A stretch of 64,000 nucleotides of DNA from positions 2,852,001 to 2,916,000 of the forward strand of contig NZ_CP078089.1 in NCBI RefSeq assembly GCF_022701195.1. The letters run 5' to 3'. Positions 1 to 64,000 of the stretch are shown here, piece after piece. Made by a program: the position numbers and the translations under genes. Positions within the stretch are counted from its first letter, which is position 1; the number at the start of each line of letters is the position of its first letter. Under the pieces are notes generated by a model. It had not been told where the DNA came from, did no database searches, and saw only the letters and a list, made by a program, of their open reading frames with translations. This stretch comes from Allobaculum mucilyticum (GTDB lineage Bacteria > Bacillota_I > Bacilli_A > Erysipelotrichales > Erysipelotrichaceae).

Positions 1-1
1 A

Positions 2-2047
2 CTCGTACCTGCAGGCACAAACGGCGTTACCCCGACTCCGTATCTCAGCACGATGGAAAACCTTTCCCGTGTTAAACAGACCTATACAGATGGTCATGGA
101 ACTGTAAACATCGCCTTTGCAAACCGCGGCGATAAAGCTCTCTATTCCGGAAGCCGTGCTCTTGCTACCTTCCAGCTCAAAGCTAAAAAAGCAGGATCGA
201 TCGCAAGCATGCTCGACCTCTCGCAGAAAACGATGACGGTCGGTCCTACCGGAACTGTCATTGAACGCACTTACGAACATGGATTTGATGAATCTTCAAT
301 CCCGACACCGGAAGATGTTGTTCTTTCTCAGAGCGATCTGAATCTTACGATCACCAACGAGGCTCTGTCGACAGATGACGGATCCAACGTTGAAACTCTG
401 ATTCAGCAGAAGAACTTTGACGGTCTGTTCAACGGTTCTGATGCCCGTGACTTCGAGTACACCTGGGTTACTGATGGATCCAGCTGGAGCGCAGAGACCC
501 ATAAAGTACCTGTAACCATTCATATGGGCCTTAAGACCCCGACTCCGCTTCGCAGTCTGCGTGTAACCGCAGGTGCACTTTCTTCCAATGGTGCGGTTCA
601 CAAAGTCAGTGCAGTCTTTACCTATGCTGATGGTTCCAAAACTACATTCAGAGGCGGAGATTACGATACTTCCAATACTGAGTACACATTCACTATCCCG
701 GATGAGAAGAAAGCACTCAATGTAACAAATATCGACTTCACAGTCGAAGAGTCCGGCGGTACTGAAGAAGGCGGAGCCAACCCACACAACGGCACCCTGA
801 CACTCTGCGAGATTTACGTCACAGCTCCAGGTGCAGTTGATGTTGCTTCGATCGCTTCTGCCGATTCGAACAAAACAAAACTGAACCTTGGCGAAATCAG
901 CCAGGTCAACGCTGTAGTTTCACCGGCAAATGCCCTTGAATACTTCACAGTTGAATCTTCCGATCCGACGGTTGCTTCTGTTGAATGCATCCGCGATGGC
1001 AAAGATGTCACCTGGTACGTTCTTGGAAACAAAGCAGGCAAAGCTAACATCACGCTGAAATCTGCTGCTGACTCCTCCAAGACAGTAACTTACGAAGTTG
1101 AAGTTGGAAACTTCCTGACGAAGGACGTTCTGACGAACGCTATTGCTCATGCTGAAAAAGCAAAAGCAGACAGCGACAACATCGTTAAAGAAGGCAAGCT
1201 TGAAGAACTCAATGCTGCAATCGCATCTGCCCAGGAAGTTCTTAATAGCGGAACCTCTCAGGATCTGATCGACTACGCAGCTGCAAACCTGCTCGATACA
1301 CTCAATACGCTCACACAGCGAGAAACAAAAGCTTCGCACCTGATCAACTACGACGGTACAGAAGGCGTCAAAGCAAACGGCGGTTCTTCTCAGGTTGACT
1401 TTGAAACCAGCGGTCTGTACGAACATGCGCTCGACAAAGACGAGAATACCTGGTGGCATTCCGACTACTGGCACAGCCCATCTCTGCCGCAGTACGCTGA
1501 CTACGATCTTGGCAAAGAATATGAACTGACCGATGTAGCCTTCCTGCCGCGTCTGAATAACCGCAACGGCGATATCTTCGAAGCTGAAATCCTTGTTGGT
1601 ACTGATGCAGACGATCTGACTTCTCTTGGTACCTGGACATTCAAGAACAACGGCAGACGCCTTGATTCCGATGGATGGCAGACAATGTCCTTCCCGAAAG
1701 TCAATGCACGCTATGTCCGTGTAAATGTCAAAGATTCCGGCGGCAAATACTTCTGCTCGATGTCCGAGATCAACTTCTACGGCGCTGATGCAATCATCGA
1801 TGAAAATGCAGACGTTACTCAGCTCAACACCGCAATCGCAAAAGCAGAAGGTCTCAATGCTGATGACTTTGGCGATGCCAACTGGGCTGCTCTGCAGGAT
1901 GCAATTAAATCCGGCAAATCCATGGCTGCTGAACCTAGAAGCCAGGCTGCTGTTAATGCAGAAGCCATCAAGGTCAACAACGCACTCCTCGCAGTCCGTC
2001 TTGCACCTTCCGCTGAAAAACTGAACGATCTTCCTGAAGGAGAATAA
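2..2047 (+). CDS. C-terminal part of a secreted multidomain glycan-active or glycan-binding protein (5' end outside window)
   Basis: The frame is open from the first bases of the window, so the gene starts upstream; the ATG at 53 is internal. Numbering from that Met, residues about 1-70 look like the end of a cohesin/Ig-like beta domain. Residues about 100-260 form another beta-rich module and 265-350 a bacterial Ig-like (BIG2) domain. FIVAR-type helical repeats lie near 355-425 and 590-650, flanking an F5/8 type C (discoidin, CBM32-like) domain near 430-580. Such tails are typical of very large secreted glycosidases acting on mucin or other host glycans; the catalytic domain is not visible, so the enzyme class is unknown. 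There is no LPXTG or membrane anchor at the C-terminus, which ends NDLPEGE. The following beta-galactosidase and galM fit a glycan-use role. Family assignment of the modules is good; function is inference. Confidence 0.8.
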   Translation, partial: LVPAGTNGVTPTPYLSTMENLSRVKQTYTDGHGTVNIAFANRGDKALYSGSRALATFQLKAKKAGSIASMLDLSQKTMTVGPTGTVIERTYEHGFDESSIPTPEDVVLSQSDLNLTITNEALSTDDGSNVETLIQQKNFDGLFNGSDARDFEYTWVTDGSSWSAETHKVPVTIHMGLKTPTPLRSLRVTAGALSSNGAVHKVSAVFTYADGSKTTFRGGDYDTSNTEYTFTIPDEKKALNVTNIDFTVEESGGTEEGGANPHNGTLTLCEIYVTAPGAVDVASIASADSNKTKLNLGEISQVNAVVSPANALEYFTVESSDPTVASVECIRDGKDVTWYVLGNKAGKANITLKSAADSSKTVTYEVEVGNFLTKDVLTNAIAHAEKAKADSDNIVKEGKLEELNAAIASAQEVLNSGTSQDLIDYAAANLLDTLNTLTQRETKASHLINYDGTEGVKANGGSSQVDFETSGLYEHALDKDENTWWHSDYWHSPSLPQYADYDLGKEYELTDVAFLPRLNNRNGDIFEAEILVGTDADDLTSLGTWTFKNNGRRLDSDGWQTMSFPKVNARYVRVNVKDSGGKYFCSMSEINFYGADAIIDENADVTQLNTAIAKAEGLNADDFGDANWAALQDAIKSGKSMAAEPRSQAAVNAEAIKVNNALLAVRLAPSAEKLNDLPEGE

Positions 2048-2104
2048 GATTCTCTGACAGAAAAGTTCTGTTTGAAGCAAATCACCAACAGCAACAGAAA
2101 GAAC

Positions 2105-2135
2105 AGAGGGACGACACGAAATGTGTCGTCCTTTT
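2105..2135 (+). terminator. Rho-independent terminator after the surface protein gene
   Basis: Arms GGACGACAC and GTGTCGTCC pair perfectly around a GAAAT loop, extended by A/T pairs, and are followed by TTTT. It lies 58 bases after the stop codon. Confidence 0.85.
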
Positions 2136-2570
2136 GTGCTGTTTCAGTGACTGTTCCATCAAACGCATGGAGCGGGCGGTCTTTCAGTTTCCACAGCATC
2201 CCGTGCCCTGAGCCTGACGCATGCAGCTTTTGGTGCCTGTTAGAACACAGGGAAAGAGTAGTGAATTCTGAAAGCTTCTGCGTTTTTTGTGAGGCCAGAG
2301 TTTAAATCGTATGGTATAAAAAATTACCTGCTGATTCACAGCCGTTTTTTCGATGAAAGAAGTGAATAAGCTGGTATCCTGAATTATGGAAGATTCTGCT
2401 TAGCGAAGAATAGTCAGCGTAAGCTCAAATTACTTTGAATTCTGTTTTTGCAGATCTTCTGATTCAATCAGATGATTTCAACATCCAGTTTTCTTTGCAT
2501 CATTCGACATGAACTGCTGTTTCATGTCATGTTAAGACTGGATGCCGTATACAGGAAGAAGGAGAAAATT
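2136..2570. other. Intergenic region upstream of the beta-galactosidase gene
   Basis: This is 435 bases without a convincing gene. It contains AT-rich stretches such as GTATAAAAAATT near 2313 that could be a -10 region, and a dyad at 2506-2528. An in-frame extension of the beta-galactosidase frame up to 2472 lacks a ribosome site and is not taken as coding. Confidence 0.5.
2506..2528. promoter_or_regulatory. Dyad upstream of the beta-galactosidase gene, possible operator
   Basis: Arms GACATGAA and TTCATGTC are perfect inverted repeats separated by 7 bases and end 42 bases before the start codon. This could be a regulator site or a leader hairpin; no regulator gene is adjacent. Confidence 0.35.
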
Positions 2571-5500
2571 ATGGAAACAGTAAAGCCGGATCTGGCCTGG
2601 CTTGATGAGCCGGCCATTACGCAGGTCGGCCGTCTTGAACCGACTGCATCCCTGCATCGAAAAGTTCCCTGTGCACATGCCGTTCAGTCTCTGAACGGAA
2701 CATGGAAAGCCCTAGTGAGCAGTGAACCGGATGTGGCACATGATTTTGAAGATGAGGTTTTTATTCAGCCTGAAGATAACATTTCTCACTACGATGACAT
2801 CCAGGTGCCTGGTCACCTTCAGCTGCAGGGCTATGGACAGATTCAGTACACCAATACCGCCTATCCATGGGATGGAAAAGAAATTGTTCCGTATGGAAAG
2901 ACGCCGAAAGAAAACCTCCATGCCCGCTATGCCCTCGACTTTGATGTCGACGAGGCGCTGGCAAGAGATCATGTCGAACTCGTTTTTCATGGCGTAGAAA
3001 GCGCATTTTATGTCTGGCTGAACGGTACCTTTATCGGTTACAGCACAGATTCCTTTACACCCTCTGCATTTGATGTCACCGGTCTGCTCAAAGACAAAGA
3101 CAACCGTCTGTCTGTTCTGGTTTATCAGTTCTCGAGCGGCTCCTGGCTGGAAGATCAGGATTTCTTCCGCTTCTCCGGAATCTTCCGGGATGTTGAACTG
3201 CAGGGAAGAAAAAAAGCATGGATCGAAGATCTGCGGATCACAACCGAGCTTGCCGATGATTTTTCAAGCGGAGCTGTGATTGCAGACATCCGGGATCGCA
3301 ATGCAAACCGGTTTACGATCTCGCTGTTTGATCCGGATGAAAAACTGATGTTTGCTCAGACGATTACATCCCGTTCTTTACGGCTGTTCTTTGATGATGT
3401 CCGTCTATGGTCTGCCGAGCGCCCGGATCTGTACACGCTTCGCATCGATGTTCTCGATGAAGACGGTGCAGTTCAGGAAACCGTAGAAGAAAAGGTTGGA
3501 ATGCGCCGTATTGAAATCGTGGATGGCGTCGCGCTGCTCAATGGCAGGCGTCTGATGCTGCATGGCGTCAACCGTCACGAATTCAGCTCGAAAACAGGCC
3601 GTGTTCTTACAGAGGAAGAGACTAGAAACGATCTGCTTCTGATGAAAGCTAACAACATCAATGCCGTCCGTACCTGCCATTATCCCAACCGGGAAGTGTT
3701 CTATGATCTGGCCGATGAGCTGGGTCTGTATGTTATGGATGAAGCCAACCTGGAAACGCACGGAACATGGCAGTCCGGCTTTACCGAAACACCGGATGAT
3801 CCGCTTCCAGGCAATAAGCCGGAATGGAAAAAAGCTGTTCTGGAGCGTGCTCAGGCCATGTTTGAGCGCGACAAGAACCATCCGTCCATTCTGTTCTGGT
3901 CGCTTGGCAACGAAAGCTGGTATGGCGATAACCTGCTTGAAGAAGCTGCATGGCTGCGTATCGCGGATCCGGATCGTCTCATTCATTACGAAAGCTGCTT
4001 CCGCAGCGATGACTATGCCGGATGCACCGATGTCTATTCGCGCATGTACGCTACACCGGAAGAAATCGAGAAGATTCTCAAGAGCGGTGTGAAGAAACCA
4101 GTCATCCTCTGTGAATACATGCATGGCATGGGTAACTCGCTTGGCGGCATGTATCGTTATGCCCGTCTGGAAGAATACCGTCACTATCAGGGCGGCTTCC
4201 TGTGGGATTTTGCGGATCAGGCCATTGAAACCGAGAAAAACGGCGTAAAAATGCTGGGCTATGGCGGCGACTTTGGAGACTTCCCGAACAATGGAAACTT
4301 CTCCGGCAACGGCATTCTGTTTGCGGACCATACACCAAGTGCCAAGATGCAGGAAGTCCGTGCTCTGTTTGCACCGATGCGGATCATTGTCGATGAAGAC
4401 GGTGCGATGATTCTGAATACCAGTCTGTTTACCGGAACGGATCAGTATCGTTTTGCAGCAATCCAGAAAATGGAAGACCGCGTCATTTACGAAGAAGAAT
4501 TTTATGTCGATATCCATCCTGGCCGCTATGGACATGTGGATCTCGACTGGATTGATACAAAAGAAGAAAGCGTCTGCACTGTCAGTGCGCTTCTTGCAGA
4601 AGATCAGCCATGGGCAGAGGCCGGTCATGAAATTGCGTTTGGTCAGAACGTTCTGTCCCGCTCATCGAAACCGCACCCGATTGAAGAGGGAATGCAGTTT
4701 GTTCAGGGCAAGGAATACTTTGGAGCTTCCTTCAATGGAATCCGCTTCCTGTTTAACCAGAAAGGACTGGCTTCCATTTCCAATCAGGGCGTAGAGTGGC
4801 TTGAAGCCATGCCGCGTCCAGTCTTCTCGCATGCGTATACCGATAACGAACGCGGCTTTGAATTCGACCGGATCTCCTCTGTCTGGTATGGATCATCTCT
4901 GTTCACCCGGACTGTCGACCGTCAGATTGCACTGGATGAAAGCGGTCAGTTTGCCCGTGTGACCTATCACATGGCTCTTCCGTATCCGGCTTCTAGTTCA
5001 ACACAGATCACTCTGTCGTATTTCATCAGCGCACCGGGATTCCTTGGCATCCGTATGGAAATGCCAGGCAACCGCTATATGCCGGATCTGCCGGTTTTTG
5101 GCATGGAATTCAAGCTGCCAAAATCTGCAGACCAGTTTGAATACTATGGCTGCGGACCGCTGGAAAACTACAGAGACCGCAAGTGCGGCGCTAAGCTGGA
5201 TGTCTTCCAGGACAATGCCGCAGATAATGTTCAGCCGTATCTGAAACCGCAGGAAACAGGCAACCGGGCTGATGTTCGCTGGATTGAATTCCGTCATCAG
5301 GGACAGATTCTCCGTTTTGAACAGTCCGACCGTCCTTTTGAAGTTTCCGTGCTTCCATATTCCTTTGCCCAGCTGCAGGATGCCGATCATCAGGAAGAAC
5401 TTCCTGCTTCGACGGGTACGTATGTTCGCATTGCTTCTGACCATATGGGCGTTGGCGGTATTGACTCCTGGGGCTATGAAATCCACTCGTCCGACCGTCT

Positions 5501-6182
5501 GAGTGCTTCAAAGACCCGTTCGCTGAGCTTTGTTCTATCGTTTACCAGTGATGAAGAAAAGCAGAACCGTCTTGAACAGCCCGTCGAAGAACGAACACAG
5601 GCTATGCCGGAAACGGAAGATTCGAGCGCAGAAAAAGAAAATACTGAATCCAGCGATCTCAGCAATAACATCGATGACACTGCAGAAGAAGGCGCCGTCA
5701 AAGAAGATGAGCCAAAAGCAGAAGACGTTTCGCTGACCATTGAAATGGAAACACTTACTGCTCCCGCAAAAGAAGCAGAGCCAGCTGAACTGCCTGAAGA
5801 GCACTCACTCAGCGCTGCACCGGACTGTGCGGATTATGCAGAGTCCAAATCAGAAGAAGCACCGGCAGAAGAGCAGAAACCTGTATCGGCTGCACAGGAA
5901 ATCATTTCCAGACCGGTAGAAGCAGATGCTTCTATTCTTCCTGAAGCTGCTGCAGAAAGACCGCGTCTTTCACGCCGTGAGCGCAATGCCAGACTCTTCC
6001 AGGAAGAGTTCAAAGCCAGCACGGCCGGAAAGACGCCAGAGACACCGGCAGAGTCAGCAGAAACTGTGTCGGATGAAGAAGACAAACTTGCTGCAGCACC
6101 GGGCAATCACCCTCTTCAGAAACCTGCAGAGGAAGAAGCCCCGCATCGCAAAAGCGGCTGGCCGTTCCGTCGCAAACGCTAG
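2571..6182 (+). CDS. lacZ: GH2 beta-galactosidase with long acidic C-terminal tail
   Basis: This hydrolyses terminal beta-galactosides (lactose or galactosylated glycans). It has the GH2 layout: sugar-binding domain from about residue 50, immunoglobulin-like domain, TIM barrel near 310-600, and a C-terminal Bgal small-chain domain to about 995. The acid/base Glu is E448 in SLGNES and the nucleophile is E515 in ILCEYMHGMGNSLGG. The ATG at 2571 is chosen because AGGAAGAAGGAG precedes it by 6 bases and homology begins there; an upstream ATG at 2472 has no ribosome site. The odd part is residues about 996-1203: a Glu/Ala/Pro-rich low-complexity tail with an Arg-rich patch and a basic end (WPFRRKR), absent from ordinary LacZ of about 1,000 residues. 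No signal peptide is visible, so the enzyme is probably cytoplasmic. galM follows on the opposite strand. Confidence 0.95.
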   Translation: METVKPDLAWLDEPAITQVGRLEPTASLHRKVPCAHAVQSLNGTWKALVSSEPDVAHDFEDEVFIQPEDNISHYDDIQVPGHLQLQGYGQIQYTNTAYPWDGKEIVPYGKTPKENLHARYALDFDVDEALARDHVELVFHGVESAFYVWLNGTFIGYSTDSFTPSAFDVTGLLKDKDNRLSVLVYQFSSGSWLEDQDFFRFSGIFRDVELQGRKKAWIEDLRITTELADDFSSGAVIADIRDRNANRFTISLFDPDEKLMFAQTITSRSLRLFFDDVRLWSAERPDLYTLRIDVLDEDGAVQETVEEKVGMRRIEIVDGVALLNGRRLMLHGVNRHEFSSKTGRVLTEEETRNDLLLMKANNINAVRTCHYPNREVFYDLADELGLYVMDEANLETHGTWQSGFTETPDDPLPGNKPEWKKAVLERAQAMFERDKNHPSILFWSLGNESWYGDNLLEEAAWLRIADPDRLIHYESCFRSDDYAGCTDVYSRMYATPEEIEKILKSGVKKPVILCEYMHGMGNSLGGMYRYARLEEYRHYQGGFLWDFADQAIETEKNGVKMLGYGGDFGDFPNNGNFSGNGILFADHTPSAKMQEVRALFAPMRIIVDEDGAMILNTSLFTGTDQYRFAAIQKMEDRVIYEEEFYVDIHPGRYGHVDLDWIDTKEESVCTVSALLAEDQPWAEAGHEIAFGQNVLSRSSKPHPIEEGMQFVQGKEYFGASFNGIRFLFNQKGLASISNQGVEWLEAMPRPVFSHAYTDNERGFEFDRISSVWYGSSLFTRTVDRQIALDESGQFARVTYHMALPYPASSSTQITLSYFISAPGFLGIRMEMPGNRYMPDLPVFGMEFKLPKSADQFEYYGCGPLENYRDRKCGAKLDVFQDNAADNVQPYLKPQETGNRADVRWIEFRHQGQILRFEQSDRPFEVSVLPYSFAQLQDADHQEELPASTGTYVRIASDHMGVGGIDSWGYEIHSSDRLSASKTRSLSFVLSFTSDEEKQNRLEQPVEERTQAMPETEDSSAEKENTESSDLSNNIDDTAEEGAVKEDEPKAEDVSLTIEMETLTAPAKEAEPAELPEEHSLSAAPDCADYAESKSEEAPAEEQKPVSAAQEIISRPVEADASILPEAAAERPRLSRRERNARLFQEEFKASTAGKTPETPAESAETVSDEEDKLAAAPGNHPLQKPAEEEAPHRKSGWPFRRKR

Positions 6183-6237
6183 TTTCCTTTGAAATCCAGC
6201 AGAAAAAGCATTAATTAAAGCAAAAAAATTGAAACTG

Positions 6238-6270
6238 CGGGAAGTCAGAACAATTCTGGCTTCCCGTTTT
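6238..6270 (+). terminator. Terminator of the beta-galactosidase gene
   Basis: A 13-bp stem (CGGGAAGTCAGAA with TTCTGGCTTCCCG, one G-U pair) with a CAA loop is followed by TTTT. Confidence 0.9.
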
Positions 6271-6284
6271 CTGCTGCTTCAGGC

Positions 6285-6312
6285 ATAAGAAAAGCCGGCG
6301 TTTTGCCGGCTT
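6285..6312 (-). terminator. Terminator of galM
   Basis: On the minus strand AAGCCGGC pairs with GCCGGCTT around a 5-base loop and is followed by a T-rich run (TTCTTAT). It lies 21 bases past the galM stop. Confidence 0.8.
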
Positions 6313-6333
6313 GCTCTTCCATTTAGTTTTTGA

Positions 6334-7341
6334 TTATTCTTTGCCGAATGTGTAGACGATTTCCTGATGCCAGTTTTCGTCCTTGCGAAGAATGACATCG
6401 GGGTGCTCCTGATTATGAATGGAGTCTGGCAGATACTGCGGCTCAACAGCGATGCCGTATCTTGGTCCGTAGGTCGTGCCTTTGCGGCCGGCGCATTCTC
6501 CGATATAGTTGCCGGCATAGACCTGAATGCCAGGCAGAGTCGTATTAACTTCAACAAATCGACCGGATTCCGGATCTTTGAGAACCAGGGCCGGTTCGCC
6601 TTCTTCAAGAACGAAATGATGGTCAATGCCAAACGCATTCTTGACGTTCCAGTCATTCAGATCGAGTCCCTGTTCAATCGGAGCAAAGTCACGGTAATCG
6701 AGCGGGGTTCCTTCGACTTCACGGAATTTGCCCATGCAAAGACCGTCTGCGTCGACCAGGCCATGGCGCAGGGAATTGATTTTCATCAGATGGTCAACCG
6801 CATTCTTCTTTCCGCCGTTGAGGTTGAAGTACGTATGCTGGGTGAGGTTGATCAGGGTATCGGCATCACTTGATGCATCGTAAGCGATTTTCAGGCTCTT
6901 TCCATCAAGAGTCAGCGTTGCTTTGACAGTCATCGTTCCCGGATAGCCTTCTTCACCGTCTTTGGATACATAGGTGAAGACCAGGGAGTCGCCTTCGATT
7001 GCACTGTCGAAGTTCTTGTACGAGAAGCCTTCAAGTCCGCCATGCAGCGAGTTGGGACCATTATTAATAGCAGCTGTGTAGTCTTTGCCATTGAGGGTAT
7101 ATTCGCCTTTTGCCAGACGGTTGCACACGCGGCCGACCAGGGCGCCAAAGTAGGTACCGCTTTTTGCCATGTAGTCATCGACGGTCGGATAGCCAAGAAT
7201 GACGTTCGTTTCTTCGCCGTCTTCTTTGACATCAATTTCCATCAGCGCTACGCCATAGCTTGTGACAATCACACGCAGGCTGTCATTTTCCATTTCATAG
7301 GTGCAGATTCCATCTGCCCTCTGTTCGAGAAGTCTGATCAT
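6334..7341 (-). CDS. galM: Aldose 1-epimerase (mutarotase)
   Basis: GalM interconverts alpha and beta anomers of galactose and glucose, supplying alpha-D-galactose to the Leloir pathway after beta-galactosidase action. The 335-residue length is standard. Family residues are visible: GRVCNR near 70-75, H100 in NSLHGG, catalytic base-acid H169 in NLTQHTYFNLNG, and catalytic E300 in GIAVEPQ. The start is preceded on the minus strand by AAGGAAAGGA with suitable spacing. It is convergent with the beta-galactosidase gene and each has its own terminator, so they are not one transcript even though they share a pathway. It is divergent from the U32 pair; a TACAAT box near 7393 on the minus strand may be its -10. 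Confidence 0.95.
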   Translation of the reverse strand: MIRLLEQRADGICTYEMENDSLRVIVTSYGVALMEIDVKEDGEETNVILGYPTVDDYMAKSGTYFGALVGRVCNRLAKGEYTLNGKDYTAAINNGPNSLHGGLEGFSYKNFDSAIEGDSLVFTYVSKDGEEGYPGTMTVKATLTLDGKSLKIAYDASSDADTLINLTQHTYFNLNGGKKNAVDHLMKINSLRHGLVDADGLCMGKFREVEGTPLDYRDFAPIEQGLDLNDWNVKNAFGIDHHFVLEEGEPALVLKDPESGRFVEVNTTLPGIQVYAGNYIGECAGRKGTTYGPRYGIAVEPQYLPDSIHNQEHPDVILRKDENWHQEIVYTFGKE

Positions 7342-7512
7342 ATCGGGATATTCCTTTCCTTATCTCTGTGAGAAGTCTCTACCTGTCTTATTGTACCGGT
7401 TCTGCACAGCTCCTTGACCTCTTTTTTGCCGGTTAGCGAAATTTTCAAAGAGCCCAAATCATATGCTTCGTGCGGAGGGTCCATCAAACCGGGCGGCATT
7501 GGTTCTGAACTG

Positions 7513-7518
7513 TATAAT
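7513..7518 (+). promoter_or_regulatory. Likely -10 box for the U32 gene pair
   Basis: TATAAT preceded directly by TG lies 24 bases before the TTG start at 7542. A -35 box is not evident. Confidence 0.45.
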
Positions 7519-7541
7519 GATGCAGACAGGAGGTGGATCAC

Positions 7542-8441
7542 TTGCTGATTCTTGCATTAAGCAGCCCTGCCGATGCGTCTTTTCTTGCCAGAAGCAAAGC
7601 AGACGCATTTGAAGTTGGTCTGAAGGATTTCAGCTCACGCAGCGGCTGGGATCATGGAGTGGATGAAGCAGCAGAGTTTATCGCTCTGTGCCATGCCAGT
7701 CATAAAAAAGTCTATTTCAATCTGCAGCGTATGGTCGAACAGTCGTTTTTAGAACAGGCCAGAGACGTATTTCTGGCTCTCGTTCAGAATGGCGCTGATG
7801 GAATCTATGCAGCAGATGAAGCCTATACACAGTTTGCCCTTGAAGCAGACAGGTCCAGACAGAATAGCGGACAGAACGATCCAGAGGATTCTTATATTTC
7901 GAAAGTCATCATTCAGCCGGAAACACTGATCAATTCCGGACTGGATGCCAGATTCTATACAGATCTTGGAGTGCAGGCCGTCTCGCTTGCCCACGAGCTG
8001 ACTCTTGCAGAAATCGTCGCCTGCGCAAAAGAATGCGATAACCTGGAAGTCATGATTTCCGGAAGCATGACGTGGATGGAAAGCCGGCGTCCGCTGATTT
8101 CCAATTATCTGGACTGCATTGGGAAATCGGAGCTGTTTGAAGAAGGAAAGCTCTACATTCTGAAAGAACAGATTCGTCAGCTTCCTCTGCCGGCATGGCA
8201 GGATGCAGAAGGAACAAAAATTCTTGGCGATTCCCGTCTGGAAGCCGGTGCGGATGTAATCCCTATGCATCAGGCTGGTATCAAACGCTTCCGCATTGAT
8301 GCCGGTTTTCTGAGCAATGAAGAAGCCGAGCAGCTTGTTGACGCGTATCAGGCAGCGCTTGAGGGAAAACAGTCAGAGGTTCTGCCGGAGAGCACGCTGC
8401 CCAAAAAGGAAACCACGCTGTTCAAGGAGAAAACACGATGA
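7542..8441 (+). CDS. trhP1: U32 family protein, first member of a tandem pair (TrhP1/YrrN-like)
   Basis: This is a short U32-type protein of about 299 residues. In Bacillus the adjacent U32 genes yrrN and yrrO (TrhP1/TrhP2) are needed for prephenate-dependent 5-hydroxyuridine formation at the tRNA wobble position; the same role is inferred here from gene pairing, size and order. A TTG at 7542 is chosen as start because AGGAGG at 7528-7533 is 8 bases upstream; an in-frame GTG at 7533 overlaps the ribosome site itself. The short member lacks the full Cys-rich U32 signature seen in its partner. The stop overlaps the start of the next gene (ATGA), indicating translational coupling. The peptidase label of the family is historical. 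Confidence 0.8.
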   Translation: MLILALSSPADASFLARSKADAFEVGLKDFSSRSGWDHGVDEAAEFIALCHASHKKVYFNLQRMVEQSFLEQARDVFLALVQNGADGIYAADEAYTQFALEADRSRQNSGQNDPEDSYISKVIIQPETLINSGLDARFYTDLGVQAVSLAHELTLAEIVACAKECDNLEVMISGSMTWMESRRPLISNYLDCIGKSELFEEGKLYILKEQIRQLPLPAWQDAEGTKILGDSRLEAGADVIPMHQAGIKRFRIDAGFLSNEEAEQLVDAYQAALEGKQSEVLPESTLPKKETTLFKEKTR

Positions 8442-9661
8442 ACCGGATTGAACTTTTAGCCCCGGCGGGCAATCTGTCCAAAGCAAAGACTGCTATTCTC
8501 TTTGGGGCCGATGCGGTCTATATCGGAGGCAGTTCTTTTTCTCTGCGCTCAAGAGCCTCGAACTTTTCCATGGAACAGATCGAAGAACTGGTTATTTTTG
8601 CCCATGAACATGGTTCAAAAGTCCATGTCACCGTCAATATCATTCCACATCCGGATGATCTGAACGGTATTGACGAGTATCTGCAGGCTCTGAATGCGGC
8701 AGGCATTGATGCGATCATTACCGCTTCGCCCGCAATCATTACCCGTGCTCTGCAGATGGAAGACCGTCACTTTGAAGTGCATGTGTCTACACAGCGCTCG
8801 ATCCTGAATGCAGCCTCTGTTCAGTTCTGGGCGGATCGCGGTGTCGACCGGGTCGTTCTTGGTCGTGAAACGCCGCCAGAAGCGATCCGGGAAATCTGTG
8901 CAAAGAAGATTGTTCCGACTGAAGTCTTTATTCATGGAGGCATGTGCATTTCTTATTCGGGACGCTGCGTTCTTTCCAACCATATGACAGGACGAGATGC
9001 AAACCGCGGCGGATGTGCGCAGAGCTGCCGCTGGAAATACGATTTGTATGACGGACAGGGAAATCAGATCAGCGAAACAGAGACGCCGTTTTCGATGTCT
9101 TCACGTGATCTGCAAGCTGCCCGCTGGATCAGGGAGTTTATCGAATCCGGTGTTGCGTCACTGAAAATTGAAGGCCGTATGAAATCGGATTACTATCTGG
9201 CCGTTGTTGTCGGTGCATACCGCCGTCTGATTGATGCCATCGAATCTGGCAAGCCTGTTACAGAAGAATTCCTGCAGGAAATTGAACAGGAGCTGGGCAG
9301 GGCAGAAAACCGTCCGGCAGGACCTGGATTCTATAACGGTCTGCCGGGAAAAGAAGTTCAGCTGTATCGCAGACATGATGAAACCGTGACACAGGAATAT
9401 ATCGGCTATGTTCTGGAAGAACCGCAGGATGGCTGGATGAAAGTCCAGGTCAAAAACAACTTTTCTGCCGGCCAGAAAGTCGAGCTGTTCGGACCTGGCA
9501 TTGCGCCATATCCGGATGAGATCACCAAGATCCAGAGCCTGGAAGGCGAGATGCTTGAAGTGTGCCCGCATCCAATGCAGATTGTAAAACTGCGCTGGGA
9601 TAAACCGGCAAAGCCTGGAAGCATGATCCGCAAGCAGCGGGATAGTCAGCCTGAAAACTGA
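8438..9661 (+). CDS. trhP2: U32 family tRNA hydroxylation protein, second member of the pair (TrhP2/YrrO-like)
   Basis: This 407-residue protein has the canonical U32 opening (ELLAPAGN, near residues 5-12) and the signature region near 165-200: EVFIHGGMCISYSGRC then RDANRGGCAQSCRW. The clustered cysteines are known in the family to bind an iron-sulfur cluster. The length and pairing with a shorter U32 gene match Bacillus YrrO (TrhP2), which acts with YrrN in tRNA uridine 5-hydroxylation; E. coli homologues are TrhP and RlhA. It overlaps the upstream gene by 4 bases. No clear terminator follows before the proS leader. Confidence 0.85.
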   Translation: MNRIELLAPAGNLSKAKTAILFGADAVYIGGSSFSLRSRASNFSMEQIEELVIFAHEHGSKVHVTVNIIPHPDDLNGIDEYLQALNAAGIDAIITASPAIITRALQMEDRHFEVHVSTQRSILNAASVQFWADRGVDRVVLGRETPPEAIREICAKKIVPTEVFIHGGMCISYSGRCVLSNHMTGRDANRGGCAQSCRWKYDLYDGQGNQISETETPFSMSSRDLQAARWIREFIESGVASLKIEGRMKSDYYLAVVVGAYRRLIDAIESGKPVTEEFLQEIEQELGRAENRPAGPGFYNGLPGKEVQLYRRHDETVTQEYIGYVLEEPQDGWMKVQVKNNFSAGQKVELFGPGIAPYPDEITKIQSLEGEMLEVCPHPMQIVKLRWDKPAKPGSMIRKQRDSQPEN

Positions 9662-19270: not shown

Positions 19271-19288
19271 GGCGCTCTAAATTTTGTT

Positions 19289-19346
19289 GAGGTTTTGATA
19301 CCTGCGAGCTTTTCAAAAGCTTGAGGTTTCAAAACCTCATTTTTGT
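19289..19346 (+). terminator. Terminator-like inverted repeat in the left end of ISL3 copy B
   Basis: GAGGTTTTGA (19289-19298) pairs with TCAAAACCTC (19329-19338), with an inner stem, then ATTTTTGTTT. It may now end transcripts of the HprK-like gene whose own terminator is split. Confidence 0.7.
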
Positions 19347-19369
19347 TTAAAGGGGAACCTGGACTGTCA

Positions 19370-20821
19370 TTACTTTCCCTTGTCTTCTTTCTCGAACGGC
19401 TCCAATCTAAAGGCTGGCCGATTCAATACGTACAGGACGCGATTTCTGAATCGCTTCCAGTTCGTGTATCCATTCGCGTTGTTCTTGATCTGTTTCACGA
19501 GTTTGTTTCGATTTTCGATCATAGAAGAAGTCAGCCGGTGATCCTTCCTTCGAGCTTTTCCGTTCTTCTTGTCAACGACGTACTCCGTCTTGACGATCTC
19601 GAAAGAATTAACGATCTCCCTGAACCAGTTGACTACAGTCTGTCCGAATGCGTTAAGTTCCTTAACCTGGGACCGGTTAAGATCTGCGAGAATGACCTGC
19701 AGCCGATCGGCGGCATCCGCCTTTGTTCCATTTCTAAAGAACTCGCTCAGGGTATTTCGCATTTCATAGGCTTCCGTAAGATCATCGCTGATACTCAGCA
19801 GAAGCTCACGGAGCTCATACTCGTTTAACCACGTCTTGAAGTGGGCATTGCAGGTGCGTTCACCGTTCGGATCAAATACGTCTACCCAAATATCTTTCTT
19901 CTTCTTCGAATATGGATCTGGATTTTTAATCTTCTTTTTTGCATTGGGCTTAATTCCGAGAAGGTGATTCTGGTGTTTCAGAAGGTAATATTCATCGGAC
20001 CCTTTCAGGGTGCCTTTCATCGTCCGGATGCGGACCTCAGTCAGTCGCCTGTTGAATTCCTGCATCACATGGAACCTGTCACAGGCATAGATCGCGTCTG
20101 GAAAGAACTTTTTACAGACAACCCTGTAAGTCTCGTACATATCCGCTGCAATAAACCGAACTTTTTGTCTCTCTTCCAGCGGGAAACTGCTGAAGAAGTC
20201 GATAAGATCCTGCTTTTTCCGGCTGGGAAGCAGATCAACAGCGGTCTGTGTGTCGTAGTCCAGAAGCATGCATACATAGACTGAGGTTCCCGACTTAAAG
20301 GAATAAGTCTCGTCAAGCTGCAGCACGCGGGGAAGCGTCGTCGCTTTGGGGATCTGGACATGATCGTCGAAGATGTGCTGAACAGTCGTAGGCGAGAGAT
20401 TATAGCGCTTGGCAACTGATGTAAATGTTACGGCTGGGTCTCTCATTTCCTCGAGGACGCATACGACAGTAGAGACCGAGATCCTCTGCTTCTTGAAAAC
20501 GAAGGGATTAAATTCATACCAGGTACGATTACATACCGGACATTTATAGCGGCGGGCATGATAGTTAATCTGACAGCGGCAGTTATGAAGAATTGAATGA
20601 GTTATTGTTTTGTCCACGTAGTTACAGACATTCGGATGCTCATGTCCGCATCTTGGACAGGGTGGATAATCCGGTTTTAAAGTGACGTTGATAATGACTA
20701 AATCACCCAGATTGGTAGACGAAAGACTCTCGACGGCGTTCTGATCTAGTCCATAGAGCTCAAGAACGGAATTTTCGAGAGAAGTTATCGGTACATTACG
20801 GGTTTCTGCCTTCTTGCGCAT
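19370..20821 (-). CDS. ISL3-family transposase, intact
   Basis: The 483-residue DDE transposase has an N-terminal zinc finger of the ISL3 type (CPRCGHEHPNVC near residue 55, then CRC...CPVC near 82-100). A helix-turn-helix lies near 130-160 (TSVAKRYNLSPTTVQHIF). The DDE core starts near 180 with LQLDETYSFK, followed by FIAADMYETYR and CDRFHVMQEFNRRL. The start is preceded on the minus strand by AAGGAGG. It lies 51 bases downstream of the accessory gene, probably in one transcript. It differs from the broken copy A by only a few substitutions and indels. Confidence 0.95.
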   Translation of the reverse strand: MRKKAETRNVPITSLENSVLELYGLDQNAVESLSSTNLGDLVIINVTLKPDYPPCPRCGHEHPNVCNYVDKTITHSILHNCRCQINYHARRYKCPVCNRTWYEFNPFVFKKQRISVSTVVCVLEEMRDPAVTFTSVAKRYNLSPTTVQHIFDDHVQIPKATTLPRVLQLDETYSFKSGTSVYVCMLLDYDTQTAVDLLPSRKKQDLIDFFSSFPLEERQKVRFIAADMYETYRVVCKKFFPDAIYACDRFHVMQEFNRRLTEVRIRTMKGTLKGSDEYYLLKHQNHLLGIKPNAKKKIKNPDPYSKKKKDIWVDVFDPNGERTCNAHFKTWLNEYELRELLLSISDDLTEAYEMRNTLSEFFRNGTKADAADRLQVILADLNRSQVKELNAFGQTVVNWFREIVNSFEIVKTEYVVDKKNGKARRKDHRLTSSMIENRNKLVKQIKNNANGYTNWKRFRNRVLYVLNRPAFRLEPFEKEDKGK

Positions 20822-20872
20822 AGTCCTTCCTCCTTAGTGATGGCAGATTCTCATAGGAGGAGAAATGACGCG

Positions 20873-21424
20873 TCACGTTATAGGTTGAAAAATCGAAAAA
20901 TGCAGAAATCCAGGAGAAATCATCAGGTAAGGACCGATTTTTACTGCGGAACATGTGAATAGATCGTTGAAAGTGCGCAGTCGTTTAAGAACGGCAGAAA
21001 AGCGCTTCTTCATCTGGTTTAGAAAGCGGTAGGCCGTCGATGCATCAACCAGTCCGTTGGACTGCTTGGAAACTGGCTTTCCACTGTTGTGAAGCTGAAT
21101 GATTTCAGCAGCGGTGTCGCTGCAGATCTGGAAGCTGGGAATGACGAAAAGCGGCAGAACACGATGGGTTCTGCCGCAATGTGGGCAATGGACTCGGTGG
21201 ATAGTGAGGCTTACTACGGTTTGTGCCGATTGGATCTTAACACTTCGGTTGCATGTGTCATGGCGGTACAGCCGATGTCCGCAATCAGGGCAGACAGGAT
21301 GACCAGCCATAAAATGATCGTAGTCCTGGTTGTATTCAGACTGAAGGTGATGTTGGATAGCAGTCGGATCCGAATCTGTATTCTTAAGGAGATCGTTGTT
21401 AAGGGGATGTCCGATTGTTATCAT
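20873..21424 (-). CDS. DUF6431-like zinc-ribbon protein carried by the ISL3 element
   Basis: The 183-residue protein has two zinc-ribbon CxxC pairs near residues 45-60 (CPDCGHRLYRHDTC) and 80-90 (CPHCGRTH), then a probable helix-turn-helix region (DTAAEIIQLHNSGKPVS...ASTAYRFL). Such proteins are found next to ISL3-type transposases in Bacillota. An accessory role in end binding or target choice is inference. Both copies in this window carry it, so it belongs to the element. Confidence 0.75.
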   Translation of the reverse strand: MITIGHPLNNDLLKNTDSDPTAIQHHLQSEYNQDYDHFMAGHPVCPDCGHRLYRHDTCNRSVKIQSAQTVVSLTIHRVHCPHCGRTHRVLPLFVIPSFQICSDTAAEIIQLHNSGKPVSKQSNGLVDASTAYRFLNQMKKRFSAVLKRLRTFNDLFTCSAVKIGPYLMISPGFLHFSIFQPIT

Positions 21425-21532
21425 ATAGATGCCTTTCTGGGCAGGACGAAACCTTTTGAGTGGCCAACTTCAAATGGGGTTTCGTCCTTTTTTTACGCTT
21501 TGTTACCAATGTCATTAAGTTAAGATTTCTCA

Positions 21533-21569
21533 GACCACATCAGCGTTAAGCAGTGATGTGGTCTTTTTT
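21533..21569 (+). terminator. Terminator at the left end of the IS4-family element
   Basis: GACCACATCA pairs with TGATGTGGTC and is followed by six T. It lies just inside the end and upstream of the transposase, so it should block read-in transcription. Confidence 0.85.
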
Positions 21570-21624
21570 CTACTCTTCAAGTCAAATCTCGAATGATTCG
21601 AGTTTTTTCACTTTTTTCTAAAAA

Positions 21625-21690
21625 TCTATTGACAAATTTCTGCCGCCGCGCGGCTGCTTCGCAGCCGATGGGGAGAACTTAAAGGAGTTT
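21625..21690 (+). promoter_or_regulatory. Promoter and hairpin leader of the IS4 transposase
   Basis: TTGACA lies near 21629. A GC-rich stem (CGGCTGCTTCGCAGCCG) sits near 21653-21669, before the AAAGGAG ribosome site. The structure could limit transposase translation. No clear -10 is seen. Confidence 0.45.
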
Positions 21691-21695
21691 TCCCT

Positions 21696-23006
21696 ATGAC
21701 TGCTATCGCCAAAGAATGTTCTTTCTTCAGAAACACCTTCCTCAATATCATCAGCTCAGAAACGGCGAACCCTGCCAATTTTACTTCTCAGTCCGCCTTC
21801 ACCCGTAAGCGGCAGATTGACCTGCATGAGCTTGTCCTTCTTCCGTTTCAGCTGACAGAGGAATCCCTCGCTGCTTCCTTTCCCTGGATCCTGTTTAAGG
21901 GCGGATCATCTGTTTCAGCCTCTGCTGTGTCTCAGGCCCGTTCCAAAATCAACTCTTCACTTTATAAAAACGTCTTCAATCGGTTTAACAAGGCAACTTC
22001 CAGCTCTGATGTTAAAACCTTCAAGGGTTATCGCCTCCTCGCTGTAGATGGAAGCGAGATTCAAGTTCTTCCTGAACAGGACAATGACATCACCTATGGC
22101 GCTTCTAAAAAAGGCAAGAAGAGGCACTTTGTTCATTTGAATGCCGAATTCGACGCCCTCAACTCCGTCTTTACTGACGCGCTGCTTCAACCCGGCTCTG
22201 AGAAGAATGAAGATTCAGCTCTTCTTGAACTCGCTCAGCGTTCTTCATTTCAGAAAGCCATCTTCATCGCTGATCGGGGATACGAAGCTCTTATGTCTTT
22301 CTATCGCCTGCAGAAGGAACATGTCCCTTTTGTCATACGTATCAAAGACGAGACATCATCTACAAGCATTCTCAAGTACTATAAGACTCCCGAGTCAGAA
22401 GAGTATGACATTCCTTTCAATGTGATTCTGACCAGTAAAAACAACAGGCATGTCAAAGACCATTGGGATGTCTATAAGTACATCTCTTCGTACAGGAAGC
22501 AGCCTGAATTTGACGGTCAAACGACTGAACTCCCTTTAAATATCAGGGTTGTGAGGTTCAAAGCTGCCTGCGAAGGGAATGAATCATTCATTACCGTCTG
22601 CACCAATCTGTCGGAAGCTGAGTTTGGGACCGAGGACATCAAGCAGATCTACCGTCTGCGCTGGCAGGTTGAAGTCGGCTTCAGGGGACTGAAACGAAAC
22701 ACCGATCTTGAATGGACTCATTCAAGGAAGCTTGATCTGGTCCAGGCAGAGATCTATGCCAAAATGACTCTCTACAATCTTTGTTCCCGTTTGCGCAACA
22801 AGGTAGAAAGATCTCGTCAGCACCAGAAGCGCATCGCTCAGGCCAAAAAGCACAAGCAGAAGGCAGATTTCGGATTCATCATCAAAACGATTCAACAGTG
22901 GCTGTTCAAAAAAGCCAGAATCAGCTTGAGTACACTGGAAGATCTTCTTCTGGCCAGGATATCTCCGATCAGAGAAGGAAGAGCTGATACCAGAAAGAAG
23001 AAGTGA
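21696..23006 (+). CDS. IS4-family transposase, intact
   Basis: The 436-residue DDE transposase carries the three catalytic regions: AVDGSEIQ near residue 112 (first Asp), IADRGYEAL near 190 (second Asp), and the IS4 signature IYRLRWQVEVGFRGLK near 320 with the catalytic Glu (Y-(2)-R-(3)-E-(6)-K pattern). AAGGAG is 7-8 bases before the start. The element ends are perfect and the gene is complete, so it may still be active. Confidence 0.95.
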   Translation: MTAIAKECSFFRNTFLNIISSETANPANFTSQSAFTRKRQIDLHELVLLPFQLTEESLAASFPWILFKGGSSVSASAVSQARSKINSSLYKNVFNRFNKATSSSDVKTFKGYRLLAVDGSEIQVLPEQDNDITYGASKKGKKRHFVHLNAEFDALNSVFTDALLQPGSEKNEDSALLELAQRSSFQKAIFIADRGYEALMSFYRLQKEHVPFVIRIKDETSSTSILKYYKTPESEEYDIPFNVILTSKNNRHVKDHWDVYKYISSYRKQPEFDGQTTELPLNIRVVRFKAACEGNESFITVCTNLSEAEFGTEDIKQIYRLRWQVEVGFRGLKRNTDLEWTHSRKLDLVQAEIYAKMTLYNLCSRLRNKVERSRQHQKRIAQAKKHKQKADFGFIIKTIQQWLFKKARISLSTLEDLLLARISPIREGRADTRKKK

Positions 23007-23031
23007 CAGATTTGAAAACCGAAAAGTCATC

Positions 23032-23068
23032 AGGATGATTTTTTCAACAGGTAGAAAATCATCCTTTT
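23032..23068 (+). terminator. Terminator after the IS4 transposase
   Basis: GGATGATTTT (23032-23041) pairs with AAAATCATCC (23055-23064), followed by TTTT. Confidence 0.75.
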
Positions 23069-23244
23069 CGTCATGCCTGAGACGCAAAATATAAGAAATG
23101 ACAACGCTCATGAACAGGGTATACGATTTTTATCCCTCCTTAACTTAATGACATTGGCTTTGTTACTCCTAACTGTATTTCGTGCGGAAAGCTCTTTCAA
23201 TACCCATAAGTCTCAGAGAGGCGAAAACCTCAAGAAAATGGATA

Positions 23245-23320
23245 GGGGGGGAGGTGTCAGCTTCCAGGGGGCATGGTCCGAGCTATGTCTAATGCCCCCT
23301 TCAGCTGACACCTCCCCCCC
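23245..23320. repeat. Long hairpin near the right end of ISL3 copy B
   Basis: This is the counterpart of 13936-14006. Arms GGGGGGGAGGTGTCAGCT and its complement flank an inner GGGGGC/GCCCCC stem. Homopolymer lengths differ between copies on both sides of the stem. Confidence 0.75.
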
Positions 23321-23603
23321 AGCCTCACGAAGCTTTAAAGGTCGCCTTAGTCTCTTGAGGTTCGCACCTCAGAAAACTTTATAGGCCTGTGCCCACCTCA
23401 AGAAATTTTAGATTGTCTTATTTGCCGGCTTTTTTAATCGCTCTATGATGCAATCTTTTCTCACCGCAGGTCTCCGGGTACAAACGATATGCGTAATTGC
23501 AGCGGCAGCCATTTGCTAGCAATTCTATTTCTGAGAACCGTCAGAATGAGAAAATTCAAAACGGTTCAGGATGAATCGGAAAAGATTCAGAAAGAAGTTC
23601 TGC

Positions 23604-24336
23604 ATGGAAAATTTAAATCCTCAGGTTCTGCCGGACTATGAACCAGACATTGAAAAAGATGTGCCTTACGAGAAACAGATACGCAGGCCTTTGCTTGAGG
23701 CGTACCGCTGGATGGCAATCGCGCTGGTGATCAGCACAGTTACCGCTTTGTTATTTGCGATCCCGGCGATGAGTGCGCTTTTTCTGGTCCCGCCGATTGT
23801 CATTGCTCTTTGTGTTCTGCAGGTCGGCATCGTTTTCGCCTTTGGCTTCTTCATGAAAAAAGCTTCTCTGGAAACACTCAAAGGCATGCTGATCGCGTAT
23901 GCGATTGCTACAGGTGCATCGCTTTCTTCGTTGTTTACCTGTTACACATCCTCCATTATCGCGTTTTTGTTCGGCCTTTCTGCTTTCTACTTCTTCTGCC
24001 TGGTTCAGATCAGTCTGAAGACAAAAATAGAACTTTTCACCCTTTGGCCCGATTCTGTACACCGGAGTGATGGTGCTGGTAATCGGCGAAGCCATTCTGA
24101 TTCTTTTTCACGTTTCGGACGCCACACAGGTCCTGACATTTTTCGGAGGAGCGGTTTTTACCGGAATCACGGTATGGGATACATACCGGATGAAAAAGGT
24201 CATGACAATGACGGATGGACAGCCGGTTGAACAGGAGTGCTGGGCGATCTGCTTTGCTTTACAGCTGTACCTTGATTTCATCAATATCTTCCTTTATTTC
24301 CTGCACACACTTCAGGAGAATGCTTCCGATCGCTGA
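23604..24336 (+). pseudogene. Bax inhibitor-1 (BI-1/YccA) family membrane protein, frameshifted
   Basis: Two overlapping frames together encode a 243-residue multi-pass membrane protein of the BI-1 family. The first (from ATG 23604, MENLNPQV) covers about 140 residues with four to five hydrophobic segments. The second (to 24336) carries the family C-terminus (FGPILYTGVMVLVIGEAI... DTYRMKK... ALQLYLDFINIFLYFL). One added A in the A5 run at about 24024-24028 (ACAAAAATAGAAC) would restore the frame. It lies just after ISL3 copy B, which may have separated it from its promoter. BI-1 proteins are linked to calcium leak and stress in known cases; the role here is unknown. Confidence 0.8.
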
Positions 24337-24666
24337 TCCGGGCCTGTTTTATCAAAGCCTCTTCGTTTACGACGAAAAGCTGACCTTCTGCTTTCAGGTT
24401 CCGCACGTAAAAATGATTGTTCCGCCAGCTGTTCAGCAGTCTGGCGGATTTTTCTGTTCTGGCCGAATAGCAGCCAAACCGTTCTGCAAAGGTCAGGCAA
24501 AATTGCATGACGCTTTCAGAAAGCACAGAAGAAATCTTTGTCTCGCGCAGAACAGAATCAAACCATTTTGGCAGCGAGTCTGTTATCGTTACTCTCTGTT
24601 TATTGAACAGGCACCGGACCTGCAGCTGTTTTTTGCGGTTTCGGTGCCCGCTTTTGGAGGATTTAC
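24337..24666. other. Gap between the BI-1 remnant and the MATE gene
   Basis: There is no convincing gene. A minus-strand frame of 134 codons (24281-24685) has no ribosome site and overlaps the BI-1 end. A stem GGCACCG/CGGTGCC (24610-24616 and 24642-24648) sits just before the MATE ribosome site and could be a regulatory leader. Confidence 0.4.
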
Positions 24667-26019
24667 ATGAATCATTCACTTGCATCCGGTCCGCTCAAAC
24701 GGTCGCTGATCCTTTTTGCGCTGCCGCTCTTTTTCTCCCAGCTCTTTCAGACGCTATACAATACAGCGGATACGGTCATTATCGGCTATACGCTTGGCAG
24801 TGCCGCTCTGGCTTCGGTCGGTTCAGTTGCTGCTCTTTTTGAACTGATCGTCGGGTTCTGTACAGGCTTTGGTCAGGGCCTTGGCATTATTGCAGCCCAG
24901 CATTATGGCGCGGGCAATCTGCACGGCTATCGTCGTTCGCTGGCTCTGTCAATTCTGATTTCTGCAGCGGTTTCGCTGGGAATCTCGGTATTCTTTCTGT
25001 TTGGAATGGAAACGGTTCTGCATCTGCTGAAAACCCCGGACGAGCTGTTTGCGGGCGCGTACAGCTATATTTCGGTAATTGCTCTGGGACTCATCGTAAC
25101 GATGTTCTACAACCTGGCAGCGGCGTTTTTACGGGCAGCCGGCGATTCGACAACGCCGCTTGTCATTCTGCTCATTTCATCAGTCCTCAACATCGCACTC
25201 GACTTTCTGCTGATCGTAAACTTTCACATGGGCGTAGCCGGAACGGCATGGGCGACTCTGATTGCTCAGCTAGTGTCGCTGATTCTCTGCATAATCTGGA
25301 TGATTTTTAAGAAGAAGGAACTGATTCCAGCGCTTCGCGATTTTGCGGGCGGAAAACTTCTGACGCTCAATCTCATCAAGATGGGATTTTCGATGGGTCT
25401 GATGTCCTCTATTGTCTCCTGCGGCACTCTGATTCTGCAGACTGGCATCAATACGATGGGCACGCAGATCATTGCCGGTCATACTGCCGCAAGAAAACTG
25501 ATCGGTATTCTCAATCTGCCGGTCAGCTCGCTGATGATGGCTCTTTCTTCCTTTGTCGCACAGAACACGGGAGCCGGACAGATGGAACGTGTAGAAAAGG
25601 GAATTGCGTTTGCTAACCGTCTGGATCTTTACTATGCGATCGGACTGACGATTGTGATCTTCTTCTGTTCCCGTCTGTTCATTACGCTGATCAGCGGCAG
25701 TTCGGATCCGGAAGTTCTCGATACGGGCAGTCTGTATCTGATGACCAATATTCCATTTTTCCCGATTCTGGCGGTCCTGCTGAATCTTCGAACTTCGCTG
25801 CAGAGCATGTCCATGACGCTTGTTCCGATTCTCTCTTCGGTCATCGAGCTGACCGGCAAGATCCTCTTTACCTATTGTATTGTCCCGTTTACCGGCTATT
25901 ACGGCATCTGTGCGGCTGAACCGGCTGTATGGACTGCCATGGCGATCTTTCTGGCGTTCTTCTATCTGCGCGCAAAGATTTTCAAAGAGAAAAACATCCG
26001 TCCTCACCTCTACATCTAG
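24667..26019 (+). CDS. MATE family multidrug/metabolite exporter
   Basis: The 450-residue integral membrane protein has about twelve hydrophobic segments in two similar halves, as is usual for MATE transporters, which export cationic drugs or metabolites using Na+ or H+ gradients. Family features include the N-terminal PLFFSQLFQTLYNTADTVIIG and the GFGQGLGIIAAQHYGA segment after helix 2. TTGGAGG precedes the ATG with 6 bases spacing. The substrate is not predictable. The gene appears to be single, with a structured leader upstream and a separate promoter for the next operon. Confidence 0.93.
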   Translation: MNHSLASGPLKRSLILFALPLFFSQLFQTLYNTADTVIIGYTLGSAALASVGSVAALFELIVGFCTGFGQGLGIIAAQHYGAGNLHGYRRSLALSILISAAVSLGISVFFLFGMETVLHLLKTPDELFAGAYSYISVIALGLIVTMFYNLAAAFLRAAGDSTTPLVILLISSVLNIALDFLLIVNFHMGVAGTAWATLIAQLVSLILCIIWMIFKKKELIPALRDFAGGKLLTLNLIKMGFSMGLMSSIVSCGTLILQTGINTMGTQIIAGHTAARKLIGILNLPVSSLMMALSSFVAQNTGAGQMERVEKGIAFANRLDLYYAIGLTIVIFFCSRLFITLISGSSDPEVLDTGSLYLMTNIPFFPILAVLLNLRTSLQSMSMTLVPILSSVIELTGKILFTYCIVPFTGYYGICAAEPAVWTAMAIFLAFFYLRAKIFKEKNIRPHLYI

Positions 26020-26053
26020 CTGCTTGAGTACTTAAGCGGCAGCCGGGCAGAGA

Positions 26054-26083
26054 AGGACAGAGGACTCGTGTTGCCGGTATAAT
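26054..26083 (+). promoter_or_regulatory. Promoter of the lipoprotein-MBOAT-DHHW operon
   Basis: TATAAT at 26078-26083 with a partial -35 AGGACA at 26054-26059 (18-base spacer). Confidence 0.55.
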
Positions 26084-26153
26084 GAACGTGAACAGGATCC
26101 TCCTGCATGACGCAGATCATTTCGCAGTGTGAGGTCCTGAAATGAGGTAAACA

Positions 26154-26738
26154 ATGAAATACAGTTTTTTGAAACTTGTTCTGGCTGGAAGCATGGTTCT
26201 TTCACCCTGTCTGATGGCCGGATGCTCAAATTCTTCGTCGACTGGCTCTGAAAGCAGCGCGGTTAAGACGGAATACGCAGATGCACAGGCACTTCTTGAA
26301 GCAGTCTGGAATGCGACGAAAGAAGACAAACGCCCCGCTGTTGTTGGCGGTATGGGCAATAACGTGACCGAGGGCATGCCGATGGCAATTTCCCTGGATG
26401 AACCAGATACGATTGCAGCAGGACTCAATGTTCCGGCTGATCTGGTTGAACAGTCCGAAGATGCGTCTGTCATGATGAATGCCATGATGGCCAATGCCTT
26501 TACTGCTTCTGCATGGCAGCTTAAAGACAGCGCTTCTGCCCAGACGCTTGTCGATCTGATCAAAACGACGCTGAGCGATACGCACTGGCTGTGCACGATG
26601 CCGGAAGTCTATTCCATCGTTGAATATGGAAATGAAATTATCGTCGTCTATGGCTACAGCGATCAGGTCAAACCGTTCATAGATGCATTGAGAAGCGTAT
26701 GTCCGGACGCGAAGATCACAGACGGAGTATTTGAATAA
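26154..26738 (+). CDS. Lipoprotein, DUF4358-like, of an MBOAT-DHHW operon
   Basis: This 194-residue exported protein has a lipoprotein signal (hydrophobic stretch, then LMAGC at about residue 24) and a Ser-rich linker. The mature domain (about 45-190) resembles the DUF4358 proteins that often accompany MBOAT and DHHW genes in Bacillota, with a central Met/Ala-rich helix and the GNEIIVVYGYSDQ strand near the end. It is probably attached outside the membrane and part of a surface-polymer acylation system. That role is inferred from context; family assignment is moderate. Confidence 0.65.
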   Translation: MKYSFLKLVLAGSMVLSPCLMAGCSNSSSTGSESSAVKTEYADAQALLEAVWNATKEDKRPAVVGGMGNNVTEGMPMAISLDEPDTIAAGLNVPADLVEQSEDASVMMNAMMANAFTASAWQLKDSASAQTLVDLIKTTLSDTHWLCTMPEVYSIVEYGNEIIVVYGYSDQVKPFIDALRSVCPDAKITDGVFE

Positions 26739-26799
26739 GACACAAACGCAAAGACAAAAGAAAAGGCGCTCTGTATAGAAAAGCGCAAAGGAGGCGCGC

Positions 26800-28185
26800 A
26801 TGGTTTTCAGCTCGATTCTGTTTCTGATCTGGTTTGTGCCAGCTGTCTTTCTGATCTACTGTCTTGCGCCAAAGGCTTGCCGCAATGGGGTTCTCCTGGC
26901 GGCAAGCCTTCTTTTTTATGGCTGGTCTTCGCCATGGTGGCTGGTTCTGATTCTTGGCGACTGCCTTGTCGGCTACGTCTGCGGAAGGCTGATAGAATCG
27001 TCAGATCAGAAACGCCGAAAAGCAGCAATGATCGCCGGTATCGTCTTTGTCCTCTCTCTTCTTTCCATCTTTAAGTACTGGAACTTTTTTGCAGAAAATC
27101 TGTATGCACTAAACGGCATCGACTGGCTGATCCATGGCCTCGTTCTGCCAGCTGGAATCAGCTTTTATACATTCCAGGTCATCTCCTATCTGGTCGACGT
27201 ATACCGCGATCAGGCACCCGTTCAGCGATCCTTCTGGCGCTTTGCCTTATATGTCTGCATGTTTTTCCAGCTGATCGCCGGACCGATCGTCCGCTACGCT
27301 TCGATTGAACCGGAACTGACAGACCGGACACTGAGTCTGCAGCAGACTGCAGAGGGCTCAAGACGTTTTTTATGCGGTCTGTTCAAGAAAGTTCTGCTGG
27401 CCAATCCGTTCTTTGCGCTGGCCGCTTTTCTTGAACAGCAGGCCGATCCCTGCGTTCTGTTTTTCTGGATCCGGGCGATATCGGTAACGATGTATGTCTA
27501 TTACGACTTTTCCGGCTACAGCGATATGGCCATTGGTCTTGGGCGGATGATGGGATTTCATCTGCCGGAAAACTTTAACTATCCCTTCATGGCCGGTTCG
27601 TTCCGGGAATTCTGGAGACGCTGGCACATGAGTCTGACGACCTGGTTTAAAGACTATGTCTATATTCCGCTTGGCGGAAACCGGAAGGGAAAAGAGAGGC
27701 AGATCCGCAATCTGTTTGTCGTCTGGCTGCTGACCGGCCTTTGGCATGGTGCGGCCTGGAACTTTGTTCTCTGGGGACTTCTGTTCTTTGTTCTGCTCAC
27801 TGCAGAGAATTTTGTGATTCCTGAAAAGTTCCAGAAATCTCTTCTCTATAAAATCGCGGTCCGTATTGCTATCTGTATTTCGTTTGTGCTGTTCTATGAT
27901 TCAACGCTCTTTGCCTTTGGACAGGATCTTAGTGCAATGTTTGGCCTGGCTGGACTTCCGTTTGTGAACGGACAGAGCGGATACATCCTTCGCTCATCGA
28001 TCGTTGTGCTGCTTCTTGGGGCCTGTGGGGCAACACCATGGCCAAAACAGCTTGTCTTACGTATGAACACCAGATATGGCTGGTTCAGCGCTGCGGGTGC
28101 GATTGCGTCCGCTTTGCTTCTTGTCGTAACGATTTCGAGACTTGCGGCAGGAACATATAATCCGTTTCTCTATTTCCAGTTCTGA
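26800..28185 (+). CDS. MBOAT family membrane O-acyltransferase (AlgI-like)
   Basis: The 461-residue polytopic membrane protein is of the AlgI/PatA/DltB type, which moves acyl groups (often acetyl) across the membrane to extracellular polymers. The signature region is near residues 235-330: YYDFSGYSDMAIGLGRMMGF, then FREFWRRWHMSLTTWFKDYVYIPLGG, and the catalytic His in LLTGLWHGAAWNF. AAAGGAGG precedes the ATG. It lies 61 bases after the lipoprotein gene and 35 before a DHHW gene, the usual membrane transferase plus extracytoplasmic esterase-like partner. The acceptor polymer is unknown. Confidence 0.93.
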   Translation: MVFSSILFLIWFVPAVFLIYCLAPKACRNGVLLAASLLFYGWSSPWWLVLILGDCLVGYVCGRLIESSDQKRRKAAMIAGIVFVLSLLSIFKYWNFFAENLYALNGIDWLIHGLVLPAGISFYTFQVISYLVDVYRDQAPVQRSFWRFALYVCMFFQLIAGPIVRYASIEPELTDRTLSLQQTAEGSRRFLCGLFKKVLLANPFFALAAFLEQQADPCVLFFWIRAISVTMYVYYDFSGYSDMAIGLGRMMGFHLPENFNYPFMAGSFREFWRRWHMSLTTWFKDYVYIPLGGNRKGKERQIRNLFVVWLLTGLWHGAAWNFVLWGLLFFVLLTAENFVIPEKFQKSLLYKIAVRIAICISFVLFYDSTLFAFGQDLSAMFGLAGLPFVNGQSGYILRSSIVVLLLGACGATPWPKQLVLRMNTRYGWFSAAGAIASALLLVVTISRLAAGTYNPFLYFQF

Positions 28186-28220
28186 GAACGATCGAACAAT
28201 CAATCAGAAAGGAGACTGCC

Positions 28221-29381
28221 ATGAAAAATTTGGAGACATCTGAAAAAACGGAAAACAGCTCCGGTATTCAAAATGAGAAAAACAGAAAAGACAGATGGAC
28301 CTCCATTCTCTGGATGGCCTGCCTGTTTGGCGTTCTTGGCTTCTTTCTGGCAGGCTCTCTGCTTGTCCATCCTTCCTATTCAAATACGGAGCGTAGAAAG
28401 CTCAGCTCGTTTCCAGAGGCGAATACAAAGACGGTTTTAGACGGCACGTTTGGATCGAAGATTGAAACCTATGTAACGGATCATCTGTTTGGCCGGGATT
28501 CGCTTCTTGGTATCAGTGCTCTGAGCGGCTCGCTTCTTTATGGGGCCCCCGACCAGAATGGCATCGTTGTCCGGGACGGAAAGCTGATTGACGTACAGCG
28601 AAAGATCGATGAAGACTCGCTTAACTATGCGAAAACGCTCTTTGCCAGGATTTATGCCAATGATCTCGAGCAGACAGACTGCAGGCTCTATGATGCGATC
28701 ATTCCGGATAAATCGTTCTTTCTTAAAACCGGCGAGGCGCTGAATATGGATTATGGTCTGTTCTTTGAAGAAGCAGAGTCCGTGTTCCCGTTTGCAACTG
28801 AGATCGATCTGGCTTCTTCGCTTTCGCTCGATGACTACTATGCGACCGATCCGCACTGGAGACAGGAAGCGATCGTGGAGCAGGCAGAACTGATCGCACA
28901 GACGATGGGAGCGGCAATTCCTGGACCATTTACAGAAGAGACAGTGCTGGACTCCTTTACCGCTCAGCAGGGTCTGCAGAGCCTCTACAGGCATTCTGCG
29001 GATGCACTGAAGGTTCTTCGCAGTGCATCGATGGAAAACTGGACCGTCACCCGCTATGACGAAAAGGGAAAGCATGAAGGTGAACTCTATGGACCGGTTC
29101 AGTCCAAATCGGATCCTTATTCGGTGTTCCTTGGCGGAAGTGCCGGCATGATCGAAATCGAAAACCCGGACAGCCCATCCAACAGGGAACTGGTAATCTT
29201 TGGCGATTCATATGCAAGTTCTATTGCTCCGCTGCTGGCTTCAGGATATGCAAAGACAACAATTGTGGATCTGCGCAATCTGCCCTCATACAGGCTCTCT
29301 TCCATGATTGAGTTTTCAGATCAGGATGTTCTGTTTCTGTATTCGACAACCATTCTCAATCAGGCAAAAGCGCTCAAATAA
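28221..29381 (+). CDS. DHHW family protein, extracytoplasmic partner of the MBOAT transferase
   Basis: The 386-residue protein has one N-terminal membrane segment (about residues 28-50), so it acts outside the membrane. It belongs to the DHHW/AlgX-AlgJ-like SGNH hydrolase group: a DPHW motif (YYATDPHWRQEA, near 210) and a GDSYASSIAPL block near 330 carry the likely Ser-Asp-His catalytic residues. Such proteins take acyl groups from the MBOAT partner and place them on the polymer. GAAAGGAG lies before the ATG. It closes the three-gene operon and is followed by a terminator at 29467-29522. Confidence 0.85.
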   Translation: MKNLETSEKTENSSGIQNEKNRKDRWTSILWMACLFGVLGFFLAGSLLVHPSYSNTERRKLSSFPEANTKTVLDGTFGSKIETYVTDHLFGRDSLLGISALSGSLLYGAPDQNGIVVRDGKLIDVQRKIDEDSLNYAKTLFARIYANDLEQTDCRLYDAIIPDKSFFLKTGEALNMDYGLFFEEAESVFPFATEIDLASSLSLDDYYATDPHWRQEAIVEQAELIAQTMGAAIPGPFTEETVLDSFTAQQGLQSLYRHSADALKVLRSASMENWTVTRYDEKGKHEGELYGPVQSKSDPYSVFLGGSAGMIEIENPDSPSNRELVIFGDSYASSIAPLLASGYAKTTIVDLRNLPSYRLSSMIEFSDQDVLFLYSTTILNQAKALK

Positions 29382-29421
29382 ACTGAGAACAGAGCATTTA
29401 GAAAAAACGGAATAAAACAGA

Positions 29422-29463
29422 ATAAAAAAATGGATCTGCCCCAGAATATTTGCAGCAGATCCA
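29422..29463 (-). terminator. Minus-strand terminator downstream of the tRNA genes
   Basis: TGGATCTGC pairs with GCAGATCCA (29431-29439 and 29455-29463). On the minus strand it is followed by a T-rich run from the A-rich stretch at 29422-29430. Confidence 0.7.
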
Positions 29464-29466
29464 GCA

Positions 29467-29522
29467 GACAGGTGAAGCGAAGCAGGGCAGCATGCCGGAG
29501 CTTTCTTTACCTGTCTTTTTCT
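29467..29522 (+). terminator. Terminator of the acyltransferase operon
   Basis: GACAGGT pairs with ACCTGTC, with further GAAGC/GCTTTC pairing inside, and is followed by TTTTT. Confidence 0.6.
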
Positions 29523-29569
29523 TTCGAATATTATTTTCAGAACATGCTTTCATGTTTGAGAAAAGTTTA

Positions 29570-29601
29570 AAGGCTGTCCACACGCAAACATGGACAGCCT
29601 T
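29570..29601 (-). terminator. Terminator of the tRNA-Cys/tRNA-Leu transcript
   Basis: AAGGCTGTCCA pairs perfectly with TGGACAGCCTT, and the minus strand continues TTAAACTTTT. It is 18 bases beyond the tRNA-Leu 3' end. Confidence 0.85.
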
Positions 29602-29618
29602 CAGTATATTTATAGTAA

Positions 29619-29706
29619 TGGTGGGAACGGAGGGACTTGAACCCTCACGAGCGCAATGCTCGACGGATTTTAAGTCCGTTGCGTCTACCAGTTCCGCCAC
29701 GATCCC
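29619..29706 (-). tRNA. tRNA-Leu (anticodon TAA), CCA encoded
   Basis: The minus strand folds into a class II tRNA of 88 bases with a long variable arm. The acceptor is GGGATCG/CGTTCCC (one T-T mismatch). The anticodon loop CTTAAAA gives TAA. The T arm contains GGTTCAAGTCC, and the CCA end is encoded. It lies just downstream of tRNA-Cys in one transcript. Confidence 0.93.
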
Positions 29707-29714
29707 GGACAAAA

Positions 29715-29789
29715 TGGAGGTTCCGGTCGGAGTTGAACCGACGATCACAGAGTTGCAGTCTGTTGCCTTAGCCACTTGGCTACGGAACC
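29715..29789 (-). tRNA. tRNA-Cys (anticodon GCA), CCA encoded
   Basis: The minus strand gives a 75-base cloverleaf: acceptor GGTTCCG/CGGAACC, anticodon stem ACAGA/TCTGT with loop CTGCAAC (GCA), T arm GTCGGTTCAACTCCGAC, then TCCA. It is 8 bases upstream of tRNA-Leu. Confidence 0.95.
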
Positions 29790-30088
29790 ATTTCGTGAAT
29801 GCCTGTTCATACTACCATCCTGATGGGGTGGGGTCAACAGGAAATTTTGAAAGTTTTTCCGATTTCCGGAAATTTCTGAAATCACCGGGTATCGCAGACT
29901 TGAAAACAGGTTTCTGTCTGACGGGCGGAATGGAAGAAAATCACGCCGCAAAGAGAAGAAACGGAAAAGAAACGGTTTTCACAGGAGTTTGTGATCCAAA
30001 TGTGATATAACCGAACAGATGACTCTCAGACCTTCTGGCTGCAGAGTTGTTTTTTCCATTAGTAGGAAGAAGGAAGGATGTTAGGACG

Positions 30089-30982
30089 ATGAATCAGATT
30101 ATCGAATTCTTTGAACACAATGTAGAGCAGAACAGAAAACTGATGTTTCTCTATTCTCTGATCAAAATTATTCTGTCTGCGTTTCTGCAGGCGTTTATCA
30201 TGCAGGTGTTCATGAATCCCTGCAACCTGATTTCCGGCGGCTTTACCGGTATCGCGCTGTTCATCAGCAAAATTGCGGCGCTGGGCAATCTGAATCTGCC
30301 GGTTTCTCTGCTGATCATTCTGCTGAATACCCCAGTTGCCATTTTCTGCGTCCGGGCGATTTCCAAGCGGTTTGTCCTGCTGTCGGTAATCCAGTTCGTT
30401 CTGGTGTCGGTCTTCCTGGAAATCTTCACCTTTGAACCGCTGTTCTACGACGTCATTATCAACCTGCTGTTTGGCGGCATTCTCTGGGGCTGCTCCATTT
30501 CGCTGGCACTCTCCAGCGGAGGATCAACCGGCGGTACCGACTTCATTGCACAGTATGTTTCGAACAAAATTCACCGTTCGATCTTCAATGAAGTCTTCTA
30601 CTTCAACTGTGCAATGTACATCGCTTACGGTTTCAGCTTTGGCTGGATCTATTGCGCTTACTCGATCATCTTCCAGTTCCTGTCTACAACAGTCATCAAC
30701 AAGATGTACAAACGCTATCAGCGTGTAACGGTTGAAATTACCTGCAAGGAAACAAAGCCTGTAGTCGATGCATTTATGGCGACTGTCCGTCATGGCATGT
30801 CGATCATTCAGTGCAGGGGCGCATACAAAGGCGAAACCTACTACATCTGCAAATCCGTTGTTTCTTCTTTTGAAATGCCGGAAATCTCCAGAGCTGTACT
30901 CAAAGCCGATCCGCACTGTCTTATCAACGTCTACCAGTCGGTACAGTTCTACGGTAACTACTACCAGAAACCGATCGAATGA
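30089..30982 (+). CDS. YitT family membrane protein
   Basis: The 297-residue protein has a five- to six-segment membrane domain (YitT_membrane) with the internal repeat motifs NPCNLISGGFTGIAL (near 40) and GGSTGGTDFIAQYV (near 150). A C-terminal cytoplasmic DUF2179 domain follows (about 215-295, VEITCKETKPVVDAF ... YICKSVVSSFEMPEI). The function of the family is not established. The ATG at 30089 is taken as start because GGAAGG is near and the family N-terminus begins there; an upstream start at 30047 lacks support. A terminator follows at 31019. Confidence 0.9.
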   Translation: MNQIIEFFEHNVEQNRKLMFLYSLIKIILSAFLQAFIMQVFMNPCNLISGGFTGIALFISKIAALGNLNLPVSLLIILLNTPVAIFCVRAISKRFVLLSVIQFVLVSVFLEIFTFEPLFYDVIINLLFGGILWGCSISLALSSGGSTGGTDFIAQYVSNKIHRSIFNEVFYFNCAMYIAYGFSFGWIYCAYSIIFQFLSTTVINKMYKRYQRVTVEITCKETKPVVDAFMATVRHGMSIIQCRGAYKGETYYICKSVVSSFEMPEISRAVLKADPHCLINVYQSVQFYGNYYQKPIE

Positions 30983-31018
30983 TTTCATTCTTTTTCGATA
31001 TTCAGAGCATATGCTTAT

Positions 31019-31049
31019 GCCGGGCCTCATCTTCAGGGCCCGGCTTTTT
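31019..31049 (+). terminator. Terminator of the yitT-like gene
   Basis: GCCGGGCC pairs with GGCCCGGC (31019-31026, 31037-31044), followed by TTTTTA. Confidence 0.92.
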
Positions 31050-31129
31050 ACTGTCGACTGTACCGGAGCAGGGAAGCTGGACCAGTCGGACATGATAATA
31101 ATAATGTATATTTCACAAATGAGATTTGT

Positions 31130-31135
31130 TATAAT
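31130..31135 (+). promoter_or_regulatory. -10 box upstream of the PBP gene
   Basis: A perfect TATAAT lies 24 bases before the start codon; the -35 region is weak. Confidence 0.55.
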
Positions 31136-31159
31136 GGTTTGAACGATAAAGGAGGGGGC

Positions 31160-33283
31160 ATGAGAAAAAAGAAAAACAAAACACCTGGAGTACCGACTTC
31201 GAAAATTGTTTCCAACCGGATTCTGATTCTTTCGATGGTCATCATGGCTCTGTTTCTTTCCCTGTTTGTCCGTCTGGTGGATCTGCAGGCAATCGAGCAT
31301 GCATCCTATGTCGAGAAGCAGGATGACTACACATCGATCAAACAGTATTCTTCTGCTCCGCGCGGACAGATTTATGACTGCAAAGGAAATGTTCTGGCCC
31401 GTACGGTTGCCTGCAAGAACATCGTCTATACAACGCCAAACAATGCAACGCTGACCGATATGCTTGTCTATGCGGATCGTGTCGGAGAAGTCTTTCATAT
31501 CGATCTGGACAGCTTTACACTGGCTGAAATCCGTGACGCATACTTAACTTACTGCAATTTCCTGGATGCAGAAGATGAAAAATACGGCGCTTTTGATCTG
31601 CTTAGCGAAGAAGAGCTCACCCGCTATAACAAAGGCGAAATGACTTCTGCAGAACTTCGCCGCATTCAGCTCGCAAATCTTACCCAGGAGATGATTGATC
31701 AGGCCGATCAGCGAGCCCTTAAGGCTGCTGCGGTTTATAACCGCATGATCACCAGTTCATCGAGCGGACAGGCAAGCGTCATCCTCGAAGACGTTGATGA
31801 TGCTGATTCTGCCTACCTGGTTGAACACAAAACCGATTTTCCAGGCTTTGATATCGACTTTGGCGGCTGGAAACGGGAATACCCGTATGGCGAAGCGCTC
31901 AGTGATGTCTTAGGCAGCGTCTCGACTTCTACAGAAGGTCTGCCAGAAAGCCTGGCGGATGAATATCTGGCAAAAGGTTATCAGTACAATGCACAGGTCG
32001 GAAAGTCCGGTCTGGAGCTGCAGTACAACGATCTGCTTTGCGGAACTGATGAAATCGCGAAGATTACCTACGGTTCGAACGGCATTGCGCATAAGGAAAT
32101 TCTGCAGCCGGCACAGAAAGGCCATGATCTGTATCTGTCGATCGATATCGATCTGCAGCTCAAGCTTGATGAAACGCTCAAAAACGTTCTGCAGGCTCAT
32201 TCCGGAACCAGGAACCGTGAGAACTTCTATTCACTGTTCATGTGCATGGAAGATCCGCAGACCGGCGATGTGCTTGCGCTTTCGGGCTATACCATCGATC
32301 CGGAAACAAAAGAGATGTCTTATTATGCTTCCGGCAACTATACCCAGCTGATCAACCCGGGAAGCTGCATCAAAGGCGCGACCGTGTATATGGGTCAGTC
32401 GGAAGGCGTGGCTTCCGAGGGCGAAGTGATCATGGACGAAGTGCTCAACATCGGCGGACAGGAATTCGGTTCCTATAAGGAACACGGTCCGGTCAATGAT
32501 GTTCAGGCGCTGTCCGTATCCTCGAACGTCTACATGTTCACCATTGCCATGCGCATGGGCGGATATAACTACGAGCCTGGAAAAGCGCTGGAAATCGTCG
32601 ATGTTCCACAGACTCTCGACAAAATGCGAAACTACTACTCCGCATTTGGCTTAGGCAATACCACTGGCCTGGATATCCCGAATGAAGTCAGCGTCTTTGC
32701 GGCGGGAAACAATACGCCAAACATGGTGCTGAACTACTCCATCGGCCAGCTGGACACCTATTCGCCGGTACAGCTCATGCAGTATGCGGCAGTCATTGCA
32801 GCGGATGGAAAAATGTATCAACCGCGCTTCTATAAGTATTCCAAAGAAGTCGGCGGCGATGAGATTTTCGATCTCAACGAAGTGACGCTCAAAAGCGAAC
32901 TCGATGAGAAAAACGCATCGCATCTCAAACGCGTGCAGGAAGGCTTTCAGGCCTGCGTTGCGGATGAGAACTGCTTCGCACCGCTCAAAGATCTCGATCA
33001 GAACATGGCTGCAAAAACCGGAACGGCTGAAGTCGGCGAATGGACAACCGCCAATCTGGTCGGCTATGGTCCGGTTGAAAAGCCGTCGATCGCCTTTGCC
33101 TGCTCGGCACCGACATCTTCGGTCAACAGCCAGTCTGTTTCAGCCAACATCTGTGCAACCAACGTAGTCGGACCGGTTCTGCAGGAATACTTCCGTCTCT
33201 ATCCGGATAAACGTTTTGATTCCGGTCAGCTTGCAGAAGCTGAAGTGAACGAAGACGTCACGGTTGAAGAGACGAGTCAGTAA
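31160..33283 (+). CDS. Class B penicillin-binding protein (PBP2-type transpeptidase)
   Basis: The 707-residue peptidoglycan transpeptidase has a short basic N-terminus and one membrane helix (about residues 20-45). A dimerisation domain begins at SAPRGQIYDCKGNVLA, and the C-terminal transpeptidase domain lies outside the membrane. Active-site motifs are S402-xx-K (SCIK), S454-S455-N456 (SSN) and K619-T-G (KTGT). The start at 31160 follows AAAGGAGG with 4 bases; an upstream ATG at 31139 has no site. The order of domains suits PBP2/FtsI/SpoVD-like enzymes; whether it serves elongation, division or sporulation cannot be told. It is monocistronic in context. Confidence 0.92.
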   Translation: MRKKKNKTPGVPTSKIVSNRILILSMVIMALFLSLFVRLVDLQAIEHASYVEKQDDYTSIKQYSSAPRGQIYDCKGNVLARTVACKNIVYTTPNNATLTDMLVYADRVGEVFHIDLDSFTLAEIRDAYLTYCNFLDAEDEKYGAFDLLSEEELTRYNKGEMTSAELRRIQLANLTQEMIDQADQRALKAAAVYNRMITSSSSGQASVILEDVDDADSAYLVEHKTDFPGFDIDFGGWKREYPYGEALSDVLGSVSTSTEGLPESLADEYLAKGYQYNAQVGKSGLELQYNDLLCGTDEIAKITYGSNGIAHKEILQPAQKGHDLYLSIDIDLQLKLDETLKNVLQAHSGTRNRENFYSLFMCMEDPQTGDVLALSGYTIDPETKEMSYYASGNYTQLINPGSCIKGATVYMGQSEGVASEGEVIMDEVLNIGGQEFGSYKEHGPVNDVQALSVSSNVYMFTIAMRMGGYNYEPGKALEIVDVPQTLDKMRNYYSAFGLGNTTGLDIPNEVSVFAAGNNTPNMVLNYSIGQLDTYSPVQLMQYAAVIAADGKMYQPRFYKYSKEVGGDEIFDLNEVTLKSELDEKNASHLKRVQEGFQACVADENCFAPLKDLDQNMAAKTGTAEVGEWTTANLVGYGPVEKPSIAFACSAPTSSVNSQSVSANICATNVVGPVLQEYFRLYPDKRFDSGQLAEAEVNEDVTVEETSQ

Positions 33284-33395
33284 CTCACCGGACAGGGCAG
33301 GCTGCCGTGTTTGAAAACCGGAATAAAACCGGAACATAAAGACGAAACACGAAGAAATAAGTGCTCAGCAGAACGGTCAGAGTTTCAATCGGCGG

Positions 33396-33425
33396 TTGCC
33401 TGAAAAATCCTCACTATGCTATAAT
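33396..33425 (+). promoter_or_regulatory. Promoter of rpmG
   Basis: TTGCCT (33396-33401) and TATAAT (33420-33425) are 18 bases apart with a TGC extension before the -10. It is 26 bases upstream of the rpmG start. Confidence 0.8.
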
Positions 33426-33451
33426 CCAAAAATAGAGCGAGGAGGGATAGT

Positions 33452-33601
33452 GTGAGAGACCGTATTACGTTCAAATGTTCAGTCTGCGGCGATGAAAACT
33501 ACATCGGAACCCGTAACAAAAAGAAACACCCGGAACGCATGAACATCAAAAAATATTGCCCAAAATGCAATAAGATGACCGAGCACAAAGAAAAGAAATA
33601 A
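33452..33601 (+). CDS. rpmG: 50S ribosomal protein L33
   Basis: The 49-residue ribosomal protein starts with GTG, preceded by GAGGAGGG. The sequence matches the bacterial L33 type: MRDRITFKCSVCGDENYI, then TRNKKKHPERMNIKKYCPKC. Two CxxC pairs (residues 9-12 and 36-39) mark it as the zinc-binding form. It has a strong promoter upstream and a hairpin terminator directly after its stop, so it is a single-gene transcript. Confidence 0.95.
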   Translation: MRDRITFKCSVCGDENYIGTRNKKKHPERMNIKKYCPKCNKMTEHKEKK

Positions 33602-33603
33602 TT

Positions 33604-33634
33604 GCCGTAAAGTTCAAAGCTTTACGGCTTTTCT
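33604..33634 (+). terminator. Terminator of rpmG
   Basis: GCCGTAAAG pairs with CTTTACGGC around a 7-base loop, followed by TTTTC. Confidence 0.9.
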
Positions 33635-33728
33635 ATATCCGGTACGCGTTTATCATAGGAAATGAACAGAATCCTCTGGAATTCTGCTTTGTCCGCCTGG
33701 CGGACAGGAAAGGTCTGAACGGTATTTT

Positions 33729-34355
33729 ATGGAAGTAATCTGCAAACCAGTCGGCCCAGTGATGGCTAACTGCTATATCGTGACTGATCATGGACACGCT
33801 CTCGTGATCGATCCGGGCGATGAAGCCGGCGAACTCAAAGCCCTCATCGCTGCTTTAAATGTAAAAGTTGATGCGGTTCTGCTTACGCATGCTCATTTTG
33901 ACCATATCGGCGCGGTCGATGGACTCGTCAGAGAATACGGCGTGGACGTCTATGTAAATCCGCAGGAACTCGATTATCTCAGCTCCCCGCAGAAGAATTC
34001 TTCAGCAAGCTTTATGGGCATTCCGCACGTCTCTCAGCAGACACATCCCGTTGCTTTTAAGGAAGGCGAAAACCAGATCGGTACCTTTACGGTAACGGCC
34101 TACTATGCGCCGGGACATTCTGTCGGCAGCACAATTCTTGAGATCGGCGACAATCTCTTTACCGGCGATGTTCTGTTTGAAAACTCCATCGGCCGGACGG
34201 ATCTGCCGGGCGGTTCTGTTGAACAGATGCGCGATTCGCTCAATTTCATCAAATCGCTGACAAAAGACTATACCGTCTATCCAGGTCATGGTCCTTCAAC
34301 ATCGCTTGATTACGAACAGACGCATAATCCTTATCTGCTTTACAATCTTCTCTGA
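33729..34355 (+). CDS. MBL-fold metallo-hydrolase (YqgX/glyoxalase II-like)
   Basis: The 208-residue protein has the metallo-beta-lactamase fold. The metal site motif is THAHFDHIGAVDGL near residue 55. Later ligands are in APGHSVGS (near 135), TGDVLF (near 155, Asp) and YPGHGPSTS (near 190). It is like Bacillus YqgX and hydroxyacylglutathione hydrolase-type enzymes, which cleave thioesters; the substrate is not established. The ribosome site is modest (GGAAAGG, somewhat distant). It lies upstream of comGA as in several Bacillota, but a terminator at 34366-34398 separates them. Confidence 0.88.
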   Translation: MEVICKPVGPVMANCYIVTDHGHALVIDPGDEAGELKALIAALNVKVDAVLLTHAHFDHIGAVDGLVREYGVDVYVNPQELDYLSSPQKNSSASFMGIPHVSQQTHPVAFKEGENQIGTFTVTAYYAPGHSVGSTILEIGDNLFTGDVLFENSIGRTDLPGGSVEQMRDSLNFIKSLTKDYTVYPGHGPSTSLDYEQTHNPYLLYNLL

Positions 34356-34365
34356 TCCAGATTCT

Positions 34366-34398
34366 GCTGCAGCTTCTAATAAGCTGCGGCTTTTTTTT
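34366..34398 (+). terminator. Terminator of the MBL-fold gene
   Basis: GCTGCAGCTT pairs with AAGCTGCGGC (one G-U pair), followed by eight T. Confidence 0.9.
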
Positions 34399-34493
34399 CG
34401 CAAACAGGACACAGGCCATCAAAAGCAGAACTGATCTTTTCTGTCCTTCTGAAATCTTTGTCGTCCATACGAAAGAGAACAGTGGAGGGACTT

Positions 34494-35441
34494 ATGAATG
34501 AACTTTGCAAACTGCTGCTGAAACTGGCAATTGACCGGTGCGCGACAGATATCCATCTGGAAAGCACCGGCAATGATCTTGAGATCTGGCTGCGTGCGGA
34601 TGAAGATCTCGAAAAGCTGGATCAGGATATCTTTCGTGCAAATTTTCTTGAGTATCTCAAGTTCATATCCGGTATGGATCTGTGCGCTCCATTCAAGCCG
34701 CAGTCCGGAGACTTTGCGATGGATGTAGATGGCGTACCGGTCGAATGCCGTTTTTCTCTGATGAATACCGATACGGTTCAGACCGGTGTTATCCGTCTGC
34801 TGCATGCGGCAAGACAGTTTTCTCTGGAAGATCTGGGCCATTCAAAAAGCGCTCTGGAGCGGCTTGAACGTCTGTCCCATACGCAGCGGGGTCTGGTTAT
34901 TTCGTGCGGTCCGACCGGATCGGGAAAATCGACAACGGTTCATGCACTGCTCAACCGGATCCTGGACCGTTCATCCAAAAAGATTGTGACGCTTGAAGAT
35001 CCGATTGAAATTCATGAAGAACGGATGATTCAGATCCCTGTAGCGCCCGAACGGGGCATTACCTACGAGTCTTCGATTGAAGAGCTGCTCCGTCATGATC
35101 CGGACATTCTGTATTTTGGGGAATGCCGCTCTTCCTATACCGCAAAAATGACCCTGCGTGCCTCGCTTACGGGTCATCTGGTCTTTACAACGCTGCACTG
35201 CGGCAGCGGGATTGAATGTCTGTATCGTCTGATGGATCTTGGCGTCGATGAGCAGGAACTCAAAAGCGTGCTCAGAGGGATCTTTGTCTGCCGTCTGATC
35301 CGCAAAAATCACAGGAAGGAATGCATATATGAAATCTGGAATGAAGAAGATATCGAACGCCTCTTCAAACAGAAAGAGAGGGCCCATCCTGGACTTTCTT
35401 TTGAAGCCTGTGGGAAAGAGTGCAGGAGTTCCGAACATTGA
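34494..35441 (+). CDS. comGA: ComGA-like competence pilus assembly ATPase
   Basis: The 315-residue protein is a GspE/PilB-type secretion ATPase, the cytoplasmic motor that builds the competence pseudopilus for DNA uptake. Walker A is GPTGSGKSTT at residues 139-148, the Asp box-like segment is KKIVTLEDPIE, and the Walker B/His region is HDPDILYFGECRS ... GHLVFTTLHC. There is no tetracysteine zinc domain, as is usual for ComGA. The start at 34494 follows GGAGGG by 5-6 bases. Its 3' end overlaps comGB by 113 bases. Only comGA and comGB are in this orientation; the pseudopilins face them from the other strand. Confidence 0.9.
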   Translation: MNELCKLLLKLAIDRCATDIHLESTGNDLEIWLRADEDLEKLDQDIFRANFLEYLKFISGMDLCAPFKPQSGDFAMDVDGVPVECRFSLMNTDTVQTGVIRLLHAARQFSLEDLGHSKSALERLERLSHTQRGLVISCGPTGSGKSTTVHALLNRILDRSSKKIVTLEDPIEIHEERMIQIPVAPERGITYESSIEELLRHDPDILYFGECRSSYTAKMTLRASLTGHLVFTTLHCGSGIECLYRLMDLGVDEQELKSVLRGIFVCRLIRKNHRKECIYEIWNEEDIERLFKQKERAHPGLSFEACGKECRSSEH

Positions 35442-36360
35442 GGAAAATGAAATGGAAATCTTCGCTCTGCTTCTGGATTGCGGCCTTCCATTTGCGGATG
35501 CCATCGAAATGTCCTTTGAATCACAGAAAGAGATTTTCGAATTTCTGGAAAAGGGCGGATCGTTTTCACAGCTGATCCTTAAACAGAAATCAAAGCGGAT
35601 GAAGCGACTTGGAGTTCTTATGGAAACTTTCGATATGCGTCAGGCCATCCAGCTCGATGAGAGGCTGAATGCCTCACAGACCGCACTCAGGCAGTCGCTG
35701 ATCCGGCAGAGCGGATACCCGCTGTTTATCATGGCGTTTGCGACAGCACTGATCTGGTTCTTTTCCGTTTCGATTGTCCCGGACATGTGTGAAAACGGAA
35801 CAAATCCGCTGCTGGAACTGCTCAAAACAGCCTCGCTTCTGTTCTGGCTGATTTTCGCAGCTGGTGTGGGGGCAGTGATGTGGATGCTGAAAGGACCATC
35901 CTGGGGCAGTACGCTGCACGATGGTCTGTTTTCCTTTTCGATTTTCCGGCATCTCTGTTCAATGGAGTGCGCATCGCTTTTTGAATGCACGCAGGCTTCC
36001 GGGTTATCAACCCGGCAGATATATGACTTTGTCCATCGGGCCGGATGTTTTCCGTTCTGTGAAATGTTGTGGAAACGCTGGAAAAAGAAGATGGAGCGGG
36101 GAATCTCTTTCCAGCAGTGCATAGAAGCCGACCGGCATCTCGATCCGCTGTTTATTCGATTTTTCAGACTTGGTTCAAGTACGGCAAGAATGAAGGAAAT
36201 GATGGAAGCCTATCAGAAAAGCGCGACAATCCGCTTTGAAAAGAAGCTGAAGAAACTCTCAAATATTCTTTTGTATACGGCTTATGCTTTTACAGGCGTC
36301 CTTGCACTGTCTCTTTATCAGATCATGCTGGAGCCGCTCGCCATGCTTGAAACAATGTAG
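35329..36360 (+). CDS. comGB: ComGB-like competence pilus inner membrane protein
   Basis: The 343-residue GspF/PilC-type membrane protein is the platform on which ComGA acts. It has three hydrophobic segments, near residues 130-150, 165-190 and 310-335, and the T2SSF repeats. The ATG at 35329 has AGGAAGGAA 7 bases upstream, which supports a 113-base overlap with comGA in a different frame. A later start at 35452 (MEIFALLL) would avoid most of it but would drop the basic N-terminus and lacks a good site. A bidirectional terminator follows at 36387. Confidence 0.85.
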   Translation: MKSGMKKISNASSNRKRGPILDFLLKPVGKSAGVPNIEENEMEIFALLLDCGLPFADAIEMSFESQKEIFEFLEKGGSFSQLILKQKSKRMKRLGVLMETFDMRQAIQLDERLNASQTALRQSLIRQSGYPLFIMAFATALIWFFSVSIVPDMCENGTNPLLELLKTASLLFWLIFAAGVGAVMWMLKGPSWGSTLHDGLFSFSIFRHLCSMECASLFECTQASGLSTRQIYDFVHRAGCFPFCEMLWKRWKKKMERGISFQQCIEADRHLDPLFIRFFRLGSSTARMKEMMEAYQKSATIRFEKKLKKLSNILLYTAYAFTGVLALSLYQIMLEPLAMLETM

Positions 36361-36386
36361 AACCTAAGACAATCATTACATAGCAG

Positions 36387-36424
36387 AAAACGCTTCTCCT
36401 CTGAATCAGGGAAGAAGCGTTTTT
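36387..36424. terminator. Bidirectional terminator between the convergent comG halves
   Basis: AAAACGCTTCT (36387-36397) pairs with the AGAAGCGTTTT region (36413-36423). T runs follow on both strands. Confidence 0.88.
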
Positions 36425-36449
36425 GCGTGTTTGCCGAGTGATTTTCAAA

Positions 36450-36899
36450 TCAGTCGTACTCAACACTGAGAATGCCGTTGTCATCGTAATACAGATACAT
36501 TTTGAATTTCTGTCCGCGATCTTCATAGGTGATCACGATCCGGGTGGATTCGTCTTTAAACAGAACATTCTTGCCGGCGACTGTTTCATGAAATGCTTGC
36601 GCCGGAGCAATCGTCTGGCAGTGTCTGGACCAGGAACGTTCCCCGGCGAATGCTTTTGCCCGGTCGATCATCAGCAGATCAGCTGTGCTGCGATCTGATG
36701 CAGCAACTAAAGCAGCCCGGTTCTGAATGACCAGAGCCAGATACGAAGAAAACAGAAGAACCAGACTGAACAAGATGAGCGCCGGTTCAAGAATGTAGCT
36801 GTTGCGCCGGGCAGAACACCTGTATGATTCCAGTCCTGAAAAACGGAGCTTTTTAACGGATCTGCCATGTCTGCGTCTGCCCGTGCGAACTGTATTCAA
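36450..36899 (-). CDS. comGG: Last gene of the minus-strand comG operon, ComGG-position protein
   Basis: The 149-residue protein has a basic N-terminus and one membrane segment (about residues 38-60), then an Arg/Ala-rich helix and a beta-rich C-terminus. The sequence itself is poorly conserved, as ComGG proteins are; the assignment rests on position after comGF, size and topology. It overlaps comGF by 47 bases. No prepilin peptidase site of the G-F type is visible; the segment begins RNSYILEPALILF. Confidence 0.65.
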   Translation of the reverse strand: MNTVRTGRRRHGRSVKKLRFSGLESYRCSARRNSYILEPALILFSLVLLFSSYLALVIQNRAALVAASDRSTADLLMIDRAKAFAGERSWSRHCQTIAPAQAFHETVAGKNVLFKDESTRIVITYEDRGQKFKMYLYYDDNGILSVEYD

Positions 36900-37335
36900 G
36901 AACGATCACCCCCTTTTCCTGTCTGAAAACGGCCCAGTCGATCTCTTCCATGAAGATCTCATAGCCAGGCTTTTTGACCAGGCGGCCACGGTCTGCTGAA
37001 ATCGATTCGTGCTTGCCGTTATGTTCAAGCTCAAGCACGCCATTTTCAACATGAAGATTTCGGGAGGCCGCTGCGAGTTCGCGCAGCTGAAGAATCGCAA
37101 ACTGTTCCTGAGAATCTTCATGAAGCGAAAGACCGGAAGACAGTATTCCAGTCTGCATTGTGATCAGAGAAGCAGCCATTGCGGTAATCAGCAAAGCAAG
37201 AAGCGCTTCAGCAAGAGAAAAGCCATTCGTCCTGTCGCCCTTATTTAACAAGCAAGTCAAGGTATTCCGCCTTCGTTCAACGCTCAGAACAGGCTTCTGA
37301 AAACTGAATCGCTCAGCGGATCTGTTTCTGAACAT
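36853..37335 (-). CDS. comGF: ComGF-like minor pseudopilin
   Basis: The 160-residue protein has a prepilin-like cleavage site and membrane helix (TNGFSLAEALLALLITAMAASLI) at about residues 37-60 and a ComGF-type C-terminal domain. A start at 37335 (MFRNRS) is preferred, with GAGG 6 bases upstream; a TTG at 37347 is possible. It overlaps its neighbours on both sides, indicating a tight operon. Minor pseudopilins help start assembly of the competence pilus. Confidence 0.8.
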   Translation of the reverse strand: MFRNRSAERFSFQKPVLSVERRRNTLTCLLNKGDRTNGFSLAEALLALLITAMAASLITMQTGILSSGLSLHEDSQEQFAILQLRELAAASRNLHVENGVLELEHNGKHESISADRGRLVKKPGYEIFMEEIDWAVFRQEKGVIVLEYSSHGQTQTWQIR

Positions 37336-37531
37336 CGCGAACCTCAATCTTTTCGCTTATCCCACGATGAAGAGAAACCTGAAGAGCAGACATCGAGGAA
37401 GCCAGCAGAAAAGCACTGAGGCAGAGAATGACAAGAGCGAGCAGTGCTTCCATCAGCATGAATCCGTTCTTTCTCCCTTTCTTATTCCCGCTATTTCTTT
37501 TCTTGTTGGTCCGTCGCCTTTCAGCTTTCAT
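37313..37531 (-). CDS. comGE: ComGE-position minor pseudopilin
   Basis: The 72-residue protein is very basic at the N-terminus, then carries a prepilin signal KNGFMLMEALLALVILCLSAF near residues 22-42, with the expected Glu at +5 of the mature protein. It is short, with only about 35 residues after the helix. It overlaps comGD by 11 bases and comGF by 23. Assigned from position and the pilin signal. Confidence 0.75.
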   Translation of the reverse strand: MKAERRRTNKKRNSGNKKGRKNGFMLMEALLALVILCLSAFLLASSMSALQVSLHRGISEKIEVRDVQKQIR

Positions 37532-37949
37532 TGATCCACACCCTTCCGCTTCCAAGCTGCATCACGATTTCGATTGCAGACGAACCGCATGAACAGCGAA
37601 TCGTACCGCCTTTTGAGATCGATCCGCGGGCATTCCATGAAACTTTTGCCGGTTCACAAACACAGCCATCAGGAAAGACAAACCGTTTTTCTTCTGTCTC
37701 GAGACAGTTTTTCGAGACGGTCAGTGTTCTCTGTCTGCGCTCAGCCAATGAGAGATACTGCTCATTAGTCAGCGTCTCAACCAGAGTTTTCGAAAACAGA
37801 CCGCCGCCGGATGAATGATGCGGCACAGTAATGAATGCCCCCAGCATGACGACAATGGAGAGAACCAGAAGGCATTCAAGCAGCGTAAATCCATTTTGAG
37901 CAGGATTACAGCTGCTCTTCTGTCCAGTCCTGTCCATCCTATTCTTCAT
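37521..37949 (-). CDS. comGD: ComGD-like minor pseudopilin
   Basis: The 142-residue protein has the prepilin signal QNGFTLLECLLVLSIVVML near residues 19-37 and a Cys-containing C-terminal domain (CVCEP, RCSCGSS). Its start overlaps the comGC stop (ATGA at 37946-37949), a typical coupled junction; longer upstream in-frame starts lie inside comGC and are rejected. Confidence 0.82.
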   Translation of the reverse strand: MKNRMDRTGQKSSCNPAQNGFTLLECLLVLSIVVMLGAFITVPHHSSGGGLFSKTLVETLTNEQYLSLAERRQRTLTVSKNCLETEEKRFVFPDGCVCEPAKVSWNARGSISKGGTIRCSCGSSAIEIVMQLGSGRVWINES

Positions 37950-38251
37950 CGGCTGACAGCCTGACCGTTGCGGATGTAAACGGCAGATCCATCCGGACAC
38001 TTTGCCTGGCTCTCTTTGAGATAGCCCTTCGAGATCAGCTGCGACAGATCAGTCGGCGTTTTTCCTTCATCGATCTCGTAGAGAATGATCTGAGAATTCA
38101 CAACCTCGATCAGCGCTTCGCAGCCCTTAGCTCGGATGATCTTCTCTTTCTGCTGGATATTTGGCAACACCAGAAGAATTAAAAGAACAACGACGGTCAT
38201 TACGATCATCATCTCCAGAATCGTAAATCCATTTTTCTTTCTGTCCTGCAT
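37946..38251 (-). CDS. comGC: ComGC-like major competence pseudopilin
   Basis: The 101-residue major pseudopilin has the processing site at KKNG/FTILEMMIVMTVVVLLILLVLPN, near residues 5-29, with Glu at +5. The C-terminal domain contains QLISKGYLKESQAKCPDGS, typical of ComGC. GGAGG precedes the start at 38251. It is first of five overlapping minus-strand genes (C-D-E-F-G) that converge on comGA-comGB. Confidence 0.92.
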   Translation of the reverse strand: MQDRKKNGFTILEMMIVMTVVVLLILLVLPNIQQKEKIIRAKGCEALIEVVNSQIILYEIDEGKTPTDLSQLISKGYLKESQAKCPDGSAVYIRNGQAVSR

Positions 38252-38358
38252 ATCCTTACCTCCATAGATCTCTACGAAGGAGCATGCTAAAATTCGAAAA
38301 TCCAATGAAAGAAGCTGTCATCTCAAATACAAAAAGCAGTCTCCGATCGTTCTAGCTC

Positions 38359-38873
38359 TTAAATAGACGCCAGACCATACCAGCCAATGCCTTCCCCTTT
38401 CCAGCCGGCTGGAACGAGATAATCGTTTTCAGCTTTGTTCGTGGTGCAGTTATAGCTGCCGGCTTTGGCATTTGGATTGTACTGGCGGTAGAGAGGTACG
38501 CCTGTATCATCAGCTGAATACCAGCCGATGCCCTCATCTTTCCAGCCAGCCTTGACTAGGTAATCTCGTTCAGCCGCATTCATCGTGTAGTGATGATCTC
38601 CGGCATTTGGATTGTACAGACAATAGAACAGAACTTTTGTCGGCTGAGCGGGATGATCAGAAGATTCCTGAGTATTTTTCTGAATTTTGAACGTTCTGGC
38701 AGCCGTACCTTATATTCGCCTTTTCCGGTGATCGTCATGGTTACGGTTCCTTCGTTCACATTATTAGAGTACATAACGGTGCAGTCTTTATCTTTTGCAA
38801 GCCGTTTACCGTTAACCATCAGAACCGGATCCGGAGTTACTGGACTGCCAGTCCAGGGACAGCTGTCCTGGAG
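38359..38873 (-). pseudogene. C-terminal fragment of a surface protein with DUF5648-like repeats
   Basis: Two frames join to give an Ig-like segment (MVNGKRLAKDKDCTVMYSNN ... TGKGEYKG) and then two repeats of the type ...YTMNAAERDYLVKAGWKDEGIGWY and AENDYLVPAGWKGEGIGWYG. These are known from the ends of secreted hydrolases and surface proteins of gut Bacillota. A missing base near 38700 shifts the frame. The 5' part is cut at about 38873, where an IS-like end begins. No start or signal peptide remains. Confidence 0.75.
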
Positions 38874-38905
38874 GGTATGTCAAGAATTTTGTGTAAATCC
38901 ATTTT
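38873..38905. mobile_element. IS256-like terminal repeat remnant
   Basis: GGTATGTCAAGAATTTTGTG at 38873-38892, followed by TAAATCC, resembles the ends of IS256-family elements (GTCAAGAATTTTGTGTAAA type). No transposase or second end is seen. It marks the break in the surface protein gene. Confidence 0.5.
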
Positions 38906-39141
38906 TGGTGGTTGAAACATTTAGCTATTTCAAAGCGTAGCTAATAATTGGAAAATCTGGATTGGATTTTTCCATCCCCGCTTTGGGCGAGGCCGGCACC
39001 CTGCGCCTGGTGCCAGTTCTGTGCCGGGACCTGCACCTTAATGCATTAAGCCGGACAGCAATTTTTTAAATCTCCTCCCGCAGAGTCGGAAAGAACCATC
39101 CTCTGGCGATTCTTTCATCTCTGCGGGAGTTTTTACTTATC
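38906..39141. other. Non-coding stretch of mixed mobile-element debris
   Basis: No gene is seen. It holds a GGCACC...GGTGCC stem near 38995-39022 and a large hairpin at 39075-39129. Confidence 0.45.
39075..39129 (-). ncRNA. Hairpin directly 3' of the TnpB-like remnant; terminator or omega-RNA-like scaffold
   Basis: CTCCCGCAGAG (39075-39085) pairs perfectly with CTCTGCGGGAG (39119-39129), with an inner GAAAGAA/TTCTTTC stem. On the minus strand it begins 13 bases after the TnpB-like stop. TnpB elements make a guide RNA from this position, but a terminator is equally possible; a T run follows on the plus strand. Confidence 0.4.
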
Positions 39142-39973
39142 TTAAAAGAAGCCAGGCCCTCTTCTTGCGATCAGACAGGCAGCCCCAGGGTGAATGTTGA
39201 TACCAGCCTCTTTACACACAGTCTTTTTTGCCTCTTTCGAGGGATAAGCGGTGTTCACAATCTTTAAATCGACATTATCTTTAAAGCATCTTCGTTTTAC
39301 TGCCGAGAGTGTACTGGCTGCAGGCGAGTCCTGAGATCATCCGGTTGTACGTCTTATTCTTCCGGAGATCCGCTTTCTTACTCGAGAAATCCAAATCTTC
39401 GATAACAAGATCTTTTCCTTTAGCACGGGCTTCGGTCGTAATCTCTTTTATGGCGGACAGCATCTGAGCAATCCCATGCTTGAAGTTATGATTCTTTTTG
39501 CCGAGTCCTGGCAGGCTGATTTTTCGCGCGTAGATGATGGTTCCGTTTCTGTCTATCTCACACAAGGCAATGTGATCGGCGTTGAAATCCAGACCGATTA
39601 CTCCATCAAAAGAGGAAGTACTCCATCCTTCCTGTTTTGGCAGATGGAAGAAGAACTGGACATAGTACCCATTTCTTCTAAGAATCCGAACGCTGATCGC
39701 CTGCTTAATCATCTACTCCGCTTCAAAGCCATCGAATGCTTTGTCAGCCAGCTTCAGTGCATAGGTGTGAGTGATTTTTACCGGGCCAGCAGTGATCTTA
39801 TCCTGCCCCTTTTCAGGTTTCGTTACAGGAAGAACCCTGATTCTCCAGGAACCGTCTTCCATACGGATCAAGCGGCAGAGCTGATTTCCATTTTTCTCAT
39901 CGTTCCAGCCGCACAGATACATCATCCGATCCCGATGTCTGACAAACCGCTCTTTCCATTCTTTATGAGAGCT
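39142..39973 (-). pseudogene. TnpB-related RuvC nuclease remnant (IS200/IS605 accessory type)
   Basis: Across frames the minus strand encodes the C-terminal part of a TnpB-related protein: ...MYLCGWNDEKNGNQ...GSWRIRVLPVTKPEKG..., a stop at 39713, then ISVRILRRNG...GVIGLDFNADHIALCEID (RuvC-I Asp), GKDLVIEDLDF (RuvC-II Glu), and after a frameshift near 39303, VDLKIVNTAYPSKEAKKTVCKEAGINIHPGAACLIARRG to a stop at 39142. The N-terminal half is missing; its place is taken by an IS4-type fragment in the same frame. It is not functional as read. Confidence 0.75.
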
Positions 39974-40473
39974 AACGGAATCTATTTTTCGAGCATGCAC
40001 TGCCTGGAGGCTGGCCGACTGTTTTAGATCCAGGAAAGCCGTCTCGATTTCCCATCGGCTCTTGTACAGGCTTCGGATATCGTCTATGGGATACTCGGAT
40101 TCCGGCAGATTTGTGATGAAAGACTGAAATGGCTCTGGAGAGTTCGAACCCGCCGGCGCCTGAATCTTCACAAGACGAATCGAAAATGGATGCTCACCGT
40201 TCGCATCCAGACAGGATCTGTCTTTTCCGCGAAGCGGATAGTGCAGCGCATCCCCCTTATACTGTTTCAGGGGCTTCTTCACCAGGATCAGTTTTTTAGT
40301 AATATCAACTTCCGGGTTGATGTCGTATTCCTTGGGAATCTGAAGCAGGGAGTGGGAATCGCCCTCCTCCGGATCAGAAAGAAGTGATCGAGATTCATGA
40401 TCTTAGATTCGAAGCTGAAACCGTGAAAGCCGCAATCCATCACGAAAATTGCAGGGATTTCAACCGCTGACAT
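39974..40473 (-). pseudogene. IS4-family transposase remnant fused to the TnpB-like remnant
   Basis: The minus strand carries an IS4-type middle region (AIFVMDCGFHGFSFESKI, where the usual D-R-G has become D-C-G), a frameshift near 40285, and the Y-x2-R-x3-E block (SLYKSRWEIETAFLDLKQSA). At about 39973 the frame runs straight into TnpB-like sequence, making one chimeric 189-codon frame (39713-40282). It is different in sequence from the intact IS4 element at 21506. Confidence 0.7.
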
Positions 40474-40632
40474 GCGTTCGATTGCACCGGATTGTTCATT
40501 TTTGTTAACTATCTCATTTGTGCAATTTTAGAAACTGCTTATGGAACCAGGGCAGAAAAAACAAAATCATCAAAATGAGATGATTTGGCAATCTAAAAAT
40601 TAATTAACCGAATGGCATTGGTACAGCAGTTG

Positions 40633-40669
40633 AAAAAAGGACCGAAGATTCATGATGCATCTTCGGTCC
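40633..40669 (-). terminator. Terminator of the DUF1653 gene
   Basis: GGACCGAAGAT pairs with ATCTTCGGTCC. On the minus strand it is followed by TTTTTTC. Confidence 0.9.
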
Positions 40670-40708
40670 TCTGTGCTTTCTGGACTGATTTAGGATGTGT
40701 CTGGGAGA

Positions 40709-40975
40709 TCAGAATACTTTTGCTTTTGATGGAATCTCCATCAGATCAAAGCGATACTCCTGATCCGTATTTGGATATTTGTCGCGATCTGTTTTTGAGA
40801 GAAACTCTTCGAGCGGGCGGACCCAGAGTCCGCTTTCTCCATAAAGAGGCCGGTAGATTACCATCGTCTGTGCTGTATCTGCATCGCATGCAAGACCCTC
40901 GACCAGGTAATAGTTTCCTTTGAAGTGGCGATAGACACGACCGATCGCAATGGTTCGATTCAGTTCTTCTGTCAT
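40709..40975 (-). CDS. DUF1653 domain protein
   Basis: The 88-residue protein consists almost wholly of a DUF1653 domain: GRVYRHFKGNYYLVEGLACDADT, then MVIYRPLYGESGLWVRPLEEFL. The function of this small soluble beta-rich family is not established. The start at 40975 follows AGGAG with 7 bases spacing; an in-frame extension to 41029 is rejected. It has its own terminator and lies between mobile debris and a TetR-ABC operon. Confidence 0.85.
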   Translation of the reverse strand: MTEELNRTIAIGRVYRHFKGNYYLVEGLACDADTAQTMVIYRPLYGESGLWVRPLEEFLSKTDRDKYPNTDQEYRFDLMEIPSKAKVF

Positions 40976-41332
40976 TATGAATCTCCTTTCTGCTTCTGCA
41001 CCGTTAAAGATTTCGCCTGTTTTCATCATTTGTCCGGAACAGGTTCTTTGTTTTTATGATAGCCGGATCATCTCATACAGATGAAATGAATGCCATCTGG
41101 GAAGACTGTGTTAGGTAGAGCGCTCTCAGTTCTGAAAGACATCTCTTTCTGAAAAGAGAAGAATCAGGAACAGAAAAGGTTCTGTTTAAGACTAATTTCT
41201 TTCAGACTTTGCCAGGGGGTCTTCTTAGAATTGGTCAACGCGGATACAATAGGGCAAATTTCCGGACAAAGTGCAGGATTTTTTCGCGCTGCTGTTACGA
41301 ATCCGGAAAACATCGCACTGGAAAGGGAAGCT
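40976..41332. other. Gap between the DUF1653 gene and the TetR gene
   Basis: It holds the divergent promoter regions and a dyad at 41169-41186. TACAAT at 41245-41250 may be the -10 box of the TetR operon. No other gene is seen. Confidence 0.45.
41169..41186. promoter_or_regulatory. Dyad, candidate operator of the TetR regulator
   Basis: AACAGAA and TTCTGTT are perfect inverted repeats with a 4-base spacer. It lies about 60 bases upstream of a TACAAT box, in the size range of TetR-type operators. Confidence 0.35.
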
Positions 41333-42076
41333 ATGAATGAGAAATTTAGATCACTTTCGCCGGAGAAGCAGAAAGTCATACTGAATGCTGCATTCCGGGT
41401 GTTTGCCTGTAACGATTACCGGCATGCGCCCATGCAGGAAATTGCAAATGAAGCCGGCGTAAGCAAGTCCCTGCTGTTTCACTACTTCAAAAACAAGAAA
41501 GAACTCTATCTTCACCTCTGGACAGTCTGCATGGAAAAGACATCAGCGCGCATACGGGAATCGGGATCATTTGAGGGAAGCAGTCTGTTTGATCTGATGG
41601 AACGAGGTCTTAAGGCAAAGATTCAGATCATCCGGGAAGATCCGGATCTGGCGATGTTTACCCTGCGATCATTTTTTGAACGGGATCCGGAGATCCAGCC
41701 AGAGATTCAGGCAATTTATGGCGGTGTAATGGCCAGCCAGTATCAGTATTGTCTGTCTTCTCTCGATCTTTCGGATCTGAGAAAGGATCTTGATCCCATG
41801 CGGATCATTCAGGAAATGGTTTTCTCCTCTGAAGGATTTTTATGGCACGCCGTTTGTGGTGAGCGTTCGCTGGCTGAGCTTGAACCGAATATGGAAGAAC
41901 TGCTGCAGTTCTGGAAGAAGGTTTACCAGGTTCCGGATGTAAGCGATCAGAAAGAACAGGAATATACAGAAAGAATATATGGAACAAGAAAAGCACAAAT
42001 CAGAGCCCGAACAGAATCAACAGAATCAACAGAAACTGAAAAAGAACAGACAGGAGAAGAACGATGGATGCACTGA
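41333..42076 (+). CDS. TetR family transcriptional regulator
   Basis: The 247-residue regulator has an N-terminal helix-turn-helix (residues about 12-58: ILNAAFRVFACNDYRHAPMQEIANEAGVSKSLLFHYFKNKKELY), typical of TetR, and a divergent all-helical ligand domain. The start at 41333 follows GAAAGGGA by 4-5 bases. The C-terminal 40 residues are a polar Glu/Thr-rich tail whose codons overlap the next gene by 13 bases. It probably represses its own operon, including the ABC exporter genes, in response to an unknown ligand. Confidence 0.9.
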   Translation: MNEKFRSLSPEKQKVILNAAFRVFACNDYRHAPMQEIANEAGVSKSLLFHYFKNKKELYLHLWTVCMEKTSARIRESGSFEGSSLFDLMERGLKAKIQIIREDPDLAMFTLRSFFERDPEIQPEIQAIYGGVMASQYQYCLSSLDLSDLRKDLDPMRIIQEMVFSSEGFLWHAVCGERSLAELEPNMEELLQFWKKVYQVPDVSDQKEQEYTERIYGTRKAQIRARTESTESTETEKEQTGEERWMH

Positions 42077-42945
42077 AGATTGAACATCTGAAAAAATCAT
42101 ACGGCCGTCATACAGCTCTTCATGATCTGAATCTGCACTTAGAAAGCGGAGAATGCTTTGGGCTGATTGGTCCAAATGGTGCGGGAAAATCAACGGCGAT
42201 CCGCTCAGTCCTTGGCCTGATCCTTCCAGAAGCAGGGACGATTGAAGTGTTCGGGCTGGATGCAAGAACGCATCGAAAAGAAGTACTCACAAAGATCGGC
42301 TTCATGCCATCAGAAAGCTTTTTCTACGGAAGAAGCAGGGTGAAAGACATGCTTCACTTTTCAGCCGCGCTGCACAGAAAAGACTGCTCGAAAATGGCAG
42401 ATGCTCTTTGCAGACGCCTGCAGCTTGATCAGAATGCACGGGTTGATACGCTCTCTTTAGGCAATCGGAAGAAGCTTTCTATCGTCTGTGCTCTCCAGCA
42501 TGAGCCGGATCTTCTGATCCTCGATGAGCCGACAAGCGGTCTGGATCCACTGATTAGAAACGAGTTTTACTCCATTCTGGAAGAGATGCAGAAACAGGGA
42601 AAGACGATTTTTCTTTCCAGTCATAACCTTAATGAAGTCAGCCGCTGCTGCAGCAGAGCCGGCTTTCTCAAAGAGGGAAGACTGATTGCCTGCGATACGC
42701 TTGATAATCTCAAAGGAACCCGAAGCCGCAAAGTCATCGTTCGTGGTGAAGTCGATCTTTCCGGACTCAAACAGATCCAGAATCTTCAGCAGGAACAGGG
42801 CGTTACATCGTTTCTGTATGATGGAAGTCCGGTACTGCTGATGAAGGCTCTTGCTAATTTTCCCATTGAGGATGTGCTCATTGAAGAACCGGATCTTGAA
42901 GAAATCTTTCTGCATGATTATCAGAGTAAGGAGGACAGGACATGA
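42064..42945 (+). CDS. ABC transporter ATP-binding protein
   Basis: The 293-residue ATPase has Walker A GPNGAGKST near residue 36. The signature region is the variant TLSLGNRKKLS rather than LSGGQ. Walker B is LLILDEPTSGLDP near 155, and SHNLNEVSRCC is the H-loop. It belongs to the CcmA/DRA-type exporters and pairs with the ABC-2 type permease that follows with an ATGA overlap. It is co-transcribed with the TetR regulator. The substrate is unknown (drug, peptide or lipid). Confidence 0.92.
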   Translation: MDALKIEHLKKSYGRHTALHDLNLHLESGECFGLIGPNGAGKSTAIRSVLGLILPEAGTIEVFGLDARTHRKEVLTKIGFMPSESFFYGRSRVKDMLHFSAALHRKDCSKMADALCRRLQLDQNARVDTLSLGNRKKLSIVCALQHEPDLLILDEPTSGLDPLIRNEFYSILEEMQKQGKTIFLSSHNLNEVSRCCSRAGFLKEGRLIACDTLDNLKGTRSRKVIVRGEVDLSGLKQIQNLQQEQGVTSFLYDGSPVLLMKALANFPIEDVLIEEPDLEEIFLHDYQSKEDRT

Positions 42946-43730
42946 CGGTATATTTTCATGAGCTGCGCATGACGCGCCGGACTATGGTGGTCTGGGGTGC
43001 CGGGATGGCCTGTCTGAATATTCTCTGTCTGCTTCTGTTTCCGGAGATGAAAAAGCAGGTTGCGGATCTCAATGCGATCTTTTCGTCTCTTGGAAGCTTT
43101 TCTGCAGCACTTGGAATGGATCGTCTGAATATCGGTTCACTCACTGGTTTCTTTGCGATTGAATGCGGAAGCATTCTCAGTCTAGGCGGCGGTCTGTATG
43201 CTGCATGGGCAGGCGGTTCGATCGTATCCAAAGAAGAGCAAGGGCATACAGCGGATTTCCTTTTCTCTCATCCCATCAGCCGCACCCGGATTCTGCTAGA
43301 CAAGCTTCTTGCTTTGATGACGCAGATTCTGATTCTGAATCTGATTGTGTATTTTGCGGATCTGCTTGGAATCATTCTGGCTGGCGAGTCGATTCCCTGG
43401 CAGAGCGTAAGCCTGATTCAACTGGCCAGTCTGCTGATGCAGTTCTGTATTGGGGGTCTTTGTTTCAGCATTTCAGCGCTTGTTTCGTCGAGTGCATCAG
43501 CGATCAGTTTTGGTCTGACACTGCTCCTGTATTTTCTCAATCTGGCGTCCAACCTGAATACGCATCTTGAGTGGCTTCGCTGGATTACGCCGTATTCCTT
43601 CTGCGAAGGTGCCTGGATTCTGGAACACGGCACACTGGAGTGGTGCTATGTATTCTCTTCATTTGTGATCAGCGCATGTGCACTCGGATTTGCCCTGTGG
43701 CGCTATTCCCGAAAAGACCTTCTGCTCTGA
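42942..43730 (+). CDS. ABC-2 type transporter permease
   Basis: The 262-residue membrane protein has six hydrophobic segments, starting MTVYFHELRMTRRTMVVWGAGMACL. The conserved block KEEQGHTADFLFSHPISRTRILLDKLLA near residues 90-117 is typical of ABC-2 permeases (YhaP/NatB-like). It overlaps the ATPase gene by 4 bases and is the last gene of the operon, followed by a terminator. Confidence 0.9.
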   Translation: MTVYFHELRMTRRTMVVWGAGMACLNILCLLLFPEMKKQVADLNAIFSSLGSFSAALGMDRLNIGSLTGFFAIECGSILSLGGGLYAAWAGGSIVSKEEQGHTADFLFSHPISRTRILLDKLLALMTQILILNLIVYFADLLGIILAGESIPWQSVSLIQLASLLMQFCIGGLCFSISALVSSSASAISFGLTLLLYFLNLASNLNTHLEWLRWITPYSFCEGAWILEHGTLEWCYVFSSFVISACALGFALWRYSRKDLLL

Positions 43731-43761
43731 TCATTTCTGCAGTTATGTATTCATGAAAAAG

Positions 43762-43825
43762 AACCCCGCAGATTGGAAGCCGACTCAGAATCGTTGAGTC
43801 CGGTTATCCGACTGCGGGGTTGTTC
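43762..43825. terminator. Terminator between the ABC operon and the Rrf2 gene
   Basis: AACCCCGCAG (43762-43771) pairs with CTGCGGGGTT (43812-43821). A T-rich stretch follows on the plus strand and A-rich sequence precedes it, so it may serve both genes. Confidence 0.8.
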
Positions 43826-43880
43826 TGTCTTTTGGCTGATGCGATCTTTGGATCAGGCGTCGTTCTGAAATACTGAAAAA

Positions 43881-44396
43881 CTATTTGCAGGAAGAATCGT
43901 CTGCAGGTTTCTGTTCCTGTTCATTTTCCTGGTCGGCGCTGCCTTCTCCTTCTGTTTTTGGATCCGGATGCGCTTCGATCATGACTTCCGGGAACTTGCC
44001 GTTCATCAGATCGCGCAGCGAAATGTTTGAAAAGAAGCTGTCAGTCATTTTGCTGAAGGCTTTCCAGAGAGGGAGTGTCTGACAGATCTCTGCACGTTCG
44101 CAGGTGTATTCGGGATCTTTCAGGCAGGCAACGGGAGCGAGACTGCCCTCGGCACTCTCAATAATTTCTTTACAGCTGTATTCTTCGGGGGTGCGGGTCA
44201 GTCTGTAGCCGCCGCCTTTGCCCCGGAGTCCTTCGACGAGTCCGTCATGGACCAGATTCTTTGTGATCAGTTCAAGATATTTTTTTGAAAGAGCCTGCTC
44301 GCTGGCGATGGATTCAAGCGAGACCCATTCCTCAGGATTTCGAGAAGCCAGCTCAAACATCACGCGCAGACCATATCGTCCTTTTGTTGAAATCAT
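43881..44396 (-). CDS. Rrf2 family transcriptional regulator
   Basis: The 171-residue regulator has an N-terminal winged helix (MISTKGRYGLRVMFELA ... LSKKYLELITKNL) and the G-rich wing GLRGKGGGYRLTR near residues 58-70. Three cysteines near 90-105 (VACLKDPEYTCERAEICQTL) match the iron-sulfur ligands of IscR/CymR-related proteins, so it may sense Fe-S or cysteine status (inference). The 40-residue C-terminal tail is acidic and probably disordered. AGGAGG precedes the start. It is alone, with no isc or suf genes in view. Confidence 0.9.
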   Translation of the reverse strand: MISTKGRYGLRVMFELASRNPEEWVSLESIASEQALSKKYLELITKNLVHDGLVEGLRGKGGGYRLTRTPEEYSCKEIIESAEGSLAPVACLKDPEYTCERAEICQTLPLWKAFSKMTDSFFSNISLRDLMNGKFPEVMIEAHPDPKTEGEGSADQENEQEQKPADDSSCK

Positions 44397-44943
44397 TGCA
44401 TAACCTCCTATACTGGCTTATGCAGCTGCAGACTGGCATGAAAACTAAACCGGAATGAACCAGAAGGCACGCCGGTTTCGGACATTCTGAAGCAGAATTG
44501 AAGGCCGGATAGAAAAGATGCGGGATGTTCCCAGCCAAATGTCCGGCCAATTTCTTAACTACGTCTATTCTAAAGCACATTGCCAAAAAACGAATGAATT
44601 TACGCGCGCATCTTTGACAGTTCTTTTTTACACTGCTTCCAGACGGAAAATCCGTCTTTCTTTATGGAAAATCTGCCTGTGTTCTTTCTCCTGCATCTTC
44701 AAAAGGCGGATTTCTGACCTGCACATATGGTATCTCTCAGCTTTTCTACCTGTCTACAAACCCTCTTGTTTCAACGATAGATAAAGCGTTTTCTCCATTT
44801 CTCCAACATTTAAATGCTTTCAAAAATTCCTATCATGATACGGCGGGGTTTTATGGAAAAAATACAGTATGTCTGTTAATTTGACCCTAAACCGTATATA
44901 ATTTTCGAACAGGGATAAAAGATCCAGAACAACCGAATTACGT
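44397..44943. other. Left boundary zone of the prophage-like region, no gene seen
   Basis: 547 bases without a supported gene, becoming AT-rich towards the right. It contains TATAAT at about 44894-44899. The junction between chromosome and phage-like DNA probably lies here. No tRNA, integrase or obvious att repeat was found. Confidence 0.45.
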
Positions 44944-44970
44944 ATAATTTGCAGATAGGGTCCTATCTGC
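44944..44970 (+). promoter_or_regulatory. Promoter -10 with overlapping palindromic operator
   Basis: TATAAT at 44944-44949 is followed at once by a perfect dyad, GCAGATAGG and CCTATCTGC with a 2-base centre (44951-44970). It would cover the transcription start of the peptidase-HTH gene, so a repressor bound there would block the promoter. A hairpin in the 5' leader is the alternative. Confidence 0.6.
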
Positions 44971-45014
44971 ATTTTGTTTCTCGTTCGAGAATTAAAGAGA
45001 AAGAGGGTGTTAAT

Positions 45015-46952
45015 GTGAAAACCATGGATGACTTCAAAGCTTATCTGTTGAAAGTATATAAAGGAAAAATCGAGGAGCGGATTTCTGAAGATTTGACAGA
45101 TTTGTTTAATCAGATTTGTGAGTTCAAGAATAATTGGTGCAAACAACCAGTCATTAAGTCTGATTTCACTCTGCTTGAATGCGAGCTAGAATTTTCTTCA
45201 ATGTCGAAAATTATCGCACATCTCCTGGTCGATGTTCATTTCGCTTGTTATGAAGTGAAAATGGATAATGATGGAAATGCCGACTGGGATGTCTACGCTG
45301 CTGACCAACACACTGGAGCGTATCTAAAACTCGAGGCGGATATCAAAGACGATCTCACCTGGTTTCAAATCTGTGATTCTTCACTGATCATTTCTGAAGA
45401 CCCTTTTGAATACTTCAAAGCAAGGCTACCGAAAAATGGCCTGTTCTATTCAGACAAACTTCTCCCCCAGATTACTTCTGAAGACCTTAACGCTGTCGCA
45501 TGTAGATTCCTGGAGGACTGCTACTATTCCAACCCTGAATGTGAACGTGGCAAAGAAATCGACCTCATGAAGTTGGCGGAAAATATGGGGCTGACCGTTA
45601 AACTGATCAGTACCCTGCACCGCCCTAAAATTGACGGACAAATCTTCTTCAGTGAGGGAACATACACCGATTACAATATATGGACTGATAGGTGCTCTCA
45701 GGAAAACGCCACCCCCGGAACTGTGGTGGTTTATACGGGCCACTCTAGCAATCGCCACAACAACACATTAGTTCATGAGTGCTTGCACTGGTACTTGCAT
45801 AGGCCATCATTCTATTTGCAAAGACTGCTAGGACATGAGCTGCCGAGCATAACTTGTCGAAAAAGCACAATGCAAGGCTATGAACACGGTGATTACTGTC
45901 AAATTCGCGAGTGGCAATCCAATAAGATTTCCCCACTCGTACTGGTTCCATCCAGTGATAACCTGCTAGAGTTGGCCCATGCTGAATTCGAAAAAGTGAT
46001 CCAATCAGATCCTTGGCGTTTTCAGCTAGATGCGGCAGACCATGTAATCCGAACATTGGCAAAACAATATAACGTGTCTCCTCAGCTTTTTGCGATTCGT
46101 CTCAAAGAAGAAGGGGCAAAAAACTTAGACGGCTTTTATCGGTGTCCAGACAAAAAGTCTGTCGGCTTATCTTCCTACTGTGAACCATACCTTCTTCGCG
46201 ATTGGGAGCTTCGTTTTGGTCAAACCTATGACATTTCTTCCGAAGAGTTTAAACAATGGCTAGAAGAGAATCCCACAATGAAAGAAGCCCGCGATCTTAA
46301 CATCATCAAGTATATCGACGGTCACGTGTGTTTGGTGAAACCAAATTTATGCTCACCGATCAATCCAACAAAATTATCTGAGTACGCCCGAATGCACATG
46401 GGTGAATTCTGCCTTGTTTTCAACGAAAACAAATCTCGAAATTCTTATAGAGACAATTCATCCATCCAAAAACCGAATCGTGCTGTTCCTGTTGAAACTT
46501 TTAAAAAGGTGAAACAGGTAATTCTGACAAACCCAACCAACCAGGAAGCCATGCAGTGGATCAAGAAACAAAGTGACGATATTAGAAACACACTGAAGAC
46601 TCTTGTTCAAGAGTTGAGTGAAGACACCAGAACTCTTAAAAAATGGTCAGGATATACGACCGAAACCATAGCCTATCAAAGTCACATAAGCGAAAGTGCC
46701 TTCAAGAATATTCTGTCAAGCAAAACCGAAGAACCAAAGCTCGAGACGCTCATCTGCCTATGTTTTGGAATGAAATTGCCATACAAGCTTTCACTTGCTC
46801 TTTTGGAAGCCGGAGGAAAGCACCTCAGCAATTCCGAAACTCAATCTTGCTACGATGAGATATTGCAAAACTATACGTATGATTCTCTTGAAGTTGCCAA
46901 CGCATATCTAACTTGGTGCGACATAAAACCTCTAGGAAATCCGTTGGATTAG
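45015..46952 (+). CDS. ImmA/IrrE-type metallopeptidase fused to a C-terminal HTH domain
   Basis: The product is about 645 residues. A zinc peptidase motif HECLHWYLH lies near residue 255, in the ImmA/IrrE style found in mobile elements, where such peptidases cleave a repressor to start induction. The last 100 residues look like a lambda-repressor type HTH: AYQSHISESAFKNILSSKTEEPKLETLICLCFGM. A GTG at 45015 is chosen because GAGGG lies 7 bases upstream; ATG 45024 is the alternative. It sits behind a palindromic operator and has its own terminator at 46987. The single-chain arrangement of peptidase and HTH suggests a self-contained switch (inference). The large N-terminal part is not recognised. 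Confidence 0.75.
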   Translation: MKTMDDFKAYLLKVYKGKIEERISEDLTDLFNQICEFKNNWCKQPVIKSDFTLLECELEFSSMSKIIAHLLVDVHFACYEVKMDNDGNADWDVYAADQHTGAYLKLEADIKDDLTWFQICDSSLIISEDPFEYFKARLPKNGLFYSDKLLPQITSEDLNAVACRFLEDCYYSNPECERGKEIDLMKLAENMGLTVKLISTLHRPKIDGQIFFSEGTYTDYNIWTDRCSQENATPGTVVVYTGHSSNRHNNTLVHECLHWYLHRPSFYLQRLLGHELPSITCRKSTMQGYEHGDYCQIREWQSNKISPLVLVPSSDNLLELAHAEFEKVIQSDPWRFQLDAADHVIRTLAKQYNVSPQLFAIRLKEEGAKNLDGFYRCPDKKSVGLSSYCEPYLLRDWELRFGQTYDISSEEFKQWLEENPTMKEARDLNIIKYIDGHVCLVKPNLCSPINPTKLSEYARMHMGEFCLVFNENKSRNSYRDNSSIQKPNRAVPVETFKKVKQVILTNPTNQEAMQWIKKQSDDIRNTLKTLVQELSEDTRTLKKWSGYTTETIAYQSHISESAFKNILSSKTEEPKLETLICLCFGMKLPYKLSLALLEAGGKHLSNSETQSCYDEILQNYTYDSLEVANAYLTWCDIKPLGNPLD

Positions 46953-46986
46953 GTATTTCAAGTAACCAAATCAGCTCCTGTAAAGA

Positions 46987-47029
46987 CCTCCAGAACGCGG
47001 AAACCAACCGTTGTTCGGAGGCTTTTTTT
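46987..47029 (+). terminator. Terminator of the peptidase-HTH gene
   Basis: CCTCC...GGAGG outer arms with inner AGAAC/TGTTC and GCGG/CCGT pairing, followed by seven T. Confidence 0.7.
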
Positions 47030-47245
47030 ATGTCCGTCCTTTATTTAAAGCATTAGCTATACGTTACTTCACCACAATCATTGGGCACTTGAAGTGCCTT
47101 TCACCATTTCCGCCACCCACGTATTCTGACTATGCGAGGCAGCCAATGCCTCCTAGAAAGTCAAAATCCTACACGGTGGCCACCGGACTGGATTCATTAA
47201 ACCGAATGCCGAGTCCGTCATCTTTACTCTGTCTTTTTCTGTATG

Positions 47246-47272
47246 CCTGCGGACTCAGTCTGCAGGTTTTTT
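47246..47272 (+). terminator. Terminator or attenuator before the early operon
   Basis: CCTGC and GCAGG arms with inner GACT/AGTC, then six T. It lies 32 bases before the sigma-like gene and could attenuate its transcription. Confidence 0.75.
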
Positions 47273-47303
47273 GTTTTCCGGTCGGTGGGACCGAGTCGGA
47301 AAA

Positions 47304-47768
47304 GTGCTCATCAGATATGAAGACAACTACATCGATATCCCAGTAAACCCAGAAGAATGCCCCTATGACCAGGAATGGTTCGAAGAAAACATCAACAAGC
47401 CGGAATACAACATCTGGCATCGCGAAACCCGTCATCTCGACAACAGCTACATCGGCCAGTCCGAAGAAGCCCAATATAAATGGGACCAGGTAGCCGGAAA
47501 TGCTCCATCGCTCGAAGAGATGGTCTCTAACAAGATTCTTGAAGAAGATATCCACGCCTGGATTGATCAGGTCCTGGATGAATACGAGAAAGACCTGTTT
47601 CTCTCTGTCGCCTACGATCGTGTCTGCACTCCGCAAGAGTATGCATCGATGCACGATCTCAAAGCTGCAACAGTCAGAAAAAGACTGGAGCGTGTTCGAA
47701 CAAAAATGAAAAAAGCTGTCACGCAGTCCCCATTCTCGTGGCTAACCAGTGAGGAGGTATCCAAATGA
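47304..47768 (+). CDS. Sigma-70 region 4-like phage regulator
   Basis: The 154-residue protein has an N-terminal IRYEDNYIDIPVNPEE segment and a HREARHLD-like region (WHRETRHLDNSY). A C-terminal sigma-like helix-turn-helix follows (EYASMHDLKAATVRKRLERVRTKMKK, near 125-150). Such proteins are frequent in prophages and conjugative elements of Bacillota. A GTG at 47304 is chosen because family members begin at this VLIRYED point; a TTG at 47271 would add 11 residues made from terminator DNA. It overlaps the next gene by 4 bases. Confidence 0.75.
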   Translation: MLIRYEDNYIDIPVNPEECPYDQEWFEENINKPEYNIWHRETRHLDNSYIGQSEEAQYKWDQVAGNAPSLEEMVSNKILEEDIHAWIDQVLDEYEKDLFLSVAYDRVCTPQEYASMHDLKAATVRKRLERVRTKMKKAVTQSPFSWLTSEEVSK

Positions 47769-48130
47769 AAAACTTGGAAGCAATCAGCCAGGAAATGCTG
47801 AAAGCCAGCATCGACCTTTTCTTAAAAGCCGAAGACGAAGAAGCAATCTTCTCTCTGCTCCATCGAATCACTGAAAATCCTGCTCCTGTGGGAATTGGCC
47901 AGATCGCAAAAGACTATGATCAGTCGCCATTTGTGATGGAAGAAATGCTCGATGCCATGGATTGGACTTATCACGGGTTCGTCAATCCAACACACCTTGC
48001 ACAGGGTCTGTGCGTCGTTGACCGAAAAGGTCAGCTGAGAATCACACCAGCAGGTCGAATCAAACTTCTGCTGGACTTCATGAGAGATGGGTTTCTTCCC
48101 GTCGTCAAAGAAAACAAGGAGGCAGCATGA
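47765..48130 (+). CDS. Hypothetical phage early protein
   Basis: The 121-residue protein is not recognised. It is helical, with a possible winged-helix arrangement: GIGQIAKDYDQSPFVMEEMLDAMDW, then GLCVVDRKGQLRITPAGRIKLLLDFM, which reads like a DNA-binding domain similar to the KilAC-type C-termini of its neighbours. Start and stop both overlap adjacent genes (ATGA), so it is translated within the early operon. Confidence 0.7.
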   Translation: MKNLEAISQEMLKASIDLFLKAEDEEAIFSLLHRITENPAPVGIGQIAKDYDQSPFVMEEMLDAMDWTYHGFVNPTHLAQGLCVVDRKGQLRITPAGRIKLLLDFMRDGFLPVVKENKEAA

Positions 48131-48818
48131 ACGAATTGATTCGCTACAACACCGAAAACGAACCCTACATCGAGGGTCGCGCGCTCCATCAGGCACTGGG
48201 CGTGAAATCCCAGTATCGAGATTGGTTTTCTAGAGCATGTGAGTATGGATTTGAAGAAGGCAAGGACTTTCGCTCAAAAATGAGCGAAAGTTCTGGAGGC
48301 CGTAGAGCCCACAATCATGACCTGACCATCGACATGGCTAAAGAACTCTGCATGCTCCAGCGTACCGAAGGTGGACGGGTCATCCGTAAATATCTGATCG
48401 AAGTCGAAAAAGCCTGGAACGATCCGGAAGCCGTGATGGCCAGAGCCCTTGCTTTCTCCAAACAGACCGTCGCCAAGCTGGAGCAGAAATGCAGCCGAAG
48501 GTCACTTACCACGATCTTGTGCTCCGTTCGAAAGATCCACTTCCCATCACGAAGATTGCCAAGGATTACGGTCTCTCCGGCCAGCAGCTGAACGCACTGC
48601 TTCATGAACTCGGAGTCCAATACAAACAATCCGGTACGTGGCTGCTCTATCAGAAGCATGCGGATAAGGGCTATACGCAAAGCTACACCTGGGAGAATAA
48701 CGGCCATACCGGCATTCACACCTACTGGACGCAGAAAGGACGTCTGTTCATTTATGAGCTGCTCAAAAGCCAGCGAGGAATTCTGCCAAAAGTTGAGCAG
48801 TCTCAAGACGATGAGTGA
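48127..48818 (+). pseudogene. AntA/AntB-KilAC phage antirepressor, frameshifted
   Basis: The first frame encodes an AntA/AntB domain (residues about 10-100: ALHQALGVKSQYRDWFSRACEYGFEEGKDF...LTIDMAKELCMLQRTEGGRVIRKYLIEVEKAW). The second frame (from about 48486) encodes a KilAC-type domain (LPITKIAKDYGLSGQQLNALLHELGVQYKQSGTWLLY). One extra G at GAGCAG near 48480-48485 would restore a 230-residue antirepressor. As read, the first product ends after 154 residues with a nonsense tail. Either a real mutation or a consensus error. Confidence 0.85.
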
Positions 48819-49167
48819 TCACGATTATAAAGTACCAGGATTCTTCCTGGTACTTTTCCCGGATCACGCTCTCAACCATATAAGAGCCGTCCTCCCGTAT
48901 GGACAAAGCTTCGAGCAGCTACATTTGTCAGACCACGGCAGATCCACTTCCGAAATCGCAGAAGTCTACGGCTTTACCGGCTCATTGCTTAATCAGTTTC
49001 TGGAAGCCCACCTAATTCAGCAATGGATCTGTTCGTCTTGGCAGCCAAATGGCGGCTATCAGCTTTTTGCCAATGGACACCACTATCAAGACGTCGTTTG
49101 GAATGTTGCCGGTCAGCTTTTGATCCACGGAATGCTCCAGAACATCGGTCTTATCCCACTGAACTAA
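48811..49167 (+). CDS. KilAC-like DNA-binding protein, probable paralogue of the antirepressor C-terminus
   Basis: The 118-residue protein carries STSEIAEVYGFTGSLLNQFLEAHLIQQWICSSW...AGQLLIHGMLQNIGLIP. This matches, position for position, the pattern of the neighbouring KilAC domain (ITKIAKDYGLSGQQLNALLHELGVQYKQSGTW...GRLFIYELLKSQRGILP). The start at 48811 overlaps the previous stop. It probably arose by duplication and divergence. Its likely role is DNA binding in the early region. Confidence 0.6.
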   Translation: MSDHDYKVPGFFLVLFPDHALNHIRAVLPYGQSFEQLHLSDHGRSTSEIAEVYGFTGSLLNQFLEAHLIQQWICSSWQPNGGYQLFANGHHYQDVVWNVAGQLLIHGMLQNIGLIPLN

Positions 49168-49291
49168 TACAAAAAACCGGAAAGGTCCGTTTGGGCCTTT
49201 CCATATATTTATAGGTCTGGCGGATGGGTCGATTTTATACGGATTTATCCGTCATGTCTTGTCACCCAGACAGATGAAAGGAGTAAGCAAA

Positions 49292-51658
49292 TTGGAAGAT
49301 TTGAAAAAGCAAAATATCTGGATTTGTTGGACCCTCAAGAACGGCAAGAAAACTCCAATTGGCGCTTATGGCGAGGCTACCAGCGCTGATCCAGATAAAC
49401 ATGGCTCGACCTATGTGACCTATGAAGAAGCCATGAAAGCTAAAGAGAAACGAAACTATGCAGGCGTTGCCTTCGTTTTGCCTGCTGGATATTTCTTTCT
49501 GGACATCGATAATCGCTCACTTGACGATCCGCTCACAGAAAGGCTTATGACGCGCTTTAAATGCTATGCAGAGAAGTCCCAGAGCGGGAGCGGCTATCAC
49601 ATCTATGGCAAATGCGATCCTTCGCAGATTCCCTCGGAGAACGGGAAACTGTCCTCTCGCTTTTACGTCAAGCATCCCGATAAGAAGCTGGAGCTGTATG
49701 TTGGTGGGCTCACCAAACGCTTCTGTTGCTTTACCGGAGAAGCCATCAACGAATACCCGCTGCGCGAATCAACGCAGGCTGTGTTGGTAACGTATCGGCA
49801 TGAAATGCTGCGCAAGAAGCTGCAGCGAAAAATGGTCCCGGAAATCGATGGAGATGATGAGGAGCTGTTCGACGTCATCTGTGACTGCCGAAGATTCAAG
49901 AACGGAGATAAGTTTTCAAAACTGTACGACCAGGGAGATATCAGCGACTACGGCAGCCATTCAGAAGCAGACCTGGCTCTTTGCAGTATGCTCGCATTTC
50001 GCATTGGCAATTGTCCCAGTCTGATTGATACGGCGTTTCGTAATTCTGCTCTGTATCGACAGAAATGGGAGCGGGACGATTATCGAATTAGCACCATCAC
50101 AGGGGCAGTCGAAGGCCAGAATGGTAACTTCTACGATCCACATAAAGGAATGCCAGAATTTATCGTGTTCGACGACAAGAAGCGTCCAAAAATCTCTCCT
50201 GTCAAGCTGGTGGAGTGTCTTAAGGAGCGCTATCACTTTATCCAGGTCAAGAACTCCGGGAAAGAAACAGCTCAAAAATACGTGTATGAAAAAGGCCGTT
50301 ACTTCTGCTATTCCGACGATATGTTCCGATCTTTGCTCAAAGGACTCATCGAAGAGTTCGACCCGATGTTCGTCAACAGTCATGTCATCAACGAGGCTTT
50401 GCGCATTGTGATGATGCAAAAAGAATACGTGACCCATGAAGAGCTGGACGGAAACGAGGATTACATCAACTTCGAGAACGGATTGCTTTATTTGCCTACT
50501 TTGGAACTCTTCGAACACAGCCCGGATGTTTACTCCACCATTCAAATTCCATGCCGATGGACTGGAGAGCCGGAAGAAACACCGGTCTTTGACAAATACA
50601 TGGATGACTTGTTTCCAGGCGATTCTCAAAGCCAGAAGCTCGTCATGCAGTTCATGGGAATTGCCATCTCGAATATCCCCGGTTACCGCATGAAAAAGGC
50701 TCTGTTCATGATCGGGCCAGGCGATACGGGTAAGTCCCAGATTCGAAAGTTCATGGAAAACGCCATCGGAACTCGCAACTGTACATCTTTGGAGCTGGAC
50801 GACCTTGAGAAGCGATTTGGAACGTCGCAAATGTATGGCAAACGAATCTGTGGTTCCGCCGATATGCGCTTTAGTGGTGTGCCGGAGCTCAATATCTTCA
50901 AGAAAGCGACTGGAGGAGATTCTCTGCCCGCTGAGTTCAAGGGAGAAGCAGCCTTTGAGTTCGTCTACAAAGGGGTCCTCTGGTATTGCGGAAATAGACT
51001 GCCACGTTTTGGTGGGGACGATGGTTCATGGGTGTACGAGCGGATCCTGCCTCTGGAGTGCAAGAACGTCATTCCCAAAGAGAAGCAGGACGTCCAGCTT
51101 ATCGATAAGATGCTGGCTGAACGTCAGGGCGTGATTTTCAAGGCCGTACTGGCAGCCAAGGAAGTTGTCGAGAATGACTATCGATATACCGAGCCGTCAA
51201 CTAGCATCGGGCTTCGCCAGGAGTTCAGACAGGACAACAACAGTATTCTCGCTTTCATGACGGAATGTTTGGAGGTTTCCGATGACGTAAGCTGCATGGA
51301 ACCTTGGTGTACGTCCGGGAAAGTTTATGACATCTACGTTCGCTGGTGTCAGGACAATGGACGAAGAGCCAAGTCGTCTTCCGAGTTTCGAAAGCAGCTC
51401 TCTTCCGAGCTCAACAAGCCTTATCCGGCTTTAGTCCAACGCAAAAACTCCGGACGATTTTTCAACTGTATCCGGCTCACGGATGAAGCGATCCACGAAT
51501 ATCGATCACGTGTTACCGGATCAGATGATACGAATTCTGAGTTTTCGCCTGAAAGCTCTGAAGAGTCTTCTGCAAACAATACGGCAGAATCCACCAACAC
51601 ATGTTCGTCTCAAGAAGAGGCTTTTTCCTTCCTAGACGATCCTGATTTGCCTTTCTAG
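49292..51658 (+). CDS. P4-family phage primase-helicase
   Basis: The 788-residue replication protein has an N-terminal primase-polymerase-type domain: WICWTLKNGKKTPIGAYG at the start and GVAFVLPAGYFFLDIDNR near residue 75 with the catalytic DxD. A D5-N region lies near 320-440. A superfamily 3 helicase has Walker A MIGPGDTGKSQIRKF near 470 and Walker B/C segments after it. It opens DNA and primes synthesis at the element's origin. TTG at 49292 is preferred as start (AAAGGAG 8 bases upstream); ATG 49259 lies before that ribosome site. An AT-rich possible origin follows. Confidence 0.9.
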   Translation: MEDLKKQNIWICWTLKNGKKTPIGAYGEATSADPDKHGSTYVTYEEAMKAKEKRNYAGVAFVLPAGYFFLDIDNRSLDDPLTERLMTRFKCYAEKSQSGSGYHIYGKCDPSQIPSENGKLSSRFYVKHPDKKLELYVGGLTKRFCCFTGEAINEYPLRESTQAVLVTYRHEMLRKKLQRKMVPEIDGDDEELFDVICDCRRFKNGDKFSKLYDQGDISDYGSHSEADLALCSMLAFRIGNCPSLIDTAFRNSALYRQKWERDDYRISTITGAVEGQNGNFYDPHKGMPEFIVFDDKKRPKISPVKLVECLKERYHFIQVKNSGKETAQKYVYEKGRYFCYSDDMFRSLLKGLIEEFDPMFVNSHVINEALRIVMMQKEYVTHEELDGNEDYINFENGLLYLPTLELFEHSPDVYSTIQIPCRWTGEPEETPVFDKYMDDLFPGDSQSQKLVMQFMGIAISNIPGYRMKKALFMIGPGDTGKSQIRKFMENAIGTRNCTSLELDDLEKRFGTSQMYGKRICGSADMRFSGVPELNIFKKATGGDSLPAEFKGEAAFEFVYKGVLWYCGNRLPRFGGDDGSWVYERILPLECKNVIPKEKQDVQLIDKMLAERQGVIFKAVLAAKEVVENDYRYTEPSTSIGLRQEFRQDNNSILAFMTECLEVSDDVSCMEPWCTSGKVYDIYVRWCQDNGRRAKSSSEFRKQLSSELNKPYPALVQRKNSGRFFNCIRLTDEAIHEYRSRVTGSDDTNSEFSPESSEESSANNTAESTNTCSSQEEAFSFLDDPDLPF

Positions 51659-51936
51659 TGACAGCATAAACACAATTATGTCGGCTTCATGTACGGCAAA
51701 GCTTTTCTCCGACATGCTTATTTCTCCTTTACCTATCCCTCTTTCTTATTATTAGTGACACTAGTGACACCTTTTTTAAAGAAAAGAGAAAAGAGAAATA
51801 AAAAAATAAATGGTATAGGGGTATATAGAAAAAAGAAAAAATATAAATAGAGGAGTATGCAAAAAGCCGACATACGACATGCGTCATGCTCAAGAAAGGC
51901 AGCCCCATGTGTTTGTGATGAACGAAAGGAGCCGCT
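51659..51936. other. AT-rich repeat region after the primase, candidate replication origin
   Basis: It contains a 10-bp inverted repeat ATGTCGGCTT (51678-51687) and AAGCCGACAT (51864-51873), further CCGACAT (51709-51715) and ACGACAT (51874-51880) copies, and a tandem GTGACACTAGTGACACC. Between them is a 100-base A/G-rich stretch almost without C. Origins are often beside P4-type primase genes. Confidence 0.4.
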
Positions 51937-52233
51937 ATGCGTGAAAAAGAAATCGAGGCCAAACTGACCAAAGCCGCAGCTGATTGTGGTGGCTGGGCTT
52001 TGAAGCTAGCCTCTCCAACCGTTTCTGGGCTTCCCGACAGACTGGTTCTGTTGCCTTGTGGAGTCGCTTTGTTTGTTGAAGTCAAAGCTCCAGGCCAAAA
52101 GCCCAGACCGCTGCAAAAGGTCATCCATCAAAAACTCCGAAAGCTGGGGTTTTCTGTGTATGTGTTGGACGACCCAAAGCAGATTCCATACATCCTTGAG
52201 GAGGTGAAGCATCATGCAGTTCATCCCTCATGA
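51937..52233 (+). CDS. VRR-NUC domain nuclease
   Basis: The 98-residue PD-(D/E)xK-type nuclease is of the VRR-NUC family, common in phages beside a helicase. Visible family blocks are EAKLTKAAADCGGWALKLASPTVSGLPDRLVLLPCG and LFVEVKAPGQKPRPLQKVIHQKLRKLGF (catalytic D, then ExK). GAAAGGAG precedes the ATG. It overlaps the helicase gene by 20 bases and very probably works with it in DNA repair or recombination. Confidence 0.92.
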   Translation: MREKEIEAKLTKAAADCGGWALKLASPTVSGLPDRLVLLPCGVALFVEVKAPGQKPRPLQKVIHQKLRKLGFSVYVLDDPKQIPYILEEVKHHAVHPS

Positions 52234-53548
52234 GTACCAAAACTACGCTGTCGATTTTGTTGAGAATCATCCCGTGTGTGCGTTGATCATTTCCATGGGA
52301 CTTGGTAAAACAGTCATCACACTGACCGCCTTACTGGATCTGCTCTTCGATAGCTTTCTGGTCCACAAGATCCTGATTATCGCTCCACTTCGAGTAGCCA
52401 GAAATACATGGCCAGAGGAGCTGGATAAGTGGGACCACTTGAAGTCCCTGGAATACTCCCTGATTTCAGGCACTCCCCAGGAAAGACTTCAGGCGCTGGC
52501 CAAACCAGCAGACATCTACATCATCAACCGGGAGAACGTTCCCTGGCTGTGTTCGCTTCCTGGCTGGGATTTCGACACAGTTGTGATTGATGAACTCTCC
52601 AGCTTCAAGAACCATAAAGCCAAACGCTACCAAGCCCTGATGGCGAAAAGACCGATGGTCAAACGGATCATTGGGCTTACGGGAACACCTTCTCCCAACG
52701 GTTTAGAGGATCTGTGGGCTGAGTTCAAGCTGCTGGATATGGGCAAACGGCTGGGCAGGTTCATCGGTCAATTCAGAAACCAGTACATGATGCCTGGTCG
52801 TCGAAACGGATACATCGTCTACAACTACTTGCCGCTGCCAGGAGCATCCGAGCAAGTGTATGAAAAGATCTCAGATATCGCGATCTCCATGAACTCTGTC
52901 GACCATTTGAAAATGCCCGATCTGGTCATGGTCGAGCAAAGAGTCAAGCTCTCCGATCAAGAACAAGATCTGTACCAACAGATGAAGCGGGATCTGGTTT
53001 TGCCTTTCATGGACCAGGAAATCACCGCTGCCAATGCTGCGGTTCTAACCGGAAAGCTTTCTCAAATGGCATCTGGTGCCATTTACTCAGAGTCTGGCGA
53101 AAGCATCCACATTCACTCCCGGAAGCTGGATGTGTTGGAAGATCTGATTGAAGCCGCTGCTGGAAAGCCAGTTCTCATTGCCTATTGGTTCAAGCATGAT
53201 CTGGAAAGAATCCAGGCACGGTTTCCTGTCCGAGTTCTCAACACTGACAAAGACATTCAGGACTGGAATGATGGAAAGATTGAGATTGCCGCCATCCACC
53301 CTGCTGCTGCAGGGCATGGACTGAACTTGCAAAGTGGAGGAAGCACGATGATCTGGTTCTCCCTGACCTGGTCGCTGGAGCTTTATCAGCAGACCAACGC
53401 CAGGCTCTACCGGCAAGGACAGAAAGAAACCGTCCGGATCTACCACCTCATTGCCGCAGGAACAATCGACGAAGAGATCATGAAAGCCTTGAAATATAAA
53501 GACGTCAGTCAGTCAAGACTGATTGAAGCCGTGAAGGCACAATTCTAG
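52214..53548 (+). CDS. SNF2-type DEAD/DEAH helicase
   Basis: The 444-residue superfamily 2 helicase has motif I MGLGKT near residue 29, motif Ia IIAPLRVARNTWPEE, motif II as VIDELSSFKN (DE-L-S variant, near 126), motif III LTGTPSPNG, and in the second lobe motifs V and VI (AAAGHGLNLQSGG ... QTNARLYRQGQ). It is a regular member of phage replication modules next to VRR-NUC. It starts within the end of the nuclease gene, with GAGGAGGTGAAG upstream. Confidence 0.92.
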   Translation: MQFIPHEYQNYAVDFVENHPVCALIISMGLGKTVITLTALLDLLFDSFLVHKILIIAPLRVARNTWPEELDKWDHLKSLEYSLISGTPQERLQALAKPADIYIINRENVPWLCSLPGWDFDTVVIDELSSFKNHKAKRYQALMAKRPMVKRIIGLTGTPSPNGLEDLWAEFKLLDMGKRLGRFIGQFRNQYMMPGRRNGYIVYNYLPLPGASEQVYEKISDIAISMNSVDHLKMPDLVMVEQRVKLSDQEQDLYQQMKRDLVLPFMDQEITAANAAVLTGKLSQMASGAIYSESGESIHIHSRKLDVLEDLIEAAAGKPVLIAYWFKHDLERIQARFPVRVLNTDKDIQDWNDGKIEIAAIHPAAAGHGLNLQSGGSTMIWFSLTWSLELYQQTNARLYRQGQKETVRIYHLIAAGTIDEEIMKALKYKDVSQSRLIEAVKAQF

Positions 53549-53563
53549 AAAAGGAGTCGCTTA

Positions 53564-54037
53564 ATGGATAACAAGACCTACCTTGACCAGCTGGATCGGA
53601 TCAAGAAATCCATCTGGCTGCTCGATTTGAAAATTGAACGTAAGGAGCAAGCCCTGCACAGCATTTCTTCCCCTGGGTTAGAGCCCCACTACTCAAACGG
53701 TGCTCCGTCCGGTGATGCTGCTCATGCGAAGCGAATCATTGAGCTTGAAACTTTGAGAGCCAACCGGAAGACCATCATGGAAATCTACCAGCACTTTGAG
53801 CAGGAAGTGGAAACCATTCTGGACAACCAGAACACAGAATGCTCGGAGATTCTGGCCGACCGCTACCTCAAGAACATGACTTTACGAGAGATCGGCTACC
53901 ACTTCGGATATGGGAAAACGACCATCAGCCGGAAGATGATGCAAGGAATCGACAGTTTAGTCCTCCCAAAACAGCCCTTTATCGCCGAAAATGCCTTCAA
54001 AGCATCCGGCGTCCAGGAGTTTTTGGTCGCCGCTTGA
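53564..54037 (+). CDS. DUF1492/sigma-like phage regulator
   Basis: The 157-residue protein has an N-terminal coiled-coil-like part (residues 1-90) and a C-terminal sigma-70 region 4-like helix-turn-helix (ILADRYLKNMTLREIGYHFGYGKTTISRKMMQGIDSL). This is the DUF1492 type often found at the end of the replication module, thought to control late gene transcription. It lies 15 bases after the helicase gene with AAAGGAG upstream. Confidence 0.82.
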   Translation: MDNKTYLDQLDRIKKSIWLLDLKIERKEQALHSISSPGLEPHYSNGAPSGDAAHAKRIIELETLRANRKTIMEIYQHFEQEVETILDNQNTECSEILADRYLKNMTLREIGYHFGYGKTTISRKMMQGIDSLVLPKQPFIAENAFKASGVQEFLVAA

Positions 54038-54042
54038 AAAAA

Positions 54043-54078
54043 GGAACAAGTGGGACAAAAGGGACAAGCGGGACGAGC
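54043..54078 (+). repeat. Four tandem 9-base repeats
   Basis: GGAACAAGT, GGGACAAAA, GGGACAAGC and GGGACGAGC follow each other directly after the regulator stop codon. They could be binding sites for a regulator or remnants of a coding tail (GTS/GTK repeats in one frame). Confidence 0.6.
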
Positions 54079-54118
54079 GTCTTTGTGATATGGTAGACTC
54101 ACAAGAAAAGTAAAGAGA

Positions 54119-54149
54119 GGTCACAGCTTAAGAAGTTGTGGCCTTTTTT
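54119..54149 (+). terminator. Terminator after the DUF1492-like gene
   Basis: GGTCACAGCTT pairs with AAGTTGTGGCC (two G-U pairs), then six T. Confidence 0.8.
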
Positions 54150-54162
54150 CGTGGGGGCTTAT

Positions 54163-54378
54163 ATGAACGGACAGGAACATTATCGTGGCTGGGATTGCTT
54201 CGATAAGATGGTCGAACTTTATGGAATCAATGAAGCTATGAGCTTCTGCAAACTCAATGCATTTAAGTATCTGTATCGCTGTGATTGCAAAGCCGGTGAT
54301 GATGACCTGTCCAAAGCTCTCATGTATCTTGAGAAATACTTTGAACTGAAATCCCTGCGCGATGCGCAGTCAACATAA
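54163..54378 (+). CDS. DUF3310 family small phage protein
   Basis: The 71-residue protein matches the DUF3310 pattern: HYRGWDCFDKMVELYGINEAMSFCKLNAFKYLYRCDCKAGDDDLSKALMYLEKY. These small helical phage proteins have been linked to nucleotide metabolism or MazG-like folds; the function is not established. The start at 54163 follows GTGGGGG; an earlier frame at 54136 runs through the terminator. Confidence 0.8.
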   Translation: MNGQEHYRGWDCFDKMVELYGINEAMSFCKLNAFKYLYRCDCKAGDDDLSKALMYLEKYFELKSLRDAQST

Positions 54379-54379
54379 A

Positions 54380-54405
54380 ACTTTCGCTTATTTTTGAGCG
54401 AAAGT
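54380..54405. repeat. Palindrome shared with the antirepressor gene
   Basis: ACTTTCGCT (54380-54388) and AGCGAAAGT (54397-54405) flank an 8-base spacer. The antirepressor gene contains the same arms at 48266-48291 (ACTTTCGCTCA, 4-base spacer, TGAGCGAAAGT). It may be an operator. Confidence 0.5.
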
Positions 54406-54409
54406 CCCT

Positions 54410-54430
54410 CCCGCCTTATGGCGGGTTTTC
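54410..54430 (+). terminator. Short hairpin terminator after the DUF3310 gene
   Basis: CCCGCC-TTAT-GGCGGG followed by TTTTCTTTT. Confidence 0.75.
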
Positions 54431-54447
54431 TTTTGGAGGTGAAGTCC

Positions 54448-54750
54448 ATGGCGGGCTACAAAGTAAGAAAACTTGATGACAAGTATGAGGTTCTCTATCC
54501 CAGCGGAAAGGTTCGCTGTTGTGTGGATGATGGCGAGCTTGCCTATGAGATCGCAACAGAGCTCATGAGAGAGCGATCGCAGGAGCCCACACCCGTGAGG
54601 TGCGTGGAGTCCGGAGAGATCTTCAAGGACCACTACGAAGCAGCTAAAGAGTGTGGCGGTAATCCTAACGGGATCAAGCGTTGCTGCCTTGGAATCATCT
54701 CCCGTTCGTGTGGTCTTCGTTGGGAGTTTGCCGATGCCCTTGAAGCCTAA
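54448..54750 (+). CDS. Hypothetical phage protein
   Basis: The 100-residue protein is of unknown function. Its N-terminal half is a small beta-rich unit (YKVRKLDDKYEVLYPSGKVRCCVDDG). The second half (VRCVESGEIFKDHYEAAKECGGNPNGIKRCCLG) resembles the NUMOD1-like helical DNA-binding repeats of HNH homing nucleases. The next gene is an HNH nuclease that overlaps it by 17 bases, so it may help that nuclease bind DNA (inference). TTGGAGGTGAAG lies before the ATG. Confidence 0.65.
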   Translation: MAGYKVRKLDDKYEVLYPSGKVRCCVDDGELAYEIATELMRERSQEPTPVRCVESGEIFKDHYEAAKECGGNPNGIKRCCLGIISRSCGLRWEFADALEA

Positions 54751-55087
54751 ACGCCCATGCGGCTGGCCTGGCTGTCCAAACCTCACCGACAAAGCCTATT
54801 GCCCTGAACACACCAAAGCAGCCAACAGACGCTACGAAAAGTACAGACGTGATCCACAGACGAGCTCACGTTATGGAAAAGCCTGGCAGGTTGCTCGTAA
54901 GAAATACAAAGCGAAGCATCCGCTCTGTGAGATGTGTCTGGCTGATGGCAAAGCCGTGCCCATGGAGCAGGTTCATCACATTGTTCCGCTCTCACAGGGT
55001 GGAACCCATGACGAAAACAACCTCATGAGCCTGTGCAAAAGCTGCCATTCCAGGATTCATGCAAAAGAAAAAGGACATTGGAGGTAA
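54734..55087 (+). CDS. HNH endonuclease next to the terminase genes
   Basis: The 117-residue nuclease begins with a zinc-binding CxxxxC...C..H unit (CGWPGCPNLTDKAYCPEH) and ends with the HNH motif: HPLCEMC, VHHIVPLSQGGTHDENNLMSLCKSCHSRIH. HNH proteins of this type next to terS are known to work with terminase in cos-type DNA packaging. The start at 54734 has GGGAG upstream. A cos site, if present, would be nearby at 55088-55261. Confidence 0.9.
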   Translation: MPLKPKRPCGWPGCPNLTDKAYCPEHTKAANRRYEKYRRDPQTSSRYGKAWQVARKKYKAKHPLCEMCLADGKAVPMEQVHHIVPLSQGGTHDENNLMSLCKSCHSRIHAKEKGHWR

Positions 55088-55261
55088 AAAAATGTATGAT
55101 TTTCACCATTTTTTGCCCAGGGGCGGTCTAAATCTCAAGCCTGCTGCTTGACAAATAACGGGGGCTGCCTTTAACGCACGAAAATTCGATTTCAAACGGG
55201 TAAATAGGCCGAAGCAAAAAATCGAAAGAAAAAATTTTTTAATCCAAAAGGAGGGTGAGAA
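55088..55261 (+). other. Gap before the small protein and terS; possible cos region
   Basis: 174 bases with a GGGGCGGTCTAAATC segment, an AACGGGGGCT segment and an A/T-rich AAAAAATTTTTTAA stretch before AAGGAGGGTGAG. No gene is supported; a 20-codon frame from 55092 has no good start. Confidence 0.35.
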
Positions 55262-55429
55262 ATGAAGCAATACAAATTTGAAATCATGAGGTCAGGCAAT
55301 CTTGTCTCATCACTTACTGAAATGGAGAGTTTTGTTAACAAATATGCAAAAAAGGGATGGGATTTGAAGTCTATTCAGCATTTCCCAGATATGTCGACGT
55401 ACCTCTTCATATTCACCAAAACAGTTTAA
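55262..55429 (+). CDS. Small DUF4177-like protein
   Basis: The 55-residue protein starts at an ATG with AAGGAGGGTGAG just upstream. The pattern YKFEIM...ESFVNKYAKKGWDLKSIQHFPDMSTYLFIFTK resembles the DUF4177 family of small beta-alpha proteins with a central GW. It is not listed among long frames because of its size. It lies between HNH and terS; function unknown. Confidence 0.7.
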   Translation: MKQYKFEIMRSGNLVSSLTEMESFVNKYAKKGWDLKSIQHFPDMSTYLFIFTKTV

Positions 55430-55452
55430 GGAGCTTTGAAAGGAGGTCCGAA

Positions 55453-55983
55453 ATGGCAAAAGACGGTACTAGACGAGGCGGAGCAAGACCTGGAGCAGGT
55501 CGAAAAAAGAAGTCCGCAATTGAAAAAATGGATGCTGGAGAGGCCATTTCTTTGATCTTACCAGAACCGGTAGACCTGATTGGGACGGATTGTCCTCCGG
55601 TCAAGGAATACCTGAAAGCCAATCAGAAATGCGGCATTGACCTGTCCGCAGCCGATGTGTTTGAGGATACATGGAAGTGGCTGGCTGCCAGAGGGTGCGA
55701 AAAGCTGGTCTCTCAAAATCTGATCGAGCAGTACGCAATGTCCGTTGCTCGATATATTCAGTGCGAGACCGCTATTTCTGACTACGGATTTCTGGCTAAA
55801 CACCCTACAAGTGGAAATCCAATGCAGTCTCCCTATGTGGCGATGAGCCAGAACTACATGAAGCAGGCCAACCAGATCTGGTATCAGATCTTCCAGGTGG
55901 TAAAGGAAAACTGCACCGAGTCCTGGAGCGGAAACACACCGCAGGATAACGTGATGGAGCTACTGCTCAGGAAGAAAGGTTAA
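55453..55983 (+). CDS. terS: Phage terminase small subunit, P27 family
   Basis: The 176-residue protein starts MAKDGTRRGGARPGAGRKKK, the basic Gly/Arg-rich opening common to P27-type small terminases, then a helical DNA-recognition part and an oligomerisation part (YAMSVARYIQCETAISDYGFLAKHPTSGNPMQSPYVAMSQNYMKQANQIW). It recognises viral DNA and hands it to the large subunit. The start at 55453 follows AGGAGG; an upstream frame from 55357 overlaps the small gene before it and is rejected. Confidence 0.92.
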   Translation: MAKDGTRRGGARPGAGRKKKSAIEKMDAGEAISLILPEPVDLIGTDCPPVKEYLKANQKCGIDLSAADVFEDTWKWLAARGCEKLVSQNLIEQYAMSVARYIQCETAISDYGFLAKHPTSGNPMQSPYVAMSQNYMKQANQIWYQIFQVVKENCTESWSGNTPQDNVMELLLRKKG

Positions 55984-55995
55984 GGAGGTTTTTGA

Positions 55996-56655
55996 GTGAT
56001 CATTGAATTCAATTGTGAAACCTGTGGCAAAGCTGTTCGTCGTTCTTATTCACAAAATAGTATCCCTAAACATTTCTTCTGCAGCAGAGCTTGTCAGAAC
56101 GTATGGCAAAAAACGAGACAGGATATCGTTGAGAAAAACAAAGATCCTGAATTCCGCAAGAAGGTTTCAGCTGGTTTGAAGAGAAGAAAACAGATTCTCA
56201 AAGAAGATTATCACTCCCCTGAAACAAAGAAGAAAATCGGTTTAGCTACGCGTGAACACTGGGAGAGTTATACGGATGACAAGAAGGAACGATTAATTAA
56301 AGTTTTGCGAAATAATGGAGCTTCTAAAAGAACCTACGGAACTTACGACACAGAGTGGCATAAATTGAGCGAAGAATTACGTGATGGTGCGGTTTGCTCG
56401 AGGTGTGGCTCTACAGATTATTTACACGTTCATCACATTATTCCTGCCAAAAAAGGAGGAAGCAGAGATCGATCGAATCTTGTAGTTCTTTGTTCGCGTT
56501 GCCATCGAATAGTCGAAAGTGCTCAGTATGAACTCTTTAATCTTTTGGAAGATTGGGAATTGATTCGCAGAATCGTGAAAGGAAGGTTAAGCAATACGCC
56601 ATATGTTAAACATAAAAACTCTGCAGCTGACGGATCTCAACCCTGCAATTTATAA
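55996..56655 (+). CDS. HNH endonuclease with N-terminal zinc finger, homing-type
   Basis: The 219-residue protein starts with GTG after AAGGAGG. The N-terminal zinc finger (CETCGKAVRRSYSQNS...FCSRAC) is followed by a helical NUMOD3-like region (NKDPEFRKKVSAGLKRRK, YHSPETKKKIGLATREHW). The HNH core is near residues 130-180 (CSRCGSTDYLHVHHIIPAKKGGSRDRSNLVVLCSRCHRIV). This architecture is typical of free-standing homing endonucleases. It sits between terS and the methyltransferase, overlapping the latter by 53 bases, and is a likely intruder in the packaging operon. Its codon use is more AT-rich than its neighbours. Confidence 0.85.
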   Translation: MIIEFNCETCGKAVRRSYSQNSIPKHFFCSRACQNVWQKTRQDIVEKNKDPEFRKKVSAGLKRRKQILKEDYHSPETKKKIGLATREHWESYTDDKKERLIKVLRNNGASKRTYGTYDTEWHKLSEELRDGAVCSRCGSTDYLHVHHIIPAKKGGSRDRSNLVVLCSRCHRIVESAQYELFNLLEDWELIRRIVKGRLSNTPYVKHKNSAADGSQPCNL

Positions 56656-57859
56656 CCCTCGTATAACTCTCAAACCAGGAGATCCAGAGTTTGAGAAGTT
56701 AAAGAATTCCATCCTAAACTTTGGCTATGTGGAATTGATCGTAGTGAACGCCAGAACTGGAAATACAGTTATTTCGGGACATCAGCGGTTGAATGTTCTT
56801 AAAGAAATCGGAATTAAAGAAGCAGAATGTGTACTCGTTGACCTTGATGTAGAAGCAGAAAAGGCGCTCAACATTGCCATGAACAAAGTGAACGGTGAAT
56901 GGGATAACGACAAGCTGGCGCTGCTGATCACAGACTTGCAGGCTGCAGACTTTGACGTTTCCCTAACTGGCTTTGATCCTGATGAAATTGAAGACCTTCT
57001 GGGAGGAAACGATGAAGCTAAAGAAGATGATTTTGATGTGCAGACTGAGTTGGATAAGCCTGCTTTTTCTATGCCTGGTGATCTTTGGCAGATCGGAAAA
57101 CACAGAGTAGCCTGTGGGGATTCGACCGACCCGGCAGTCTTCGAGAAGCTGCTGGGCGAAAACAAAGTGAACCTGGTTTGCACCGACGCTCCGTACTTCG
57201 TCGATCTCAACAGCGCTTCTGGAAAAATCAAAAACGACAACCTCAACGACAAAGAAGCCTACGAGTTTTTGATGAAGGTTTTCACCAACCTCAAGAACGC
57301 CATGGCTATGGACGCTTCCATCTATGAGTTCTACGCCACCATGAAATCTCGTATCTTCTATGACGCCTTTGAAGACGCTGGTTTCAAGGTTGGTGCTGGT
57401 CTTGTCTGGAAGAAGCCTCGCGCCCCCTTCATGCGAACCGACTGGAAGTTCAACATGGAGCCCATCATCTTTGGCTGGCGAAAAGATGGAAAGCACAAGT
57501 GGTATGGAGACCAGAAGCAGACAGCTGTGTTTGAATTCGACGGAATCAAGGACTCCAAGAAAGACGGACATGGCCACCCATCTTCCAAGCCAATCCCGCT
57601 AATTGCATACCTCATTGAGCAGTCCACTGCCACCAACGGCCTGGTGCTGGATTGCTTCCTGGGTTCTGCATCCACCCTGATGGCTTGCGAACAGAGCAAC
57701 CGGATCTGTTACGGCATCGAGCTGGAACAGAAGTTTGTCGATGTTGCCGTCAAGCGCTACATCGAGTACATGGGTTCTGACCAGGATGTGTTCGTCCTGC
57801 GTGACGGTCAGAAACTTCCGTATTCCAGCGTTGCTACCACCTCGGAAGGCACTGAATAA
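56603..57859 (+). CDS. ParB-like domain/DNA adenine or cytosine-N4 methyltransferase
   Basis: The 418-residue protein has an N-terminal ParB/sulfiredoxin-like domain (residues 1-100: DLNPAIYNPRI, ISGHQRLNVLKEIG) fused to an amino-methyltransferase domain. Motif IV comes first (VCTDAPYF near 195), then the target region, and motif I late (LDCFLGSASTLMACEQ near 365): a beta-class order. Motif IV is normally D-P-P-Y; here it is D-A-P-Y. Such ParB-MTase proteins are common near phage terminases and may protect viral DNA. Its start lies inside the end of the HNH gene, with GGAAGG somewhat far upstream. Confidence 0.88.
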   Translation: MLNIKTLQLTDLNPAIYNPRITLKPGDPEFEKLKNSILNFGYVELIVVNARTGNTVISGHQRLNVLKEIGIKEAECVLVDLDVEAEKALNIAMNKVNGEWDNDKLALLITDLQAADFDVSLTGFDPDEIEDLLGGNDEAKEDDFDVQTELDKPAFSMPGDLWQIGKHRVACGDSTDPAVFEKLLGENKVNLVCTDAPYFVDLNSASGKIKNDNLNDKEAYEFLMKVFTNLKNAMAMDASIYEFYATMKSRIFYDAFEDAGFKVGAGLVWKKPRAPFMRTDWKFNMEPIIFGWRKDGKHKWYGDQKQTAVFEFDGIKDSKKDGHGHPSSKPIPLIAYLIEQSTATNGLVLDCFLGSASTLMACEQSNRICYGIELEQKFVDVAVKRYIEYMGSDQDVFVLRDGQKLPYSSVATTSEGTE

Positions 57860-57893
57860 AGTGCTTTATCTATCGGTCTTTTTCTGTATTATA

Positions 57894-57930
57894 GCTTGCT
57901 ATGTATCTCCTTTAGAGTGATATATACAGT
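57894..57930 (+). promoter_or_regulatory. Promoter of the amidoligase operon, copy 1 of a 37-bp repeat
   Basis: TTGCTA (57896-57901) and GATATA (57919-57924), 17 bases apart, form a likely promoter. The whole 37-base segment recurs identically at 59616-59652. Confidence 0.7.
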
Positions 57931-57955
57931 GCCCGGAGGGCAAGGGAGAACAAGC

Positions 57956-58882
57956 ATGAAGAACACAGCGAAACAGATCGAAAACATGAAGAAACAGACG
58001 ATTGGGGTCGAGATCGAAATGGCAGGCATTACTCGCAAGGCAGCCATCAAGGTGATCGCGAAGTACTTCAACACCGAAGACACAGTCGAACACCAGGGTG
58101 GCGGATACGACCGCTACACCTGCAAAGACGACCAGGGCAGAACCTGGCAGATCATGAAGGACGTCAGCATCCAGGACACCTTCAGCAAGCAGACCGAGAT
58201 GGTCACACCGATTCTTCACTACGAAGACATCGAAACCCTGCAGGATCTGGTCAGAGCCCTTCGCAAACGCGGAGCCATTTCCAACCCGGAACACGGATGC
58301 GGAGTTCACATCCACATCGGAGCCGACGGCCACAACGCAAAAACCCTGCGAAACCTGGTCAACATCATGGCAAGCCACGAAGCCCTGATCAAAGAAGCCC
58401 TGAACCTCGACGCCGCACGCGTTAGACGCTATTGCCGGATGGTTGACCAAGGCTTCCTTGAAAAGCTCAACGACAAAAAGCCAGCCACCATGAGCCAGCT
58501 TGCAGACCTTTGGTACGCAGGAACCTGGGGTTCCAGAAACGCCCACTACAACGAATCGAGATACCACATGCTTAACCTCCACGCCACCTTCACCAAGGGA
58601 ACCATCGAGTTCAGACTTTTCCAATTTGACAACCCAACCGAAGATCGCAAGGGCGGCCTTCACGCAGGACAGCTCAAGAGCTACATCCAGTTTTGCCTGG
58701 CACTGAGTCAAATGGCCAAAGACGCCAAGAGCGCTTCCCCAAAGCCTCAGCAAAACGAAAACCCTAAGTACGCGATGAGAACCTGGCTTCTTCGCCTGGG
58801 GTTTATTGGAGACGAATTCAAGACAGCTCGAGAAACCTTGACAAAGCGGCTGAGCGGAAACGCAGCCTTCCGGATGGCATAG
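57956..58882 (+). CDS. Amidoligase family enzyme (glutamine synthetase-like fold)
   Basis: The 308-residue protein is of the amidoligase_2 family, predicted ATP-dependent COOH-NH2 ligases. Family blocks visible: IGVEIEMAGITR near residue 15 (metal/ATP-site Glu residues), EMVTPILHYEDIE near 80, GCGVHIHIGADGH near 115, and GTIEFRLFQFDNP near 220. It is followed 9 bases later by a gamma-glutamylcyclotransferase-like gene and then a zinc-ribbon gene. The pair of a ligase making gamma-glutamyl-type bonds and an enzyme that removes them has been predicted from comparative genomics to modify peptides or proteins; the substrate is unknown. GGGAGAAC precedes the ATG at 57956; upstream in-frame starts lie inside the promoter repeat. 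Confidence 0.85.
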   Translation: MKNTAKQIENMKKQTIGVEIEMAGITRKAAIKVIAKYFNTEDTVEHQGGGYDRYTCKDDQGRTWQIMKDVSIQDTFSKQTEMVTPILHYEDIETLQDLVRALRKRGAISNPEHGCGVHIHIGADGHNAKTLRNLVNIMASHEALIKEALNLDAARVRRYCRMVDQGFLEKLNDKKPATMSQLADLWYAGTWGSRNAHYNESRYHMLNLHATFTKGTIEFRLFQFDNPTEDRKGGLHAGQLKSYIQFCLALSQMAKDAKSASPKPQQNENPKYAMRTWLLRLGFIGDEFKTARETLTKRLSGNAAFRMA

Positions 58883-58891
58883 GAGGACAAG

Positions 58892-59344
58892 ATGAAAAAC
58901 TACGCAGCCTACGGCAGCAACCTCAACATCGGCCAGATGAGCCACAGATGCCCAGGAGCCAAGCTCCTGGGTACTGCCTGGCTTGAAGACTGGCAGCTTC
59001 TTTTCAAAGGAAGCAAGACCGGTTCCTACCTGACGATCGAACCAAAGAAAGGCAGCCGGGTCCCACTTGGGATCTGGAAGGTGAGCAAAGCCGATGAGCA
59101 AATGCTTGATATCTACGAAGGCTGCCCGGACTTTTACCAGAAGTACGAACAGACGTTGAACGTGTGTCTGGAAGGTGGAACCACCAAACGTATGAAGGTC
59201 TTCTTCTACGCAATGCCCACCAGTGCAAAACTGGGTCTTCCCTCCAGGCGCTACCTTCTGGTCTGTCTTGAAGGCTACCGGGACTTCGGATTTGACTCGG
59301 CCTTTTTAGAAGAAGCCTTGATGGCTTCAAGGAGAACGAAATGA
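58892..59344 (+). CDS. Gamma-glutamylcyclotransferase (AIG2-like) family protein
   Basis: The 150-residue protein opens with YAAYGSNLNIGQM, the substrate-binding loop of the GGCT/AIG2 family. It has the fold's later segment (VPLGIWKVSKADEQMLDIYEGCPDFYQKYE) with the family's acidic residue, E in DIYEG, near 74-76. Such enzymes release 5-oxoproline from gamma-glutamyl amines. AGGAGG lies 4-5 bases before its ATG. Its stop overlaps the next start by 4 bases. Paired with the amidoligase, it probably edits or reverses the ligase product (inference). Confidence 0.88.
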   Translation: MKNYAAYGSNLNIGQMSHRCPGAKLLGTAWLEDWQLLFKGSKTGSYLTIEPKKGSRVPLGIWKVSKADEQMLDIYEGCPDFYQKYEQTLNVCLEGGTTKRMKVFFYAMPTSAKLGLPSRRYLLVCLEGYRDFGFDSAFLEEALMASRRTK

Positions 59345-59559
59345 AAGACATCCCTGCAACAACCCAGATCTGTCCACGATGCGGACGAAAGTACAAAGAG
59401 CCGCCTGCCATCTCCAGGCAGGACAACAAAACGGAAATCTGTCCCCTGTGTGGAACCAGAGAGGCTCTAGAGGCTCTGGGAATTGACAGACTGGAGCAAG
59501 AGCACATCCTTTGCACCATCGATTTCTACAGCCATCAGGCACGAAAAAACAAGAACTAA
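59341..59559 (+). CDS. Small zinc-ribbon protein of the amidoligase operon
   Basis: The 72-residue protein has two CxxC knuckles (ICPRCGRKYKEP near residues 10-20, and ICPLCGTREALEALG near 34-48), so it probably binds one zinc ion. It is coupled to the cyclotransferase gene by an ATGA overlap. It may be a scaffold, a nucleic acid-binding adaptor or the modified substrate itself; this is open. A Lys/Asn-rich tail ends the protein. Confidence 0.75.
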   Translation: MKDIPATTQICPRCGRKYKEPPAISRQDNKTEICPLCGTREALEALGIDRLEQEHILCTIDFYSHQARKNKN

Positions 59560-59615
59560 ACCGGCAGAATCAGAGAAAGAAGAGGCTCTGATTCTGCTTT
59601 ATTTATCGATGATTC

Positions 59616-59652
59616 GCTTGCTATGTATCTCCTTTAGAGTGATATATACAGT
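59616..59652 (+). promoter_or_regulatory. Promoter, copy 2 of the 37-bp repeat
   Basis: Identical to 57894-57930. It lies 22 bases upstream of the next gene's start and should give it the same timing as the amidoligase operon. Confidence 0.7.
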
Positions 59653-59673
59653 ACAAAAACGGAGGACAAAGCA

Positions 59674-59988
59674 ATGACAAACACAGAAGCAAAACACCAG
59701 ATTTTCATGGAGGCACACGAAAGATGGCTGGCCAATCAGGCTAAGCATTACGGATATAACGAGAATTGCGGAAAGTACCAGGACGACCTCAACGAGATGG
59801 TTTGGGCGGACTGGGATTTCACAGAAGCCCATGAAAAACTCTGGAGCGACTACATCAGATACTTCGAAGAAGGTGTCAGCCCCTACAAAGCAAAGCTGAG
59901 CAAGAAAGAAATCGAACGACGCCTGGAAAAGAAGATGGACGACATGGTCCAGGCTGAATTCAAGCGCTACATGAAAGCAAACTACTAG
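59674..59988 (+). CDS. Hypothetical helical phage protein
   Basis: The 104-residue protein is charged and helical, rich in Glu, Lys and aromatic residues (WLANQAKHYGYNENCGKYQDDLNEMVWADWDF). The second half looks like a coiled coil (KLSKKEIERRLEKKMDDMVQAEFKRYM). No family is recognised. It has the same 37-bp promoter as the amidoligase operon and GGAGG before its ATG, so it may be a substrate or partner of that operon. A terminator follows. Confidence 0.7.
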   Translation: MTNTEAKHQIFMEAHERWLANQAKHYGYNENCGKYQDDLNEMVWADWDFTEAHEKLWSDYIRYFEEGVSPYKAKLSKKEIERRLEKKMDDMVQAEFKRYMKANY

Positions 59989-59997
59989 AAAGCAACA

Positions 59998-60016
59998 AAG
60001 GCCTGCGGGCCTTTTT
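59998..60016 (+). terminator. Terminator before terL
   Basis: AAGGCC-TGCG-GGCCTT, then T residues (CTTTTTAG). Confidence 0.75.
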
Positions 60017-60033
60017 AGATTGGGGGTTTCCTT

Positions 60034-62655
60034 ATGGCAATGCGAAAGCTGAAAAAATACAAACCTACAAAGTTCAAGGCTCGCACATCTTATTACGATA
60101 AGGAAGCAGCCGACTATGCGGTTAACTTTATCGAGTGCCTGTGCCACACCAAAGGAACCTGGGCGGGTAAGCCCTTTGAGCTGATCGATTGGCAGGAACA
60201 GATCGTGAGAGACCTGTTTGGAATCAAGAAAAAGAACGGTTATCGACAATTCAACTCGGCTTACATAGAGATTGGAAAAAAACAAGGGAAGCAAGTTGCA
60301 TTAGATACGTTGATTCCTACTCCATCCGGTTTTACTACAATGGGCGAGATCAAGGTAGGCGATACTGTGTTCGATGAAACTGGCACTCCTTGTCATGTGG
60401 TCGCCAAGAGTCAAATTGATTTTGACGAACAGGCTTATCGTATTGTATTCAAAGATGGAGAGGTTATCGAAGCTGGTGAGAATCATCAGTGGATTGGAGA
60501 GAAGCATGCCAAACCCGTGATGATGACAACCGGTGAACTGTACACGTATTTTCAAACACCTTCCTATCGATTCCGCATAGCAGTCAATGGTGCACTTGAA
60601 ACTCCGGAAGCAGAACTGCCAATCGATCCATACTTGATGGGTTATTGGCTCGGAAACGGAAGTGCAACCAAACCAGAAATTACAGTGAAGACTTCCGACG
60701 TACCGGAAGTCCTTTTTAATATCCAGCAGAACACTGTAGTCAACAATGCCTGGTTGAATGTTGGTGATTCGTTAATTTTCCGGATCCGCGAGTTGAAACC
60801 TATCCTGCTCAAATCATTTCACGACAAAGTGATCCCTCCTGAATATCTCCGTGCTTCCAAAGAGCAGCGACTTCGTCTTCTACAGGGGCTGATGGACTCT
60901 GATGGAACAATAGGAAACGTAAAAGGCCAGGGTGTATATATCTCGACCGAGAAACAATTATCACAAAGCGTAAGTGAACTCCTGTGGACGCTGGGGGTCA
61001 AAAATGCGATTACTTCCACTCCGTCCACCCAACCGGCTAATAGGGATGTTCCAGGCCAGGAATGTGGCAGAGTGGAAACTGGTGAAACCTGCTATATGGT
61101 CAAATTCACTTGCTTTGACGATGTAAAAGTCGCAGGTCTGTCCAGAAAGCTAAAGAATCGAATCCCTAGAAATCCAACGACTAGATCCCATTTTCGATAT
61201 ATCGACTCGATTGAGAAAATCGAGAACCGAGGAATGCAATGCATCCAGGTGGATAGCCCGTCCCATCAATACTTGATTGGCAAAAGCTGTCTTCCAACGC
61301 ACAACTCAGAGCTTGCAGCGGCCATTGCATTGCTCCTCACCTGCGGAGATGGAGAGCAGCGAGCTGAAGTGTACGGCTGCGCTTCGGATCGTCAGCAGGC
61401 ATCCATTGTGTTTGATGTAGCTGCTGACATGGTCCGGATGTGTCCGGCTTTGAACAAGCGCTGCAAAATCCTCGCTTCTCAGAAACGGCTGGTGTATCTG
61501 CCCACGAATAGCTTCTATCAGGTTCTTTCCGCTGAAGCCTACTCGAAGCACGGCTTCAACATTCACGGAGTAATCTTTGATGAGCTACATTCCCAACCAA
61601 ACCGAAAACTACACGATGTTATGACCAAAGGCTCTGGCGATGCTAGGATGCAGCCGCTCTTCTTTCAGATCACCACTGCTGGAACAGATACAAACTCGAT
61701 CTGTTACGAAGTTCATCAAAAAGCCAAGGACATTCTGGAAGGCAGAAAAGTCGATCCAACCTTCTACCCGGTCATCTATGGAGCTGATCAGGATGATGAT
61801 TGGACAGACCCCAAGATTTGGAAAAAAGTGAATCCTTCCTTGGGGATTACCGTTCCGATTGAAAAAGTTCAGGATGCCTGTGAATCCGCAAAGCAAAATC
61901 CCGCTGAAGAGAACGCTTTTCGGCAGTTAAGGCTTTGTCAATGGGTCAAACAATCTGTCCGCTGGATGCCGATGGACAAATGGGACCTATGCGCTTTCCC
62001 GGTTATCCCTGAAGAGCTCGAAGGTCGTGTTTGTTATGGCGGACTTGACCTTTCTTCCACCACCGATATCACAGCATTTGTTCTGGTCTTCCCTCCTATC
62101 GAGGAGGATGAGCCTTACCAGATTCTGCCGTACTTCTGGATTCCGGAAGACAGCCTGGATCTGCGGGTGAAGCGAGATCACGTTCCCTATGATATATGGA
62201 AGAAGCAAGGCTTCCTGGAAACCACCGAAGGCAATGTCATTCACTACGGATACATCGAGAAGTTCATCGAGCAGCTTGGTGAGAAGTTCAACATCAAAGA
62301 AATTGCTTTCGACCGTTGGGGTGCTGTCCAGATGGTTCAGAACCTCGAAGGCATGGGCTTCACAGTCGTCCCGTTTGGTCAGGGCTTTAAGGATATGTCT
62401 CCGCCAACCAAGGAGCTGATGAAGCTGGTGCTGGAAAAGAAGATCGCCCATAATGGTCATCCGGTTCTTCGATGGATGATGGATAACATTTTTATTCGTA
62501 CAGATCCTGCTGGCAACATCAAAGCAGATAAGGAGAAGTCCACAGAGAAGATCGACGGTGTGATTGCAACCATTATGGGTCTTGACCGTGCTATTCGCTG
62601 TGGGAACATCAGCACAGAGAGTGTGTATGACAGTCGTGGACTGCTAGTGTTCTAA
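60034..62655 (+). CDS. terL: Phage terminase large subunit interrupted by an intein
   Basis: The 873-residue precursor consists of terminase exteins of 535 residues, the normal TerL size, and a 338-residue intein at residues 87-424. TerL is the packaging motor and nuclease. The ATPase Walker A reads GKKQGK, then the intein, then S: the splice point is exactly between the invariant Lys and Ser. Walker B is VIFDELHSQ near residue 510. The RuvC-like nuclease domain begins near 665 (CYGGLDLSSTTDITAFVL) with its first Asp. Without splicing the ATP site is destroyed, so packaging depends on intein removal. The start is ATG after GGGGG. It stands alone between two terminators; the gene expected next (portal) is missing. 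Confidence 0.93.
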   Translation: MAMRKLKKYKPTKFKARTSYYDKEAADYAVNFIECLCHTKGTWAGKPFELIDWQEQIVRDLFGIKKKNGYRQFNSAYIEIGKKQGKQVALDTLIPTPSGFTTMGEIKVGDTVFDETGTPCHVVAKSQIDFDEQAYRIVFKDGEVIEAGENHQWIGEKHAKPVMMTTGELYTYFQTPSYRFRIAVNGALETPEAELPIDPYLMGYWLGNGSATKPEITVKTSDVPEVLFNIQQNTVVNNAWLNVGDSLIFRIRELKPILLKSFHDKVIPPEYLRASKEQRLRLLQGLMDSDGTIGNVKGQGVYISTEKQLSQSVSELLWTLGVKNAITSTPSTQPANRDVPGQECGRVETGETCYMVKFTCFDDVKVAGLSRKLKNRIPRNPTTRSHFRYIDSIEKIENRGMQCIQVDSPSHQYLIGKSCLPTHNSELAAAIALLLTCGDGEQRAEVYGCASDRQQASIVFDVAADMVRMCPALNKRCKILASQKRLVYLPTNSFYQVLSAEAYSKHGFNIHGVIFDELHSQPNRKLHDVMTKGSGDARMQPLFFQITTAGTDTNSICYEVHQKAKDILEGRKVDPTFYPVIYGADQDDDWTDPKIWKKVNPSLGITVPIEKVQDACESAKQNPAEENAFRQLRLCQWVKQSVRWMPMDKWDLCAFPVIPEELEGRVCYGGLDLSSTTDITAFVLVFPPIEEDEPYQILPYFWIPEDSLDLRVKRDHVPYDIWKKQGFLETTEGNVIHYGYIEKFIEQLGEKFNIKEIAFDRWGAVQMVQNLEGMGFTVVPFGQGFKDMSPPTKELMKLVLEKKIAHNGHPVLRWMMDNIFIRTDPAGNIKADKEKSTEKIDGVIATIMGLDRAIRCGNISTESVYDSRGLLVF
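60292..61305 (+). other. Class 3-like intein with LAGLIDADG domain inside terL
   Basis: The 338-residue in-frame segment has the intein block A pattern but with Gln at position 1 (QVALDTLIPTPSG...GEIKVGDTVFD), block B as GENHQW with Trp at intein position 67, block F as QCIQVDSPSHQYLIG with Cys at 317, and block G as PTHN/S with Thr at 336, His 337, Asn 338. A Trp-Cys-Thr set with a non-nucleophilic first residue is the mark of class 3 inteins, in which the block F Cys starts splicing. The first downstream extein residue is Ser. A LAGLIDADG homing domain lies between (PYLMGYWLGNGS and LLQGLMDSDGT); the first motif has Asn in place of the usual Asp. Confidence 0.88.
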
Positions 62656-62670
62656 AGAGATAAGAAAAAG

Positions 62671-62695
62671 GTGCTGAGAAATCAGCGCTTTTTTA
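62671..62695 (+). terminator. Terminator-like hairpin after terL
   Basis: GTGCTGA-GAAA-TCAGCGC, followed by six T. Confidence 0.75.
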
Positions 62696-62702
62696 CTTAA
62701 AG

Positions 62703-62723
62703 GGGGTGAGGCCTATGGGCTGA
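62703..62723 (+). pseudogene. Three-codon stub with strong ribosome site, probable start of a deleted phage gene
   Basis: GGGGGTGAGGCCT leads into ATG GGC TGA at 62715-62723. A strong site and start directly after terL is where the portal gene normally begins, but the frame closes at once. This looks like the scar of a deletion that removed the portal and later genes. Confidence 0.5.
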
Positions 62724-62770
62724 TTGATGCTTCATAAAATGAATACTCGCAAACGAAAGGAGGTCCAATC

Positions 62771-64000
62771 ATGGATCAAAACGTATTAAATGCCCAGAAA
62801 TACCTCAATGCAATGTATGGAGGAAATAGTAACTGGGTTACGCTCAGTGAAGACGGAAATACTGGTACTTCCTTTATCCAGGGAATTGTCAGAGCTTTTC
62901 AGATTGAAAACGGACTTGCAACTCCTAACGGAAATCTCGGCCCTGCTACTTTAGCAAAGATGAAGTCACTGGCTCCTATTACGCTAATGAACCCGGATGA
63001 CCCGGTGAACAATAACGTTTGTCTTATCCAGTGTGCTCTGTTTGGAAAGGGATATAACGCCGGTGGTATTACAGGTATCTACTATAACTTTGGAATGAAT
63101 GCAGTGAAAACATTCCAGAGTGATGCAGGTCTCACAGCTAATGGAGTTATTGACTGGAAAGTCTGGCAGGGACTTCTGTCATTGAACTGGTTCTTTTTGG
63201 CAAGCGGAGGGAGTGAAACACTCCGGAATATCCAGCTGATGTTTAATCAGAACTGGTCAGACTACCTTGGAGTAGGACCATGTGATGGAATTATGAGCCG
63301 TCAGACTGCTCTTTCACCTCTCGCTGCTCTGCAGGCTCAGGAAGGACTTCTTACAGATACCATCACAGATTTCAACTCTCTGAACTTCGGACCAGCTACA
63401 TCCGCTGCTTTCCCTGGGATTCTGAAGATCAATCAGAGTTCTGGCAACTACAGAAAATACAACATGATTGCTCAGGCAGCGTTGTATTTTAATGGGTACA
63501 ACCCAGGAAACTTTACCGGGACTTTTGATACCGAGATGCAGACAGCAGTTTCCAATTTTCAGAATTTCTACGCTCTGACTGGAATTGGGCTGGTAACACC
63601 TGGAGAAATTAATCTGGCCACTATGAAATCACTTCTCACAAGCAAAGGTGATGAGAATCGTAAATCATATGGATGTGATACAGCTACAGTCTTGTCTCCT
63701 TCTCAAGCAACAGCTCTGAAAAATCTTGGTTATACCCACGTCGGCAGATATTTGACCGGAACAGTCGGTTTAAATTATGTGCCGAAGTTTCTGACTTTCG
63801 ATGAGATTCAGAGTATTGAATCAGCCGGGTTGAAAGTCATTCCAATCTACCAGGATGGTGGTTATTATTTCGATTATTTCATTGGTAACTTACAAGGAGT
63901 CAGCGATGCGAAGACCGCAATTTATGCAGCTAAAACAATCGGACTTCCAGCAGGATCGACGATTTATTTTGCTGTAGATTATGATTTTACTGAACCAGAA
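62771..64000 (+). CDS. Peptidoglycan-binding repeats plus DUF1906 lysin-like protein (3' end outside window)
   Basis: The frame is open for 410 codons to the window edge. The first 300 residues hold several peptidoglycan-binding-like helical repeats (NGNLGPATLAKMKSL near 57-71, ITGIYYNFGMNAVKTFQSDAGLTANGVIDWKVWQGLL near 100-136, NFTGTFDTEMQTAVSNFQNFYALTG near 250-275). From about residue 315 begins a DUF1906 (Rv2525c-like, GH25-like TIM barrel) domain: HVGRYLTGT, AGLKVIPIYQDGGYYFDYF, IYFAVDYDFTEPE. There is no signal peptide, so a phage-type endolysin or holin-assisted cell-wall enzyme is likely. AAAGGAGG is 7-8 bases before the ATG. It follows terL directly, where structural genes would be expected. 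Confidence 0.88.
   Translation, partial: MDQNVLNAQKYLNAMYGGNSNWVTLSEDGNTGTSFIQGIVRAFQIENGLATPNGNLGPATLAKMKSLAPITLMNPDDPVNNNVCLIQCALFGKGYNAGGITGIYYNFGMNAVKTFQSDAGLTANGVIDWKVWQGLLSLNWFFLASGGSETLRNIQLMFNQNWSDYLGVGPCDGIMSRQTALSPLAALQAQEGLLTDTITDFNSLNFGPATSAAFPGILKINQSSGNYRKYNMIAQAALYFNGYNPGNFTGTFDTEMQTAVSNFQNFYALTGIGLVTPGEINLATMKSLLTSKGDENRKSYGCDTATVLSPSQATALKNLGYTHVGRYLTGTVGLNYVPKFLTFDEIQSIESAGLKVIPIYQDGGYYFDYFIGNLQGVSDAKTAIYAAKTIGLPAGSTIYFAVDYDFTEPE

Follow-up and report, generated by a model that had tools for sequence, protein, structure and literature searches.

The large terminase subunit (TerL) of a prophage in the Allobaculum mucilyticum genome is predicted, with high confidence, to carry in its Walker A loop a mobile class 3 intein that splices and has a LAGLIDADG endonuclease domain embedded in it. 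The gene lies in the window, meaning the whole stretch of 64,000 nucleotides analysed (contig NZ_CP078089.1, positions 2,852,001 to 2,916,000), and the host genome is one 3.14-Mb contig. The terL frame and its parts are as follows.

60034..62655, + strand: terL, large terminase subunit precursor, open frame of 873 aa (535 aa spliced)
60034..60291, + strand: N-extein, residues 1-86, the last being the Walker A lysine (GKKQGK); placed by intein-free TerL alignments and the HK97 TerL register
60292..61305, + strand: class 3 intein of 338 aa, residue 1 Gln; TerL residues 87-424, QVALDT...PTHN
61306..62652, + strand: C-extein of 449 aa, whose first residue, the +1 Ser, is also the Walker A Ser (SELAAA); placed by the same alignments and register

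The TerL frame matches Pfam TerL_nuclease (E 2.1e-49) and TerL_ATPase (E 2.8e-18) as well as phrog_9 (E 6.7e-184). Its TerL_ATPase match is split into two stretches, the best of which begins at profile position 41; in an intein-free relative the match is a single stretch over profile positions 1-177. When the flanks are joined, they align without gaps over 531 residues to the TerLs of three intein-free phages (L054, L055 and L056; 83-84% identity) and over 535 residues to an intein-free TerL from the host's family (L092; 90%). Among the other host-family TerLs, L094, L095 and L103 are gapless against the joined flanks and L093 shows one gap. In addition, HK97 TerL (6Z6D) aligns to an intein-free relative with an E of 2.2e-70, its RKNGK/T lying opposite KKQGK/S (slash, insertion point). 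The gapless alignments and the HK97 register therefore place the insert between the Walker A Lys and the residue that follows it. They bear out the first-pass annotation, which had described a 338-residue insert between GKKQGK and SELAAA that parts the Walker A Lys from its Ser, and had correctly given a spliced length of 535 residues (873-338). Lying between the P-loop Lys and Ser of a Terminase_1-type TerL (TerL_ATPase plus TerL_nuclease), the insertion point is that of the TerL1-a site, which Kelley et al. (2016, PMC5050341) place between the invariant P-loop Lys and a Thr. A non-splicing in-frame gene fusion was set aside; the intein-free relatives and the mini forms of the intein share exactly one insertion point.

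The splicing domain of the insert is divided into two parts, which flank the endonuclease domain and contain the following residues.

60292..60576, + strand: N-terminal splicing (HINT) domain part, blocks A and B, residues 1-95, border approximate; residues 2-73 align to 6BS8 2-73
60391..60393, + strand: Cys34, kept in 71/72 inteins at the same site
60484..60486, + strand: His65, block B; 72/72, opposite the H of HQW in 6BS8 and 6RIX
60490..60492, + strand: Trp67, block B, the W of the WCT set; 72/72, opposite the W of HQW in 6BS8 and 6RIX
61162..61305, + strand: C-terminal splicing domain part, blocks F and G, residues 291-338, border approximate; residues 312-338 align to 6BS8 113-139
61240..61242, + strand: Cys317, block F, predicted initiating nucleophile; 72/72, opposite the block F Cys of 6BS8 and 6RIX
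61297..61305, + strand: Thr336-His337-Asn338, block G; Thr336 72/72, all three invariant in the 37-intein set A1

The best PDB matches of the insert are class 3 mycobacterial DnaB inteins, with single-sequence (phmmer) E values of 1.8e-18 for 6BS8, 2.3e-18 for 6RIX and 1.1e-17 for 6RIY; a profile search matched the insert to 6RIX with an E of 6.4e-31. The HQW, the block F Cys and the terminal TH or THN are in register with the class 3 crystal-structure sequences. In the M. chimaera class 3 intein, the triad consists of Cys124, His65 and Thr143, plus Trp67 (PMC7664689), and the window counterparts are Cys317, His65, Thr336 and Trp67. The insert thus possesses Trp at B:12, Cys at F:4 and Thr at G:5, together with the block B His, the block G His-Asn and the +1 Ser, and its position 1, fixed by the empty sites, holds no Cys, Ser or Thr. 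Gln1, Trp67, Cys317, the Thr-His-Asn end and the +1 Ser are all present in the window sequence as had been claimed from the letters alone. The class 3 type and the block assignment also stand: in the alignments to 6BS8 and 6RIX, Trp67 and Cys317 fall in blocks B and F and neither Cys nor Ser occupies position 1, and the WCT set is kept in 72/72 inteins, mini forms included.

His65, Trp67, Cys317 and Thr336 are invariant in all 72 distinct inteins at the TerL site (71 plus that of the window, duplicates removed), counts that for Trp67 and Cys317 are partly biased upward because some of the recruiting peptide patterns contain these residues (one pattern sufficed, and others lack them). Residue 1 is never nucleophilic, being Gln in 62, Glu in five, Leu in four and Ala in one. 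His337 and Asn338 are likewise constant in 72/72; since the collection required the intein to finish in His or Gln plus Asn, with Ser or Thr and then Glu after it, the constancy of Asn338 and of the +1 position is by construction, and that of His337 nearly so. The collection made no demand at positions 1, 65, 67, 317 and 336. In set A1, which comprises 37 inteins gathered with no demand on the end residues, all six residues (65, 67, 317 and 336-338) are invariant. The +1 residue is Ser in 47, Thr in three and a gap in one of 51 alignment rows, which include the window intein (L001) and two pieces of L043 and leave out L004, L051 and L052. W, C and T are all kept in 17 of 17 diverse inteins from TerL and other host proteins, a set made up of the window intein, six inteins from other scans and ten phage inteins found by tblastn and chosen for variety among the matches listed (60 of 539 phage records). 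An NCBIfam scan returned only matches far under the curated cut-offs, to intein-bearing proteins. A class 1 intein was set aside, as position 1 holds no Cys or Ser and the border is fixed by the empty sites.

A class 2-type or other splicing route, in which the upstream junction is attacked by the +1 Ser itself and Cys317 plays just a structural role, would share with the window intein a non-nucleophilic residue 1, a trait common to class 2 inteins (PMC5222942). However, the WCT residues and His65 line up with those of the solved class 3 inteins and are unvarying in 72/72, and the account in PMC5222942 assigns direct attack solely to class 2 and reports that class 3 inteins fail to splice once Cys F:4 is mutated. 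Such a route is extremely unlikely here; class 2 was set aside, the WCT set being complete.

The window insert is most probably a functional class 3 intein, and we propose the following order of events. Cys317, aided by His65 and Thr336, would attack the Lys86-Gln87 bond and take over the N-extein; the +1 Ser would next accept the N-extein from Cys317, and cyclisation of Asn338 would release the intein. The two TerL parts would be joined as GKKQGKS, by which the ATP-binding loop becomes complete. Because the intein interrupts this loop, the motor should work only after excision; the unspliced motor should be unable to use ATP, and there is good ground to expect that packaging waits for splicing, as was first suggested from the sequence. 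Splicing, its order, the inactivity of the precursor and the endonuclease-driven movement are what we infer from the conserved residues and the comparisons described here. According to PMC5050341, splicing was tried with five of the seven types of phage TerL intein and occurred in all five.

Mini-inteins that lack the endonuclease domain account for 11 of the 72 inteins and measure 134-169 aa. All of them keep W67, C317, T336 and His65, and selection in them therefore preserves splicing, not homing. On the tree of the splicing domain, at least five changes between full and mini forms are counted. All three intein copies of the host genome have open frames, and the dN/dS among them is 0.06-0.13 for the endonuclease, 0-0.12 for the splicing parts and 0.02-0.04 for the C-extein. 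In a wider set of 33 inteins (A1 minus the last 4 of its 37 rows), the median dN/dS is 0.15 for the N-splicing part, 0.28 for the endonuclease and 0.10 for the C-splicing part, calculated from 14, 25 and 36 usable pairs of 528, respectively.

Upstream of terL are genes for the small terminase (55357-55983, Terminase_4) and a DNA methylase; downstream, past the window end, are those for the portal protein, head protease, head closure and tape measure. Between terL and the portal gene come genes for a DDE transposase and for a 707-aa protein resembling a wall hydrolase, so that the window terL may not belong to a working phage. This interruption of the late operon would agree with a relic, that is, an insert that no longer splices in a dead terL of a defective prophage, as would a related Allobaculum copy (L078) whose TerL is spread over several frames and the inactive class 3 intein inside a pseudogene that is on record (PMC7664689). 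Yet the genome holds three open copies with strong purifying selection on intein and exteins, and the window intein retains every catalytic splicing residue. In the other two host copies, moreover, the portal gene, 93-96% alike to that of the window, lies within ~1 kb of terL. We consider a non-splicing relic very unlikely, and keep to the working intein.

The insertion between the two splicing parts is a LAGLIDADG domain, with two motifs.

60607..61161 (approximate), + strand: LAGLIDADG homing endonuclease domain, ~residues 106-290; Pfam LAGLIDADG_3, E 7.6e-07
60655..60657, + strand: Asn122, LAGLIDADG motif 1 (MGYWLGNG), opposite Asp218 of the GDG in PI-SceI
60901..60903, + strand: Asp204, LAGLIDADG motif 2 (QGLMDSDG), opposite PI-SceI Asp326

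A profile match to PI-SceI runs across both LAGLIDADG motifs (profile positions 115-257, E 2.2e-10); the local alignments of the two motifs to PI-SceI are individually weak, at 3.6 and 5.1 bits. An active LAGLIDADG homing endonuclease has two motifs with a catalytic acidic residue in each. The window domain has Asp204 in motif 2 and Asn122 in motif 1, the latter opposite Asp218 of PI-SceI, which we take to be a catalytic Asp. Among 61 endonuclease-bearing inteins, the motif 1 position is Asn in 56, Asp in four and Lys in one, an Asn count that is biased because the pattern used in the first scans, MGYWLGNG, itself contains Asn. Two scans with patterns lacking motif 1 added 12 further distinct endonuclease-bearing inteins, with Asn in eight, Asp in three and Lys in one; all ten inteins from the named phage collection have Asp. 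The dN/dS of the host copies gives no sign of relaxed selection on the endonuclease domain, and a search of the full-text literature for the endonuclease motif found nothing useful. The domain may cut, nick or just support the fold. Since Asn occurs in 56/61, the host copies are under purifying selection and the intein has apparently still moved, the domain might be a nicking LAGLIDADG enzyme with one active site that is still homing. We put this forward tentatively, as a rather unlikely reading; if true, it would represent intein homing by a natural LAGLIDADG nickase. The first-pass annotation was silent on the endonuclease domain, on mobility and on the prior description of the site and class in phages.

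The intein is scattered among related terL genes. In a sample recruited by the exteins (the best 80 of at least 600 relatives, three with unreadable sites), 74 of the 77 readable sites are empty, one of them with Arg for Ser, and three contain an intein, two of these being mini forms. A TerL relative at E 1e-60 or better was found in 11 of 195 sampled host-family genomes; of the 16 loci fetched from those 11 genomes, an intein is present only in the window's genome and in G136, a genome of the same genus. In a 392-genome sample of the phylum, the genome of the window was alone in yielding the intein at E 1e-20 or better. The trees leave out repeated exteins and rows in which the intein start could not be read, and on the extein tree, which contains 49 distinct sequences (39 with a full intein, 2 with a mini form and 8 empty), at least six presence/absence changes are counted.

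Tree distances of intein and extein are poorly correlated (r 0.19, 39 full inteins), compared with r 0.65 between the extein halves, 0.45 between two C-extein pieces and 0.37 between two intein parts. A weak signal is shared by intein and extein, the observed value being reached in 27 of 2000 permutations. Supported splits in conflict between intein and extein number 10/20 for the extein and 10/22 for the intein; between the extein halves they number 6/18 and 8/18. The split-conflict counts differ little from those of the TerL halves and alone would not reveal extra movement of the intein. Altogether, the tree comparisons indicate that terL genes recombine and, by the distances, that the intein has moved beyond that. 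In our reading, the intein is mobile and has passed between related TerL genes, to some extent independently of the genes themselves.

The three host terL copies are themselves mosaics. L001 and L002 are identical over 276 bases before terL and show 0 differences in its first 300 bases; beyond these, differences reach up to 16 per 60. Over ~360 bases that span the intein end and the C-extein start, the three host copies differ from each other at 0-2 positions, and from Allobaculum sp. Allo2 there are four differences. More distant relatives are no more alike in this stretch than elsewhere. The mosaic pattern fits recombination around the intein site.

Redox or stress control at Cys317 had also been considered conceivable in the first reading of the window. 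As a regulated switch, oxidation or another signal would block splicing by Cys317 and packaging would wait. A precedent exists in DnaBi1, a class 3 intein in a P-loop: peroxide inhibits it via a Cys48-Cys118 disulfide (PMC6195587), and N-cleavage in the class 3 intein of M. chimaera is inhibited as well, by H2O2 (PMC7664689). Moreover, Cys34 is kept in 71/72 inteins and could be an alternative partner, indeed the likeliest candidate disulfide partner, of Cys317, and endonuclease-free copies persist. However, the position of DnaBi1 Cys48 is Ala in the window and in 65/72 inteins and Cys in just 2/72, so control specific to the window intein is unsupported. The DnaBi1-like switch was rejected on this position, at which Cys is present in 7 of 16 other class 3 inteins compared. 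In addition, TerL needs no such switch, because 74 of the 77 readable sites (extein-recruited sample, best 80 of at least 600) lack the intein, and the five published TerL inteins that were tried all spliced readily (PMC5050341). A regulated switch is therefore quite unlikely for the window intein; by analogy with the M. chimaera intein, a general oxidant sensitivity of the catalytic Cys is all that might be expected.

The intein type and the insertion site both have precedents in other phages. TerL is the commonest intein host in mycobacteriophages, according to Kelley et al. (2016, PMC5050341), who also report phage inteins of class 3 that carry the WCT set. Further inteins that follow GK in annotated terminases and possess W, C and T were found in Vibrio phage 489E54-1, Clavibacter CN1A, Stenotrophomonas SOVA965 and Rhodobacter RcKickapoo. 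No publication on the Bacillota TerL intein group was found in one open-access full-text collection, which is no proof of absence. The present set adds to the P-loop class 3 TerL inteins a large group from phages and prophages of, judged by record titles, Bacillota and some Actinomycetota. It provides 72 distinct sequences at one site, with close intein-free TerLs as controls. The 11 natural mini-inteins might be used as small tools for class 3 splicing, and the frequent Asp-to-Asn difference offers a clear test of LAGLIDADG homing from one active site.

A close counterpart by site is the intein of Mycobacterium phage Eureka (L086), which shares the insertion point (KNGK/T), possesses W, C and T and has a non-nucleophilic Ala at position 1; its insertion site suggests that Eureka belongs to the TerL1-a group. 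Compared to Eureka, the window intein resides in a Bacillota prophage, is followed by a +1 Ser, shares 31.5% intein identity and has Asn for Asp in motif 1. The mycobacterial DnaB inteins 6BS8 (M. smegmatis DnaBi1) and 6RIX (M. chimaera DnaB1) resemble the window intein in splicing-domain homology and in H65, W67, the block F Cys and the block G Thr, and DnaBi1 likewise sits in a P-loop with a +1 Ser; however, the protein that hosts them, DnaB, is a helicase. Unlike the window intein, which has an endonuclease domain and Ala48, DnaBi1 has Cys48 and no such domain. PI-SceI and the LAGLIDADG intein endonucleases are matched by profile over both motifs, but motif 1 of the window reads GNG instead of GDG. 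Finally, HK97 TerL (6Z6D) is an extein homologue without an intein.

The three full terL copies in this genome (L001, the window's own locus, to L003) and the related intein-bearing locus of Allobaculum sp. Allo2 (L078) share a patch of ~360 bases that is nearly identical, with 0-4 differences, in copies that have otherwise diverged by about 7-13% over terL. This patch lies at about 2701-3060 in L001 coordinates, and spans the 3' end of the intein and the start of the C-extein. Among the relatives found in other genomes, L078 comes closest (intein, 91%); its TerL is spread over several reading frames, reflecting either a pseudogene or a sequencing error. Close relatives of the window TerL and intein also occur in contigs whose titles name them as Alistipes and Prevotella MAGs (loci L063 and L080), taxa far from Bacillota, a placement likely explained by misbinning.

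The genome holds a fourth terL fragment at G000:C1:2961057-2961251 (loci L004 and L193), which covers residues 1-65 at 97% identity. Its neighbours are recombinase- and transposase-like genes, with names assigned by eye.

Two genes lie between terL and the portal gene of the window prophage, which may be defective because of them:

62771-64000 and beyond (172-2295 and 2442-3752 of fetched locus L190), a 707-aa gene and a DDE transposase gene

The 707-aa product combines peptidoglycan-binding and Rv2525c-like glycoside-hydrolase domains.

Upstream of terL, the small terminase gene is flanked by two HNH endonuclease genes, and three further genes lie in the stretch from it to terL:

54653-55087, HNH endonuclease gene, one side of the small terminase gene
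55996-56655, HNH endonuclease gene, other side
within 56603-59344, N6/N4 DNA methylase gene
57896-58882, Amidoligase_2 gene
58892-59344, gamma-glutamyl cyclotransferase gene

Similar to the window, Ruminococcus phage NatCom_28775 carries a gene annotated as gamma-glutamyl cyclotransferase upstream of its own terL.
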